64,000 nt of DNA. Source: Dolomedes plantarius. Lineage: Eukaryota > Arthropoda > Arachnida > Araneae > Dolomedidae. The notes under the pieces are model-generated. The model had not been told where the DNA came from and made no database searches. It saw nothing but the letters and a program-made list of their open reading frames with translations. The stretch covers positions 232,908,241 to 232,972,240 of the forward strand of contig OU015490.1 in NCBI GenBank assembly GCA_907164885.2, in the 5' to 3' direction. Positions within the stretch are counted from its first letter, which is position 1. Each line of letters starts with the position of its first letter. Below, in pieces: positions 1 to 64,000 of the stretch. The position numbers were made by a program, and so were the translations under genes.

Positions 1-479
1 TGGAGATCTACTACTATGCCTGAAAACAGGAGAAGCAGATCTCCATCGACTAAGACAAACTGAAGAGGGTGCATCGTCATCTGCATCCCTCATTAGTTTG
101 TTAACTATATAAATTCCTGAGTTGAGTCGTACTGGTTCAGACATTGCTGAACTTGAGCGACTGGACTGAGACAACTTATCTGGACTAAGACCTAAGCTAT
201 TAAGAACAGATGTCAAGCCTGAGAACAAATAAGATTTCCCCATTTCTGATGCTTTTTGCAACATGTCGATCATGAATGATGCTGGAATATGAATATTTAG
301 TCGAGATGAGCAGAGGGATGCTTTTTTTAGAAGCAAGAGTTGAGCTCCATGTATTGCAAAACCTTGTTGATAGAGCCGACACACACCTTGTTCAACAGTC
401 ATTAAAGTATACTTTGCAAATTTTCCATCCAAGAAATATATGTATATATCACCTCGTTGGCATTTCACATCTTTTATGC
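1..479 (-). CDS. HPS5: HPS5 exon 11 (continues past the left edge)
   Basis: Open from the acceptor at 480-481 to base 1, phase 1 entry, 159 full codons. It holds the helical region after the propeller (ending [18 protein letters not shown]) and a serine-rich stretch leading to SGIYIVNKL, matching the family's SGIY motif. The remaining C-terminal helical half is outside the window. Confidence 0.9.
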
Positions 480-3400
480 CTAGAAGTAAAGATGTAAAGA
501 ATTAAACACATTACATACACACACTTCATACACCATATTTTAACAAACAATTATAGTTAAATATATTTAATTTAAGACAGTCAAATACTTTTTCGATTTA
601 ATACTGTCATAATAAGTCTTATTTTCTCCCTAAAGCAGCATGAATAAATCCTGAGGATATTTGCCTATACATGTTGTGATTTTGTTGACTATGATTACAG
701 GAGTTCCAAAAGGTGAGCTAACATTGCTCCCCATGACAGGATGACATAGGAACATCCAAGCCTTAGCTGGGATTCTAACCCTTACTCATATGGTAAGGGC
801 TCCATACAATGCAAGCGGCTGAGATTAACTATGATAACTATGAGCCCAGCAATTTTCAATGCTCACAATCACTTTAATGTAAATACAGCATTACACCTGT
901 GCAAAATAGTTAATGACTAGGTGGCCCATGCAACCCTTTTGCATGCGATTAAAATATGATAAATTTTATAGCGAGGTTGGTGGTTTGTAGTAGGATGAAA
1001 GAACTGGTTCATTTGTAGCAATTGTTTATTTTTCAAATAACAATGGCACGTAAGGATAATACAAAACCAATTACAAAATGCCTTTGGCCACAATATTGGC
1101 GGTAACATAAGACAAAATATAGGAACATGAGATATGTTCATGTCAAAACACCTTTGTAGACAATATTAAAAGTTAAATATGACACAAACTCATGGAAAAT
1201 GTGATATTTACTTTACAAAACCTCTTTGTGCACGCTATTTGACTGTGCCATTTCAGCACATCCGGGGAAAGAACTTTAGGGCCAAAAGTCAATTTTTCAC
1301 TTTGATTTTTAAACAAACAATGTGCCATTCTGAATTAACAATTTGTCAGAAGTGGAGAATTTAATCTTTAAAATGGTACCTCATTTATCGATTTTGGTTA
1401 AGCATGAAGAGAAAGGGATTGTCACCAAAAATCCCCTTGTAGAAATAATCTATATGGTTTTACCATGCAAAAAGAATAATGCACACCTACACAGATATTG
1501 CCAGTAAAGAGACTAATGAAATCACAGAATGATAATAAAATCAAACGATTTTTAAATTTAAAAGTTCAGTGCGATTGATAATGGTAAAATAAAAAAGCTA
1601 GCATGCGCACCACCTAGGGGAAGGAAAAAAAAATTTTATAATGTTTATACTTTGATTTTTAAACAAACAATAAGATGTACAATTCTAAATTAACAATTCA
1701 CACAAAGCGGAGATCTTAATCTTTAAAATGGTACCTCATTTATCAATTTTGTTAAGTATGAAGGGAGAAAAATGGATATAAAAAAAAAAAACACCTTTTA
1801 GAAATAATATATATAAATAGATAGATAATTATCTACTTCAAGGAAAGCTGAATAAAATTAATATAAAACTGAACAGACAGAACTTTTGGTTACACAATTC
1901 TTGGCTGACTGGTTGCTTGAGAAGTACAGACAACTACTGCTACACAAGGTATCATTAGGTTAAACAATTCTTGGAGGAAGAATTTGCTTTTCCCCTAAAG
2001 AATTTTTTTTTTTTTTTTTTTTTTTTGGGGGGGGGAGGGGGAAACTGCTAAGTTATGAAAGATGGAAATGGATATCAAAATTTAAAATCAAATAATTTAA
2101 GGCCTAACATGAAATTAAAGAGCCTTTTAGCAATGCTGTAAGTTTATATATAATTCAAGTTGAAGGATAGCTTCTGTTTCTGTCAATTTAACCTGCAGAT
2201 CTGGATTAAAGTCTTTAGTCGAGGGAAGTTTTTGCATTTATAAAAGGTTGGTGACCTTTTATAAATGCCTAGTGATCTCCAATGGGTTTGAAAAACAAAA
2301 TGTTAATTTCCTCTCAGTAAGATATCACACTTGATGGGTTCTTCATGTTTAGTGAGAGAGTTTCAGTAAACTTCTGTTGTTTCCCAAATTTAGATTAACA
2401 ATGGAAAAATAATTATCTGCACTGTATCAGTCAGGGAATTGTTAGATATAAGTTTGTTTACAGAAGATTAGAACAAGTAATTATATTCTACAAATAGTTC
2501 ATTGTTTAAATGAGTCTAGTCAAAGTGAGGAATCAAGTAATAAACAGTGGAATGAACCTTTAATATCATCACTTTGGAGGACAACTGTTGTTTCCCAAAT
2601 TTAGATTTACAATGAAAAAATTATTGTTATCTCTAGTTTGTCAGTCAGGGAATTGTTAGATATAAGTTTGTTTACAGAAGATTAGAACAAGGAATTATAT
2701 TCTACAAATAGTTCATTGTTTAAATGAGTCTAGTTAAAGTGAGAAAACAAGTAATAAACAGTGCAATGAACCTTTAATATCATCACTCCAGAGGACAACT
2801 GTTGTTTCCCAAATTTAGATTTACAATGGAAAAATTATTGTTATCTCTACTGTGTCAGTCAAGGAATTGTTAGATATAAGTTTGTTTACAGAAGATTAGA
2901 ACAAGGAATTATATTCTACTAATAGTTCATTGTTTAAATGAGTCTAGTTAATGTGAGAAAATAAGTAATAAACAGCGCAATGAACCTTTAATATCATCAC
3001 TCCAGAGGACAACTTCAGCACGCTTCAGGTCAAACACGAATGCCCCTTGTGAGCTCCAAGTAAATATAAATGGAGAATCCTCAGTGCTGAAATAAATTCA
3101 CAAGATAAGGTAGAGAAAATTGGAAAATATAATTGAGTATGATGACATGAATTTAATTTAAAGATTAACACTACCAATTGAAAGTTAAATGATAATCCTC
3201 GGTGCTGAAATAAATTCAAAAGATAAGGCAAAGAAAATTGAAAAATATAATTGAGTACAATGACATGAATTTAATTGAAAGATTAACGCTACTAATTGAA
3301 AGTTAAATGATAATCCTGAAGAGAGCAAAGCTAAACTATAATGTTTCAGATGGAAAAGTACAGTTTAGTGACATGTACTCAGCAATCAGATTCCTTATAC

Positions 3401-6400
3401 AAAAAACAAGACCAGAACATGGACACATAGTGTGTTTAGCAAATTTTAAAATTTAACATATAAGTTAAAGATAATTACAGAGAAAAAGTTAATTATTTGA
3501 AATAATACCTGGGCCAAATTAACAACAATTTCTGAAAATTTGTTGTTATAGGCTTGCATTCATCTACTGTATCTTCCATGTTGACTTCAGACCTATGAAT
3601 TAAAACAATATATTCAAACAATTTGTATTATGCACTAGAGATGTATTTAAAAGTTTTAACACCTACAAATTATTAATTAATGAAACATTAAACTTGCTAT
3701 TTAACTGGCTAAACCAAACAAATACAATATTTAATTATATCTATCCTTTATTCCATGCTTACACTGAGGACAATGCAATTATATTCCAGGATCACTTTAA
3801 AATTTTGTTAAAGACAAAATGTAATCCTGATGTTAAACCTGATAACAAAAAGATGAGGAAAAAAGAAATTAAGATATCAAAGCATTCACATGACATGTAT
3901 CATATTTATATTACCTAAATGTGTACAGTCTCTCTGGTTTTACTGCCAAAGCTGTTTTGAATTGATGAGTACAACATACATTTCCCTTGACGTCAACCTA
4001 AAATACCAAAATTAAAGAGAAAGATTAATCTTTTAAAAAACTGAGGTATTACATACAATGTGAATAAGACATGATTCATTTTCAAGTCTCTTCATTAACA
4101 CTACAAAAAATGATACTGATTGATACTATAGAATGCAACAGAAATTTTATAAATTTCATGTTGAAAGCTCTTAGGGAATATTGTAAGACGTAAAAATCAT
4201 ATCTAAAAGAAACTAAAATCTTGTGTATATTGAATATTTTTAAAACTACAGAAAAATTTTAGTTCTTGAATTCTTTGAAGAGTTAATTTTATTTCAGGAG
4301 TTACACAGAAATGAAATTACTTAATTACTAGCATACAATTATCAGTTATAATCTCCTGAAGATACAGGAGCATGTGCAAGAGCTAACACTTTTTGTTTAA
4401 TTATATCTAAAATATTTTCTTTTTTTTCATTTTATGTCTACACATCATTTTAGTTCGATTAAATATGTTTTACTCATAAATATATGAATCTTGTACAATT
4501 AATATTTTCCCAAAACTTAGCACCCCTTAATATTGTGTGTAGTTCATATTTGTAATCATCATACAGTGTGATCATAATCATCACACAATCATCAAAGACA
4601 CTGTAATGATTTTAAGATTTTAAAATTACGAACATAAAAAAAGATTCAATTTTATGAGAATTTAATATTTAGAATTAATTTTATGCAAGTGCAGAGAATG
4701 AGACCATTTAAAAGCCATAATACCTAAAACTAATTTATGACAAATGCTTATTGAACAATTTTGCATTGTTGTATGAACTTATTATAAACATGAAAAGAAC
4801 ATAGGGAAAAAGAAAAATTTAAGAGTATACCTCCCACATCCTTGAGCCAGGTCGAGCACAATATACAGTGCAAGGGTCAACAGATCGTAGGCCAGGATAA
4901 AAGCAAGCTCCATACTCTCCATCACGCAACTTCTTCCCGATGGTTAAAAATTGCTCTCTAATGGAAAATGAATGAAACATTAATTTTAAATAATAAATGT
5001 CAATTTCCTCATAGTAATGTATAACAAAAGTTAATAAGAGTGGGAATCAGAGAGATTTATTTATATATATCGGTCAGAAATTTGACCACTTAACAGAAGT
5101 AGCAAGGAAGAGTCTACTAACAATTTTCTTAACTGTGAAACAGTTGGTAAGTTCATAGTACAGTGGTACCTCAACTTACAAGTTTAATTCGTTCCATGAC
5201 AGAGCTTGTAACTCAAAATACTCGTATCTCAAAGCAATTTTCCCCATTGAAATGAAAGGAAATGCCATTAATTTGTTCCGGGCTTCCCCAAAACACCACA
5301 ATTTTTGTTACATGTTTTTAAATAAGAAAAATATGCTTATAAATGATGAACATTGTATAAAAATGCAATACAACAGAATGTACTGCAATAAACTTGTTTT
5401 TTAAGTGTAATGTACAACATTTACATTGCAGATCAGACGTGAAAATGCTGATGGAAGAGAAGGACAAATGCTGAACTGAATAATTAAATCTTACTCGTTT
5501 ATTTTTGACCAAGGCCATCCCATCCCCTACACCCCATGGGGGTTTCTGTGTGGGGGAGGGAATTGAAGCTATTTCTCTGTGAGAAAGGTTGGATGCTGTT
5601 CGGTTTTGGATGGTGACTCAAGTGTGGGTAGAGCAAGCCACCCTGGGTGCTAATTGATGAGTGTTAATTTCTTGGTTTAAGACTGGATAGTAGTCGTAGA
5701 ATGATATGTATACAACTGTAAAATAACTGTACATAAAGGCTGTAAATATTATATGCTTCTTGTGTTCTCATTTGATAAGCATGTAACATGGCATTTGCTA
5801 CGCAAACTAGGGGTGGGGCATCTGAAGCTTGCTTGTAACTCGAAGCAAAAAATCTGCTGAGAGAATGCTCGTAACTAAAAAAACTCATAAGTCGAGGTAC
5901 CACTGTATTTACATCACCTTTAGCATGATGACGGATAAACTGACCAAGACCAAAAGCTTAAAGATGATTCTAGACAAACACCCATGCCTACCAGAGTATT
6001 TGATCACAAACTCTAGCTCTGAAGACTGTGTCTAGGCATTCAGTCAATGTCCAGCACAGTGTGAGATAGAGACAGAAACATTATATTCAGAGCTTTTATA
6101 CTAGGAATAGTTAGTTAATATAAATAAAAATTCTCCTTTAGGGTACAGATGTGTTAGATGCACCTCGTTGCCAAGTTGGCGATTTCGTGAAGTTTGGCGA
6201 TTTTGTGTTTGGTGTGGCAGTCATGCGATTTTGGCGAGATTTTGTTATTTTGTGGCAACTCAGTTTGAACGGCTAGTTGTGTGTGTTTGTTTCCGTGATA
6301 TAATATGGCGGCCATGTTGTTGAGAAATATTAATGATGTATTTTGGATAGTATTAGATGTAGATTTTACTTTAGTGTTGCCAATTTGTGTTTTTGTGATT

Positions 6401-9400
6401 TTGTTGTTGCCAGATTCGGGTGTGTCTTGTGTCATTGAATGGTTTTTTTTAACGTTCTTTAGTGTAGTAATATTATGTTGTGGCAACGGTTTTTGAATTT
6501 TTTGTTTATGTTTGAATTCAGCTTTTAAGTTTCAGCTAGGATGCAGCTTGGATACAATAATCTGGTTGTATATTTCAATTTATTTTTGTTCATTTATTTA
6601 TTATCTGTGCAGTATTTAGTGTAATTTAGAAATATCAGAGGATTTTAGTGTCTAAAATAGAGGCGATATAATGGAAACTGTTCATTTGAATTTGCGCTGT
6701 AATATATGTTTAATGAAGAAATATATATTTAACCAAGCTGTTTTTTATGTTTATTTAAATTAGTTATTATTAGTTAGACTGACTAGTTGTATTATACTGA
6801 CATTTTTAGCGGGGGACCGCCCACCTAACAAATTTCTCATTAATTTTAAGGTTTTAGTTTTTGTATTTATGCAGCCGTTTTTAGATACTTTTGCGTATGT
6901 TTTAAAGTAGCGGTTGAGCGTTTCTGTTTAGGTTTTGAATTTTAATACATCCGTTTTAGATATATTTGCGTATGTTTTAAATAAGTGGCTGAGTATTTCT
7001 GTTAAGGTTTTGAAGTTTAATACAGTTGTTTTTAGATATTTTTGCGTATGTTTTAAAGTAGCAGTTGAGCATTTCTGTTAAGGTTTTGAAGTTTAATACA
7101 GCCGCTTTTAGATATATTCGTGTATGTTTTAAAGTAGCTGTTGTGGATATGTGTCATGTTTTTGAAAGTTTATTATTGCCATTGGTAAGTTTGTTTTGAA
7201 TTTATTTTTATATTTGGGTTGTTGTTGATATTTTGTGTATATCCGTTATTTTAAGCGTAAAATGTCCGCGTAGACCTGTTTTAGCAACAAGAAATTTTTG
7301 GCATCTAGTTGGCGCCAAAAATTTTTTGTAGCCAACTTGTTGCCAAGGGAGGTGCGTCTGGCACATCTGTTCCTAATTTAGAACACAATGCAAAGAAATT
7401 TAATGTTTCTATTCAATTTCTGCGCTTCATATATTTAGTAAGTAATATAATATCTATTTCAAAACTTTTCCCGTAAAGATGATCCACAGTTTAAGACCAA
7501 TGATGAGTACAAATTATATAGTGTAGGAAGGAACTGACCATTCCTTCACGAAGTTGTTACTACTACATGTAAACCTTACCATTTTGTGGCTACTATGATA
7601 AACAAAATCTAACTATGCAAGTGATGATCACAGATAAATGACCATAAGAGACAACTTATATAGTGAAGGAAGGGAAAAGTTGCTACTAATACATGTAAAC
7701 CCCACCATTTTGTGGCTAATATGATAAACAAAATCTACCTATGCAAGGGATGATCACAGATAAATGACCATAAGAGCCACAGTGAACATTGAATATTTAT
7801 TTTTCAAATTTTTCATACCATCATACCTTAGGAAAAACCTATTTAACTAACAAAAAAAGTAATTATCTATAATTTTTTTTTTACTTAAGATAAGCAGAGA
7901 AGCAAACACATAAATAAAAAAATATTGTGGCACATTGAAGAACTGCAATCATAAAATTAATGTACACATATCATAAAATGACTAGATGTAATAGCTAATT
8001 TAAAAATATATAAACATATTTACTTGTTTGTATCACAGAGGTAACACCTAGTTAAAGTAGAGACAAGTAAATGATCTTGAGCAAAATCAAGCTGAACAAC
8101 TCTGGAATCTAATTTCATCAGTGTAGTTGTTGGAACTTGAAAGATGTTTCGTGTCTATGAGAAAATAAAAATAAAATATAGCAACTGAAAGTTTGAGTAA
8201 TATTCCTAAATGGCATGAAATATTATTTAAATTTTGATTGGTATAAATATTAAACACATAATACCTTCAGTTTAGATAATTTGAACTTTGAATAAATATC
8301 CTCTACAAAAATAGAAGCTAATGTAGTCAAACTACCAACAGGATCAGGATAAACATCCAGTTTTATTTCAAAATTGACATCTCTAGTAGAAAAAATAGGG
8401 GGAAAGCACTGTGCCAACAAATAAAAACTTGCACTTAATGCGGAGTTAAAATTTCAGCATATGTGACTATTTCATAAACATAAAATATTTATTAATTGCA
8501 TTTTTTTTTCAAAAGTTAATGTTCAAGTTATTTCAGATCATGCAAAACAATTTTAAACAGGAATTTATAAGATGGAGAAACAGTATGAAGTACAAGGGTG
8601 TTTCGGAAAGTAAAAATACAATGCAGCATACTCATTCAAAAAATTTTTAATTGATAAAACGTCCATTACAAATTACTTACTGGTTCATGCCTTATATTTT
8701 GACATGGTTGCCACCATTGTCCAAGTATTTGTTCACCAAGTCTGAGTACAAGTTTTTGTATCCCACAGTCATAGAAGTTTGCCGAAACCACATTTCAACA
8801 GTTTTAATCTCATCATCGTCATGGAATTTTTGCCCTGCAAGATGTTTCTTCAAATAAAGGAATAAGTAGAAGTCGCTAGGTCAAGGTCCGGGCTGTATGG
8901 CAGATGTCTAAAACATCCCACTTCAAACTTTTGAGTAGTGCTTTGGTTAAAAGCGCTGTGTGAGGACAAGCATTGTCATGAAGCAAGCAAACTCCGCTTG
9001 TCAGCATGCCCCCATGTTTGTTTTGAATTGCCCATCTAAGACGTCTCAAAGTCCCACAATATGCATCAGCATTAATTGTGGTGCCAGGAGGCATGAAGTC
9101 CATCAGAAGAATGCCTTGTCTATCCCAGAAAACGAAAGCCATGATTTTTTTTTCTGAAATTGAAGTTGAAATGGGGTTTTGAAAACAGGTGGCAAACTTC
9201 TATGACTGTGGGATACAAAAGCTTGTACCAAGACTCAACAAATGCTTGGACAATGGTGGCAACTGGCTTGAATCATTAAGTAATTTATAATGAAAAACAT
9301 TACGTTTTATCAATAAAAAAAATGTTTAATGAGTATGCGACATTGTATCATTACTTTCCAAAATAACCTTGCATAAGCATTTAAAAATTTATTCACATCT

Positions 9401-12400
9401 TCTTAAAACAATGAAATTTTCTAGAGAGCTATTTTCATTGCTAAAGCATTAAAAAAAATCTTTGAGAAATAAAAGGTACAAAACAAAGTAAAGTAATCAG
9501 AACTAATGGAAGGTGTTTAGAAGCTATATTCTTACATAATATACTTAAAAAATATAAATATTATAAAATGTTATTAATGCCAATTTTAAAAAGAGTAATA
9601 CCCAGGATTTATAAAATGAAATGTTATTTGATATCAGCTATTGAAAGATTAAAAAGGTACAGCTTTTCCAGATGCATCACGTTCCAAGCTTGGAGATTTT
9701 GTGTATGGCATGGTAACCATGTGATTTTGGCGAAATTTTTTGGTTGCCAAGCTGAGGCGATTAAGGCACCAACGTTGTGGCTCCTGTAAATTCGTGACGT
9801 ATTTATCATGTGATTATTTCATGACAGATGTATCACATGCTTTTGACAGGTGATTAATTTTGACGAATTACAAGATTCTTTTTATGTTGGACAATTTTGA
9901 ATGTGGTGTGTGAGCTTTTAAAATAATGGTGGATTATGAAGCTCAGTTTAAATTTTGTGCATTATTTGATGCTATCTGTGTGTTTTTTGGTGCTATGTTC
10001 ATTTATTGAGTGCAATGGCTTCTAAGTTGCCATTGAGTGCACAAGGTTGTTGTTTAAGCTGAATTTTATTGAAAATAGGTGTGTAATAGGCTTTGTATGG
10101 AGAATTGCCGCTTACGCCTATGAATTCGTATGGCCAGTGTAAGCATTGTTTTACTGACTGCTACAGCCAGCGGCAACGGCTTTTCTGTAATGTTTTTGGA
10201 CTGACGCGGAACGTAGCGTAGCGAAGATCCCGTGTGCGCTTACGAGTTTCCTAAAGCCAGCGGGAAGTTTGTTTTCCAACTTATTTTTTCTTGCTTGGTC
10301 GCCATTGATGTTTTTGTTTATATTTCGCATTTGTTTTACTGACTGCTACAGCCAGCGGTGCGTAGCGAAGGCAGCGGCTTTTCTGTAATGTTTGTTAGGC
10401 AAAATGCCGGATATGCATTTCCTTTCTCCTCCTAACTATCCCGCTACGTAAGCAACATGATGTTTACTTCATTAAACACCACCATAACACAGGTCAACCG
10501 TCACCAGACGCCCGTTGCATCATGACGATACTGTGACGTCAATCAACCAACAGTGACGCCATTCTAGCAGCCAGCAACAACATCATAGATTCCCGAGCTA
10601 TTTCATCGATGACGTCAAGCACAAAACAGCTTCTAAATTTGCATAAAGAAGTTTTTCATCTCTTACTACAAGGGAGCATGGTAATCAAACTGCATATATA
10701 GGCCGGCGTTTCCCTGGCAGTGCGGCTTTTCTATTGGTGCTTGTCTGGTGCTGGTGCTTATGCATTAGTGTGGGTGATTAACAGTGACTCGCAGCCGAAC
10801 AGTTGTGTTCAAGCCATCTTGGTGTACGTATTTCATTGCACCCGAGTCCGAGTTCAACATAAAGCAAAGGTTTCCAGCTAAAAGATATCCAGCTTCCAAT
10901 ACCGTACAGGTATTTCACCCGCCTATTCAAGGGAGTTTTTGTCCACAGCTTCCATTTTATTTCAGCAATGTGTCGTCAACTCATGTGAGTTAATCTATTT
11001 TGTTTATTTTTTCCCGAGTATCAGCAAACTAAATTACGGACACATTCAGCTGCTTTACACTACAAGTTGTGTAGTGACTCGTCTATATTTATACTTTTGT
11101 GTTTATTGGAAGCAAATAAATTTGTTTTATTTTTAATGTTAAACCCGAGTATGTCCTACTTTAAGTTCCACATGCCGCAAATTAATATAACCATTTAGCG
11201 TTACTTTATTGTCACTTAGCTATAAAAGTCCACCTTTACTGCTAGCTAGAACGACTCTGCACATTAATCTAATCGTCAAGTTTGGGGCATTTCTGCCCGC
11301 AAATCTCAACAATGTTTTTGGACTGACGCTGAACGTAGCGTAGCGACGGTATCTGAGCGAAGCGAAGATCCTGTGTGCACTTACGAGTTTCGATATAATA
11401 TTAAAGAGCTCCTCAATATGTAATAAATATATAAAAGTTTTCTTACTCTTGAGGTAGACACACTGATTACAGAGACTTTTCCTTTATCATCACCAATGAA
11501 CAGTTTTGAAGAAGAAACATTCCATTGCATACATGTGACTAGAGATCCTTTATGTTCATATGAAAGTTGAAGTCTCTGAGGTTGTGCAGCTCCCCGTTCA
11601 GCATTATGCTCCATCACAACAGCAACACCACGACTACACAAAATGAGAAATTATTCACTGATATTATAGTAGCAATTTATAGGAAATATGAACTGAACTG
11701 TGTATTTGAAATTGGCAGCATAATTTAAGAGCAATCTTTAACTTGAAGGGTTTAACTTGAAACTTCCAAGAAGGATTTTTTACATGAAATATTCTAACAT
11801 AAAGTGGCAGAATAGGTGAAAACTAAGTGAAACCTAATGCATGCACATTATCACAGCTGGAAATCAAGGTACTGAACTCTGGTCAAATAAATGAGCTTTC
11901 AAAGAGAGGGTTTTGTCCTTTCTTTAAATCATAAACCGCAGGTACTTATTATGATTAATCTAATCAATATATTTAAATTTTTTAAAAATGTACTCTATTT
12001 ATTTAATATCATTCCTTACTTAGGTTTAAACTGGCAACTTTTACAAAATGCCTTGCTTTAAAAAGATAAAATATCAGAAAGTTTCAACTTATAAGTGTCA
12101 CAAAATTCAGCAAACTGAACCTCATAAAAAGCAATTTGACACAATACATGAAATTAACCATATAACAACAGTTTTACAAAGCCCTACTTTTTACTTTCTT
12201 TTAAGATAAATTCTGCTATCTGTAACGGGAGTTTTATAAGGTGCATATTATGATAAAATGTGCATAACATCATAAAAAAATTATCATTTATATAGAATCA
12301 TAAATGACTACTGATTTTTATTTGCTACACAAAGTATAAACCAAAATAGAATTATACAGTCTAATTCAGAAATACAGCGATTACAAAAGCTATATGAGAT

Positions 12401-14711
12401 AACCACCCTAGACATTGTCACTAAATGCAATTAGACAGGCAACTCCTGCATATTCAGGGAGTATAGTACCCATTATGTTTCTTTCCACAGGCATGATGTT
12501 ACTTATTGCTTAGTCATTACTGATTCAGGGAAAATTTCAGCCTATGTAAAGTGTCACTCACATCTCTGAATTTTCCCACAACCTCCTGAAAACATTTTAA
12601 CTCCTTCTACCATAATGGGGCCATCAAACAGCTTGTTCTCAGTTTCATATTTGCAACCTATAGTCTGTCAAACTTCTTTGTATCCGTGTAATTTAGTAAT
12701 TTTTTCATTAGAAACAACCGACAATATGTTGCAGTTGAAATGTCTGGAGACTAGTATGTAACATGCATTATAAAAATGAACTACAACCAAATCATAAGGC
12801 TCAAATAAAGATAACATAAGTCAGAAAATGAAAATATCTTACCAAGTAGCAAATCCAATAATGTTTTCATCTGGTGCAAGTGCAGCTTGGCATACTGGCC
12901 CTTCCTATAAATATACAGATTGGATAAAAATTAGAATTTTTTTCAAGGTAAATTTATTTATTTAGATATAAAGTAGGAAAGTAAAGTAAATATTGGAATG
13001 ATAGTAGATTAACACATTATATAATGGTGGATATATGACTGGTTGGTTGGTTTGCGGCAAAATGGTATCTTTTGGAACCTAAGAACTAAATGGACTTACT
13101 ACATAAAGTTGATTCCAAATAAATGCAAACACCTATATCTAGCATAGAATTCTAACCTGCAGATTCTACTTCTAAAGACTAGCACTCATGCTATTTGATC
13201 ATTGTTTAGCCTTCTCCTGAAGAAACTAGAATATGTTATGTACTTCTATACATAAAATGCATATAATAACAAGAAGACCTTAACAATGATGATACAATAC
13301 ATTAAGATAATACAATACACAAAATGATCTCATAATAAAAAACTGCCTCAGGTCACAGAGGTTGTGCGGAAAAAAAAAGTAAAAAGCATAAATCAAATAC
13401 TCTCTCTCTCTCATATTTATATGTAATTAACTGGGACAAATCAGTTAAATTCTTAATTTATCGTAAAAAGTTCTACTACATCTAGAAAATCATACATATA
13501 GAAAAGCATATAGCAGAAAGTAATTTTATAGTTTCTGCTGCCATCTAGTAACTGTATTTATTGTTAAAAACTGAAAAGAAAATGAGCAAGACACCTTTTC
13601 AGGATTTAGTGTCTTTTAGTGAGTATGCTCATAATGCTACTCCAACCTGAAGATTATTTGGCAACAGAGAAAAGAGTTTAACTTTTTAAGTAACACAATA
13701 GACAAAAACAATAGGCAGTCAAAGTGATATTGTCAATAAAGGGGTCAGTGACACGAAATACAAAAAATATTCAATTAGAGAGTTATTAAAGACTCGTAGA
13801 ATGTATCAAATATTGTACAGAATTTAAATATAAATAACTCAAATGCTCTTATTTAAAAAAAATATTTTATATCATTGTTTTTGTCATCATCAGTGTAATA
13901 ATAATAATTTGTAATACTTTCTAAAGCACTATAATAGATATAAATCATAGAAATGTAACTTTAGAGTCTTTTAGGTGTGTTGTTATACACTATGCAGACC
14001 CCCCCCCCCCATAACTAATCAGTCACAACTCACCACAGATAGCAACTTTTAAAAACACAGCATTCTATATTAGCTGGTATTCAAAAACATTTTTCACATT
14101 AGCGTATTACACATAAGAAGAAATTTCAACATTCTTCATATACATAAAATGCATGTTTTATATTATACATCAATAAAAAGATAACTCATACATTAAACAC
14201 ATGCCATTTAAGATATAATTACATACCTTTGCTGACAAAGTTTTCAGATAAGACAAATTATCATGCTGTAAGATAACTATACCACCCGCAGTTGTCCCAA
14301 ACACAATGTAGTGACGAGATATATCAAAACATGTGTACTGAAAGAAAAAATCAAATGATTCCTTATTTAATGTAAAATCATGCTTCTTAACAGCAAAGAT
14401 TTAAAATTTCCAAAAATCAAAATATATTTTAAACAGTGAAACTAATCAAACAGAACAATAGCCCATTTTAATGACAATAACAATTAAAATACTTTAAATA
14501 TAAAACACATTTAAGACGTTAAGATGTTTCTTTTCAGATCTTTATACACCTGAATAAATTTCAAAATATACATAAGCTTCCTATAACTTAAGATAATTTT
14601 TCTTACTTTCACTCTACTTGCTGTTTTTACTGGGGCAAAAACAGAATCTGCATCTTCTAATTCAGCTATTATGTACGAAACTCTAGGTGATGTCACAGTA
14701 CTTGAAGCCAT
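1..14711 (-). CDS. HPS5: HPS5-like protein, BLOC-2 subunit (5' half; 11 exons, runs off left edge)
   Basis: Spliced gene on the minus strand; HPS5 with HPS3 and HPS6 forms BLOC-2, a cytosolic complex for cargo delivery to lysosome-related organelles. Exons in transcription order: 14607-14711, 14227-14337, 12843-12904, 11447-11633, 8265-8408, 8024-8154, 4831-4957, 3915-3997, 3509-3592, 2986-3086 and 479 down to the window edge. All junctions are GT-AG and all phases agree, giving 538 codons with no stop. Recognisable HPS5 blocks from the N-terminal WD40-like propeller are [69 protein letters not shown] and SGIYIVNKL. The human protein is about 1,130 residues, so roughly half lies outside the window. 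The start at 14711 fits the family's N-terminal length. Odd points are the extra exon 8265-8408 and the tandem arrays around exon 2986-3086. Family call is strong; individual borders are by eye. Confidence 0.92.
718..832 (-). repeat. Possible tRNA-derived SINE fragment in an HPS5 intron
   Basis: On the minus strand it shows GGGTTAGAATCCC, close to a pol III B-box (GGTTCRAATCC), about 30 bases after a sequence that could be a degenerate A-box. No poly-A tail or target duplication was seen. Confidence 0.3.
1291..1765 (+). repeat. Diverged direct repeat, 350-bp spacing
   Basis: A block of about 110 bp starting TTTGATTTTTAAACAAACAA at 1301 recurs at 1651, both ending in an AATGGTACCTCATTTATC-type segment. 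Intronic; no coding content seen. Confidence 0.6.
2375..3016 (+). repeat. Tandem array, about 214-bp unit, 3 copies, starts inside HPS5 exon 10
   Basis: TGAGTC landmarks lie at 2511, 2725 and 2939, exactly 214 bp apart. Each unit carries the 3' end of exon 10 (antisense of VVLWSDD) with its splice donor, plus the start of the intron. The right border of the array is within the real exon. Confidence 0.85.
2986..3086 (-). CDS. HPS5: HPS5 exon 10, wedged between two tandem arrays
   Basis: 101 nt, phase 2 to 1. It encodes [17 protein letters not shown] and EVVLWSD, equivalent to the family's strand ending in LLWSE. The donor is an unusual G|GTTCAT. The last 3' part of the exon with its donor is duplicated twice downstream (copies near 2553-2590 and 2767-2800). 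The 5' edge with its acceptor is duplicated upstream near 3194. Confidence 0.85.
3070..3330 (+). repeat. Tandem duplication, about 118-bp unit, starts at the 5' edge of HPS5 exon 10
   Basis: AATCCT landmarks at 3076, 3194 and 3312 give a period of 118. The unit contains the exon 10 acceptor and the upstream intron, so a complete acceptor-like sequence is present twice. Confidence 0.8.
3509..3592 (-). CDS. HPS5: HPS5 exon 9
   Basis: 84 nt, phase 2 to 2. It is a weakly conserved acidic loop ([11 protein letters not shown]) followed by [10 protein letters not shown]. Supported mainly by phase agreement and position. Confidence 0.78.
3915..3997 (-). CDS. HPS5: HPS5 exon 8
   Basis: 83 nt, phase 0 to 2. 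It reads [17 protein letters not shown], corresponding to the family's strand ending in THQFK. Confidence 0.88.
4831..4957 (-). CDS. HPS5: HPS5 exon 7
   Basis: 127 nt, phase 2 to 0. It contains [12 protein letters not shown] and [11 protein letters not shown], a highly conserved HPS5 signature. Confidence 0.93.
5161..5905. mobile_element. Tigger-type (TcMar) non-autonomous element, 745 bp
   Basis: Terminal inverted repeats start CAGTGGTACCTCRACTTA and are flanked by TA on both sides (5159-5160 and 5906-5907). The interior has no transposase reading frame. TIR sequence and TA target are typical of Tigger/pogo elements. It lies in the HPS5 intron between exons 6 and 7. Confidence 0.8.
6141..7373. 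mobile_element. Non-coding inverted-repeat element, about 1.2 kb, unclassified
   Basis: The left end GGTACAGATGTGTTAGATG and the right end read in reverse (GGAACAGATGTGCCAGACG) form imperfect inverted repeats, each followed by TTGCCAA/TTGGCG motifs. No protein was recognised. A related left end recurs at 9653. The target duplication is unclear, so the superfamily is open. Confidence 0.6.
6868..7145 (+). repeat. Tandem repeat, about 76-bp unit, 4 copies
   Basis: GCGTATGTTTTAAA-type motifs at 6891, 6968, 7044 and near 7120 mark the unit; each has a GTTGAGCGTTTCTGTT-like segment. It is internal to the 1.2-kb inverted-repeat element. Confidence 0.8.
7540..7795 (+). repeat. Tandem duplication, about 126-bp unit
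   Basis: GTTGTTACTACTACATGTAA at 7553 recurs as GTTGCTACTAATACATGTAA at 7679; both units run through GATGATCACAGATAAATGACC. Intronic, non-coding. Confidence 0.75.
8024..8154 (-). CDS. HPS5: HPS5 exon 6
   Basis: 131 nt, phase 0 to 2. It encodes [20 protein letters not shown] and [10 protein letters not shown], matching the HPS5 family block around the motif VVQLD. Confidence 0.9.
8265..8408 (-). CDS. HPS5: HPS5 extra in-frame exon (possible cassette)
   Basis: 144 nt, phase 0 to 0. The acceptor is the CACAG ending at 8409 and the donor is the GT at 8264-8263. The 48 codons (starting [11 protein letters not shown], ending FKLSKLK) have no stop and join the neighbouring exons in frame. The human protein has only a short linker here, so this is a lineage-specific insertion between propeller strands or an alternatively used exon. 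A second acceptor at 8384-8383 would break the frame. Transcript support cannot be judged from DNA. Confidence 0.6.
8593..9373 (-). mobile_element. Rearranged mariner element with two 3' ends, 781 bp
   Basis: TA duplications flank TIR-like ends (GGAAAGTAA... and its inverse). The centre, 8876-9142, encodes on the minus strand a mariner transposase piece with the motifs [18 protein letters not shown] and [10 protein letters not shown], the latter holding a catalytic-type Asp. The transposase C-terminus ([10 protein letters not shown]) appears twice: minus strand near 8700-8790 and plus strand near 9190-9260. Both flanks thus derive from the same end in opposite orientation. Not autonomous. Confidence 0.8.
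8876..9142 (-). pseudogene. Mariner transposase fragment
   Basis: An open stretch of 88 codons covering the middle of a mariner transposase: [11 protein letters not shown], the second catalytic Asp within HDNACPH, then SLKWDVLD. The helix-turn-helix N-terminus and the third catalytic Asp segment are absent. Remnant inside the rearranged element. Confidence 0.85.
9653..9790. mobile_element. Solo end related to the 6.1-kb inverted-repeat element
   Basis: GGTACAGCTTTTCCAGATGC, then a TTCCAAG and TTTTGGCGA series, mirrors the left end at 6141. No matching right end was found before the CpG-rich repeat at 10147. Confidence 0.5.
10147..11390 (+). repeat. CpG-rich direct repeat, second copy split by a solo LTR
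   Basis: Copy A (10147-10252) runs from TTTTACTGACTGCTACAGCC through CTTTTCTGTAATGTT to CTTACGAGTTTC. Copy B starts at 10334, is interrupted after CTGTAATGTT at 10392 and resumes at 11312-11390. Both contain CGTAGCG short repeats. Copy A therefore preserves the uninterrupted order. Confidence 0.8.
10393..11311. mobile_element. Solo LTR, 919 bp, with 5-bp target duplication
   Basis: It starts TGTTAGG and ends CTCAACA (TGTT...AACA). The 5-bp duplication ATGTT is at 10388-10392 and 11312-11316. It has a TATA-like ATATATA near 10693 and AATAAA near 11114, consistent with plus orientation. No internal gag or pol remains, as expected after LTR-LTR recombination. It sits in the HPS5 intron just beyond exon 4. 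Confidence 0.85.
11447..11633 (-). CDS. HPS5: HPS5 exon 4
   Basis: 187 nt, phase 2 to 0. It contains the blocks [12 protein letters not shown] and [13 protein letters not shown], which are the best single match to vertebrate HPS5 in the window. Confidence 0.92.
11634..14226 (-). other. HPS5 introns 2 and 3 without recognisable elements
   Basis: AT-rich intronic sequence on both sides of exon 3, with short low-complexity runs (poly-C near 14000, CTCTCT near 13403). No coding or clear transposon signature was seen. Confidence 0.5.
12843..12904 (-). CDS. HPS5: HPS5 exon 3
   Basis: 62 nt, phase 0 to 2, donor GTAAG. It encodes [20 protein letters not shown], with the cysteine codon split across the next junction. 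Confidence 0.88.
14227..14337 (-). CDS. HPS5: HPS5 exon 2
   Basis: 37 codons, phase 0 to 0, acceptor after a pyrimidine tract (TTTCTTTCAG) and donor GTATG. It reads [18 protein letters not shown], the first propeller blade. Confidence 0.88.
14607..14711 (-). CDS. HPS5: HPS5 exon 1 (start codon exon)
   Basis: The ATG is at 14711-14709; 35 codons end at a GTAAG donor, phase 0. It encodes a short N-terminal strand ([18 protein letters not shown]) that aligns with the start of vertebrate HPS5. Confidence 0.85.
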
Positions 14712-15170
14712 GATGAGTTTGTTCTCACCTTAGTTTTAAATCACCAGACGTTTTATTGAACTGCAATATAAAAAAATGTATTCCTTTACCAAACGTGCTA
14801 ATATTTTTAGAAAAAATTAAAATAACAAATGGCATTTTACTTATATTAATAGTTTTAAGAAAAATTTGAAGGAGTTTTAATCAATCACAAATTCTTAAAA
14901 ATTCACCTGGACAGATCTAGGTCGTGAAAACTTTTCTTGGCGAAAATGTTTCAAGACAATTACTAATTTACATTTTCCAAACACAACGGATAAAATTGAG
15001 AGGGGCATGAAATCTTCAATGTATTTCCATCGCACTTGAAAACCTGGATTAAATGATTTCATATCTTTTTAACTTGCAAACAACTCTACATTTGATTACA
15101 TTTTCTATCTCTATCGACTATTTCTGCTGAAACGCTCGTCGGTTCCCGTTACTGCGAGGAAATCGAAAGT

Positions 15171-15180
15171 GTCACGTGAA
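15171..15180. promoter_or_regulatory. E-box / CLEAR-like site upstream of HPS5
   Basis: GTCACGTGAA, nine of ten positions of the palindromic CLEAR consensus GTCACGTGAC bound by TFEB/MITF-class bHLH-ZIP factors in animals. It is about 460 bp upstream of the HPS5 ATG, beside a short GC-rich patch (15130-15160). A promoter role is inferred from position and the lysosome-related function of HPS5. Confidence 0.4.
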
Positions 15181-15627
15181 ATGAGTCAAGGAGATAAAAA
15201 TGAATATTATTGGCAAATAAATTGAAAACTTGTTATCTTTTCCGACTCAAGATCAGCCTTGAGAGCTTTAAGCATAGGCGTAGCATGCTTCTAATTTTTT
15301 CTCTTTTTTTTTCTTTTTTTTTTTTTTTTGGGGGGGGGGGGGGAGGGCATGAATTGAAGTCAGTCAGGGCCCTCCTCCCTGCGTGTGATCGGTGGGAGGT
15401 CCTTGAAATATTAAATATTATGATTTCTTTTTAAATTGAAAGGCCTCAAAACGTGTTTTTAGGCTATCTGAGGACCCAAAATCTCTTCTACAACATAATT
15501 AATGAATTCGGCGGGGATATTGTGAAACATGATAACCAATAAAGTAAAAGTTTTATTTATCTTTTTTAGGATGTTTTACTTCACTTTGTCTTTTTGTTGA
15601 GTACTTTAGGCCACTAAGCTCTCCTAA

Positions 15628-15764
15628 GGGTCTGTTCACATAGAATCCGTCAGCACCAGCGTGAAATTTTTAACCAATCATATACCAATCATTGTTCCAT
15701 TTAACCAATAATCACCAACGAAATCTTTTACGCCCACGCTGACGGATTCTATGTGAACAGACCC
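15628..15764. mobile_element. Palindromic MITE, 137 bp
   Basis: GGGTCTGTTCACATAGAATC at the left is matched by the inverse at the right end, giving a near-complete hairpin with TCAGC further in. It shares terminal bases with the neighbour at 15922. Target duplication unresolved; a PIF/Harbinger- or hAT-type origin is possible. Confidence 0.75.
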
Positions 15765-15921
15765 TAGTTGTTAACGGCGGAAAGTACTCAACAGGTAAAA
15801 AGCAAAGTGAAATAAAACAACTTAAAGGTAAGTGAAGCTAATCATTTTCGTTCCCCGACAGGGCAAGTATGGTAAAGTAAAAACGCTTTCTAGTCAAAAT
15901 CAGTGCTTTTATCATTACCAA

Positions 15922-16107
15922 GGGCCTGTTCACATAGGAGTCCGTTGCGTTGCTTTAAGGAAAAGATGACGTTGAGACGAAAATAACCCAATCATATGCC
16001 TCCAAACGATTAGCCGTGAAATTTTTAACGCCTATGATTGGTCTATTTTCGTCTCAACGTCATCTTTTCCTTAACGCAACGCAACGGACTCCTATGTGAA
16101 CAGGCCC
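15922..16107. mobile_element. Palindromic MITE, 186 bp, same terminal family
   Basis: GGGCCTGTTCACATAGGAGT at the left and its inverse at the right, with arms of about 70 bp that pair almost perfectly. Internal arms differ from the 137-bp neighbour, so only the tips are shared. Confidence 0.78.
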
Positions 16108-16123
16108 AAACACTTTTCTTATA

Positions 16124-16870
16124 CACTGAGAAGCTACTTTATTATGAGCACCTGACAGTATTATGCAAATGAGCTACTGCATCACAGTGTTGCCGTTAGA
16201 GGGTGAGATAGCTATAAATAGAGAATGCAGGACAAGTAAACTATTAATTGCACTGCGTTGCTTGAGGAGATATGGGCAAAAAACATGATTTAACTGAGTT
16301 TGAACGCGGGGTGATTGTAGGTGCTCAAAGCGTCGAAACCAGTATCAGCAAAACGGCTGCAATTGTGAAGTGTTTGAGAGCAGCAGTTATTAATCTTTAC
16401 AGAGAGTGGCCTACCAAGCAGAAAACCGGGTCTCAACGTCAGGCTTGTGGTCGTCACAGATTACTGAATGCTCGATCTGAAAGGAGACTTGCCAGAGCTG
16501 TCCAGTCCAACAGAAGAGCAACAGTACGTCAAATAGCGGGGAATCTTAATCAAGGAGCAACTGCGAACGTCTCTGGGAGAACTGTTCATCACACCTTACA
16601 CCATATAGGCTATGGAGGCCGACGACCTTTTCGAAAGGCTCTACTTTCTATCTTGAACAAGAGCAGACGTCTCCAGTTAGCAAAGGAGCACAAGGATTGG
16701 ACAGTTGATGACTGGAAAATGGTCATGTGGTCCGATGAATGGCGTTTTCAATTACACCATGCAGATGGCAGGGTACGAATATTGAGAAAACAGCACGAAG
16801 AAAATGGATCCCAACTGCATTGCCACAACACTTCAAGCTGGTGGAGGCAATATTATGGTTTGGGGGATGT
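16124..16870 (+). pseudogene. Tc1-like transposase remnant
   Basis: A TA is followed by a Tc1-type end (CACTGAGAAGCTACTTTATT). The reading frame opens at ATG 16272. An N-terminal helix-turn-helix region is followed by WSDEWRF, the first catalytic Asp of the DDE triad. The frame then slips near 16800: LQAGGGNIMVWGMF is in another frame. The second and third catalytic residues and the 3' end are missing. Confidence 0.85.
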
Positions 16871-17632
16871 TTTCTTGAAACAAAGTACGAATGCATGTAT
16901 TGTTGCAATGTATTTTAAATGTCTATTTAACACATTGGTAAGCCTTGTCTCGTACTTTTTCATAGCAGCGCTCTTTAATTTAATAATAGTCTTCTTTCAG
17001 AGCACCTTGAAAATCTTTCTTCAAGTCCAGTTTCTCTTCACTCACTAACAGCAGCATTAATTCTTCTTCTATCGCCATTGTGGCAAGTCCTAAGAGGTGC
17101 ATTACTCAGAGGTGAACCAACATCACTCCCTTGAGCCATCTCCATGAGCCATGAGCCATAAGACACGAGTGTTTCCTTAAAACACTAAAGAGGGACGCAC
17201 TTCTCGCCTCTCCTTTGAGAGTTACCTATCGTTTTGTTTCTTCTGTTACCTCTCTAGTGTCTGTTGCAAAATGCACATATTGCAAATAAAAGCTGTGAGG
17301 GAACCCCCATGTTGATTCATTGTGGGTAGCTGTGATGGAATATGTCACGACTACACCTTGATTCAAATACAACGCGAATTTTTCTAATGTTACTCACATA
17401 CTTTCTGACACCCCCCTCTTCCCCCTCCGTACTGCCTTCCAACCACACACACACACATATATATTCACACTCTTTATAATTATATAATTACTACCTAAAA
17501 AATTATAAATTAATGGCAATTAATGTACAACTATTTTCTCTTATTTCGGACGATGCTTTTCTAAGGTCAGAAATTTCGTTTTGCAGTTCACCTATTTTGT
17601 AAGTATTATTTATTTTGTAGTATTATTTATTT
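16870..17632. other. Unassigned segment with a 32-codon minus-strand mini-ORF
   Basis: No family was recognised. On the minus strand at 17078-16980 an ATG opens MAIEEELMLLLVSEE and continues for 32 codons. Short acidic starts like this occur as first exons of some Harbinger-type genes, but this is weak. The segment separates two copies of a 53-bp Tc1 piece. Confidence 0.25.
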
Positions 17633-17685
17633 ATGCAGATGGCAGGGTACGAATATGGAGAAAACAGCACGAAGAAAATGGATCC
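17633..17685 (+). repeat. Second copy of a 53-bp Tc1 transposase segment
   Basis: ATGCAGATGGCAGGGTACGA to GGATCC repeats 16759-16811 with a single visible difference (TGG for TTG). It encodes DGRVRIWRKQHEENGS-type sequence. Confidence 0.8.
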
Positions 17686-19851
17686 TGCTCGTTATATAGC
17701 TATTATGTGCATAATTCTAATTTTCAACAGATTGCATTACACTTCATAAAATGTTAAAAATTAAAACCTAAAAATTTTCAATACCTTTATAAATATAAAA
17801 AAAATTACACTCTGTCACAAAAAAAATATATGCACCCAGAAGGAAACGAGCTACTATCAAGATACTTAACATGTATGTAGTGTATGAGGAGCAGGGGCGG
17901 ATCCAGGGGGGGGGGCTGAGGGGGCTGCAGTCCCCCCTTTAGGTCATGTTTTTTAATTTAGAGAAAGAACTCAAGATTACAAGAAGCAAAGAAAAAAAGT
18001 AACAAATAATACGTAGCGCTAGTGCCAACTTTTGGGTAAAGAAACGTTAAGTTTAAACGTGTTTGTCGATTAGAAGTGCGCCAGTGCAGTGCATTTCGCT
18101 TGAAGGTCAAGTCTAGTGTACAAAAATACGCCGCGACCCATCACCAGTCGCGCCAAGATCCCTTTCCCTGCCGTCGCACAGAGTGAGTGACACATAGACA
18201 GGTTCAGTGTGTGTTGACTTGTGGTTATTGAATAACGGGTCGCGTAATACAGGAAATTCAAACCCAAAACGAAGGAAATTTCAGAGAACTGGTGCGTTTT
18301 CGTATCGAATCAGGAGATCAGAATCTTAACAAGCATGCGCTCTCCAGGAAGCATGCGCTAATGCAGTGTACTCTAGTAAAACGATTCAAAATTAATTAAT
18401 CAATTGTTGCAGAACTGAAGTCCGAAATGTCATACTGGAACGAATCAAAGCTGAAAAATACCATAGCATATTATTTGATGAAACAACAGATGCTGCTCAT
18501 GATTCACAACTGACATTTTCCACACGCTACTGCTACGAAGAAAATGTTTATGAAGATTTCCTGGACTTTGTGGATTCCAGAAAACCCGTTGAAGCTTTTG
18601 CACATGAAGAAGACTTAATTTATTTAAGTGAACCCTCCTTGACTGGTGAAGTGATAGGAATTACTGTGCTTGGATTAATTAAAAAAATAATTTGGACTCA
18701 GAAAACTGTGTAGGAATATCCACTGATGGATGTAGTAGTATGGTGTCTGAGGTAAAGGGAGCAGTAAATGCTGTGAAACGTTGTACTGTCGACGCCACCC
18801 ATTGCCCGTGCTTAAACCATGCTTTGAATTTGACACTGACAAAGGCCTCTAAGAATCAAGAGGTCAGAAGTGCAGTCGACACCATAAAAACAGTTGTTTC
18901 TTTTTTTACAGCAAGCCCAAAGAGAAACTGTCTTAAAACAAAAATTAGGCAGACAGCTTATAGGGCTCTGCCAAACAAGATGGGTGGAACGCCACAACAG
19001 TATTCATTTGCTTTGTTCAAGTCTTCCAAAAATTCATGAAGTGCTTGAAGTTGTAAGTACTTAGAAAGAAACCGAAGCACTGTCTCTTTTAAATAATATA
19101 GTCACTAGTTCTTTCATAGTTTCCATAGCGTCTCTAGCAGACATATTAGCTATCACTCTTCCTCTTAGCCGGCTATTCCAAAAAAAGACCATTGACCAAA
19201 CAGAAGCCAGTGAAGCTCTTCAATCTACTTGTTCTACCTTGGAACAGAGAAGATCCGAGTGTGAAGAGTTTTTCCATGATGTATATCTTGTAGCAACAGG
19301 TTTAGCTGAAGATATGGGTAAGGAGGTGTCTTTGCCTAGTATTGCTCAAACGCAAAACAAACAAAAAAAACCCGAGTCAACCCCAACATTGTCGAGCTTG
19401 AGGAATTCTACAGAGTAACAATTTACATTCCTATATTAGACAGGATACTTCAAGATGTCAAAGATAGATTCCCCGATGACATTATGAAACTCCTTGAACT
19501 ATCAATCCTGATACCCACTTCGGTTGTTAAAATGTCCCCAACAAACCTAAGAGAATCAGCTAAGGTCTTGTTTTCTAGATTTCAGTTTGCTGTGGGGAAC
19601 ATTTCAAGTCATAGTGGGGTTGTTTTTAGCAATGAAGTTGCCCTGTCGCAAAACAAATGGTTAAATCAGTAACCAAAGACAAAAAATGAAGAAATTCCAG
19701 AAACAGGCATTGAAACTCTCATCAAGTGTGACAAAGAGGTTTATCCTGCAATACACGAATTGATGAAGATTTTTGCAACTCTGCCGGTTAGCACAGCTAC
19801 TGCCGAGAGGTCCTTTTCAACCCTTCGAAGGTTGAAGAACTGGATGAGAAC

Positions 19852-20732
19852 TAAGGATGTGACATCGATGCCGATGTTTTCAAAACATCGATGTTTTAAA
19901 CATCTATTTATTGAAGCCGATGTTTTAAACATCTATTTATTGAAGCCGATGTTTTTTTAACATCGATGTTTTGTGCTCGATGTTTTACGTTGTCTCGATG
20001 TTTTTTTTTAATGAAAAAGTACCGTAATTAAAAAAATTTAACATGTAGCATAATTTTCACACTGAGTAAATGTAAGTCTAAATTCTGAAAAGGACGAATA
20101 CAAAAGGGGGAATGATTCCTTAGCAGACAAATGGCAATTAACAACCAATGAACCAATCAGAGCTCTTGGAATGTTCCTGACACTCCAGAACCTTCCATGG
20201 GGTTTAATTTTACAAATAGTATATACACGAGTGCATCCATTTAAGTCTTTGTTTTGTGCTGGTTTTATATAAGTTGACGTTAATATTATTAATAAGATGC
20301 CTCCCAAAAGTACCGTTTGGAAATATTTTTACAAAACCTCTGACAAATTGGCGAAATGCAATATTTGCCTTAAGTCCCTCAAAACTTCTGGCAATACCAC
20401 GAATTTATCTGGACATTTGAAGGCAAAACATGGCGGTATTTACAACGAGAATTTTGAGTCGTCAATGTAGCCCAAAGCAACCAAGTTTTTGTCATTTGTG
20501 TCTGCCCAATCAGAGAGTAAAATTAAATCACCCCCTCCCCCCACGACTAACGGAAGTAACATTAATGTTAGAGATTACTAAACCAGTTTTAAAACATCGA
20601 TGTTTAAAAACATCCATGGTTTTTGAGCGATGTTTTATTAGCATCGATGTTTTAATATTGAATATCGATGTTCCAATATTGAATATCGATGTTTCAAAAC
20701 ATCGATGTTTTGTTATCGATGTCGCATCACTA
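19852..20732 (+). mobile_element. Nested hAT insertion, 881 bp, with subterminal AACATCGATGTTTT arrays
   Basis: The 8-bp duplication ATGAGAAC is at 19844-19851 and 20733-20740. Imperfect TIRs read TAAGGATGTGACATCGAT and TAGTGATGCGACATCGAT. Both subterminal zones hold many copies of the palindrome-like AACATCGATGTTTT, a typical layout for transposase binding. Removing it rejoins the outer hAT frame at WMRT. Confidence 0.92.
20297..20470 (+). CDS. BED-type zinc finger ORF inside the nested hAT
   Basis: 57 codons from ATG 20297 to TAG. Residues around 21-45 fit a BED finger: CNIC, then LSGHLKAKH with two histidines. This is the N-terminal DNA-binding part of a hAT transposase. The catalytic part is missing, though about 30 more codons (QSESKIKSPPPP) follow the stop. 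Could be a relic or a DNA-binding-only product. Confidence 0.7.
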   Translation: MPPKSTVWKYFYKTSDKLAKCNICLKSLKTSGNTTNLSGHLKAKHGGIYNENFESSM

Positions 20733-21572
20733 ATGAGAACAACCATGAGAAAGGATAGACTTGTAGCATTAGCACTGCTAAACATTCACAGAGGAATTGC
20801 GGACAAAGTTGATGCAAAAATAGTCGCAGATAGGTTTGCTAAAATGAAGAAAAGGAAGTTGGACATTGTTGTTTAGGTCAAAACTTGTTTTTTTCACCTC
20901 AAACCTACATAAAATTGTCCAAATATCAGTTTCTTTTATATGTTAAATTATCACAGCTTGGACAAAGGAAGCAATGTATTTTACTTTATTAAATATAACA
21001 TATCAAAAGTTTTTAATAGGTTGAATTAGATTTATAAATACTGTCTTTACGTAATATAGCCTGATATGATCCTTTGTCCTCAACAGTTTAAAATTTGAGA
21101 CAATTTTGTAACATTTAAGTTAATTAGGTCTGAAATTATTTACATAACAATAACATTATGAAAAATGTACCAATATGTTATAAAACTGTATCAAGATGTT
21201 TATTAATTGAAATAAAAATCCAAATGTATCGTATTTGAATAAAATGGCCATAGTTTTCATGTTACATTGGGAGAGAATGTAAATTTCTTGGTTTATAATA
21301 ATATTTTAAGGTGCTTTTGAGGCACTTAAAATAGCCTAACAAGAAGTTTTCAAGCACTGTATATTTAAAAAAATTTCTGGGGGAGGCCCCTCAGTTCCTC
21401 CTCTGAGCAGGGAATATTCCATAACCTCCCCTCCCCTCCCCCCCGAGTGGAAGACAGTCCCCCCCCTGAAAATCGTCTGGATCCGCCCATGATGAGGAGA
21501 TAAGCAAATGATTACAAATTCAGAAGAACAGACCGTTTTATTAAGAAGATATGGCATGAAAAAGGTTACAAA

Positions 21573-22330
21573 TCAGTAAGTAGTAAATCCACCTCTGGCA
21601 GCTATACAAGCCGAAACACGGCGTAGCATCGAATGATTGAGGTCACCTATGACCTTCTGCGGAAGATCATGCCATAATCTTTGCAACTGGGCAGTTAATT
21701 CACCAGAATTCCGGGACGGCTGCAGTTGCCTTCCAAGCACGTCCAAGACGTGCTCTATTGGCGAGAGGTCTGGTGACCTGGCATGCCATGGGAGTACGTC
21801 ATATCCTTCAAGGCATTGTTCGGAGAGTCGCGCAGTATGTGGACGAGTGTTGTCTTGCTGATAAATGGCACCTGGGCGACTTGATAGCATAGGCAGTACA
21901 ACTGGCGTTAAAATCTCGTCCACATAACTGCGTGCCATTAAAGTGCGTTGAAGGATGACCAGAGGTGATCGTGTGTCCCAACAAATCGCCCACCCACACT
22001 GTCACACCTTGTGTAATCGCCTTACGCCTCTCGACAACAAATGCCTGATCGGACCGGTGGCCTGGCCGTCTCCACACGTGTATGCACTGGTCATCAGCAT
22101 TGAGACAGAATCGAGATTCATCGCTGAAGATCACACGCCTCCAGACGGTTACACTCCAGCTTGCCCGATGTCGGCAAAGACCCAATAGACACTGCCTATG
22201 ATGTGGGATCAGTTGTAGCGCGTCTTAATGGACGTTGGCTGCTTATACGGACGTCGGCTCCTTATGCTCCGAACTGCGTCGGCCAGTCGTCTCCGAATGG
22301 TTTCTCTTGATACCACCGGATGTCTGTGTT
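21573..22330 (-). pseudogene. Tc1-like transposase, frameshifted
   Basis: Upstream part: VTVWRRVIFSDESRF, first catalytic Asp (22185 side). Downstream part: YQQDNTRPH and SPDLSPIEHV, the second Asp and the Glu of a DD34E triad, ending GGFTTY at the stop 21573. A frameshift near 21940 separates the halves, and the DNA-binding N-terminus is absent. Confidence 0.88.
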
Positions 22331-22517
22331 GGATAAATCACTCGCGAATCAAAAATAAGGTAAAAAATACGCTTACCTTATTCTATGTAGCACGTCAGCG
22401 CTATCGTCACAGCAGGGCAATGGAGTTGTAGAAAATCAGGATATTGGATAATAAACAGCTAAGACTAAGTAATTTAAGTTTAAGTTTTAATATGCATCAG
22501 ACCCGCTGTAAGATCTC

Positions 22518-23920
22518 TGTAATAACCCAGGAGGGGTTATCAGGCTGTGAACGTATAGCTATTAATTAATGTCGCGTTGCGACCAAAGCTGTTTCAACAC
22601 GCACAAATGAAAGGGTTACAACTCTCAGGAACTACACACAGGTTACATATATACAATTTTATTTACACACATGTATTTACAGATTCATTATCAGCATCGT
22701 GCTAAATACAGAATCATCCAATATGATATATTCAATTATATTTATAAACATTTCATCTTCACAAATAAAGCAAGCCGACCCTTGTGGGTTAAGAGACGAT
22801 AATGTAATAACGGGATGTGAAATAGATATAATTAATTAAATGCTCACCCGTGGGTTGCCGACACTGTTGCTTAGTCTCGCTACACCACTAGCGCACATAA
22901 GGTTTGGTAATACTTGATAGTCCGGGTACACTAGGTCCGTCTGAACAGATCGATGCGGGCAATTACAGTTCGTTGCTCACACATTGGTTGTCGGCACTGT
23001 CGCGTACTCACGTTGCACCACTAGCACACCTAAATTCGGTAATGCTTAAAAGTCACTGTGCACTAAGTTCGTCGAAAGAGTTCTATATTGATACTAAAAA
23101 GTCAATGATCGATGATAACTCAGGATGGATCTCGAACACTGGGTTGCGATGGTTCTCTTAGGTTGCTTCACGGGTCAGTCAGTACTGGATGTTGGTCATC
23201 AACGTATTCATCATAGCACCTTGTATCAAATCTCGCTCCGGTAGTGTTTACTCGTTGGTCACCTTATTTCAGAATACTTTCATCGTCACGCCGTAGTTAT
23301 ATATATTTGCGTTATATTTCTTTATGTACTCTCGTGGATTCATCAATTGTGTTGCCTCGGGATGCTTCTCGTTCACGCAGCAGCTTACTTCGTCTCTTTT
23401 TCTTCCTTTCGTATGGCTCACTCTCGCATGCGATATTCTGTTGTTCGTAATTTCGTTAGCCAAGCGGTGGCTCAGTTATTTTTTGTTCATTTAGTTTAAG
23501 TCATTGGGCTCTCTCTTAAAAATGCTTCACACAATGTATATATATTTCTTTTCTTTTTTTGTGATTGGTTCTTGCCTTTTTGGCTTCCTATTCGCTCGCC
23601 CCGCCTCTTGATTGTGTTGGGGGCTGAGCCACTTAGTTCATAGGTTGGTTCATGTTTTATGATTTGTATTTTTTAATTATGTTGGGCGCCTCTCCTCGTC
23701 TGGGAAATTTCTCAACTCCTCATGCATCAGTTTCCTAATCTTTGATCTTCGATTTATGGCTGCTGTCCTCTTACTTATTTTATGGTTTTATTGCCCGTGT
23801 TATTGTACACTGCCGACGCTCTGCTCACAGGCGCCATGAGGCGTCATAAATTCTGCTCACAATACCGGCTGTGTGGTCCCACCAATTTAGATTTCGCGTA
23901 TTCACATCCCGTTTATTACA
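22518..23920 (-). mobile_element. LTR copy 1, 1,403 bp, 3' LTR of a truncated retrotransposon
   Basis: Starts TGTAATAACCCAGG and ends CGTTTATTACA. Read on the minus strand, the purine tract CCAAAGGGGGGAATA (23921-23935) lies directly before TGTAATAA, as a polypurine tract precedes a 3' LTR. So the element is minus-oriented with its interior to the right. No target duplication; the 5' part is lost. Confidence 0.75.
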
Positions 23921-24205
23921 TATTCCCCCCTTTGGTGATTAAAAAATCGTAATGCGATTTTTTTTTACATAAAATCATTACCAACATAACACGATTGATT
24001 GGGTAGACAGTACATACTTTTACATTATTCATACATAAGATTATTCATACACTTTCATTATCATATAAAATATTGTGTTATACATACTTTGTACATTCAT
24101 ACCTTCACATCATACCTCACATCATACCTTCACATCATACCTTCATTCATACCTTTATTTGGATGCATTCTGCTGTAAAAGTAACCATCAAAACATTCAC
24201 CAGAG
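23921..24205 (-). other. Short internal remnant of the LTR element, with CATACCTTCA repeats
   Basis: It holds the purine tract, then AT-rich sequence and a minisatellite of CACATCATACCTT units (about 24095-24155). No gag or pol motif is visible. Confidence 0.4.
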
Positions 24206-24211
24206 GGCAGT

Positions 24212-25327
24212 GTGGTGGTGACCACTTGGCACCAAGTTGCGAAAGATAGCCTGAAAGCAGTGCTTTTGCATAATGGCAGCAAACTACCATTAGTACCTTT
24301 GGCTCAACGAGTGACCGTGAAGGAAATTTACGAAAATATGGCTCTGCTGCTGGCAGCAGTCAAATATAAAGATCATGGGTGGCAAATTTGCTGCGATTTA
24401 AAAGTAGTGTCCGTGCTGTTGGGTTTACAGGGTGGGTTTACAAAATTCTGCTGTTTTTTGTGCCTATGGGACAGTCGAGATACAAAGAACCACTACAAAG
24501 CCAAACAAGGGTTTATGAGGGAATTATACATTCCCGGAGAGAAAAATGTCAAAAATACACCATTGGTTGAGCCGAGTAAAACCCTTTTGCCTCCCCTTCA
24601 TATAAAGTTGGGATTGGTAAAAAACTTTGTCAAACCTATTGATAAAAATGACCACGGCTTTAAGCATTTGCGGAGATTGTTTCCTAAATTGAGTGAAGCA
24701 AAGGTGAAGGAATGTATATTTACTGGACAACCAATCTGAAAAGACCCAAAATTCGATTCTAAGCTCACGAATCTGGAGTTAGCTGCTTGGACGTCTTTCA
24801 GAGTCATTGTTCCCGGTTTTTTAGGTAACAAAAAAGACGATCGATATGCTCCTATAGTGACTGGTCTACTGGACAACTACAAGAATATGGTTTGTAAAAT
24901 GTCACTAAAAATTCATTTTTTGCACTCCCGCCTAGACCTTTTCCCAGAAAACTTGGGTACTGTGTGTGATGAATAGCGTGAACGTTTTCACCAAGACATC
25001 CTTACTATGGAACATCGTTATCAAGGGCGCTGGGACCCAGTGACGTAGCAAGCATAACTGGCGACCGGGGCACGATACCTTTTTGGCACCCCCTTCCCCA
25101 AAAAATCATATAGTAATATAGTATATAGAATTAGTGAAAAGGACCATTTGGCGCCCCTCTGCGAATGGCGCCCGGGCATGATAGACACCCTTGCCCCCTC
25201 CTCTTCGCTATTCCACTGTTGGGACCCTGCAATGATGGGCATTTACTGTTGGTTTCTGTTTTGGGAGAATCATCAGACATCTTACAAGAGGAAAGCACCA
25301 TCATGAAAGTCATCATCCTATTTTGAA
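24212..25327 (+). pseudogene. Transposon-derived ORF of an uncharacterised arthropod family, broken
   Basis: The open stretch 24212-24739 contains KYKDHGWQICCDLKVVSVLL, GGFTKFCCFLCLWDSRD, LPPLHIKLGLVKNFVK and LSEAKVKECIF. It continues past a stop as KMSLKIHFLHSRLDLFPENLG (about 24897-24957), with another stop, and is split by a 181-bp MITE at 25038. I know this only as a repetitive 'uncharacterized protein' family common in arthropod and cnidarian genomes. The Cys/His pattern and DLK could be catalytic but no function is assigned. No real start codon. Confidence 0.7.
25038..25218. mobile_element. hAT-type MITE, 181 bp
   Basis: Ends CAGTGACGTAGCAAG and, inverted, CAGTGGAATAGCGAAG. Flanks CTGGGACC and TTGGGACC form an 8-bp duplication with one mismatch. 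Removing it restores the surrounding coding frame. Confidence 0.82.
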
Positions 25328-25343
25328 AATAACATTGTTAATA

Positions 25344-26937
25344 CAGTTGGCTCTCTGTTTAACGACGCTCTACTTAACGACGATCTCTATTTAAAGATAA
25401 TATTTCCCAGTCCCGGCCCCTCCGACGTTATGGGAAATGTTACTTTTTCACAAATTCTGTTTAAGGGCTGTAATAACCCAGGTGGGGTTATCAGGCTGTG
25501 AACGTATAACTATTAGCTAATGTCGCATTGCGACCAAAGCTGTTTCAACACATACCAATGAAAGGGTTACAACTCTCAGGAACTACACACAGGTTACATA
25601 TATACAATTTTATTTACACACATGTATTTACAGATTTCTTATACAGCTTCATGCTAAACACAGAATCATCCAATATGATATATTCAATTATATTTATAAA
25701 CATTTCATCTTCACAAATAAAGCAAGCCGACCCTTGTGGGTTAAGAGGCGATATGTAATAACGGGATGTGAAATATATATAATTAATTAAATGCTCACCC
25801 GTGGGTTGCCGGCACGGTTGCTTAGTCTCGCTACACCACTAGCGCACATAAGGTTTGGTGATACTCAATAGTCCGGGTACACTAGGTCCGTCTGAACAGA
25901 TCGATGCGGGCAATTACAGTTCGTTGTTCACACATTGGTTGTCGGCACTGTCGCGTACTCACGTTGCAACACCAGCACACCTAAATTCGGTAATGCTTAA
26001 AAGTCACTGTGCACTGAGTTCGTCGAAAGAGTTCTGTATTGATAGTAAAAAGTCAATGATCGATGATAACTCGGGATGGATCTCGAACACAGGGTTGCGA
26101 TGTTTCTCTTATGTTGTTTCACGGGTCAGTCAGCACTGGATGTTGGTCATCGACGTCTTCATCATAGCACCTTGTATCAAATCTCGCTCCGGTAGTGTTT
26201 ACTCGTTGGTTACCTTATGTCAGCATACTTTCATCGCCACGCCGTAGTTATATATATTTGCGTTATATATCTTATGTGCTCTCGTGGATTCATCAATTGC
26301 GTTGCCTCGGGATGCTTCTAATTCACGCAGCAGCTTACTTTGTTTCTTTTTCTTCCTTTCGTATGGCTCACTCTCGCATGCGATATTCTGTCGTTCGTAA
26401 TTTCGTTGGCCAAGCGGTGGCGCAGTTATTTCTTGTTCATTTTCTTTAAGTCATGGGGCTCTCTCTTAAAAATGCTTCACACCATGTATATATATTTCTT
26501 TTCTTTTTTTATGATTGGTTCTTGCCCTTTTGGCTTCCCATTTGCTCGCCCCGCCTCTTGATTGTGTTGGGGGCTGAGCCACTTAGTTCATAGGTTGGTT
26601 CATGTTTTATGATTTGCATTTTTTAATTATGTTGGGCACCTCTCCTCGTCTGGGAAATTTCTCAACTCCTCATGCACCAGTTTCCTAAGCTTTGATCCTC
26701 GATTTATGGCTGCTGTCCTCCTACTTATTTTATGTTTTTATTGCCCGTGTAATTGTGCACTGCCGACGCTCTGCTCACAGGCGACATGAGGCGTCATAAA
26801 TTCTGCTCACAATACCGGCTGTGTGGTCCTACCAATTTAGATTTCGCGTATTCACATCCCGTTTATTACAAGGGCGATATCTACTTAAGGACGATTTTTC
26901 ACGGTCCCTTGAAAGTCGTTAAACAGAGAGCCAACTG
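25344..26937. mobile_element. Tigger-type MITE (about 187 bp) split by a solo LTR
   Basis: TIRs CAGTTGGCTCTCTGTTTAAC at the left and its inverse at the right, flanked by TA (25342-25343 and 26938-26939). Internal arms repeat TTAACGACG-type sequence. The LTR accounts for the rest of the span. Confidence 0.88.
25469..26870. mobile_element. Solo LTR (copy 2), 1,402 bp, with AGGGC target duplication
   Basis: Near-identical to the LTR at 22518, with the same TGTAATAA...TTATTACA ends. The 5-bp duplication AGGGC is at 25464-25468 and 26871-26875. It lies inside the Tigger MITE, so it is younger than that element. Confidence 0.92.
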
Positions 26938-26939
26938 TA

Positions 26940-27187
26940 TTAACATAATGGGTTATTGCACAACAGTTTCGTGTTCGTATTACTTCATAGTCTTTTGTTA
27001 AGTAATAAAGAAAACGTTTTTACTGATGAATATTATTTTTTATTTATATTTCATACGGTCAATTTTTGTCAAATATTTCACTGTTGACTTTGCGTAACTG
27101 CTGTGTACCTAATAAATGTGACGTGATAGAGAGAATCTGATTATCCCAACGAATTCAGCACCCCAAAATTAGTTAAATTCACCCGTT
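26940..27187. other. Short intergenic gap between elements
   Basis: AT-rich sequence between the Tigger MITE and the composite element; nothing recognised. Confidence 0.5.
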
Positions 27188-27700
27188 TACAAGCCCAGCA
27201 GCGTACGCAGAAATTTTCAAAGGGGGGGGGGGTTATAGTCCATTCAAATTAGGTTTTCCTTTCGCATTAAATGAAGGGGTTGAGATATTTCAGGAATGTG
27301 TAGGGGTTGATCCCCTGAACAACGTCTAATAAAGTCCCCTCAATTTCAGGCGCCGAGGGGTGGGGGTCCAAAGATCACTTTTTTTCAGTTTTCGGCATTT
27401 ATCTCGAAAACGGTGCGTCGCACAGAAAATTGTCACATCCAAAAATTAAAGCTTATAAAATTCCCTTCCAAATGGTATATCCATGTTTGTACCCAAGTGT
27501 TACCGTTTTCGAGATATGAGCCGTTGAATATGAAAATTTTTCAAAAAAAGTGGTAGCGGTTCAGGTATCTCGTCAAACTTCATCTTCTAACTCTTTCCCC
27601 TTCCATTTCTCAGAAAACTCGTGATAGAGAAAGTTGTAGAGCGAAATATTTTCTTCAAAAATGTATAGAGTTATACTAATTTATCTTCACCAGGTAAATA

Positions 27701-29109
27701 CACTGCTGGCCACTGTAAATGCAACACCCTGAAGGAAACATGCAAATAACATGAAATTTACAACATGCATTAGCGGAGGTGAGATATGCTAATGATTAGA
27801 ATTTCAGCGCAGACGCACATCACGCGCGCCTGTGGCGCCACTTCAAAGCGCTATTTAAGGCTTGGAGATTTCGACGATTTCAAGTTCAGCAATTGTGTTT
27901 TTCTTGTGATTTTTTCAAAAAAACGATCAATTATGCCTCGTCGAAAACAGCGATCATCTTTTGATCAAGTATACGAGTTCGACAGAGGAAAGATAGTGGC
28001 CTACCGAGATTGTGGATTATCTTTCAGGGAAATCGGTAGTCGTGTTGGACGAAACCAAACAACTGTAATGCGGATATGTGATCGTTGGATGCAGGAGGGT
28101 ACGACGGACCGGTGTGTTCGATCGCATCCACCTCAGCGCACCACTTCACGTGATGACTGGCAAATTGTGCGCATGGCAGTGACGGATCGCTCAGTCACAT
28201 CATGAACCATAGTACAGCACATGCAGTCTGTAACGCATCATCCAGTGTCTGCGCGTACCATTCGACGCCGTTTACAGCAGAGTGGTCTGTCCGCAAGACG
28301 TCCATTGCTTTGTCTACCCTTGACGCAGAACCACAGACGTCTCCGCCGCCAATGGTGCGATGACAGAAGGATGTGGACGGCAGAATGGAATGAAATTGTC
28401 TTTACTGACGAGTCACGCTTCTGTCTGCAACACCACGATGGTCGCATTCGAGTCTGGAGACACCGTGAAGAGAGGATGCTGAACAGCTGCGTTATGCACC
28501 GCCACACTGGTCCTGCACCGGGTATTATGGTATGGGGCGGTATTGGACATCTCTCTCGCACACCTCTAGTACGCATTGCCGGTACTTTAAACAGCCAGCG
28601 CTACATCTCCGAGGTGTTGGAGCCAGTTGTCCTTCCTTACCTTCAGGGCTTGCCCACAGCCATATTTCAACAGGATAATGCGCGACCACACGTGGCACGC
28701 ATTGTCCAACGGTTCTTCGTCAATCGCCAGATTGAATTGCTTCCCTGGCCGCCTCGCTCTCCGGATCTTTCGCCGATAGAAAACATGTGGTCCATGGTTG
28801 CTCTACGATTGACCCAGATTCCATCCCCAGCTGCCACAGCAGATCAACTTTGGCAACGTGTGGAAGCTGCTTGGTCTGCTGTACCCCAAGAACTCATCCA
28901 AAGTCTCTTTGAATCAATGCCGAGGCGTGTGGCAGTGGTGATCTCCAACAATGGCGGCTACTCTGGCTACTGATTTTGGCAGGAACCACACTTCACAGAA
29001 GTCTATAAATTTAATCATTTGATACTTGGTCAACATGTTATCTACAAAATAAATTTTGTTGTGATATCTCTTGTCTTTCTTGGTGTTGCAATTTGGGTGG
29101 CCAGCAGTG
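27701..29109 (+). mobile_element. Tc1-like element copy A, 1,409 bp
   Basis: TIRs CACTGCTGGCCACTGTAAAT and, inverted, CACTGCTGGCCACCCAAATT, flanked by TA at 27699-27700 and 29110-29111. Complete from end to end with one transposase gene. Confidence 0.95.
27933..28973 (+). pseudogene. Tc1-like transposase, one premature stop (copy A)
   Basis: 346 codons from ATG 27933 to the stop at 28971. The N-terminal paired-like helix-turn-helix (FREIGSRVGRNQTTVMRICD) is followed by a second one (VSARTIRRRLQQSG). The catalytic residues sit in FTDESRF, FQQDNARPH and SPDLSPIENMW (DD34E). The only defect is TGA at 28203-28205, where copy B has CGA (Arg), a C-to-T change at a CpG. Otherwise full length, so this insertion is young. 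Confidence 0.95.
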
Positions 29110-29365
29110 TAGTTAGAGCGTTTTGAAGTTTGGGGATACTTTTCAACATTTTGCTAGTCAATGCTCAACAAATGCTCGTCACTCAAGTTTCGTTTCCATG
29201 GTCTGTAACTCTCTTAATCACTTTGTATGCTGTTTAATTAGATACGTATAGTATTCATAACCCATATAAATAATAAATTATATATACCTGTACGTATAAT
29301 GTACATCTCATAATATACAGAAGAACACTTGTAGTACAAAGGAGGAAGTGAGAAAACAAACCAAA

Positions 29366-31234
29366 ATGTATAAAAGTGTCACTTTATCTCAGATCATTTT
29401 GGAAAATTTAGATATCACACCATATGAAAAAGAAGAAGTAGTTCAGTTACTTCAGACCTCAGTAGAAATTACTCCACAACACATTTCCCCAAATACCTCC
29501 CTTGCCAGCATTCAGTGGAAATTTAGCAACGAATTGTCACGTCTCAAAGGTAATGGGCCAACAGCAGCTTTGTGGGCCCAGTATTTTGAAATGGTGGTGT
29601 TGATGAAAAAATTCATTGCAGCACAGCGCAACTGGGAAGATAATATGACATGCGCCCAACTGATGATACCTTACTTCCATTCCAGCGGGCATTTTCATTA
29701 TGCAAAGTGTACTCACCTATGTGTACAACACATGCTGGGACTAACAACTCGCCACCTTCAACTTAAACAGGATTTTATAGATCGTGGATACTTCACTGTT
29801 AACAGAACTGGAACACCAATGGCTGGTGTGTGGTCTGACATGGCAATTGAGGTGACACTCATGTGTGACATGAAGAGTGAAGGAGAATTAACACGTGGGA
29901 GAGGCTTTAGTGATTTGGTGTTGGCGAAATGGGTTGGGGGAGCACGCACAGCTACAGCAATATGTAGTTCACTTGAGATGTTTTGTGGCGTCCATACTGC
30001 AAGAGGAGAACAACATGTTGAGTTTCAAGAATCACGTATAACCAAAGATGATCTATACAGAAGGAAGCTTGCTCAATGGTTGGCTGATCACCCGCCTTTT
30101 GTTGAACGTAATTGTTTGATGTCACTTTCAACGGGAGTAATTGGAACAAGTAACGTCAACTGCTACCAGGCCTTGGAAATTGGAACCCGCACAATGAGCA
30201 CTTTTGTTGGAATGAATTTCCCAGAAGTGAAACAATCCAAGAAGGACTCAGTCGTTCCTTTAGATGCGATGAGCAATATGATTAAAGTTAATGATGAGGT
30301 AGTGATGGTAGAGCCTCTGATGATATTTCAAAGAACTCTGATCACCAAGAAGAGAGAAGGGGATGTAGAGGAGTTGCTAACGTACGAGATAGCCCCATAC
30401 CCTATGTCTCTATTCGCCGAGGGGATAATGAGAAAAATCAAAAAGTCAGCACTGTATGATGTTTTCCCAAAATGTAATCAACTGATCAATGTGAAGAACA
30501 GTTTCACGGTAATCTATGGCAGCTTCCTGCTTTATAGAGTAAAGTGGAACACCAATACCACCTTCGCCTCCATCTGCGATCAATATGTATCGTACATAAT
30601 CAACCATTACGGCAGCAGTTCAGCTGTGGTTTTTGATGGTTATGAAGACACGAACTCTACGGAAACAGACGAACAACATCGGAGAGCACCAAGTAAAACA
30701 TCAATGGATATTGACTTCAATAAGAACATGGTGGCTACTGTTCATCAAGAAAACTTCCTTTCCAATGAAAGGAACAAAACCAAGCTCATTACTATGTTAG
30801 TTCAGGGCTTGGGTGCAAGAGGTATACAGTCTACTATAGCCAAACGAGATGCTGACTGCAGTATTGTCAGAGGTGGGTGGCAAAACACCTCTCATTCCAC
30901 TGTGGTGATAGTAGATAGGTAAGACCTGCTCGACTTTCTTGTGGCACTCACCCCACGAGACATGAATGTGTTTTTCATGAAGGCCGGACGGGGTAACACA
31001 GAAGACAGGCTCTACTCTTCACAACATCTTCAGGTCTTATCATTCAGCCAGTACATTCTCTTCATCCATAGTTTCTCAGAATGTGACACTACGTCAGCGA
31101 TTTATGGTAAAAGCAAAGCAGCAATAGTACAATATTTCCAGCGGTATGCCAATGAAACAACAAACATCGCCAAAGTGTTTTATGACTCCAAATCTTCACC
31201 AGGAGACATTGCTGGAGCTGAGGAATGTTCCTGA
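29366..31234 (+). pseudogene. Uncharacterised transposon protein with PIN/XPG-nuclease-like half, one internal stop
   Basis: From ATG 29366 the frame runs 518 codons to TAA 30920-30922, then continues in the same frame to 31234. The N-terminal region (QWKFSNELSR, GPTAALWAQYFEMVVLMK) matches a repetitive arthropod/metazoan family that I know only as uncharacterised. The second half has acidic signatures in order: VVFDGYED (residue about 420), NKTKLITMLV, DADCSIV (about 496) and HSFSECDTTSAIYG (about 573). This order is like PIN/FEN1/XPG nucleases, where acidic residues bind metal. The C-terminal Cys-rich end usual in relatives is missing. Nuclease function is inference; Academ transposons are a known case with an XPG-like domain. 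Confidence 0.65.
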
Positions 31235-31377
31235 TCATGTTCCAGGCCCCTCCAAATGAGCATGATCTCAATCACCAGAGGTATCTTTCATTTTTCTTTG
31301 CTCGTACTGACCCCATTAAGTAAATTTAATAATTTATATAATTCATTAATATTTAATAATACTATCTGGCCGTTATA

Positions 31378-31600
31378 CACTATCTGGCCAAAAGTATCCG
31401 GACACCCCTCTAAAGAAGTGGATACAGCAGGTGACGTAATTTGATGCGTAACCGAAAGCTATAAAAGTATTGGTAGTGGTTTGTTGATCGTGGCATTATA
31501 GTGGGATGCCACCTTTGTGGGAAATCAGTTCGTGAAAATTCGGACATTCTACAGAAGCTAAAATGATAGTGAAGACTTTAACTTGTTTGAAACTTTTTCC
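31378..31600 (+). mobile_element. Tc1-like 5' end fragment
   Basis: TA then CACTATCTGGCCAAAAGTAT and CCGGACACC, a common Tc1 end, followed by leader sequence and an ATGCCACCTTTG-like start that soon hits stops. The 3' part is absent; the right border is uncertain. Confidence 0.65.
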
Positions 31601-31731
31601 GAAATATCAGATTGACGGCTTTTAATGTATAGGAAAGCAGTTGATGAAATAAATTGTATATAATATATTTAATGTAAGTAACTGTTGTTTGAACCTACTT
31701 TTGATAGCCATTTTTTGATTATATGAACAAC

Positions 31732-32666
31732 TTTTATACATTTTGGTTTGATTTCTTACTTTCTCCTTTGTACTACAAGTGTTCTTCTGTATATTATGAG
31801 ATATACAATATACGTACAAGTATACATAATTTATTATTTATATGGGTTATAAATACTATACGTATCTAATTAAACAGCATGCAAAATCATTAAGAGAGTT
31901 ACAGACCATGGAAACGAAACTTGAGTGACGAGCATTTTACAAGCAAAATGTTGAAAAATACCCCTAAACTTCAAAACGCTCTAACTATTTACCTGGTAAC
32001 TATTTACCTGGTAAGATAAATTGGCATAACTCTATACATTTTTGAAGGACATTTTTCGCTCTACAACTTTCTCTATCATGAGTTTTCTGAGAAATGGAAG
32101 GGGAAAGAGTTAGAAGAGGAAGTTTGACGAGATACCTGAACCGCTACTACTTTTTTTGAAAAATTTTCATATTCGACGGCTCATATCTCGAAAACGGTAA
32201 CACTCAGTTAAAACACTTTGTCCTATGGTCCTATGGTCCTATGGACGGTAACACTTGGGTACAAACATGGATATACCATTTGGAAGGGAATTTTATAAGC
32301 TTTAATTTTTGGATTTTACAATTTTCTGTGCGACTCACCGTTTTCGAGGTAAACACCAAAAACTGAAAAAAGTGACCTTTTTGACCCCCACCCCACCCCC
32401 CACGGCTCCTGAAATCGAGGGGACTTTATTAGGCGTTGTTCAGGGGACCAACACTTACACATTCCTGAAAAAATCTCAGCCCCTTCATTTAATGCATGAT
32501 TCGCCGCCATTTTGAGCTAATTTGACAGGACTTATTACCATGAAAGAGTAGTTTGGAGCAATCAGTGCAAAGCGTAAACCTAATTAAATAATATATGTAA
32601 TCAGAACCAATGGGGGGGGGGGGTTATAACCCCCATCAACCCCCCTCCCCCTTGCGTACGCCACTG
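31732..32666 (-). repeat. Right inverted arm
   Basis: About 935 bp in inverse orientation to the left arm. It keeps the unoccupied target site (CAGGTAAATAGTTAGAGC when inverted) at the point where the left arm holds the Tc1 copy. Confidence 0.85.
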
Positions 32667-32674
32667 TACAAGCC

Positions 32675-33593
32675 AGATGCAGCAAAAAAGTCAAAATTTC
32701 TTGAGTAGTGTTATTTTAATTTTAAAGAAATACGCAAATATACAATATTAAATGCATAGTAAACGCGCGATCTATCCCAATAGATCGACACGTTTTCTCC
32801 TCTAAACCAAGAAAAATTCTATCTTACAAGGATTTTAAAATGGATAGCGCACATAGATTTGAGTATCTTTAGAAATCACTGCCGCCCGGGTATCCACGAA
32901 TCACAGGACCGGAGAAAATCAGTACAATCCTCTCACTGCATGCGAGATATCAAAGCTGCGTGATATTCGTCTGAAATGCTTAATTCTTTCGAAAAAAATA
33001 CGTATCTGAGCTATGTTTGGAACAAAAAGTGAAGAAATATAGGTAAAATCAGGCAAAATTATGTATTCTTCAGGAGACCTGTTTGAAGTTATTTTCAGGA
33101 AAAAATTCAATAAACAATTCATTTGTTCATACACACAAGCAGAAACCTCTTAAATTTTCATTTCATTCATCGTGTGGTTTTTTAAAATGTGCAATATGTA
33201 ATAAATATGTCACAGAGTAACAATATTTTTTTTATGTTTATCGTTACACTCAAAGGCAATTACAACGGAATTCCTAAGGGACTTTTTTTTTTATAATTCT
33301 TCGACAACAACAGATGGCGCTAGTTGAACTAAAAGTTCTGTTAGTAGAATAGGGTAAATCGATTTGTTCCGAAAATATATATGCAGACTGACAATAGATG
33401 CATGTATCATACAAGAGGAGAACGTACCTGATATGATACAACAAAGGACTTGAGTAAAATCAAGTTCGAAGAACGATTTTTTCATTATTGTGATCGAATT
33501 TATACAATAAATATGCACACATACACGCGCATATAAATAAATAAATAAATGTATGAATATATTATTCGATGAAAGTTGTATATATATAAATAT
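32675..33593. other. AT-rich spacer, no gene recognised
   Basis: Non-coding sequence with an (AAAT)n tract near 33535; nothing else supported. Confidence 0.5.
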
Positions 33594-33775
33594 AGTGAAA
33601 CTTCTCTAGCCGGCCACTCCTCTAAACGACCATGTTTTGTTCAGAACCGATTAAAATTCCATAAAGCCATTGTTCTAAAAGAAACCTGTCTTCTACGGCT
33701 ACCCGTCAAAACGGCCACTTTTTTTCGAAATCTTTGCTGGCCGCCATACAGAAGTCGCAGAAAGTTCAAACTAAT
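33594..33775. mobile_element. pogo/Tigger-like terminal fragment
   Basis: AGTGAAACTTCTCTAGCCGG and repeated CGGCCACT motifs resemble the ends of pogo-class MITEs (CAGTGRAACCTCT). An inverted partner (GGCCGCC...) is only suggested near 33740. No full element was defined. Confidence 0.4.
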
Positions 33776-34019
33776 TTAAATATTGCACGTTTATTAATTA
33801 GTTTTTCAAAAATGAAAAAAAGATTAATTAAGTGTAATTAATACAAATCATTACTTCTTAGTGAAAGAAAATATTTAAGTATGAGGTAATGATTTGTATT
33901 GCTTATATAAAAATTTAAATATCTAATATTACCGAGTTATCACCGTTTTTCTGAAAAATAAAGGGTGCTGTAAAAATTGCTGTAAACTGTAGATTCCTGT
34001 TTCAATTGACGTAAATATA

Positions 34020-35332
34020 CAGAGGCTGTTCACACATTTTTTAGACGATGTATATTGTATTCAAATAACTAAATTACATAAAATTCTTGTGTTTTAAATG
34101 TTCTATTTGACATCCCTTATTCTGAACTATCTTTCGACACCGCAATTTCCAGGATAATAATGCCTTCTGAAGTGTCAGAAGAGGTATTCTATCCCATTCC
34201 TCCTGAACAGCTTTCCAGAGTCCTGTAAGGGTTTTGGGACGACGTTTGGATAATGCAGATTTTAAAAGTCCGAAAGCACAAAAATCCATAGGTGATACAT
34301 CGGGAGATTTAGTAGGGATATCAGTGAAGGGTATGGCCTTGATACCAGTTTTTTGTTCCATTTCTTTTAGGAAATTTACAGTGGATTTTGATGTGTGACT
34401 GCTAGCTTTGTCCTGATGGAGTCTCACAGATTGATGGCACTGTGGGTAAAGCGATGGTATTTCATTCAGAAAAATTGGCGATAAAATATGTTCCTGATAG
34501 TATTTGGAGTTAATCTTGACATTTTTTTCCACTCTCTTTATTTTTAACTTGCCATTATACGAAAAACCAGCAACAATCATGAATCCCTTAGAAAAACTTT
34601 CTTTCGATTCTTTGAACCATGAACTTAAATTTTTTTCTCCCCTTTTATGATAATAAATGCCTCTTTTTTTGTTGCAATCATTTAAATACACCCATGATTC
34701 ATCATTCCGTTTCATCTATTGTGACAAATGCTTTCCATTTTTCTTTGCATAAGTGTTTCTCATATAGAATTCTGCAGCGTGTCCTGCGTTCAGCGATATG
34801 ATTTGGAAGAAGACGCAGCACATTGCGTTTTTTCGCTTTCTTAAGATTTAAATCAACGTTTATCATTTTGTTTACAATGGACACCGAGCATTTTAATGAT
34901 TTTGCAACTGTCCTTTGACTAGGGGATTTTCTTTTAACATTAAACAACGTACCTTTGCAATAGTCGAATATGTCTGTTTTTTCCTTGGATACTTGTTTGG
35001 AATTTTTGTCCCACTTGAGGCTCCAATTTGACGTTTTTTTCCTTTCTTGTTGATGATATTACCTATCGACGCTTTAGATATCACAAAACCATGACTCTCA
35101 CATCGTTTTTGGATAACGGAGTATGCATATTTCTTTTGGAAAGAGCATAAATGTAGCCTTCGAACCACTGCTTTGTTAAAAACGCCATTTGGAATAAAAA
35201 CAAAACTTTCAAGCCGCAGATTATAATTTTGACTTTTAAAAACATAGTACAATTGCAATTATTTCTTTTGCAGCAAACGATTTTTTATTATCGCTTACCA
35301 AAATCGTCTAAAAAATGTGCGAACAACCTCTG
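34020..35332 (-). mobile_element. Mariner-class element, 1,313 bp, with 33-bp TIRs
   Basis: TIRs CAGAGGCTGTTCACACATTT and, inverted, CAGAGGTTGTTCGCACATTT, both continuing TTTTAGACGAT. TA flanks at 34018-34019 and 35333-35334. The length suits a complete element; the gene is on the minus strand. Confidence 0.93.
34074..35258 (-). pseudogene. Mariner/Tc1-class transposase with two frameshifts
   Basis: Three overlapping minus-strand pieces. An N-terminal part (KKYAYSVIQKRCESHG, 35258-34893) leads to a helix-turn-helix (SQRTVAKSLKCSVSIVNKM, 34947-34702) ending AFVTIDET with the first catalytic Asp. A 213-codon part follows (34715-34074) with RLHQDKASSHTS (second Asp) and KSPDVSPMDFCAFGLLKSAL (third acidic residue an Asp, so DDxD rather than DD34E). 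Frameshifts lie near 34925 and 34710. Confidence 0.88.
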
Positions 35333-35339
35333 TATATAT

Positions 35340-35370
<31 letters not shown>

Positions 35371-35384
35371 CACACACACACACA

Positions 35385-35527
35385 GGCCTGTTGCGGTATT
35401 GTGGTACAGAGTGCTGGTTTTCGGTGCTGAGAGTGGTCGGATCGAATTCCGGTGTCACGCCGCTAAAATGTCTCCGTTTGAATTATAGACGAATGAATTC
35501 AGGAGAAGTGCCTCCGCATTTGTTATC

Positions 35528-35530
<3 letters not shown>
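35385..35530 (+). repeat. tRNA-derived SINE-like repeat
   Basis: A head with A-box-like GTGGTACAGAGTGC and B-box-like GGATCGAATTCC 36 bases on, then a non-tRNA body ending in TTATCTTA and running straight into (TA)n. (CA)n precedes it. Pol III type promoter inferred from the boxes. Confidence 0.6.

Positions 35531-35600
<70 letters not shown>
35531..35600. repeat. (TA)n microsatellite
   Basis: About 70 bp of pure TA at the 3' end of the SINE-like repeat. Confidence 0.95.
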
Positions 35601-35603
<3 letters not shown>

Positions 35604-36360
35604 TTTAATATTGTTAAATTTCAAAATTACCTAACCTGTTTACATAAATCTGTTTTTAATAACATTATTGTAAATCAGCTTGTACGTATAAATAGACTTT
35701 GTTCTAAAAACAATAGGAATAAGCATATTTTAGACTTGATAGCTGTGCTAACACGTAATTATTACCCCGATAGTCTCTCCAAGCACATAATTGGTTGTTT
35801 TAGATTTCATGAATAGTTTGTTCTGTTGCAACTAACAAGTAAATCAATATAATAAGTTTAATTAGAGTAAATTACTACTAAAAATAAAATAAATAAATAA
35901 TATTAATAACTAAAGTACAAATAAAAATAAAATGATAATAAATTACTCTTAGTAATAATAATAAAAAGCTAATATAATTAAGGTTTAATTGTCCACAGTC
36001 TCCATAGTAGGACAGCTTCTGTGTTTCCATTTGCTCCTTGGTTGCAAGTTTTGTGACGTCAGTCATCTTGCGGTTACCTATTCTTAACTTCCACTATGTC
36101 TGGCGCCAGGCTGGGTGTTCTATGGTTGAGGGGATGTATATTCAATTCTACAGTTTCTCATGGATTGTACGGTGTCTAAGTATGTTTATTGTATAGATCA
36201 TACTCATCAGAAACAATCCATTGGTATTTAGACAGTATTGACACCGCTGATGAAGAAATGCTGTCAAAAACCTTATTCATACTTTTCTTTTCTTGTTGTT
36301 TGTTCCTGGCTGCAAGTAGCTTTAGAGCTATTACTGGTTTTCTCTTTCATCTTATTCTTA
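35601..36360. other. AT-rich spacer, no gene recognised
   Basis: Low-complexity AATAATA-type stretches near 35885-35970; no coding signal supported. Confidence 0.5.
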
Positions 36361-36368
36361 TTTATATA

Positions 36369-36448
<80 letters not shown>
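36361..36448. repeat. (TA)n microsatellite at the left flank of a mariner element
   Basis: Nearly pure TA for about 85 bp, ending exactly at the TA target of the following element. Long (YI)n reading frames across it are artefacts. Confidence 0.95.
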
Positions 36449-37377
36449 CAGGGTGATTTTTTTAAAACTGAAACTACTCAGAGCCATCTCTAGCGCGATC
36501 TATCTGTCGGAATTCAGTCAAATTTGATTGAGGGACTACAACCAAATACGACATGGGACGACATGGGAAAGAGTTTCCGTGAAAAAAAAATTAGTTCTAA
36601 AAGTCGCCGATAGGGGAAGATATGGCACTGTTGTTGTCGGCGCACCCGAGAATTTGATTAAAAGGCAAGTAAAACATCAAAATACAAATTCACGACTATG
36701 TATTCACAGCAGTGCCAGTATTTCGGGCTATAAAGATAAGGGATGAATACCGAAAAAGTTGTCAGCAGACAAATGAATAACAAAGAAATTTCACTGCAAC
36801 ACCACTTTATGCAGCAAATTCACTTCTCCCTCCTTCAATGTGACCACAGTCCTGGTGGACGACACATTGCATCCTGAACATTATGTTCTCAACGGCCAAG
36901 CGTAACATGTCACCAGGAATGCTCATCAAAGTCCGGGAAATGTTGTCGTTTAGGGCCGTCAAGTTCAAGACTCCAATAAGATACACCTTAGACTTTAAAT
37001 AACCCCACAGAAAAAAGTCACATGTGTTAGGTCCGAGGAGCGAGGTCGCCATGCAAGTGGAATAAAGCGACTGATGACCCTTTCTTCTGTAAAGCGAAGG
37101 CGCAACAGAATCCGCACTCTATAGCCCAAAACACTGGCGCTAATGTCGACCACGTAATCATGAATTTATATTTTGATGTTTTACTTGCCTTTTATACAAA
37201 TTCTCGGGTGCTCGTACAAAAACAGCGCCATATCTTCCCCTATCGGTGACTTTTGGAACTATTTTTTTTCCATGGAAATTCTTTCCCATGTCGTCCTTAG
37301 TCCCTCAATCAATTTTGGTGGAATTCCGGTTGATACATCGCGCTACAGATGGCTCTGAGTAGTGTCAGTCTAAAATC

Positions 37378-37383
<6 letters not shown>
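36449..37383 (-). mobile_element. Mariner-like element with long TIRs (about 280 bp), 935 bp
   Basis: CAGGGTGATTTTTTTAAAAC at the left and TAGGGTGATTTTAGACTG inverted at the right. The arms share further landmarks (GACATGGGAAAGA, CGATAGGGGAAGATATGGC, CACCCGAGAATTTG). TA on both sides, each continuing into (TA)n. Only the tail of the transposase remains, so it is non-autonomous. Confidence 0.88.
36807..37052 (-). pseudogene. Mariner-like transposase C-terminal fragment
   Basis: GPNTCDFFLWGYLKSKVYL corresponds to the segment holding the third catalytic Asp in mariner-class enzymes, but here the usual SPDLTPCDF is changed to GPNTCDF. It is followed by LNDNISRTLMSIPGDMLRLAVENIMFR, the family's C-terminal helix. 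N-terminal and first catalytic parts are missing. Confidence 0.85.

Positions 37384-37449
<66 letters not shown>
37384..37449. repeat. (TA)n-(TG)n compound microsatellite
   Basis: TA repeats to about 37422, then TG repeats running into the LTR start at 37450. Confidence 0.95.
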
Positions 37450-37454
<5 letters not shown>

Positions 37455-37978
37455 GATTTATGCAAAATCTCTTCTTATGCCCTAGTAATATTCCATTTTG
37501 ATATGCGTACAGAGACGCGCCAAACCCTTCTTCCTGCGACATTCTTGAGGGGACAGTCGAGGGTTGAATAACCCCGGCTTGGAGGCAATTCGAAGCGTGG
37601 TGAAAAAATGCCCTGTACACGGACAGGGAGAGAGAGTACAGACCTCGTTGAGGGCGGTTGTGTTTTGGACTCCGTGTGAGGCACGAGAGAGAGATTGTAT
37701 TTTCCAACGGGGCGAGTCAAGGCCTGCGTTGTGGTGCATTCGACGGGAGCGAGAAGGCTACCCGATCTTTTGTTCTGTTGAAGGGAAGCGAAGTATTGCG
37801 CTCCCGTGATTATTGTTACCGGGGACAGTAAAGTAGCCTCTCTGGAATATCATAATTGCTGTCTAGATTAATAAATTAATAGTTGTTGAGTTTTACGAAG
37901 TGTAGCGTATTTATGACTAAAGTGTGTTCTTCTAATATACCCCCCTAGACGCCAGCTACGTAGACAGGAAAGTCTACA
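37450..37978 (+). repeat. 5' LTR, 529 bp
   Basis: TGTAGGA...TCTACA ends. CpG-rich centre and a second half with AATAAATTAATAG; near-identical to 42653-43185, differing by scattered substitutions and small indels, so insertion was fairly recent. Confidence 0.9.
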
Positions 37979-38241
37979 TTTTTGGGCGCCCGGCCCGGAT
38001 GAACTCTTTGGACAGTTAATATCGTCATGTTGAAGTGAATTGTGATACCTTCTGTGAAATTTTTGAGTTGCTTGAGAAAAATAAAATGTTTGAAAGTGCC
38101 ATAGAAGAAGATTTGTTCATAGTATGCTATGAGCTCTGCTTAGATCCAACTCCAGGGATGGATTAGAATGATCTTAAAGGCTTGACTGAAAATTGCGAGG
38201 ACTACGAAACTGACCCTGACTTTGTCAGTAGTTTCATACAG

Positions 38242-41161
38242 TAAAGTGGTTCGAAAAAAAACTTTTTTTTAAATTTCAGATCGCAATAGTGCACAAAAGT
38301 TGCCATTGGTATAGACGTGAAAAAAATCCCCAATTATTATTTTTTTATTAATTTGTCTTCCGGTCGCGCAATGCCATCGAAGTTAGCAAAAAATTGCGAA
38401 AAACCTTAATTTTTCATAATTTTTTTAAGCTCTCCAGATGGTTTTAATTGCGGTCCTATATCATGAATTAACTACTAAAAGTATGTAAAATCAATATATA
38501 TGCACTCATTATACATTTGTTTCATATCTTCCGGTCGCGCAACATAGTACAAAATGAGTAAAATTAGTAGTTTTTGCAAAATTTCAAAGTTTGACTGTTT
38601 AGTACATTTTAGACATACAACTTTTAGAGATGCTATAGTTTAATTCTATTACAATAATATATTTAAAATCCAAGCATATAAGATGAACTTTGATATTCAA
38701 GTGGAACTCGGTCGCACAGCTTCGTCAAAAACAGCAGAGTAGCCTACCTGGACAGAGAGGCGAGGCGTAGGTGACGAATGCAAGTGATGCGCTCGCAGCC
38801 GGTAGGAGACATTATCGTTGTCTGACAATTTTGTTGTTTGACAATGTTGTTCTTAAGTCCGTATTTTTCTGTCTAGTTTGGCGTTCAGTGTTTGTAATTG
38901 AATAGTTCTACACGACAGTTATTGATACAATGGATGTGCCAAAGAAAGTTGGTATAGGTACAATAACTAGAAAAGATTTTGAGTGCCCCATTTTTGGTCA
39001 CCCACGAGACTTGTTACACAACAAGCTTCCTACTCATGAAGATGTCCTTCGCTGCTGCTTTCAAGAGAGATTCAACCTAGCTGTGACAATAAACAACAAG
39101 AGTGTATCTTTTTCAAGAGTAGCCTCAACAGTGGCAAAGAAAATTATCGGTTTATATGACAAAGCCTCGATCCCAACTGTTACGGAGTACAGAGTCATCC
39201 AGCTAATTTGTTCTTACTACGAATCATACAGTAAACTCAGAAAGTCGTTTCATCGTGACAAAGATAAACCAGCATTCAAACTTAAACTTGACAATTTCAA
39301 GGAGAAAGGATGCTCTCTTTTTAATATCGCGGCGTGTAAATGTGTAATTGTTGCTAATGACTGTTCATGTAAGAAATCTCCAGATACATGTTGTGTATGT
39401 CCTGTAAGTGTGCACTGCATTTGTGAAAGAGGGAAAAAATTCCACCTTTGGAATTAAGGTTTATGTACTTGCAAAGAAAATACGGCATTGGAAAAATAGG
39501 GTCTCTGGATGTTAAGTAAACCAAACGAATAAATAATAGAATTATACGGAAAAACTATGAAAGAAAACGACCTACATCTTCCGAAATATGCAAAAATGTT
39601 GAAGTACAGATGAATAATTCAGATTCAGACGTTTCCCATATCAGTGATGAAGACTTTCTACCACAGCCTTCAACTTCTTCAGCCAAGCCGCAGTGGCAGA
39701 TGAGGATTTCATTCAACATTACTGCTGTAACTAGTGACCGATATGGCGTATCGGATCGCGCTACGGCTGCTATTGCTTCAAGTGTACTGCAAGATGTTGG
39801 GTTGATTAATGAATCAGATACTTCTTATGTTGTAGACAAGAGTAGAGTCCGAAGAGAAAAAACTTGTGTGAGAGCTAGTTTGCAAAGTGATATAAGTTTA
39901 GAAATTTATAGTCTTTACTTTGATGGACGAAAAGACAATCCATTGTCAATTGAAAAAACTGGCAGAAAACACTTTCGCAGAACTTATAAGGAGGAGCATT
40001 ACTCTTTAATTCAGGAGCCAGGCTCCACTTACATAGGACACACTTGTCCTTCTTCAAGCTCAGCAACCGATATAGCCAAAAGCATCACGTCTTATTTATC
40101 AGAAAATGGCTTTTTACTTGACAAATTGGAAGTTGTTGGATGTGACGGTACTGTTATTAATACGGGCTTAAGAAATGGTGTAATTCGACAAATAGAGATA
40201 CATGTGGAAAAACCTCTACAATGGAGTATTTGTCTTCTCCATTACAACGAACTGCTATTCCGCCACCTTTTCCAACACTTAGATGGAAATACAAGAGGCC
40301 CAATAGGATATTCCGGACCGATTGGAAAGGCCCTACCTGATTGTGAAAGACTACCAGTTATTGATTTTAATCGTATTGATTGTGAGATTCCAAAAGTTGA
40401 CAAGCGTATTCTTAGCAAGGACCAATTGTACTTGCTTGAGATATCAGAAGTCATCAAAACAGGACATTGTTCAGAAGACTTTGTAGTACGTGATCCTGGC
40501 CCAATGTCACATTCAAGATGGCTTACTACTGCAAACCGAGTTTTGCGCCTCTACATCAGTGTGTCAAGCGCTTCTGAAAATCTGAGAGAGATTGTCACAT
40601 TCATTCTCAAATGTTATATGCCTATGTGGTTTGCCATAAAAATAAACCACAAATTCACAATTGGGCCTGGACATGTTTGCAAAACTATTGAATCTACAAG
40701 GTACTTACCAGAAGAGCTGCTTCAAGTTGTTGATCCCGTTTTACAACGGAATACTTACTTTGCCCATCCCAAAAATTTACTTTTGGCTATGGTAACTGAT
40801 AATGAAACCATATCCGAGAGCTGGGCTTTAGGCGTATTATGAAGGCAAAGCAAGCAATATTTGAAAGTGACTCTATCAGAAAAAAATGTATAATAAGTGC
40901 ATATATATTGATTTTACATACTTTTAGTAGTTAATTCATGGTATAGGAACGCAATTAAAACCATCTGGCGTGCTTAAAAAAATTATGAAAAATTAAGGTT
41001 TTTCAAAAATTTTTGCTAACTTCGATGTCATTGCGCGACCAGAAGAAAAATTAATAAAAAAATAATAATTAGTGCTTTTTTCACGTCTATACAAATGGCA
41101 ACTTTTGTGCACTATAGCGATCTGAAATAAAAAAAAAAGTTTTTTTCGAACCACCCTATTA
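38242..41161 (+). mobile_element. Unclassified DNA transposon, 2,920 bp, TIRs about 265 bp, TACAG duplication
   Basis: Left tip TAAAGTGGTTCGAAAAAA, right tip inverted TAATAGGGTGGTTCGAAAAA. The arms (38242-38504 and about 40899-41161) share GTGCACAAAAGTTGCCATTG-type landmarks. The 5-bp duplication TACAG is at 38237-38241 and 41162-41166. One gene is carried on the plus strand. I cannot place it in a named superfamily. Confidence 0.85.
38930..40945 (+). pseudogene. Putative transposase of the 2.9-kb element, two frameshifts and one stop
   Basis: The first part opens at ATG 38930 (DVPKKVGIGTITRKDFECP) with a Cys-rich stretch (CKCVIVANDCSCKKSPDTCC) and ends early at 39455 because the frame slips near 39436 at an A-run. 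A stop follows near 39514. The main part, 39610-40842, has EVVGCDGTVINTGLRNGVIR, LHYNELLFRHLFQHLDG, DPGPMSHSRWLTTANRVLRL and RYLPEELLQVVDPVLQRNTY. A second slip near 40815 moves the end (FRRIMKAKQA) to another frame, with a stop inside the right TIR. The family is widespread and uncharacterised; CDGT could hold a catalytic Asp. Confidence 0.75.
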
Positions 41162-41793
41162 TACAGACAGTAGTGGAAGACCGTGAGGAACGCGAATACA
41201 GAGAAAAGGTTAAAATAGAGATAGAGGAAAAGAAACTGGAGGTACAGAGAATGAAAAAAGAGCTTCAGTTAGAGTATAGGAGGATGGGGTTGCCGATCTC
41301 TGATATAGTTAAAACGGAGCCCTCTACAAATGTGAAAGACATAGGGAGTGAAAGTGGTGTTTTGAAACAGCATGTTATCGAGGAATCAAAGAGTGATTTG
41401 CGCTCCTTCAATACGTGTGAGCACAAGAAAGATGTGAATGACACAGAAAGTGAGATAGGTGCTTCGGGACGGCATGTTAGCGTGACGGAGAAGTCAAAGC
41501 CGTCAAAAGACAACTTATCTGTTTGTAGCAACGGGCTAGATAAGTCCAATATTGAAACTAACATTATGTACGATAAATGTACGACATCAGTCCGAGTGTG
41601 TGGTCAAACCGCTGCAGAAACTAGTGGAGAATCACAACACTTAGAGACTCAATGTGATAAAATTCGTTCCGAAATAGAGGAGAAAACTGCTGTAATCGTA
41701 ATACTCGAGAGAGTGGTGAAATCAAAGGCTGTAGTGCATTATGCAACTAAAGAGTGCCCTACAAAGTTTTTCGTGGACCCTACAAATTTTTAG

Positions 41794-42652
41794 TTCTAAA
41801 GACTAGATCACGAGCACAAAATGCTCGCAATGAATGTGTAAAATTCGAGAGGAATTTTAGTAAGAGGAAAAAGGAAAACTGTTTAACTGAAAAAAAATGA
41901 TTAGTGTGTTTTTAGATTACTCAAGGGTCGAACTTTTATTCATTGGGTTATTAACAATTCTCTTAAAGAATAATGAGTGTTTAGTAATAATTTTCATATG
42001 GTATATTTTTGTGTAGTAAGTTGTACTGGTTATCGTTCAATTTGTTTCTTTGATATACTTAATATTGATTACTCTGTGTTTTTTTTTTAAATTATTCAAG
42101 TTCTGATTTTTCTTATTCATTGTGTAGTGAGAATTCTTTAACTAATACTAATGAGTGATTGATAATATTTTTTGAATAAGGCTTGTTTTGTGTTTTAGAT
42201 CGTTCAAGGATAATATTTTGTTGAAGTTTTAAATTTGTATATACGGTGTAGTGAATTAGAGTGGTAATTGTGTTTAGCCTTTCTTGGTATACTTCATTAA
42301 TATTGGGTAGAATTTAATTGTTTTTATTCATTCAAGAGTTAATTTCATTACATTTTATCAATTCTCCAAAACATTAGTGTTTTGATAATATTTTTTTAGA
42401 TAAGTTTTAATTTTGTATATACTGTGTGGTGATTTGAACTGATAATTGTTGTTTAGTTTTCCAGATATACTCAGTTAATAATGATTAGGCTCTAACTGCT
42501 TTAATCATTTGAGGGTTAATTACATTATTTTAGTCTCAATTCTTTGGAAAATGAGTGTTTTAATATTTTTATATGTTTTATTTGAGTGTACTTTTAACTT
42601 GTGTGCTATTTATAGACGTGAGGACACATCTCTTTTTGAGGATGGGTGAGAA
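41794..42652. other. AT-rich non-coding part of the LTR element
   Basis: Between the gag-like frame and the 3' LTR. It has loosely repeated TTAATAATGATT/TTTGAGGGTTAAT motifs and no pol motif. Confidence 0.5.
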
Positions 42653-43183
42653 TGTAGGATTTATGCAAAATCTCTTCTTATGCACTAGTAATATTCTATG
42701 TTGCTATGCGTACAGAGACGCGCCAAACCCTTCTTTCTGCGACATTCTTGAGGGGACAGTCGAGGGTTGAATAACCCTGGCTTGGAGGCAATTCGAAGCG
42801 TGCTGAAAAAATGCCCTGTGCACGGACAGGGAGAGAGAGTACAGACCTCGTTGAGGGCGGTTGTGTTTTGGACTCCGTGTGAGGCACGAGAGAGAGATTG
42901 TATTTTCCAACGGGGCGAGTCAAGGCCTGCGTTGTGGTGCATTCGACGGGAGCGATAAGGCTACCCGATCTTTTGTTCTGTTGAATGGATGCGAAGCATT
43001 GCGCTCCCGTGATTATAGTTATATTGTACCGGAGACAGTAAAGTAGGCTCTCTGGAATATCATAATTGCTGTCTACATTAATAAATTAATAGTTGTTGAG
43101 TTTTACAAAGTGTAGCGTATTTATGACTAAAGTGTGTTCTTCTAATACACCCCCCCCTAGACGCCAGCTACGTAGACAGGAAA

Positions 43184-43185
<2 letters not shown>
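42653..43185 (+). repeat. 3' LTR, about 533 bp, tip lost
   Basis: Matches the 5' LTR up to GACAGGAAAGT, where (TA)n begins in place of CTACA. Confidence 0.9.

Positions 43186-43270
<85 letters not shown>
43185..43270. repeat. (TA)n microsatellite between the 3' LTR and Tc1 copy B
   Basis: About 84 bp of TA bridging the truncated LTR tip and the Tc1 TIR. Confidence 0.95.
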
Positions 43271-43273
<3 letters not shown>

Positions 43274-44688
43274 TGCTGGCCACCCAAATTGCAACACCAA
43301 GAAAAATAAGAGATATCACAACAAAATTTATTTTGTAGATAATATGTTGACCAAGTATCAAATGATTAAATTTATAGACTTCTGTGAAGTGTGGTTCCTG
43401 CCAAAATCAGTAGCCAGAGTAGCCGCCATTGTTGGAGATCACCGCTGCCACACGCCTCGGCATTGATTCAAAGAGACTTTGGATGAGTTCTTGGGGTACA
43501 GCAGACCAAGCAGCTTCCACACGTTGCCAAAGTTGATCTGCTGTGGCAGCTGGGGATGGAATCTGGGTCAATCGTCGAGCAACCATGGACCACATGTTTT
43601 CTATCGGCGAAAGATCCGGAGAGCGACCAGGGAAGCAATTCAATCTGGCGATTGACGAAGAACCGTTGGACAATGCGTGCCACGTGTGGTCCCGCATTAT
43701 CCTGTTGAAACCGCATTATCCTGTTGGCTGTGGGCAAGCCCTGAAGGTAAGGAAGGACAACTGGCTCCAACACCTCGGAGATGTAGCGCTGGCTGTTTAA
43801 AGTACCGGCAATGCGTACTAGAGGTGTGCGAGAGTGATATCCAATACCGCCCCATACCATAATTCCCGGTGCAGGACCAGTGTGGCGGTGCATAACGCAG
43901 CTGTTCAGCATCCTCTCTTCACGGTGTCTCCAGACTCGAATGCGACCATCGTGGTGTTGCAGACAGAAGCGTGACTCGTCAGTAAAGACAATTTCATTCC
44001 ATTCTGCCGTCCACATCCTTCTGTCATCGCACCATTGGCGGCGGAGACGTCTGTGGTTCTGCGTCAAGGGTAGACAAAGCAATGGACGTCTTGTGGACAG
44101 ACCACTCTGCTGTAAACGGCGTCGAATGGTACGCGCAGACACTGGATGATGCGTTACAGACTGCATGTGCTGTGCTATGGTTCGTGATGTGACTGAGCGA
44201 TCCGTCACTGCCATGCGCACAATTTGCCTGTCATCACGTGAAGTGGTGCGCTGAGGTGGATGCGATCGAACACGCCGGTCCGTCGTACCCTCCTGCATCC
44301 AACGATCACATATCCGCATTACAGTTGTTTGGTTTCGTCCAACACGACTAACGATTTCCCTGAAAGATAATCCACAATCTCGGTAGGCCACTATCCTTCC
44401 TCTGTCGAACTCGGATACTTGATCAAAAGATGATCGCTGTTTTCGACGAGGCATAATTGATCGGTTTTTTTTTGAAAAACCACAAGAAAAACACAATTGC
44501 CGAACTTGAAATCGTCGAAATCTCCAAGCCTTAAATAGCGCTTTGAAGTGGCGCCACAGGCGCGCGTGATGTGCGTCTGCGCTGAAATTCTAATCATTTG
44601 CATATCTCACCTCCGCTAATGCATGTTGTAAATTTCATGTTTTTTGCATGTTTCCTTCAGGGTGTTGCATTTACAGTGGCCAGCAGTG
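43271..44688 (-). mobile_element. Tc1-like element copy B, 1,418 bp
   Basis: Same TIRs as copy A (CACTGCTGGCCAC...). TA at 44689-44690 on the right; on the left the target merges with the (TA)n/CA tract. Confidence 0.93.
43407..44454 (-). pseudogene. Tc1-like transposase, copy B, frameshifted
   Basis: Start at 44454 (MPRRKQRSS). It lacks the premature stop of copy A but has two other lesions. A local duplication next to the second catalytic Asp adds four codons (TANRIMRFQQDNAGPH for TAIFQQDNARPH). A 5-base loss in the segment before SPDLSPIENMW shifts the frame near 43620. The rest continues in the new frame to the stop at 43407. Confidence 0.93.
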
Positions 44689-44732
44689 TATTTTACGTTG
44701 TTGAATTTTTCCCCCACCAAAATTTTTGGCAC
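44689..44732. repeat. 44-bp perfect inverted repeat, left copy
   Basis: TATTTTACGTTGTTGAATTT continuing through a CCCCCACC core to TTTTTGGCAC. The exact inverse is at 51212-51255. Confidence 0.9.
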
Positions 44733-45566
44733 CCATGTCTATAGAACTAACTGCCTATAGAACTGCTTAGGAAACCAAACATGGAAATTACGTATAATAA
44801 CTAATTGACTACGTATCATTATTTAGCTTATTTAATTTCTCAAATAACTTAATTGATTTCATGAATATGTGACTCTGAAAACTTTACAATGGGAATTCGA
44901 AGGAATTTCAACAAGACAAAATTTTTACATGTAGCAGCATAATTTCTAATTCATATTGAGCCATTTTCGTTCGTTAAAAAGGAAACTATCTGGAACAAAG
45001 TTTTGGCTGCGTAGCAAGAGCGGAAAAAATTAGCTTTCACTCTGTAGCGTTTTAAATTATAGAGAAATTTACAATACATATCCAATGCATAGATGGCAAA
45101 GAGCCAAATATTATCATCTAGGCTTTAATTAATCATTGGACGAAGGTCGTGCAACTGTTTATGCATCAGGGTAAGAATAACACGAAACACTCCCAGATTT
45201 TTTTCACTTCACATTTAAAAATACGGTGAGATGTTTTAATAACTTTAAAATTTAGGAATTTGATAACTTGTAAGTGATATTTTACCGGCAGTGCTACTTA
45301 TAATATGAAGAACGACGCAAAAGTCTACAATTTTAGGACTCTTATAGCCGTTTAAAAACTTAACTAATATTCTTTCATGTCTGAAACTTTTGAAAGAAGC
45401 AACAAGATGATTTAATAACAACTACTGCCCCACAAAAGTGGTCGGAGAGGTTTAGTTTTCGAAAAGTGATACCAAATAATAAAACTAGAAGAAATGTTTC
45501 TCTGTCTAAAGTATGAGTTTCCTTATTTTTGTATTGATTATTTTATCAGAAAAGAAAACACTAATC
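44733..45566. other. AT-rich spacer, no gene recognised
   Basis: No coding or mobile-element signal was supported. Confidence 0.5.
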
Positions 45567-45822
45567 CAGGGGTGGCTCCAGTCGAGAGATTTTTTTTTTT
45601 TTGGGGGGGGGGGGGCAACGTCGGCTCTTATCGTGTTATATATATATATATATATATATGGGTATATATATAAGTAATAAACATCGTCTCATTTTAAATT
45701 TAAATTCATTTAGTATTAGGTATACGATTATATAATTTTAGGCTATGAAAAATAATACACCGGGCTTTTTTTTGAGGGGAGGGCAATTGCCCCTACTGCC
45801 CCCCCCCCTGGATCCGCCATTG
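45567..45822. mobile_element. hAT-type MITE, 256 bp
   Basis: CAGGGGTGGCTCCAG at the left and CTGGATCCGCCATTG at the right, close to the tips of the 3.6-kb hAT at 17892. Flanks CACTAATC and AGCTAACC are only a weak 8-bp match. It contains poly-T/poly-G and a short (TA)n. Confidence 0.7.
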
Positions 45823-46347
45823 AGCTAACCCAAGAATTAATACCTATACCTGAAAGACAGAAAATGTTATCACAAAAGCATTCGGGCTTTAACAACATTT
45901 TAAATAAATTCGTGCACGGTAAATATAAAGTGTAAGTAAATGACACTGATTTGGTAACGAAACAATGTGCACCCTTTCAGAAATCACCCTTTTGAATTAA
46001 TTACGTACAGTTTTTTCGGTATTTTTAAAATTTCATTGTTTTGCTGTGTCAAAACTTATTTAAGATAATAAAAATACTGAGAAACTCGTTTGCTCTCAGA
46101 AAAAAGAGAGTTTGTTTTTAAAAAAATATAAAATTGTTAATTTAAGGCGTTCTGTAATTTCCGATGAAAAAAAAAATTTTATACGAAACACCATATATTT
46201 AAAAATAAAAGAATATCTAGTATCATTCGAGTGGTTTCATGGAATAAATATCATTCCTTTTAGAAATATTTTAAAAGGTCAATTGTATATGCTCCAAAAC
46301 TTTCAGCAGAACTGCATGATTCATATGTAATATCTAAGAATCTAAAG
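45823..46347. other. AT-rich spacer, no gene recognised
   Basis: Nothing supported. Confidence 0.5.
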
Positions 46348-46537
46348 CTGTGATTCCCAACCGGTATGCCGCGGCACTTTAGGGTGCCGCAAAATCGGCC
46401 AGGAGTGCCACCAATTTTTTTTTGGTATAAAGAAACAAATATTAGTAGGGACCACTTAAAATAAATATTAAGTTGATAACAAACATTTGTGCTTTAAGAA
46501 TCAGTAGCAAACAAAACTGTATTGCAGTCCTCTAGTG

Positions 46538-47511
46538 CAGTGATTCTCAACCACTGTGCAGCGAGATTTTTCAAGTGTGCCGAAACTGCGAATACCCATA
46601 CATAAGCGACGTCAGACCAGTAGTTCAATCAGTTCCACCTTTCAAGCGGGGACTGGATGAACCAATGCATTCAAAGGAATCAATTAAGAAGAATCAATTA
46701 ATTCGTGCTGGATTAATCTTAGATACGATTATCCGACAATACCACAAAAAGCTTTAAGTGCGTTGTTACAATTTTCCACATCTTATTTGTGCGAATTCGG
46801 ATTTTCGTCTTTGACCAAACTAAAAACGAAAAGAAGATCCAGACTTTTAAATCTAGATTACGAAATGAGAGTAGCATTATCATTTTTACATCTAAATGCA
46901 AATGAAGTTATCAAAAAAAATATCAGGTAGTGTCTTCTAACGAAAATACCACGGGTTATTAACGTGGGATTACTTACCGTTGCTTACCTCTTTTGTATAT
47001 ATGTATGTATGTGTTATGTATATATATGTATCTATATATATGTACGTTTGTACATATATACATATATGTATGTCAAAATTTCGACGCATTTTGGTACTTT
47101 TCTGTTTATCTGTTTACTGCATGTCCAAGCGATACAGATTGGGTTTGGCACGCTACCAAAATTATAACTCGCTAGGTACGGACGTTATTTTTTTAGCGTC
47201 TGAAATTTTGCTTTCCGGAAGACCGTTATGGATGAACGTAATCCTACGTTAAAACAACAAGCTCAAATTTCGCATAAAATGTAATTCGTAGTTAAATAAA
47301 CATTTTGGTTACTTTGTAATGCAATTTCATTTTATATTTCACTGAAAATTATTTCGCATGCTATTTTTACAAGATATATTATAGGTACATCAATCACTTA
47401 TCCAAGTAAAATTCTTTTAAATTTATTTTATTGATAGTGTGGCGCTAATTTATTAAAATTTATCAAATTATTAAAAATGTACCTTGATGAAAAACAGATT
47501 GAGAATCACTG
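46538..47511 (+). mobile_element. Inner hAT (Charlie-like) element, 974 bp
   Basis: TIRs CAGTGATTCTCAACC and inverted CAGTGATTCTCAATC. A perfect 8-bp duplication CTCTAGTG is at 46530-46537 and 47512-47519. It carries only the end of a transposase. Confidence 0.9.
46575..46925 (+). pseudogene. hAT transposase C-terminal fragment
   Basis: An open stretch to 46757, then in another frame SYLCEFGFSSLTKLKTKRRS and LDYEMRVALSFLHLN. These are the dimerisation-domain motifs of Charlie/ZBED5-type transposases. Catalytic core absent. Confidence 0.8.
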
Positions 47512-47790
47512 CTCTAGTGTAATACTATACTGAATCCCATGGCTATTTTTTTAAACTGTATTATCAAATCCTATTCTAGTGTTTGCTACTTATGCTTTCC
47601 AATAAATAAATAAAAACGCAATGGAGTAAGTATTTGTTTGATCTTAAATATGACATGTATATAATATAAACTTAGCTTTGTTTTAAAATTAAAAAAAATT
47701 GAAATCACTGAAATTCTAACAAAGGTGCCCCGAGTTTCAAATCTCATTCCAAAGGATGTCGCAGGTGTAAGAAGGTTAGGAATCCGTGAT

Positions 47791-48019
47791 ATAAAGATAG
47801 TTAAATATGATTGTGAATCCGATAAAATGGGGGTAAGGAAAAAAATTACTTTCGCATTGAACTGTAAGTTCGTAGTAATTCACAGATTAATTTAAAACTC
47901 AACATTTAAAGCTAGTGCAGTTTTTGATATAACTGCCGCACCCATCTCTGTATTTGCGTAATTCTTTCACTTTTGTTCACAGAAAAATTCGGTTTGAAAG
48001 CATTTCGTCTTCAGGATGT

Positions 48020-48024
<5 letters not shown>
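47791..48024. other. Spacer, no feature recognised
   Basis: AT-rich; nothing supported. Confidence 0.4.

Positions 48025-48108
<84 letters not shown>
48025..48108. repeat. (CA)n-(TA)n microsatellite
   Basis: About 48 bp of CA followed by about 34 bp of TA. Confidence 0.95.
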
Positions 48109-48110
<2 letters not shown>

Positions 48111-48497
48111 GTAGCGTTATGGTAGATGTTATATATCCGAAAAATTCAATTTTATGTTTTAAGTTGATATGTCACACTTAAAATTGGTTCTTTAATGTGG
48201 CAAAAACTAATAGTGCAGTTATGAAATAATACTAAGTAATTCGTATTGGCAAATGTTGTTATGTATAAAAGAGGTAATACTTGGTCCCTAATTGAATATT
48301 TTAGTCCCTAATTCAAAATTTTAATTGAAGACCAGCCATATGCTTGAATATGAGTATTAACTAAAGAATATTTGGATTGAAAAACTTAATTGAGCGATTT
48401 TATATTTCACAAAAAAAGTTACTTTTTTAATTTGACGAAGACATGAAAAAAATGACATATCAACATCTGCCATAATGCCACAGATTGCATATACATA

Positions 48498-48665
48498 CAG
48501 TGGAATCTCGATCGATCGTTTTCGGATCCATCGTTTTTCCGTATGTGTCGTTCATTTTATCCAGTCCCAACGATCATATTGCTTTGTTATGTTTCCGCAT
48601 CTATCGTTTTCCCGCATTTATCGTTCATTTCAATCGGTCCCTTGAAAAACGATAGATCGAGATTC

Positions 48666-48670
<5 letters not shown>
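48498..48670. mobile_element. pogo/Tigger-type MITE, 173 bp
   Basis: CAGTGGAATCTCGATCGATC at the left; the right end reads inverted TAGTGGAATCTCGATCTATC. TA on both sides (48496-48497 and 48671 on). Internal repeats of ATCGTTTTCCG. The right TA is the first unit of a (TA)n tract. Confidence 0.85.
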
Positions 48671-48732
<62 letters not shown>

Positions 48733-48857
48733 TTCATAGAATTTTTAATAGCATCCTTTATCGGAATTTTTCTCTAAATCGAAAATCTAAGAGACACTTT
48801 AATGACAAAAGAAGAAAGGAACAGCGTACAAAATTTCACATAGGTTCTAAATAAGTA

Positions 48858-48895
<38 letters not shown>
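48671..48895. repeat. Two (TA)n tracts (48671-48728 and about 48860-48895)
   Basis: Pure TA runs separated by about 130 bp of unique AT-rich sequence. Confidence 0.95.
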
Positions 48896-48898
<3 letters not shown>

Positions 48899-49985
48899 CT
48901 TAAAGAGATAAACCACGAAGAGTTTCATCTTCAGATAAATATGGTTTATGTACAGCCGAGTACTTAGAAGGAAATACGCCATTAAAATACTGTATCTGGT
49001 AGTGTAATAATCTAAGAAACAAGCGGTTTATGTCATTTTTTTAGAAAAGCCCCCAATTATGTTTTAAGCCAAGAAAATTAAAAAAAAAACTACCTTCTTT
49101 TTAAGAATTTTGTGTCTCGACCTCCTTTATTTGAGATTCTAAAGCACTGTTTGTTTATGGTATGATCATATAATCAGTACATCTTTGTAAAAGGCACAAG
49201 TCCGGTCATTTTCGTGACATGTTGTGGCGGCTTTTAAAAGCTAAGCAATACTTAAGCGTTAAAAAAAAAATGAATAATTCCAGAGATCGCTCTATTTGTG
49301 GAACTGACTTTTGCACTTGAGAAATTTGTTTCTTTAATTTAATCATTTTCTTTCTCTTTTCGCGAGTTTGGTGAGAACAATGCTTCGGGTTCTCATTGTA
49401 AAACGTGGTTGGATTTGAGAAATTTCCCGAACCACATCGCTACAAACAAACGTAGAACAAAAAGAAGAAAAAGAAGTCGGGAGAATTCAGGTTTCGTTCT
49501 CAAATTAGATTGTGTCCCCGTTATTTTTTTTTTTTTTCTTGTTCTCCCTTGCGCAGCAGCAAGAGAAGGTGCTTCAAGTTTCTGCATAGTGCGCTCTATA
49601 AGGTAGTCTTTGAAGCTTCTAAAAATAACGATTTGAGCGCTGCAGATCTTTATAGTATTGCTTCGAAAAGGCGCCATATGACGTTCTTTCTATCGCACGA
49701 AAGTTGAAGATTTTTTTTTCTTTCGTCCACTGTTTTGTTAAAGATTGATGACTGTAAATGAATAAAGATTTATGATGTTGGACAAAAGACAAAGGAGAAC
49801 AAAAACATGGAGACTAAAGAAGGAAATTAAGTTTTTCGCAAATTGAGTGTAAACTCTTTTAAGTTGCTGGATTCTGACTTGTTGATATCACAAGTGACTT
49901 CAACGACGTAAACAATTTAAAAAAGCTTTAAAGTTAGGATTTGAGAATTATGTCATTCAGTTCATTTGCTACTTATATAGGATGA
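48896..49985. other. Spacer without recognised gene
   Basis: A moderately GC patch near 49540-49680 (GCGCAGCAGCAAGAG, AAAAGGCGCCATATGACG) has short open frames on both strands but no known motif. Confidence 0.4.
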
Positions 49986-49989
49986 CAGA

Positions 49990-50650
49990 TTTGATGGGAA
50001 CATGTGAAAAAGCCTTCACTTCCCCAAACCATTTATATTATTTCAAATCCCCATCGAAATTGAGAGGATTTTGAAAAGTCTGTGAGGATGTAAGTCCTTC
50101 TATGGATGTGGGAAATCGAAATATAGTAGTCTGACACTATCAGCTGCTTATCTATTATTAAACAAATTGTTTTAAAGTTTTATTTTAATAGGAACTCTTA
50201 AAAGAACACATGTGCAAAAGCCTTCACTTTCCCAAACCATTTATAGGAGTAAACATTTGAAATCCCCATCGAAATTTCTTGAGAGGATTTTGAAAAGTGT
50301 GTGAGGATGTAAGGACCTTCTATGGATGTGAAAAATCGAAAAATAATAGTCTGACACTATCAGCTGCTTGTCTATTATAAAACAAATTGTTTTAATGTTT
50401 TATATTAATAGGAATTTTTAATAGAACACATGTGCAAAATCCTTCACTTCCACCATCCATTTATAGCAGTAAAAATTTGAAATCCCCATCGAAATTTCTT
50501 GAGATGATTTTGAAAAGTCTGTGAGGGTGTAAGGACTTTCTGTGGATGTGAGAAATCGAAATATAATAGACTGACAATATCAGCTTCTATTAAACAAATC
50601 AGCTATTATTAAACAAATTGTTTTAAAGTTTTATTTTAATAGGAAGTTAT
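49990..50650 (+). repeat. Tandem array, about 208-220-bp unit, 3 copies
   Basis: CCTTCACTTYCCCAAACC landmarks at 50013, 50221 and 50441. Each unit continues AAATCCCCATCGAAATT, then GTCTGACACTATCAGCTGC, then AACAAATTGTTTTAA. Non-coding. Confidence 0.88.
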
Positions 50651-51211
50651 TCAGTGGTTTTAATTAATTGTTTTACAATTTTTTTAGACATATTTTTCCT
50701 TTTTCGCGATGTAAATCAAGAACTAACGATTTTCTAATACTTTTCCTTTTCTTGAATTTGTTTTGCAAGCAAAACAATGAAATCGAAGTAGAAAACATTA
50801 TGGGACAACTTCAAAATTCAGAAGACGATTTTTGAAATGTTGTACACTGAATTTTATTCAAATCATTGCCTAAACTTATGTATTGTACTTACCGGAAACG
50901 AACGTTTTTGAAATCGTAATAGTATCCCTATACTTTGGTGATAATATTTTAAGTCCTTTAAGAGAAGATATTATCTATAGATTTTTTGTTTAAAATTAAT
51001 AATGGAAAATAATGCACAATATAATTTCTAATTATTAGCATATTGGTCTATAAATAGGTTTTGAGGAATCTTATTTGAAACATACGTGTTTCTCAAATTG
51101 GTGGGTGAGTTTAGTTGATTGAATATCCACTCAGGGCCAGGAGAATTCGTTGGAGCAAAAAGTCTTTAGATCCGATTAATCTAACGAATGATTACTGAGC
51201 ATAAGTGAAAC
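50651..51211. other. AT-rich spacer, no gene recognised
   Basis: Nothing supported. Confidence 0.5.
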
Positions 51212-51255
51212 GTGCCAAAAATTTTGGTGGGGGAAAAATTCAACAACGTAAAATA
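51212..51255. repeat. 44-bp perfect inverted repeat, right copy
   Basis: GTGCCAAAAATTTTGGTGGG continuing to CAACAACGTAAAATA; exact inverse of 44689-44732. Confidence 0.9.
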
Positions 51256-51685
51256 GTTAAATATATAAATGAAAATATGTACATCGTGTATCGATGACCT
51301 CTAAAGGAAAAGCGAAATGTGATAAAAGGTATTTGATAATTTAGAGGTCTGTATGTCGTCTGGATAGTTCAGAGGGGAAAACGCCTACTTACAGGGTAAG
51401 AGACTCGTGTTGTTCTGTATTCCTTGTTCTGACAGATTGTCGTTACGATACACAATCTAAAAGAAGAGTTTATTTTCATTTTAGCACCATGTGAGATTCT
51501 AATGGCATTTAAAACTATTTTTTTTCGAATTCATGTACTAGAAAACCCAACTGAAAGTTTCAATTTAGTGATTTATATTCTTTTACATTGACGTGAAATC
51601 ATAGGTTAAATCAGTATTGATGAGCTGAGAAATATTCTGTATAAAAGCATCTGAGCTCTGTATTATGAGCATTCTAAAATACATA
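51256..51685. other. Spacer, no feature recognised
   Basis: AT-rich; nothing supported. Confidence 0.45.
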
Positions 51686-52640
51686 CACTATATTGCCAAA
51701 AGTAGTCACATATATAAAGACACAGTCAGAAGAGTAAAAGTGTATTTATCTCAAACAATCAGTATGTTGTTGGATCACCTTTGATGGCAGCGATTGCCTC
51801 GACCCTTCGAGGCATGCTTTCGACCAATTTCTAGCACGTAACCGCTGCGATTTATCTATATTCTTCGACTAAAGCCTCTGTCAAAGAACTCTTATTGGAG
51901 GGCATTCTCAGTTGGAAACGAATCCCGCATTCTAGTTCATCCCTTAAGTGCTCGATAGAATTTAGTTCGGTACTGTAAGCTGGCCAAACTAATTTTTGTA
52001 CGGGTGTTCCTTCAAACCAGTCCTCGACAGAGATGGATGTGGGGCAAAGGGGTAGGTCATGCATGCTGAAAGAAACAATGCGGTAGTACTCTTCCGAAGT
52101 ATTACCATTCGGAATTGTTTGAAGAACATAGTCATATTAAATGTTTATATACCCCTCAGAGTTTATAGATGAAGGCAAAACAACCAAAAGACTCAGCTCT
52201 TCCCAGAAGAAACAGGACCAGACCATCACAGAGCTCCCTTCCGAATTTACCGTTTGAGACAATGCAATCAAGAAAAAAGAAAACAAAAATAATCGGGCAA
52301 ATGCTTCGCTTAGGTACTTCCATCCGATTGGAAAAAATTTGGGGCTTGATTTATCACTCCACATAACATTTTTTTCAATCGACTATTGTCCATGTACGAC
52401 GTGCTAAAGCCACTACATTCTATCTCTGCCCCTAGGTCTATTGATGTGCGACTTGTGGACAGCCGATGTGCCATGCATTCGATATTATGTAGTTCCAGAC
52501 GAATTGTATAGTTACAACTATCAGTTCCTGTGTATTGGGACCATATGAAGCCAATGCTGATGCAGTCACAGAGAATTTTCTTTAGAGTTCTCACTAAGCA
52601 TCTCTTCCCTCGATCGTTCAATTTGTATCGAATCTAAAAT
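51686..52640 (-). pseudogene. Tc1-like element with decayed transposase
   Basis: The left tip after TA is CACTATATTGCCAAAAGTAG, a common Tc1 end. Minus-strand pieces: VWSDKSSPKFFPIGWKY (first Asp region, near 52330), GSSVMVWSCFFWEEL and NSEGYINI (52137-52290), then LVWPAYSTELNSIEHLRDEL (about 51930-51990), where the usual SPDLNPIEHLWDEL is altered at the catalytic Asp. Multiple shifts and stops. The right TIR was not identified. Confidence 0.8.
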
Positions 52641-53084
52641 CTTTAGTTCTTTTAACCCCGTTCTGTTGATAAAACCTTTCCAGGTATATCCCCTATATAA
52701 GGTTACACTCGGGTACAGCTTCATATATTGTCAGAGCTTACGATTTTAAGAACATTTGCAATTTTTAAAATCGAAAAACGTATACTTCAAAGAGGTTTTT
52801 TTTAGATATAGTTCTCCATTTCAGAATTACTATTGTATTTCATATGATTGGAAAAATATCAATCAAATGCTTCATGTTAGCATTTGAAATCAAACTTTGC
52901 GTTTTTTAAATCAATTTTTGTAAATATTTAAAATTTAACGTCTCAGATTCTATTAACCATATTATAAAAAAAACAGATTTTTCCTACTCATCCACACGGG
53001 ATTATCATTTGCGAGTTATTCGAAAACTCTAAATCATTTAAAATTACTCTTGTTGTGGCTTATTCCTCAAGGTCTTGCCGAAGG
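52641..53084. other. AT-rich spacer, no gene recognised
   Basis: Nothing supported. Confidence 0.45.
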
Positions 53085-53279
53085 CTAGACCAAGTCCAAG
53101 AGATCGTGGACTCTCAAAAAGTCATACACGAGAAGAGGCGCAGTAAATAGGTCCTCATGCAGCAGCCCCATACAGTCGAATAGGTGGGCAGGTGATTCCG
53201 GAGATGAAGCACATTTAGTGAAACTTCGAAAAGTTTTCTGTCCATTGACAAAAGTAAGACTCCCGATATGTCCACTCAT
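53085..53279 (-). pseudogene. Non-LTR retrotransposon C-terminal tail
   Basis: 64 codons: MSGHIGSLTFVNGQKTF, SSPESPAHLFDCMGL and VYDFLRVHDLLDLV to the stop. The pattern (GH..SLTF, SPAHL.DC, DFL...DLV) matches the end of RT/RNase-H polyproteins abundant in spider genomes. The H..C pattern resembles the zinc-binding tail after RNase H. The body of the element is absent. Confidence 0.65.
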
Positions 53280-53926
53280 GAGTCTACCAATGGTGACCTG
53301 GACAGCTCTGTCCCTTTTAATTGTGAAGGCGCCACCAGGAGATTTCCCAGAATATCAGGAGTGGGACGGAAGAGTCATCCATGATTTCTGGTTTGATATC
53401 TTTATTTTTGAGCACATTTCGGAGAAGTTTAAAATTACTGCATTATATTAATACTCGGGGTCTAATTTTTGGATTTTATGAATTTTCGCCCATTTTAAAA
53501 TCCAATATCTTCTTTAATTCTAGACATCCGATTGCACTGAACAATTATTATTATTACATTTTTTTATGTGTGTGTGTGTGTGTGTGAGCACTTCTATTTC
53601 CTGTCTTATCTTCTTATGAACATCGGTCTCGTAGTGTGAGCCCTAGAGACTAATGACAACAAAAACATCATTGAACATTTTTTATGATACGTCTACTAGC
53701 GTACTATCGTTTGTGTATGTTCGAAATATCGGAATCAGCAAAATGATATTAGGGTTCCAATTTTTTACAGATTCTGAAATTTAATATTTCTAATTCTGTT
53801 CTTTGGATTATACTAAAAATTTTTTTTTTCTAGACACATCCTCCATAGGACTGTTATTTCTGTATCATTCGAAAAATCAAAATCCCCTACATCCAAATAA
53901 CGTTAGAAGTTACCATGAATCGTTAA

Positions 53927-54516
53927 CCCTTCAGCGGGCGCGCCCGTGTATAAAGTGCAGCATTTTCGTAAGTTTGAATGGTTTGTGTTTACAAGTAAGG
54001 TTTGAATGTTTTAAGCAGTTTCATATTATATAGCTACACCCTTTCTAATGCCAGTTTGATTTTCTGATTTATGTATTCCTTTCCATTCATTGTTAGTCGT
54101 GATTTAACCGTGGTAAACCAGCGATTATACTGGATTGCAATACGACAAAATTATGAGTTGATGTAGTAGATCAAATGTGCAGCTATTACACGGTATTCCG
54201 CATATCACGAAGATGGACAATCTCATTTTTTTAATGTTTTTGGACATAATAGGAATCGATTCTCAAGTTGTCCTTAGATGCATTAAACCAGACAGTTTTG
54301 AAATAAGGCCAGTGTATCTGCCTTCTTTGGCCTTTAATTATAAACATATCTCAATATTATCGACATTTTATATCTTGTCATAAAACGTAGAATTATTATT
54401 TTCAATTTGAAACTAAACGTTTATTACAAAAGGAATAATCAAGGTTGAAAGAGACGTTGCACTTTGTGCAACAAGCGCCTGCTGGTATTCCAAAAATTGG
54501 CGCGCCCGTTGAAGGG
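53927..54516. mobile_element. piggyBac-type MITE, 590 bp
   Basis: TTAA on both sides (53923-53926 and 54517-54520). TIRs CCCTTCAGCGGGCGCGCCCG and inverted CCCTTCAACGGGCGCGCC. TTAA target plus CCC tip are diagnostic of piggyBac. No transposase inside. Confidence 0.92.
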
Positions 54517-54520
54517 TTAA

Positions 54521-56800
54521 ACATTGTCCATTTTATTGTTTTGCCACCTGCTGTAAAAGCATCAAATACCTAGTTCCTCCTCGTTCGAGTATGTTTGATA
54601 CATGGATTTTCTTCGATATTTTTCTCTTGAGTACATGCATTGCTGTCTTTATATCACCGCACATCCATTCAAGCACACACGTCATGAAGGTATGAATATA
54701 AAATTGTCTGTGCACATGGTTGTAAATAGTTTTAGACCCTCGTAAATTTCAGAGGGAAAGGGAGGTGTTTGGCCATTTGTCTAAGTCGCCAAGGGGTGAG
54801 AAAAATTAAAACTTATGAAAGTGGTGACGTCTTCTAAAGCTTTTTGCCAATAGATAAACCACTTCCTCAAACTTTTCTTTGTTGGCGAGAGGTTTTGAAA
54901 TGCACTTCGCCCCAAGTCATACACCCTCGCGAATCCCCAGAATATCTATTTCTGAGGTATTTTAGTCCAGGTTTCCGTTCGCAAGTTGCCACAGACTGTT
55001 ATGGAGTATTCCCCCCGCGGAAAGACGCAAAGCTCCATATTCTTAAATTCCCGTTACTTGTATTTTGACAGTCTTCCTTGCTCGGGCAGACTTCCAGACG
55101 ACTACAAATACCAACTGCAGCGCTTTTGCGACGATATTTTGGCTTTCACTATCTGGTCGAGACTGGATGTTTTTCGAAACGGAATGATTTGCAAAGTTCC
55201 GGTTCCGTGGCTTTTAAAGAAGCTCTTGCAGTGAAGCCAACAATCAAAATGACTTGTTAGTCAAGCCTTTTTGGATCTTGAATGAATGGCAGGAAGTAAA
55301 TATTTAGGAGTTCACAAAAATACCTTAGATAACCGACGGAGCTATCACGTCTAATGACGTAAAGTAAATAATCGGTGACGTTGCCAAGACGTCCACTGAC
55401 GTTAAAATAATAGCGTTGATGCCCTTGAAGAGGTTAACAACGAGACATGTTTCAAAGTTTGTGTCTGAGGTAAAAGCTGTGTGATGAAAGCAAACAAAAA
55501 TAGATAGGTGCCAACATCGAGAGGAATTTTTCTATATTTTTAAACTCAGAACGTCTTTTAATATTTGAAGGTCTAGAAGGGAAAGTGCATGTTATCTCTT
55601 TTTAGAAATTAAGATTGTAATTTAAAATTTTAATATCACTTTCAGATGCCTTTTTAACATCTATTTGTATATCTAAATTTGCATCTAGTTCATGGAACTT
55701 GAATATACTCTCCAAGCAGAATATAACGAAGGGAATTATTTATATCGAGCAAGTATGGAATAGTTTTTAGGTTGTAATAAATTTACTTGAATAAACTAGT
55801 GATGTCTAACTTAGGAAATCAAGCATTGTTGCCTACAGATATTGATTTATGTTGAAACAATTATTTACTCGTATTGTTCAAAGAAAATTATAAACTAAGT
55901 AGGAGTTTGAATAGTGATAAAAGGCACAGAATAGACAATGTGTTACACAAGTGATATAACCATCCAAATAAAGCACTTAAATAGCCCTTAACGAAGCAGA
56001 AAATCTCTACAGTACATTCATAATGCAGGTAATGAAGATCGATGATGCAGATAGGGAAGACAAAAGCTACGCAATAAGGATCGACAGATCCTTACTACAA
56101 TATTGCTTTTTGTTAATTATTTTACATGGCTAATAGGGTAAATTTCCACTGTTTAATGCCTTATATCTATAAATCAATAAAAGTTAATATTGGGAAATAA
56201 CTGAATAGGGAGATATCTAATTGTTCTCGTTTCCAGAAATAATATAAACCAAAAATGTAGAATGACCGGCAAAATAAACCAAAAGGTTTCAACAAAACAA
56301 GGAATCCTGTTGCAACAAAACCTCATGCCCAAAGATAGTCAAACTAACAGTTTTGACTCCTTTACTTTTTATTAAGAATGCACTAAACTGTTAATGTAAA
56401 AAGAAAATCACGGCTTGCCACAATAGAAATGTCTATATATGTATATTGCTAAATTGTAAGCCCGTTATTTAAAATAGAAAAAACCTCCGCACACAATATT
56501 GCTAAATTTGCAAGCATATAACGCACTTTAGAAGAATAAAAATAATAGATTCATGAAATTTCGAGAGGTTTATATGTATTTATTGTAATACATCTCTATT
56601 CATCATTACTTTTAACCGAAAGATGGCAGGACTATTTCAAATTTTATTGCTGCTATCTTTGGGCTGAAGGAATCCTTTTGTTGACTATATAAGATTAGTT
56701 TGAAAAATGTACTGAAGGAATTACTCATATAATTTATTTGCAGTCTTCTGAGAATTTATTTATAAAGCTTGTTTATAGTTTAGTATAGAAAAACTACTTT
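54521..56800. other. Long gene-poor stretch
   Basis: No recognisable protein, repeat or element. A few open frames of 60-80 codons between 54844 and 55260 on the plus strand lack known motifs. Confidence 0.45.
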
Positions 56801-56804
56801 ATCT

Positions 56805-57165
56805 ACCACCAATACTGCAAAAGAAAGAAAAGTTAGATTGTTTAATTTTTTCTGTGCTTTCTCCTCATGTCGTTAGTTCAACTTTATCTCTCCCCAATAC
56901 TGCAAAAGAAAGAAAAGTTAAATTGTTTAATTTCATCTGTGACTTCTCCTTATGTCGTTAGATCAACTTTATCTCCCCCCCCCCCCGAATACTGCAAAAG
57001 AAAGAAAAGTTAGATTGTTTAATTTTATCTGTGCTTTCTCCTTATGTCGTTAGATCAACTTTATCCCCCCCCCTCCCAATACTGCAAAAGAAAGAAAAGT
57101 TAGATTCTTTAATTTTATCTGTGCGTTCTCCTTATGTCGCTAGTTCACACAAACATTATAAAACT
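56805..57165 (+). repeat. Tandem array, 85-92-bp unit, 4 copies
   Basis: AATACTGCAAAAGAAAGAAA landmarks at 56811, 56896, 56988 and 57078. Units vary in the length of a CCCC run that precedes the landmark. Non-coding. Confidence 0.88.
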
Positions 57166-58249
57166 TTAGGAAATTCTATTAAGTGTTTTGTTAAAAGTTG
57201 TCAGGCAATTTGAGACCAATTCGTCTCATCTGTTTATAAATAGGGAAGATGAATGTGGATTTAATCGAAAGAATTTGATCAAAGGGTAGCTTTAGTCTGA
57301 GAGCATACACAATCTTCTCTTTTCTGAAATAACGTCATCGGGACGTATGTTTTTATGTACTAAGAATATTACTTGGTAAGTGTTATGTCACAATAAAGTT
57401 ATTTTTACACGCTTGTGATAAATGTATTATAGCTTACATTTAAACTTGTAAATCAGATCATGGTATGTCAGTGTTAAATTCTTCGTTATATCTACTTGAC
57501 ATCAACTTGCTCCTTATTTTTGCAGGATTATCTGCCTTGACTGTAACCGTTCCGAATTTAATTTCATGTGCTCATCGGACTGGTGATGAAGGTCAAATTT
57601 TCCCAAAGGCAGCCTTTGGGGTTTACTACTTAATTGTTATTTATTAAGGTCTGCTATGTGCAGGGTTTTAAAACAAGTAATATTTACTAATACCTTTCTC
57701 ACTTGTCGAAATATACAGCGTACCATGAAAATGATTTTATAAATAAGAAAAAAAATATGCTTTTTTTATGATAAATGAAAATTGAGTTTAGAAGCATCTC
57801 ATTTGAATATTTCTCTACACTGTTCACTTGAATTGACAACATAGTCACATAAGTAAGGTTCTGAAGTCTAACAACTTTTTCAGTGAGATTCTACGACTGA
57901 AGTTATATGCACCCAGTCTTGGCTCCAAAAAAGTTTATTGAACTTTTCATAAAATATTTGAAAGAACGCCAGTGCTCGCAAAGAAGCTGTAGAATATGGC
58001 ACCTGTTTTTTTTTAACTTTAGCAAAGATGTCAGTGCGAGAAGAAAAAAGTGGTTTTTTTTCAACTGCAGGTGATTTAGTAATCATAAACTGGTCAAGGT
58101 GCTTTCTCCCAGAGGGGGAATGTAGTTTAAATCGCATTTGATATTATTTCAATCTCAAAGATAAGATCAAATTATCAAGAAATTTTGGTTAAAGGCGTTA
58201 ATGTCATTTTTTGCTACACGAGGAATAATTAGAACGAAACCTACTGCTT
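57166..58249. other. Spacer with one exon-like segment
   Basis: 57526-57647 is open after a TTTTTGCAG acceptor-like site and ends in a stop, but no partner exon was found. Otherwise AT-rich. Confidence 0.3.
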
Positions 58250-58356
58250 AAAGCCGAGTCCCAACGGCTACAAACATCCATGCCAGTAGTGGGACTCGAA
58301 CCCACAAACACTGGTACTGCATGCCATCGCTCGGCTAATTATAAAGAACGAAACAG

Positions 58357-58358
<2 letters not shown>
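58250..58358 (-). repeat. tRNA-derived SINE-like repeat
   Basis: On the minus strand: TTAGCCGAGCGATGGCATGC (A-box region, as in tRNA-Ser/Leu) and GGGTTCGAGTCCCAC (B-box) in correct order and spacing. It is followed by a short body, with (TA)n abutting the 5' side. Confidence 0.7.
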
Positions 58359-58435
<77 letters not shown>

Positions 58436-58436
58436 A
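58359..58436. repeat. (TA)n microsatellite
   Basis: About 75 bp of TA adjoining the SINE-like repeat. Confidence 0.95.
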
Positions 58437-61400
58437 ACAAGTATGATGCTATGAGTAGATTTTTATGCCTGCAGCTAAATGTAAGAAGGGGATAATACAG
58501 TTTTATTAATAATTATCTCTACCATAAAGAGGTAAATAAAATCAAAGTAAATAAGTTTAAATCACGAGAAAAAACAACTGTAGGGTAGACGATCTTTAGC
58601 ACTGACTAAATTGTTTATTCTCCTTTAATATCCTGTTGCATACGAGTCTTCAATTCTTTTTTACAGTCTACGGAATAATATGTATATTTTCCTGACAGTT
58701 CATAAGAATTTGTCACGAGAATACAAACTAGTTTTGTCTTAATTAAATTTTTATCTAAAACGGAAATGCTACACATCTAAATATATCTTATCATTTAGAA
58801 AAATGATCTTTAAATAAGGTATTTTGCTGAGTGATCTGTGAAATTTTAACTGAGAAAGAGTTTTCTAAATATTCAAGGTCTAAAGTTAAATGGGCCCATC
58901 ACACACCTGTTTGCATAATAGATTCATAATGAACCCCACCAAACCAAAATTAATGTCCAAATCTATTCTCTTTGGGGAAGAAATGGAAAAGAATACCATG
59001 TAGCCGAAAACAATGATTCTTTAAAAACGTTAAGATCATTAGCATATGGGGAGAAATATTTTATTACAATTTGAAAAAAGAAAACATCTACTCTTTTTGA
59101 AATTTACGGACAACATACAAAGCTTTCAAAGGTGGTATTTTATACTTTATAAAATTGTGGAAAGAGAATGTGGTCATCTGTAAGCGGCAGAAACAACTCT
59201 AAAATGATGATACATATTCCGATGTAAGGCTGATATCGGGGGTTGATAAATTCTTGACCAGGGATACTAAGGAGACAGAAACAAAAAAAATCGTTTCTTA
59301 CAGATGAGACAATATAATGTAATTTATGTTAATTCACTAATTACATTATCACTAATTATAGATATGCAGTGAGACAATGATAATGAGACAAATAATGAAA
59401 TATTAATTATTAAATAAATATTAATATAGATAATATTTATTATATAAACATATATATTAATATATAAACAATAATTATATAAACATATATATTTATATTA
59501 TTAAATAAATATTAATTCATTAAATTTATATTATTAGACAATTAATGAGACAATGATAATGTAATTTATGTTAATTCACTAATTACATTATCACTAATTA
59601 CAGATATGCAGTTAGAAATTCAATCTCACAGTCATGTTAAAAATGGAGAATACAAGCTTTTCAGCAATATCTTAATTTAAAGTCATGTAATTATTTATAG
59701 AAAAGTAACCTGAAGACGTTATGTCATACAGGAAGGTGCATTCTAACTATGACGTCCGAAGATAAAATAGGATTGCATTACTTTCCTTAATTAAATATTT
59801 ATACTAAAGGGATTCAAATTACCTCAAAGTTATTTAATGTAATTATAGAACTCCTTCTCATTTTATATCAAATAAATTAATTTTCTAGCATAAATATAAG
59901 ACATTAAGATATTTTATAATAAGATTAACTTTAAAATGTATTGTTTAACAACTATAATAACTAAGATTAAAGCTGTTAAAAGAAACATACTGAAAATGTA
60001 TTGACCCTGCATAACCGGAAAGGTATAATGCTAATTAACAGCATGCAGTATAATGCTGAAAGGTATAATGCATTACAACCGATAGAGACAAACTCTATCA
60101 AAAATTAATTATAGAAAAGTTGAACGAATGTCGTGATAACTTAATCACAGAAGCGTTTTATTTAAATTAAAAATTATTATTTTGAAAAGTGTTAGCTAGT
60201 TAACTAAGCTAAGTGTTACTAAGTGTTAGCTAAATGTTGCTTAGTTATATGTCTAGTCTCTTGACGAAGCTTTTTGTGTATTTTATACATAAGATAACTT
60301 AAGATCATAATGGTATTTCATAAAATCTTTAAAACAGAAATTTCTTGACTGGAAGTAAGTGAAAAGTGACCACAGTACCCAAAATAAGTTGAAAAATAGT
60401 AGAATCAAGACGATGCTCTATTCCAATTTTAGATTAAAAAAAGTCCTTCAATCAAATACTGCCTTATTTAGAAAGATTATCACTAATTACATTAATTTTA
60501 TTATAAATGACAGCAATTTTATTCTTTATATATCATCTATATAGAAATCTATTATTCATCAATTTAATTTAATTTATATTCATTTTACAAAATGCAAGTA
60601 TTAATGAAATAGTTAAAAAAAAATTATATTTATTTTACTACGCAGCGAAGATATATTTTTCATACGACGTATTATTACCAGAATTAACGGGGTTTCTTAT
60701 ATCTAGACATTAGTGAAATCAAAATATATCATATTAAAATCCTTTCATAATGTTATATATTCTGTAAATTATTTTCTATAACTTCATGCTGTTATACAAA
60801 AACATGCTTTGTTAGAACTTGGCTATTAATCACTGAAAAATTAGCTTTGCGATAATCAATCTGTAGCATTTTGAAAACAAAATTATGAATACATAATCTG
60901 CAAATTTATATTGTGTATCAATTTATGTACTAAATACAAACAGGTGCAACTGAAAATTGTATAATTTATTATTCTAATATTTGACTGACAGTATCCTGCA
61001 TCATCTACCCCCTTAGGCGGACAAAACATTTAAAAATATTTTCGCATAACCACTGTGGAGCAAGCAGTGTTTAGTAGACACCCAGAAATCAAACCTTTGG
61101 AGGGGGAAAGGTTCAAAAGGTGGAAATTCGCACCTAACGGATATGAAACATACGCTTAGATCACAGCTTCAAGGCAGATTTGATGATAACATATGTAAAG
61201 GATTAAACTTGGCCCCAAAATGTCAAGAGGATGAGTGAAGGAGGAAGGACGGAAATGTCTGCGTTTTATGGTAGCCATTATTTGTCGAATAATATGGATT
61301 TTGCAGAAATAGAGAGAACTAGATTAGACAAAGGTTTGTAGAAGGAAGATACAGGCAGAATTTTAAGTTTCTATATCTATAGCTTAATTTTTAATACATT

Positions 61401-61445
61401 TTTCTAATACATATTTCATTTTTTACACATATCTCTCGATTTTGC
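58437..61445. other. Long AT-rich stretch with a local duplication
   Basis: No gene recognised. A block with TAATTTATGTTAATTCACTAA and ATTACATTATCACTAATTA occurs at 59318-59370 and again at 59560-59610, the interval being nearly pure A/T. Confidence 0.5.
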
Positions 61446-61447
61446 GT

Positions 61448-61706
61448 TTTTCCACCTCTTGTTTACACTGTTTCTCTGTTTGGCATTTCCTCCTCATTAA
61501 CAGTTTTTGTTTATAGAGATGGCATCTTGAACATCACGAAGCTTTTCATCGCAGCATATTGTGGTTTTTGCTCTTAGAGATAAAAGACTGTTATGAGTGT
61601 TTGAAATAAAGTATGTTTTACTTCCTACAGGGAATTTTTAAAGTTATTTTAAACTATGCAAGGGCTACTGAAGTTTATGCTTAAAACGATGGGATTCAAC
61701 ATATTT
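61448..61706 (+). repeat. Dispersed direct repeat, copy 1
   Basis: Shares about 250 bp (CACTGTTTCTCTGTTTG ... GATAAAAGACTGTTATGAGTG ... TTTTAAACTATGCAAGG) with 63478-63732, offset 2,027 bp. Non-coding on present evidence. Confidence 0.85.
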
Positions 61707-62084
61707 CTGAAAAGTGTTTTAAGCTGAGAAATATTCTAACGTATTAAAACGTTAAAATATTTAAAGCTTTAATATATTATAATATTATATATAGTATTAT
61801 AATATTTAAATAGTTATAGTTTAATGCTCAAAACTACGAATGATGTTTTCAGGTAGCCCTTTAACAGTACCTATCAGAAATAGGTACATTTTAAGTACTA
61901 CCTATCATTTAGAACTATTAAGCGTTATTAAAAGCCATTAAATAACTTCGAAACACAGTTGGTGGTAAAATCTATCTTAAAACGTTTAACTACATCTCTT
62001 ATTCCCTTAATATATGAAACATTTTCTTTATCATAACTTATATGTTTGCATAACAATACATATAAATATCAGTATAAGTATTGT

Positions 62085-62385
62085 TCTTCTTCATCAGCAC
62101 GATTTCCTGGTACAAACCAACGCAGTCCCAGCCACTTTCCTCCATCCAGCCCAATCAGACGCCAATATTTTCCACAGGTTAATTCCAATGATCTTAAGAT
62201 CTCTCTCGACGCAATCTATTCATCTAGTACATGGTCTCCTTCTTCTTCCAGTATCTTCCATTTTATAAAAAGTCAATTTTTTAACAGGGTCAGTGTCCTC
62301 ATATCTATAAACATGGCCGAGCCATCTGATACGACAAGATTTAACTACTCTTATTATATTTGGTTGCCTGTATTTAAGGTATAAC
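62085..62385 (-). pseudogene. Non-LTR reverse transcriptase C-terminal fragment
   Basis: The minus-strand frame reads CRIRWLGHVYRYEDTDPVKK, then GRRRRPCTR, a stop in place of the usual Trp, and IDCVERDLKIIGI. The order RWLGH...GRR..RP.TRW.DC...DL is the signature of the region after the fingers/palm in RTE/L1-like endonuclease-RT proteins. Nothing of the catalytic RT or endonuclease remains. Differs from the tail at 53085, so a second lineage. Confidence 0.75.
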
Positions 62386-62400
62386 TGCCTATATTAAGGT

Positions 62401-62790
62401 TCATGGGCGTGGTGACCCAGTTGGCAAAGGCAGCGAGCCAGTGATCCGAACGTCTCTGGCTCGATGCCGGTCGCTGACAAATCCATCGCCATGTAAACTA
62501 ATGGCGGCTGGTGGACGAAAAATCTGTCGTGACTACAATGCCCTCCAAGTTATCAAAATATAACTCTAGAGATGCAGGGTCAAGTGTTCCAGTCTCGTTA
62601 CTTGATTCGGTTCAAAATTACGGGACCGTTCCTTTAGCCAAGTCGGACTCCGACTCTTGTGGTGCTATTCAAAACCGGTGCCACCCCTTTCTGGACCTTT
62701 ATGGACTTGATCTGATATACTGTTGGTCAAGGGGCATAAGCCACAACACACAACAAAAAGGTATAATTCATGGTTATAATGAATTCTCCA
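62401..62790 (+). repeat. tRNA-derived SINE-like repeat
   Basis: A head with GGTGACCCAGTTGGCAAAGG (A-box) and GGCTCGATGCC (B-box, 62458-62468). A longer body follows with GGACTCCGACTCTTGTGG and CACCCCTTTCTGGACC. Right end estimated from the ACAACACACAACAAAAAG tail. Confidence 0.6.
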
Positions 62791-63477
62791 GATGTTATAT
62801 TGTCGCCCTGCACCATAAATTCTACGTAGAATCTTTCACTCAAAAGAGTTTACCCTCAACAGATTTATTTAGGGGTCAGCATTCGCAGCCATGAAGAGTT
62901 ATCGGTCTTTGTGTTTATAGATATGAACTTTGATTTTGGTTGACATCTAAAACCAAAATAACACCTATTTGCCACCAATATAAGTATTATTAGTGATATT
63001 TATACTAAACAAGAAATGGACAAGAAAAAAAAAGATACCATTTTAAGGCAATCAATAATATCATTACTAAAAGGAAATTAAAATTTAAAGCTTTAAAATT
63101 CTGTGTTTTAGCATTGTTATTGAAATTTCAAGATAAACGCTTCTTTACTTCCAGACAGTTTAATTAAGCTAACCAACTCGAACAAAAGAATTTCAAACAA
63201 TTAATGGCAAAAAGATTTATTTGCCACGAATCTCAAGAAGCTTAAGTTAAAGAGATTTTAAAACACAGATTAAAATGCCTGCAGTTAACAAATCTTTAAG
63301 CGGATCCGATCGAAAATGTCTTGTTGGAAAAAGAATTGACTATTTGAATCAGCGTTTACTGAATTGCTTTGGGTCCTTTTCATAGCATTACAAAATATTT
63401 GTTGAAAATAAATTAAAGACATTGAGCTTTTAAGGAAAGACGCTAATGAAAGAAGTTTCAACAGCCTGTTTATCAGT

Positions 63478-63732
63478 TTAACTTCTTGTTCGCACTGTTT
63501 CTCTGTTTGACATTTCCTCCTCATAAACAGTTTTTGTTTATCGAGATGGCATCCTGAACATCACGAAGTTTTTCATCGAAGCATGTTGAGTTTTTTGCTC
63601 CTATAGATAAAAGACTGTTATGAGTGCTTGAAATAAAGTATTTTTTACTTCTTACAGGGAATTTTTAAGGTTATTTTAAACTATGCAAGGGGTACTGAAG
63701 TTTATGTTTAAAACGATGGAATTCAACGTATT
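63478..63732 (+). repeat. Dispersed direct repeat, copy 2
   Basis: See copy 1 landmarks; scattered substitutions and small indels separate the copies. No element ends identified. Confidence 0.85.
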
Positions 63733-64000
63733 GAAATGCTTAGAGGAGTAAGTAACAGAAAAAGGTGCGTAAGAATGAGTCGTTGAGTTGTCGCGTTCGT
63801 AGTAATACCCGAACAAAAAATGTTGGCTTTGAACCCTGGAAGAGTCCCCGTTGGGTATTTTCTTGAACGGGATAGAATATGAAGTTCACCTGAAAGCATC
63901 ACAAACTGGCTGGAGTGGAAGAAATATTTATTTGGAAAGCATAAGGAACAAGTTATCAATTCTCAGGCCAGCCAGATCTGTTTTTCAAGCTTTTTTCTAC

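Follow-up and report, generated by a model that had tools for sequence, protein, structure and literature searches.

The structure described below lies in a window of 64,000 nucleotides from the spider Dolomedes plantarius (assembly GCA_907164885.2, contig OU015490.1, positions 232,908,241 to 232,972,240) and is almost certainly a nested composite, in which an Academ-type element sits inside an outer MITE of approximately 160 bp and the two have spread together. The nested insertion is shown by the occurrence, in the same genome, of the three forms that it predicts (composite, empty and bare) and of a common junction. The inner and outer elements are thus two known kinds stacked one inside the other and not one new kind of transposon. 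A nested element of this sort can mimic a new transposon class, since a gene and a target duplication that come from different parents appear joined at first look.

The history that we propose begins with a non-autonomous AcademX-like element, with arms of approximately 0.75 kb and a truncated XPG-type gene, which entered a MITE at a TTA site. The entry is evident from the three forms together with the common junction, and it probably took place only once. An outer transposase, probably of the hAT type, would then have acted on the outer tips and carried the composite of approximately 4 kb to many new places, and each landing, to judge from the duplications observed, would have created a new 8-bp repeat. 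The copy in the window later acquired a Tc1-like insertion.

Layout of the window locus

Exact 8-bp repeats, TACAAGCC on both sides, flank the whole structure (table 1), as an earlier note on this DNA had stated. The outer boundaries are real, because other genomic copies stop at the same bases and carry different 8-bp repeats; the view of the earlier note that the element had moved with an 8-bp duplication is upheld. The long inverted arms that it described also exist, as six main arm-to-arm blocks of 27–208 nt with 89–95% complementarity. They are approximately 0.75 kb long and stop short of the outer tips, at an inner TAGTCC (27236) on the left and its mirror (32534) on the right, and the left arm is split by a Tc1-like element. 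The outermost 40 bp on the left and 132 bp on the right are part of a different element.

Table 1. Features of the composite locus (positions in the window)
Feature	Position	Strand	Remark
Left copy of the outer element's 8-bp target duplication (TACAAGCC)	27188..27195	+	Repeats at other copies too
Outer hAT-like MITE, left piece (CAGCAGCGTACGCAG...GGTTA)	27196..27235	+	
TTA, left copy of the inner insertion's 3-bp duplication	27233..27235	+	
Inner non-autonomous element of Academ type (AcademX-like), tips TAGTCC...GGACT(T)A	27236..32534	+	Later Tc1-like insertion inside
Inner element, left inverted arm	27236..29377	+	In two parts, on either side of the Tc1-like element
Tc1-like element with TA duplications	27699..29111	+	Broken transposase frames (HTH_Tnp_Tc3_2, DDE_3)
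Academ/XPG-type transposase gene, middle part	29366..31234	+	Recognisable frame to 31231
Second Tc1-like element, remnant, tip CACTATCTGGCCAAAAG	31376..31640	+	Right limit approximate
Inner element, right inverted arm	31730..32534	-	
Outer hAT-like MITE, right piece (TTACCATGAAAGAG...TTGCGTACGCCACTG)	32535..32666	+	Begins with the right copy of the TTA duplication
Right copy of the outer element's 8-bp target duplication (TACAAGCC)	32667..32674	+	

The Tc1-like element in the left arm is missing from those copies whose left arm aligns across the site. The tip of the second one was present in 8 of the 9 composite copies inspected, and in the copy L010 the remnant also includes a transposase N-terminus.

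Composite, empty and bare forms in one genome

Both outer tips were found in 18 of 20 completed composite copies; 9 of 29 gene-bearing copies were without a left tip and had been excluded before the target duplications were counted. Among the 18 two-tipped composites, which have different flanks, the 8-bp repeats were exact in 16 and had one mismatch in 2, whereas an exact repeat of 3, 4, 7, 9 or 10 bp, the alternative lengths tested, was seen in no copy. The internal TAGTCC tip lies within the outer left end in all 20 composites, preceded in 19 of them by TTA, and the mirror tip, with some base changes, lies within the outer right end in 18 of 18. It counts against the nested reading that the triplet flanking this mirror tip on the right was TTA in only 7 of the 18; it was TGA in 9 and ATA in 1, with one ambiguous case (L013). 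Among 10 additional copies, drawn from the 40 best matches, it was TTA in 9 and ATA in 1. We read the TGA copies as a derived subfamily, because the empty elements have TTA. The filled right junction had 447 exact matches in the genome and its control had none.

The sequence of an empty junction was predicted by deleting the inner element together with one TTA, and 213 exact matches to it were present in the genome (reversed-pattern control, 0). Both tips were found in 16 of the 20 empty junctions fetched from among the matches listed, at a length of 152–177 bp, the right tip being missing in the other 4; the 8-bp repeats of these 16 were exact in 11 and had one mismatch in 5. This outer element, present in hundreds of copies, has CAG...CTG terminal inverted repeats, with ends of the CAGTGGCGTACGCA type and of the form CAG(T/C)(A/G)GCGTACGCA. 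One of its sites separates the two forms: G was found in 27 of 28 scored composites, whereas of 18 scored empties 14 had T and 2 had G. For this reason most of the empty elements seem to form a lineage of their own and not to have arisen by excision.

The bare inner element was recognised from 84 TAGTCC tips that have no A before them (control, 0), and 8 of the 9 copies fetched begin at the tip within unrelated flanks. The far end was located in 4 of these 8, with 3-bp repeats (TAC, TGT and AAC) in 3 of the 4, and was not found at the positions searched in the remainder; one bare copy (L118) yields such a repeat only on the assumption that its tip is missing the final base. Full-length elements of Academ type, with long open frames, occur in the same genome too. 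Four full or nearly full relatives, whose tips are TAGTCC or TAGCCC, have, as read by eye, the repeats CTA (L060), GAT (L061), GTCT (L063) and TAT (L059), the repeat of L068 being uninformative; L060 and L061 are 99.3% identical and lie in different flanks. By these three 3-bp repeats and one 4-bp repeat, and by the 3 of 4 bare copies, the inner family conforms to the target duplications of 3–4 bp that are reported for AcademX (PMC10045372).

The earlier note had suggested that this could be a transposon class in which a structure-specific nuclease works on foldback DNA. On such a reading there would be a single transposon of a new class, with the XPG-like gene as its transposase, and cutting of the foldback arms would generate the 8-bp duplications; the nested model has no need of nuclease action on foldback DNA. 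The kinship of the gene family with XPG agrees with that view, as does the finding of the gene fragment, in many copies, with the same tips and 8-bp repeats; but the outer element occurs without gene or arms, so that with respect to it the gene is a passenger, an outcome that the earlier note had itself named as contrary to its reading. Moreover, the inner element occurs without the outer tips, and 3 of the 4 such copies that could be measured have 3-bp repeats; the full-length genes go with different tips and 3–4 bp repeats; and the gene in the window, from which the N-terminal part and the CXC end are missing, has a stop that is common to 29 of 30 copies. The nuclease gene and the 8-bp duplication belong to different, nested elements; we reject a new class with XPG-driven 8-bp duplication on the strength of the empty, bare and full-length forms, and consider a single transposon of this kind extremely improbable. 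It is also very improbable that the inner element entered existing MITE copies many times independently at a preferred TTA site. The recurrence of an identical junction hundreds of times could be so explained, yet the 18 two-tipped copies have one orientation and one site, the MITE base of the composites (27 of 28) is rare in the empties (2 of 18), and the core divergence averages only 4% among 30 aligned sequences, these being the best-scoring ones. We retain nesting, with one founding insertion as the probable history.

The gene of the inner element

The single gene of 620 codons that had been reported is, in fact, a frame that stays open for 518 codons from 29366 and then meets a TAA (30920–30922, codon 519) common to 29 of the 30 aligned copies. 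Splicing at this stop (AG/GTAAGA) was considered and set aside, because the frame remains recognisable after it, to 31231. Homology begins near 29378, at the end of the left arm, and about the first 45% of the gene and the CXC end are missing. The proposed kinship with FEN1/XPG nucleases was supported: human EXO1 was matched, at E=0.0011 and with the acidic motifs aligned, by a profile made from 89 relatives, so the protein of the inner element's family has an XPG/FEN1-type nuclease domain, and the modest E-value is backed by the order of the motifs, which supports a relationship of the family to these nucleases. Two of the seven acidic positions of the nuclease motifs are replaced in the window copy, at what we take to be the equivalents of D34 and D179 in FEN1 numbering. 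As to a possible DDE/D catalytic domain, the family alignment contains invariant acidic residues, and there were weak matches to DUF6589; the window copy is without the N-terminal part. Searched against PDB, the window fragment by itself gave one match at chance level; its two pieces gave none in Pfam, and no relatives were confirmed in prokaryote and viral contigs.

Over 435 pairs from 30 sequences, pairwise dN/dS is approximately 0.73 upstream of the common stop and 0.80 downstream; the 30 are the window and the best-scoring copies, a choice biased towards conserved ones. These values indicate no strong constraint, and selection keeping the gene inside the composite was accordingly rejected. 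Truncation, the common stop and weak constraint all suggest that the gene travels as cargo, encodes no working transposase and would not have powered the movement.

Known systems and the mobilising enzyme

As compared by description, the AcademX lineage of the Academ superfamily resembles the inner family in its very large protein, which is encoded in a single frame and contains a nuclease region of XPG type, in its inverted ends and in its duplications, for which PMC10045372 gives a length of 3–4 bp; the copy here differs in having neither N-terminal part nor CXC end, in its stop at codon 519 and in travelling inside another element. MER6, a Mariner-derived MITE with a V-SINE domain (PMC6887750), is alike in that foreign mobile sequence lies inside a MITE and has spread along with it, but there a SINE domain is carried by a Mariner-derived element and here an Academ-type transposon by one that makes 8-bp duplications. 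No report of the present composite was found in the open-licence literature on nested or composite MITE movement and on Academ, and no paper on DUF6589 in the open-licence literature. The genome offers a natural case of an element of approximately 160 bp with a passenger of approximately 4 kb; with 447 exact-junction copies, and with the empty, bare and joined forms side by side, it becomes possible to test what sizes MITE movement tolerates.

CAG...CTG ends and 8-bp duplications are features of the hAT family, and the outer element shares them, as well as its length of approximately 160 bp and its hundreds of copies, with hAT-type MITEs, from which it differs in that one lineage bears the passenger of approximately 4 kb. 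These features make a hAT transposase the probable mover, and the genome is rich in hAT dimer domains (150 scored among 14954 candidates). Duplications of 8 bp are also made by P, Merlin, MuDR and Zisupton, and the outer element might belong to, and the composite be moved by, some superfamily of this kind other than hAT. In favour of this, none of the 12 hAT right ends inspected among the 150 scored hits carried the outer tip, so that no transposase for the outer element was found, and there is no clear target consensus among 19 duplications; set against the ends, the repeats and the plentiful dimer domains, we judge it unlikely, if a serious alternative. There is also a very slight chance that the mover is an unusual protein of the Academ lineage making 8-bp staggered cuts; were this true, a common machinery and not chance nesting would lie behind the pairing of a small element that makes 8-bp duplications with its Academ cargo.

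Outside the MITE context the outer tip was matched 5 times, compared with once for the reversed-pattern control. On inspection by eye, L113, L114 and L116 derive from the MITE, L115 runs into frames of retroelement-like appearance and has no far tip, and L117 is a related element of approximately 170 bp in which 7 of the 8 bases of the duplication are repeated.

Two elements, one within the other

The structure in the window is two elements and not one. The earlier note had read it as a single 5.5-kb transposon, but an Academ-type tip, TAGTCCATTCAAATTAGG, stands at 27236 and its mirror finishes at 32534, both of them within the CAG...CTG ends of an outer MITE. The 8-bp duplication claimed there, TACAAGCC, was indeed found at 27188-27195 and 32667-32674, and the long inverted arms are also present. 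A search with the gene fragment scored 83 matches out of 6054 candidates, from which 30 loci were made, one being the window. The left tip was found in 20 of the other 29, for which the right ends were fetched; the nine loci without it were dropped. The anticipated copies with outer tips and 8-bp repeats of their own were obtained at 18 of these 20 loci, the repeats being exact in 16 and differing at one base in two; lengths of 3, 4, 7, 9 and 10 bp gave an exact repeat in no composite copy. TTA precedes the inner left tip in 19 of 20 copies (the exception is locus L017). Beside the inner tip on the right, 18 copies show the triplets TTA (7 copies), TGA (9) and ATA (1), with one copy ambiguous; another 10, from among the 40 best matches, have TTA in nine cases and ATA in one.

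Empty and bare forms and the origin of the composite

An Academ-type element that entered a small element at TTA implies an unfilled junction elsewhere in the genome (2.78 Gb in 390 contigs). This junction, GGGGTTANYATGAAAGAGT, occurs at least 213 times and the filled right junction, GACTATTANYATGAAAGAGT, at least 447 times, both counts being of exact matches and the latter excluding the TGA and ATA variants; the backwards-read controls gave 0 in each case. Sixteen of 20 fetched empty elements are complete (152-177 bp, with up to three changed bases tolerated in the left tip and two in the right), and their 8-bp repeats are exact in 11 and have one mismatch in 5; the right tip was absent in the other four. 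Nested insertion also predicts the inner element alone, and inner tips with a preceding base other than A number 84 (control 0). Eight of nine such candidates fetched start at the tip with unrelated flanks, the remaining one (L123) being a composite with one base changed. The far end was looked for in these eight and located in four, three of which have 3-bp repeats (TAC, TGT, AAC), while in the fourth (L118) a 3-bp repeat fits only if the final tip base was lost.

The simplest account is a single founding event: an Academ-type derivative would have inserted once into the MITE, whose transposase would then have moved the entire composite. Composites and empties largely differ at one position of the outer element: G stands there in 27 of the 28 composites scored (out of 30), and the 18 empties scored (out of 20) include 14 with T and two with G, so that most empties look like a separate lineage. 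Eight-bp repeats and CAG...CTG ends are features of the hAT family, and the label of the outer element as hAT is based on these; at the 12 hAT matches looked at, out of 150 scored, none had the outer tip beside it. A precedent for a sequence spread by its carrier MITE, as proposed for the composite, is MER6 (PMC6887750). A related element of ~170 bp at L117 starts with CAGTGGCGTACGCA and has a 7/8 repeat and a different interior.

The gene fragment and its full-length relatives

From 29366 the window frame runs without interruption for 518 codons, up to a TAA stop; neither of its two pieces has a Pfam match. Seventy protein relatives were found, the top-scoring named one from the stick insect Dryococelus australis, which points to an insect or another arthropod as the probable source of the window, and a longer relative retrieved 151 proteins, many of ~1450-1550 residues among the 120 matches listed. 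The suggestion of an XPG-like nuclease is supported for the family, since the profile of its 89-sequence alignment, in which some acidic positions are invariant and others nearly so, scores E=0.0011 against human exonuclease 1, a member of the FEN1/XPG family. The matched region pairs the DAD motif with EAD and also covers VFDG, ED.D and GCD; these are metal sites of FEN1. Aligned to L060, a relative of 1534 residues, the window fragment starts only at residue 673 (39% identity; 40% to L059), so that about the first 45% of the gene is absent, as is the CXC end. Two of its seven acidic positions are replaced (Y at the D34 equivalent, R at the D179 equivalent). Thirty sequences were aligned, the window's and those of 29 copies from among the best-scoring: 29 of the 30 have the TAA at codon 519, 23 retain the D34 equivalent and none the D179 equivalent. 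The shared stop lies within a good splice-donor-like string, AGGTAAGA (30917-30924), probably by chance because coding similarity continues past it.

Full-length genes in the same genome have open frames of 1490 (L063) and 1641 codons (L060 and L061). Read by eye, all three start TAGTCC and finish GGACTA, with short repeats CTA (L060), GAT (L061) and GTCT (L063); L059 (frame 1319) has tips TAGCCC and repeat TAT, while L068, in an AT run, is uninformative on this point. These repeats resemble those of AcademX (3-4 bp) and not of AcademH (9-10 bp), according to PMC10045372. L060 and L061, 99.3% identical across 6066 bp in different flanks, were possibly active recently, given their open frame and 3-bp duplications. 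Academ is placed among the DDE/D superfamilies in PMC10294476; a DDE part of this gene family is putative.

Other insertions and repeats

Features in the window
Feature	Position	Remark
Tc1-like element, two broken transposase frames, TA repeats	27699-29111	inserted in window copy
Two further Tc1-like transposase frames	16272-17048 and 43468-44496	HTH_Tnp_Tc3_2
Three adjacent frames (175, 410, 206 codons)	38930-41793	no Pfam match at E 0.001
Tandem array, unit 214 bp	2374-3014	
Tandem array, unit 76 bp	6872-7172	
Tandem array, unit 220 bp	50000-50645	
Tandem array, unit 85-92 bp	56796-57147	

The Tc1-like insertion is missing from the other copies whose left arm aligns across its insertion point. 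A short stretch of the right arm (32214-32244) has GTCCTATG three times; the left arm lacks this stretch. The remnant of another Tc1-like element lies at ~31376-31640, with extra stretches whose length differs between subfamilies; its tip, CACTATCTGGCCAAAAG, is in 8 of 9 composites inspected, and the remnant recurs at L010, where it includes the peptide MSKSKELSNFDRGIIVGCHLCGKSVRE, and at other loci.
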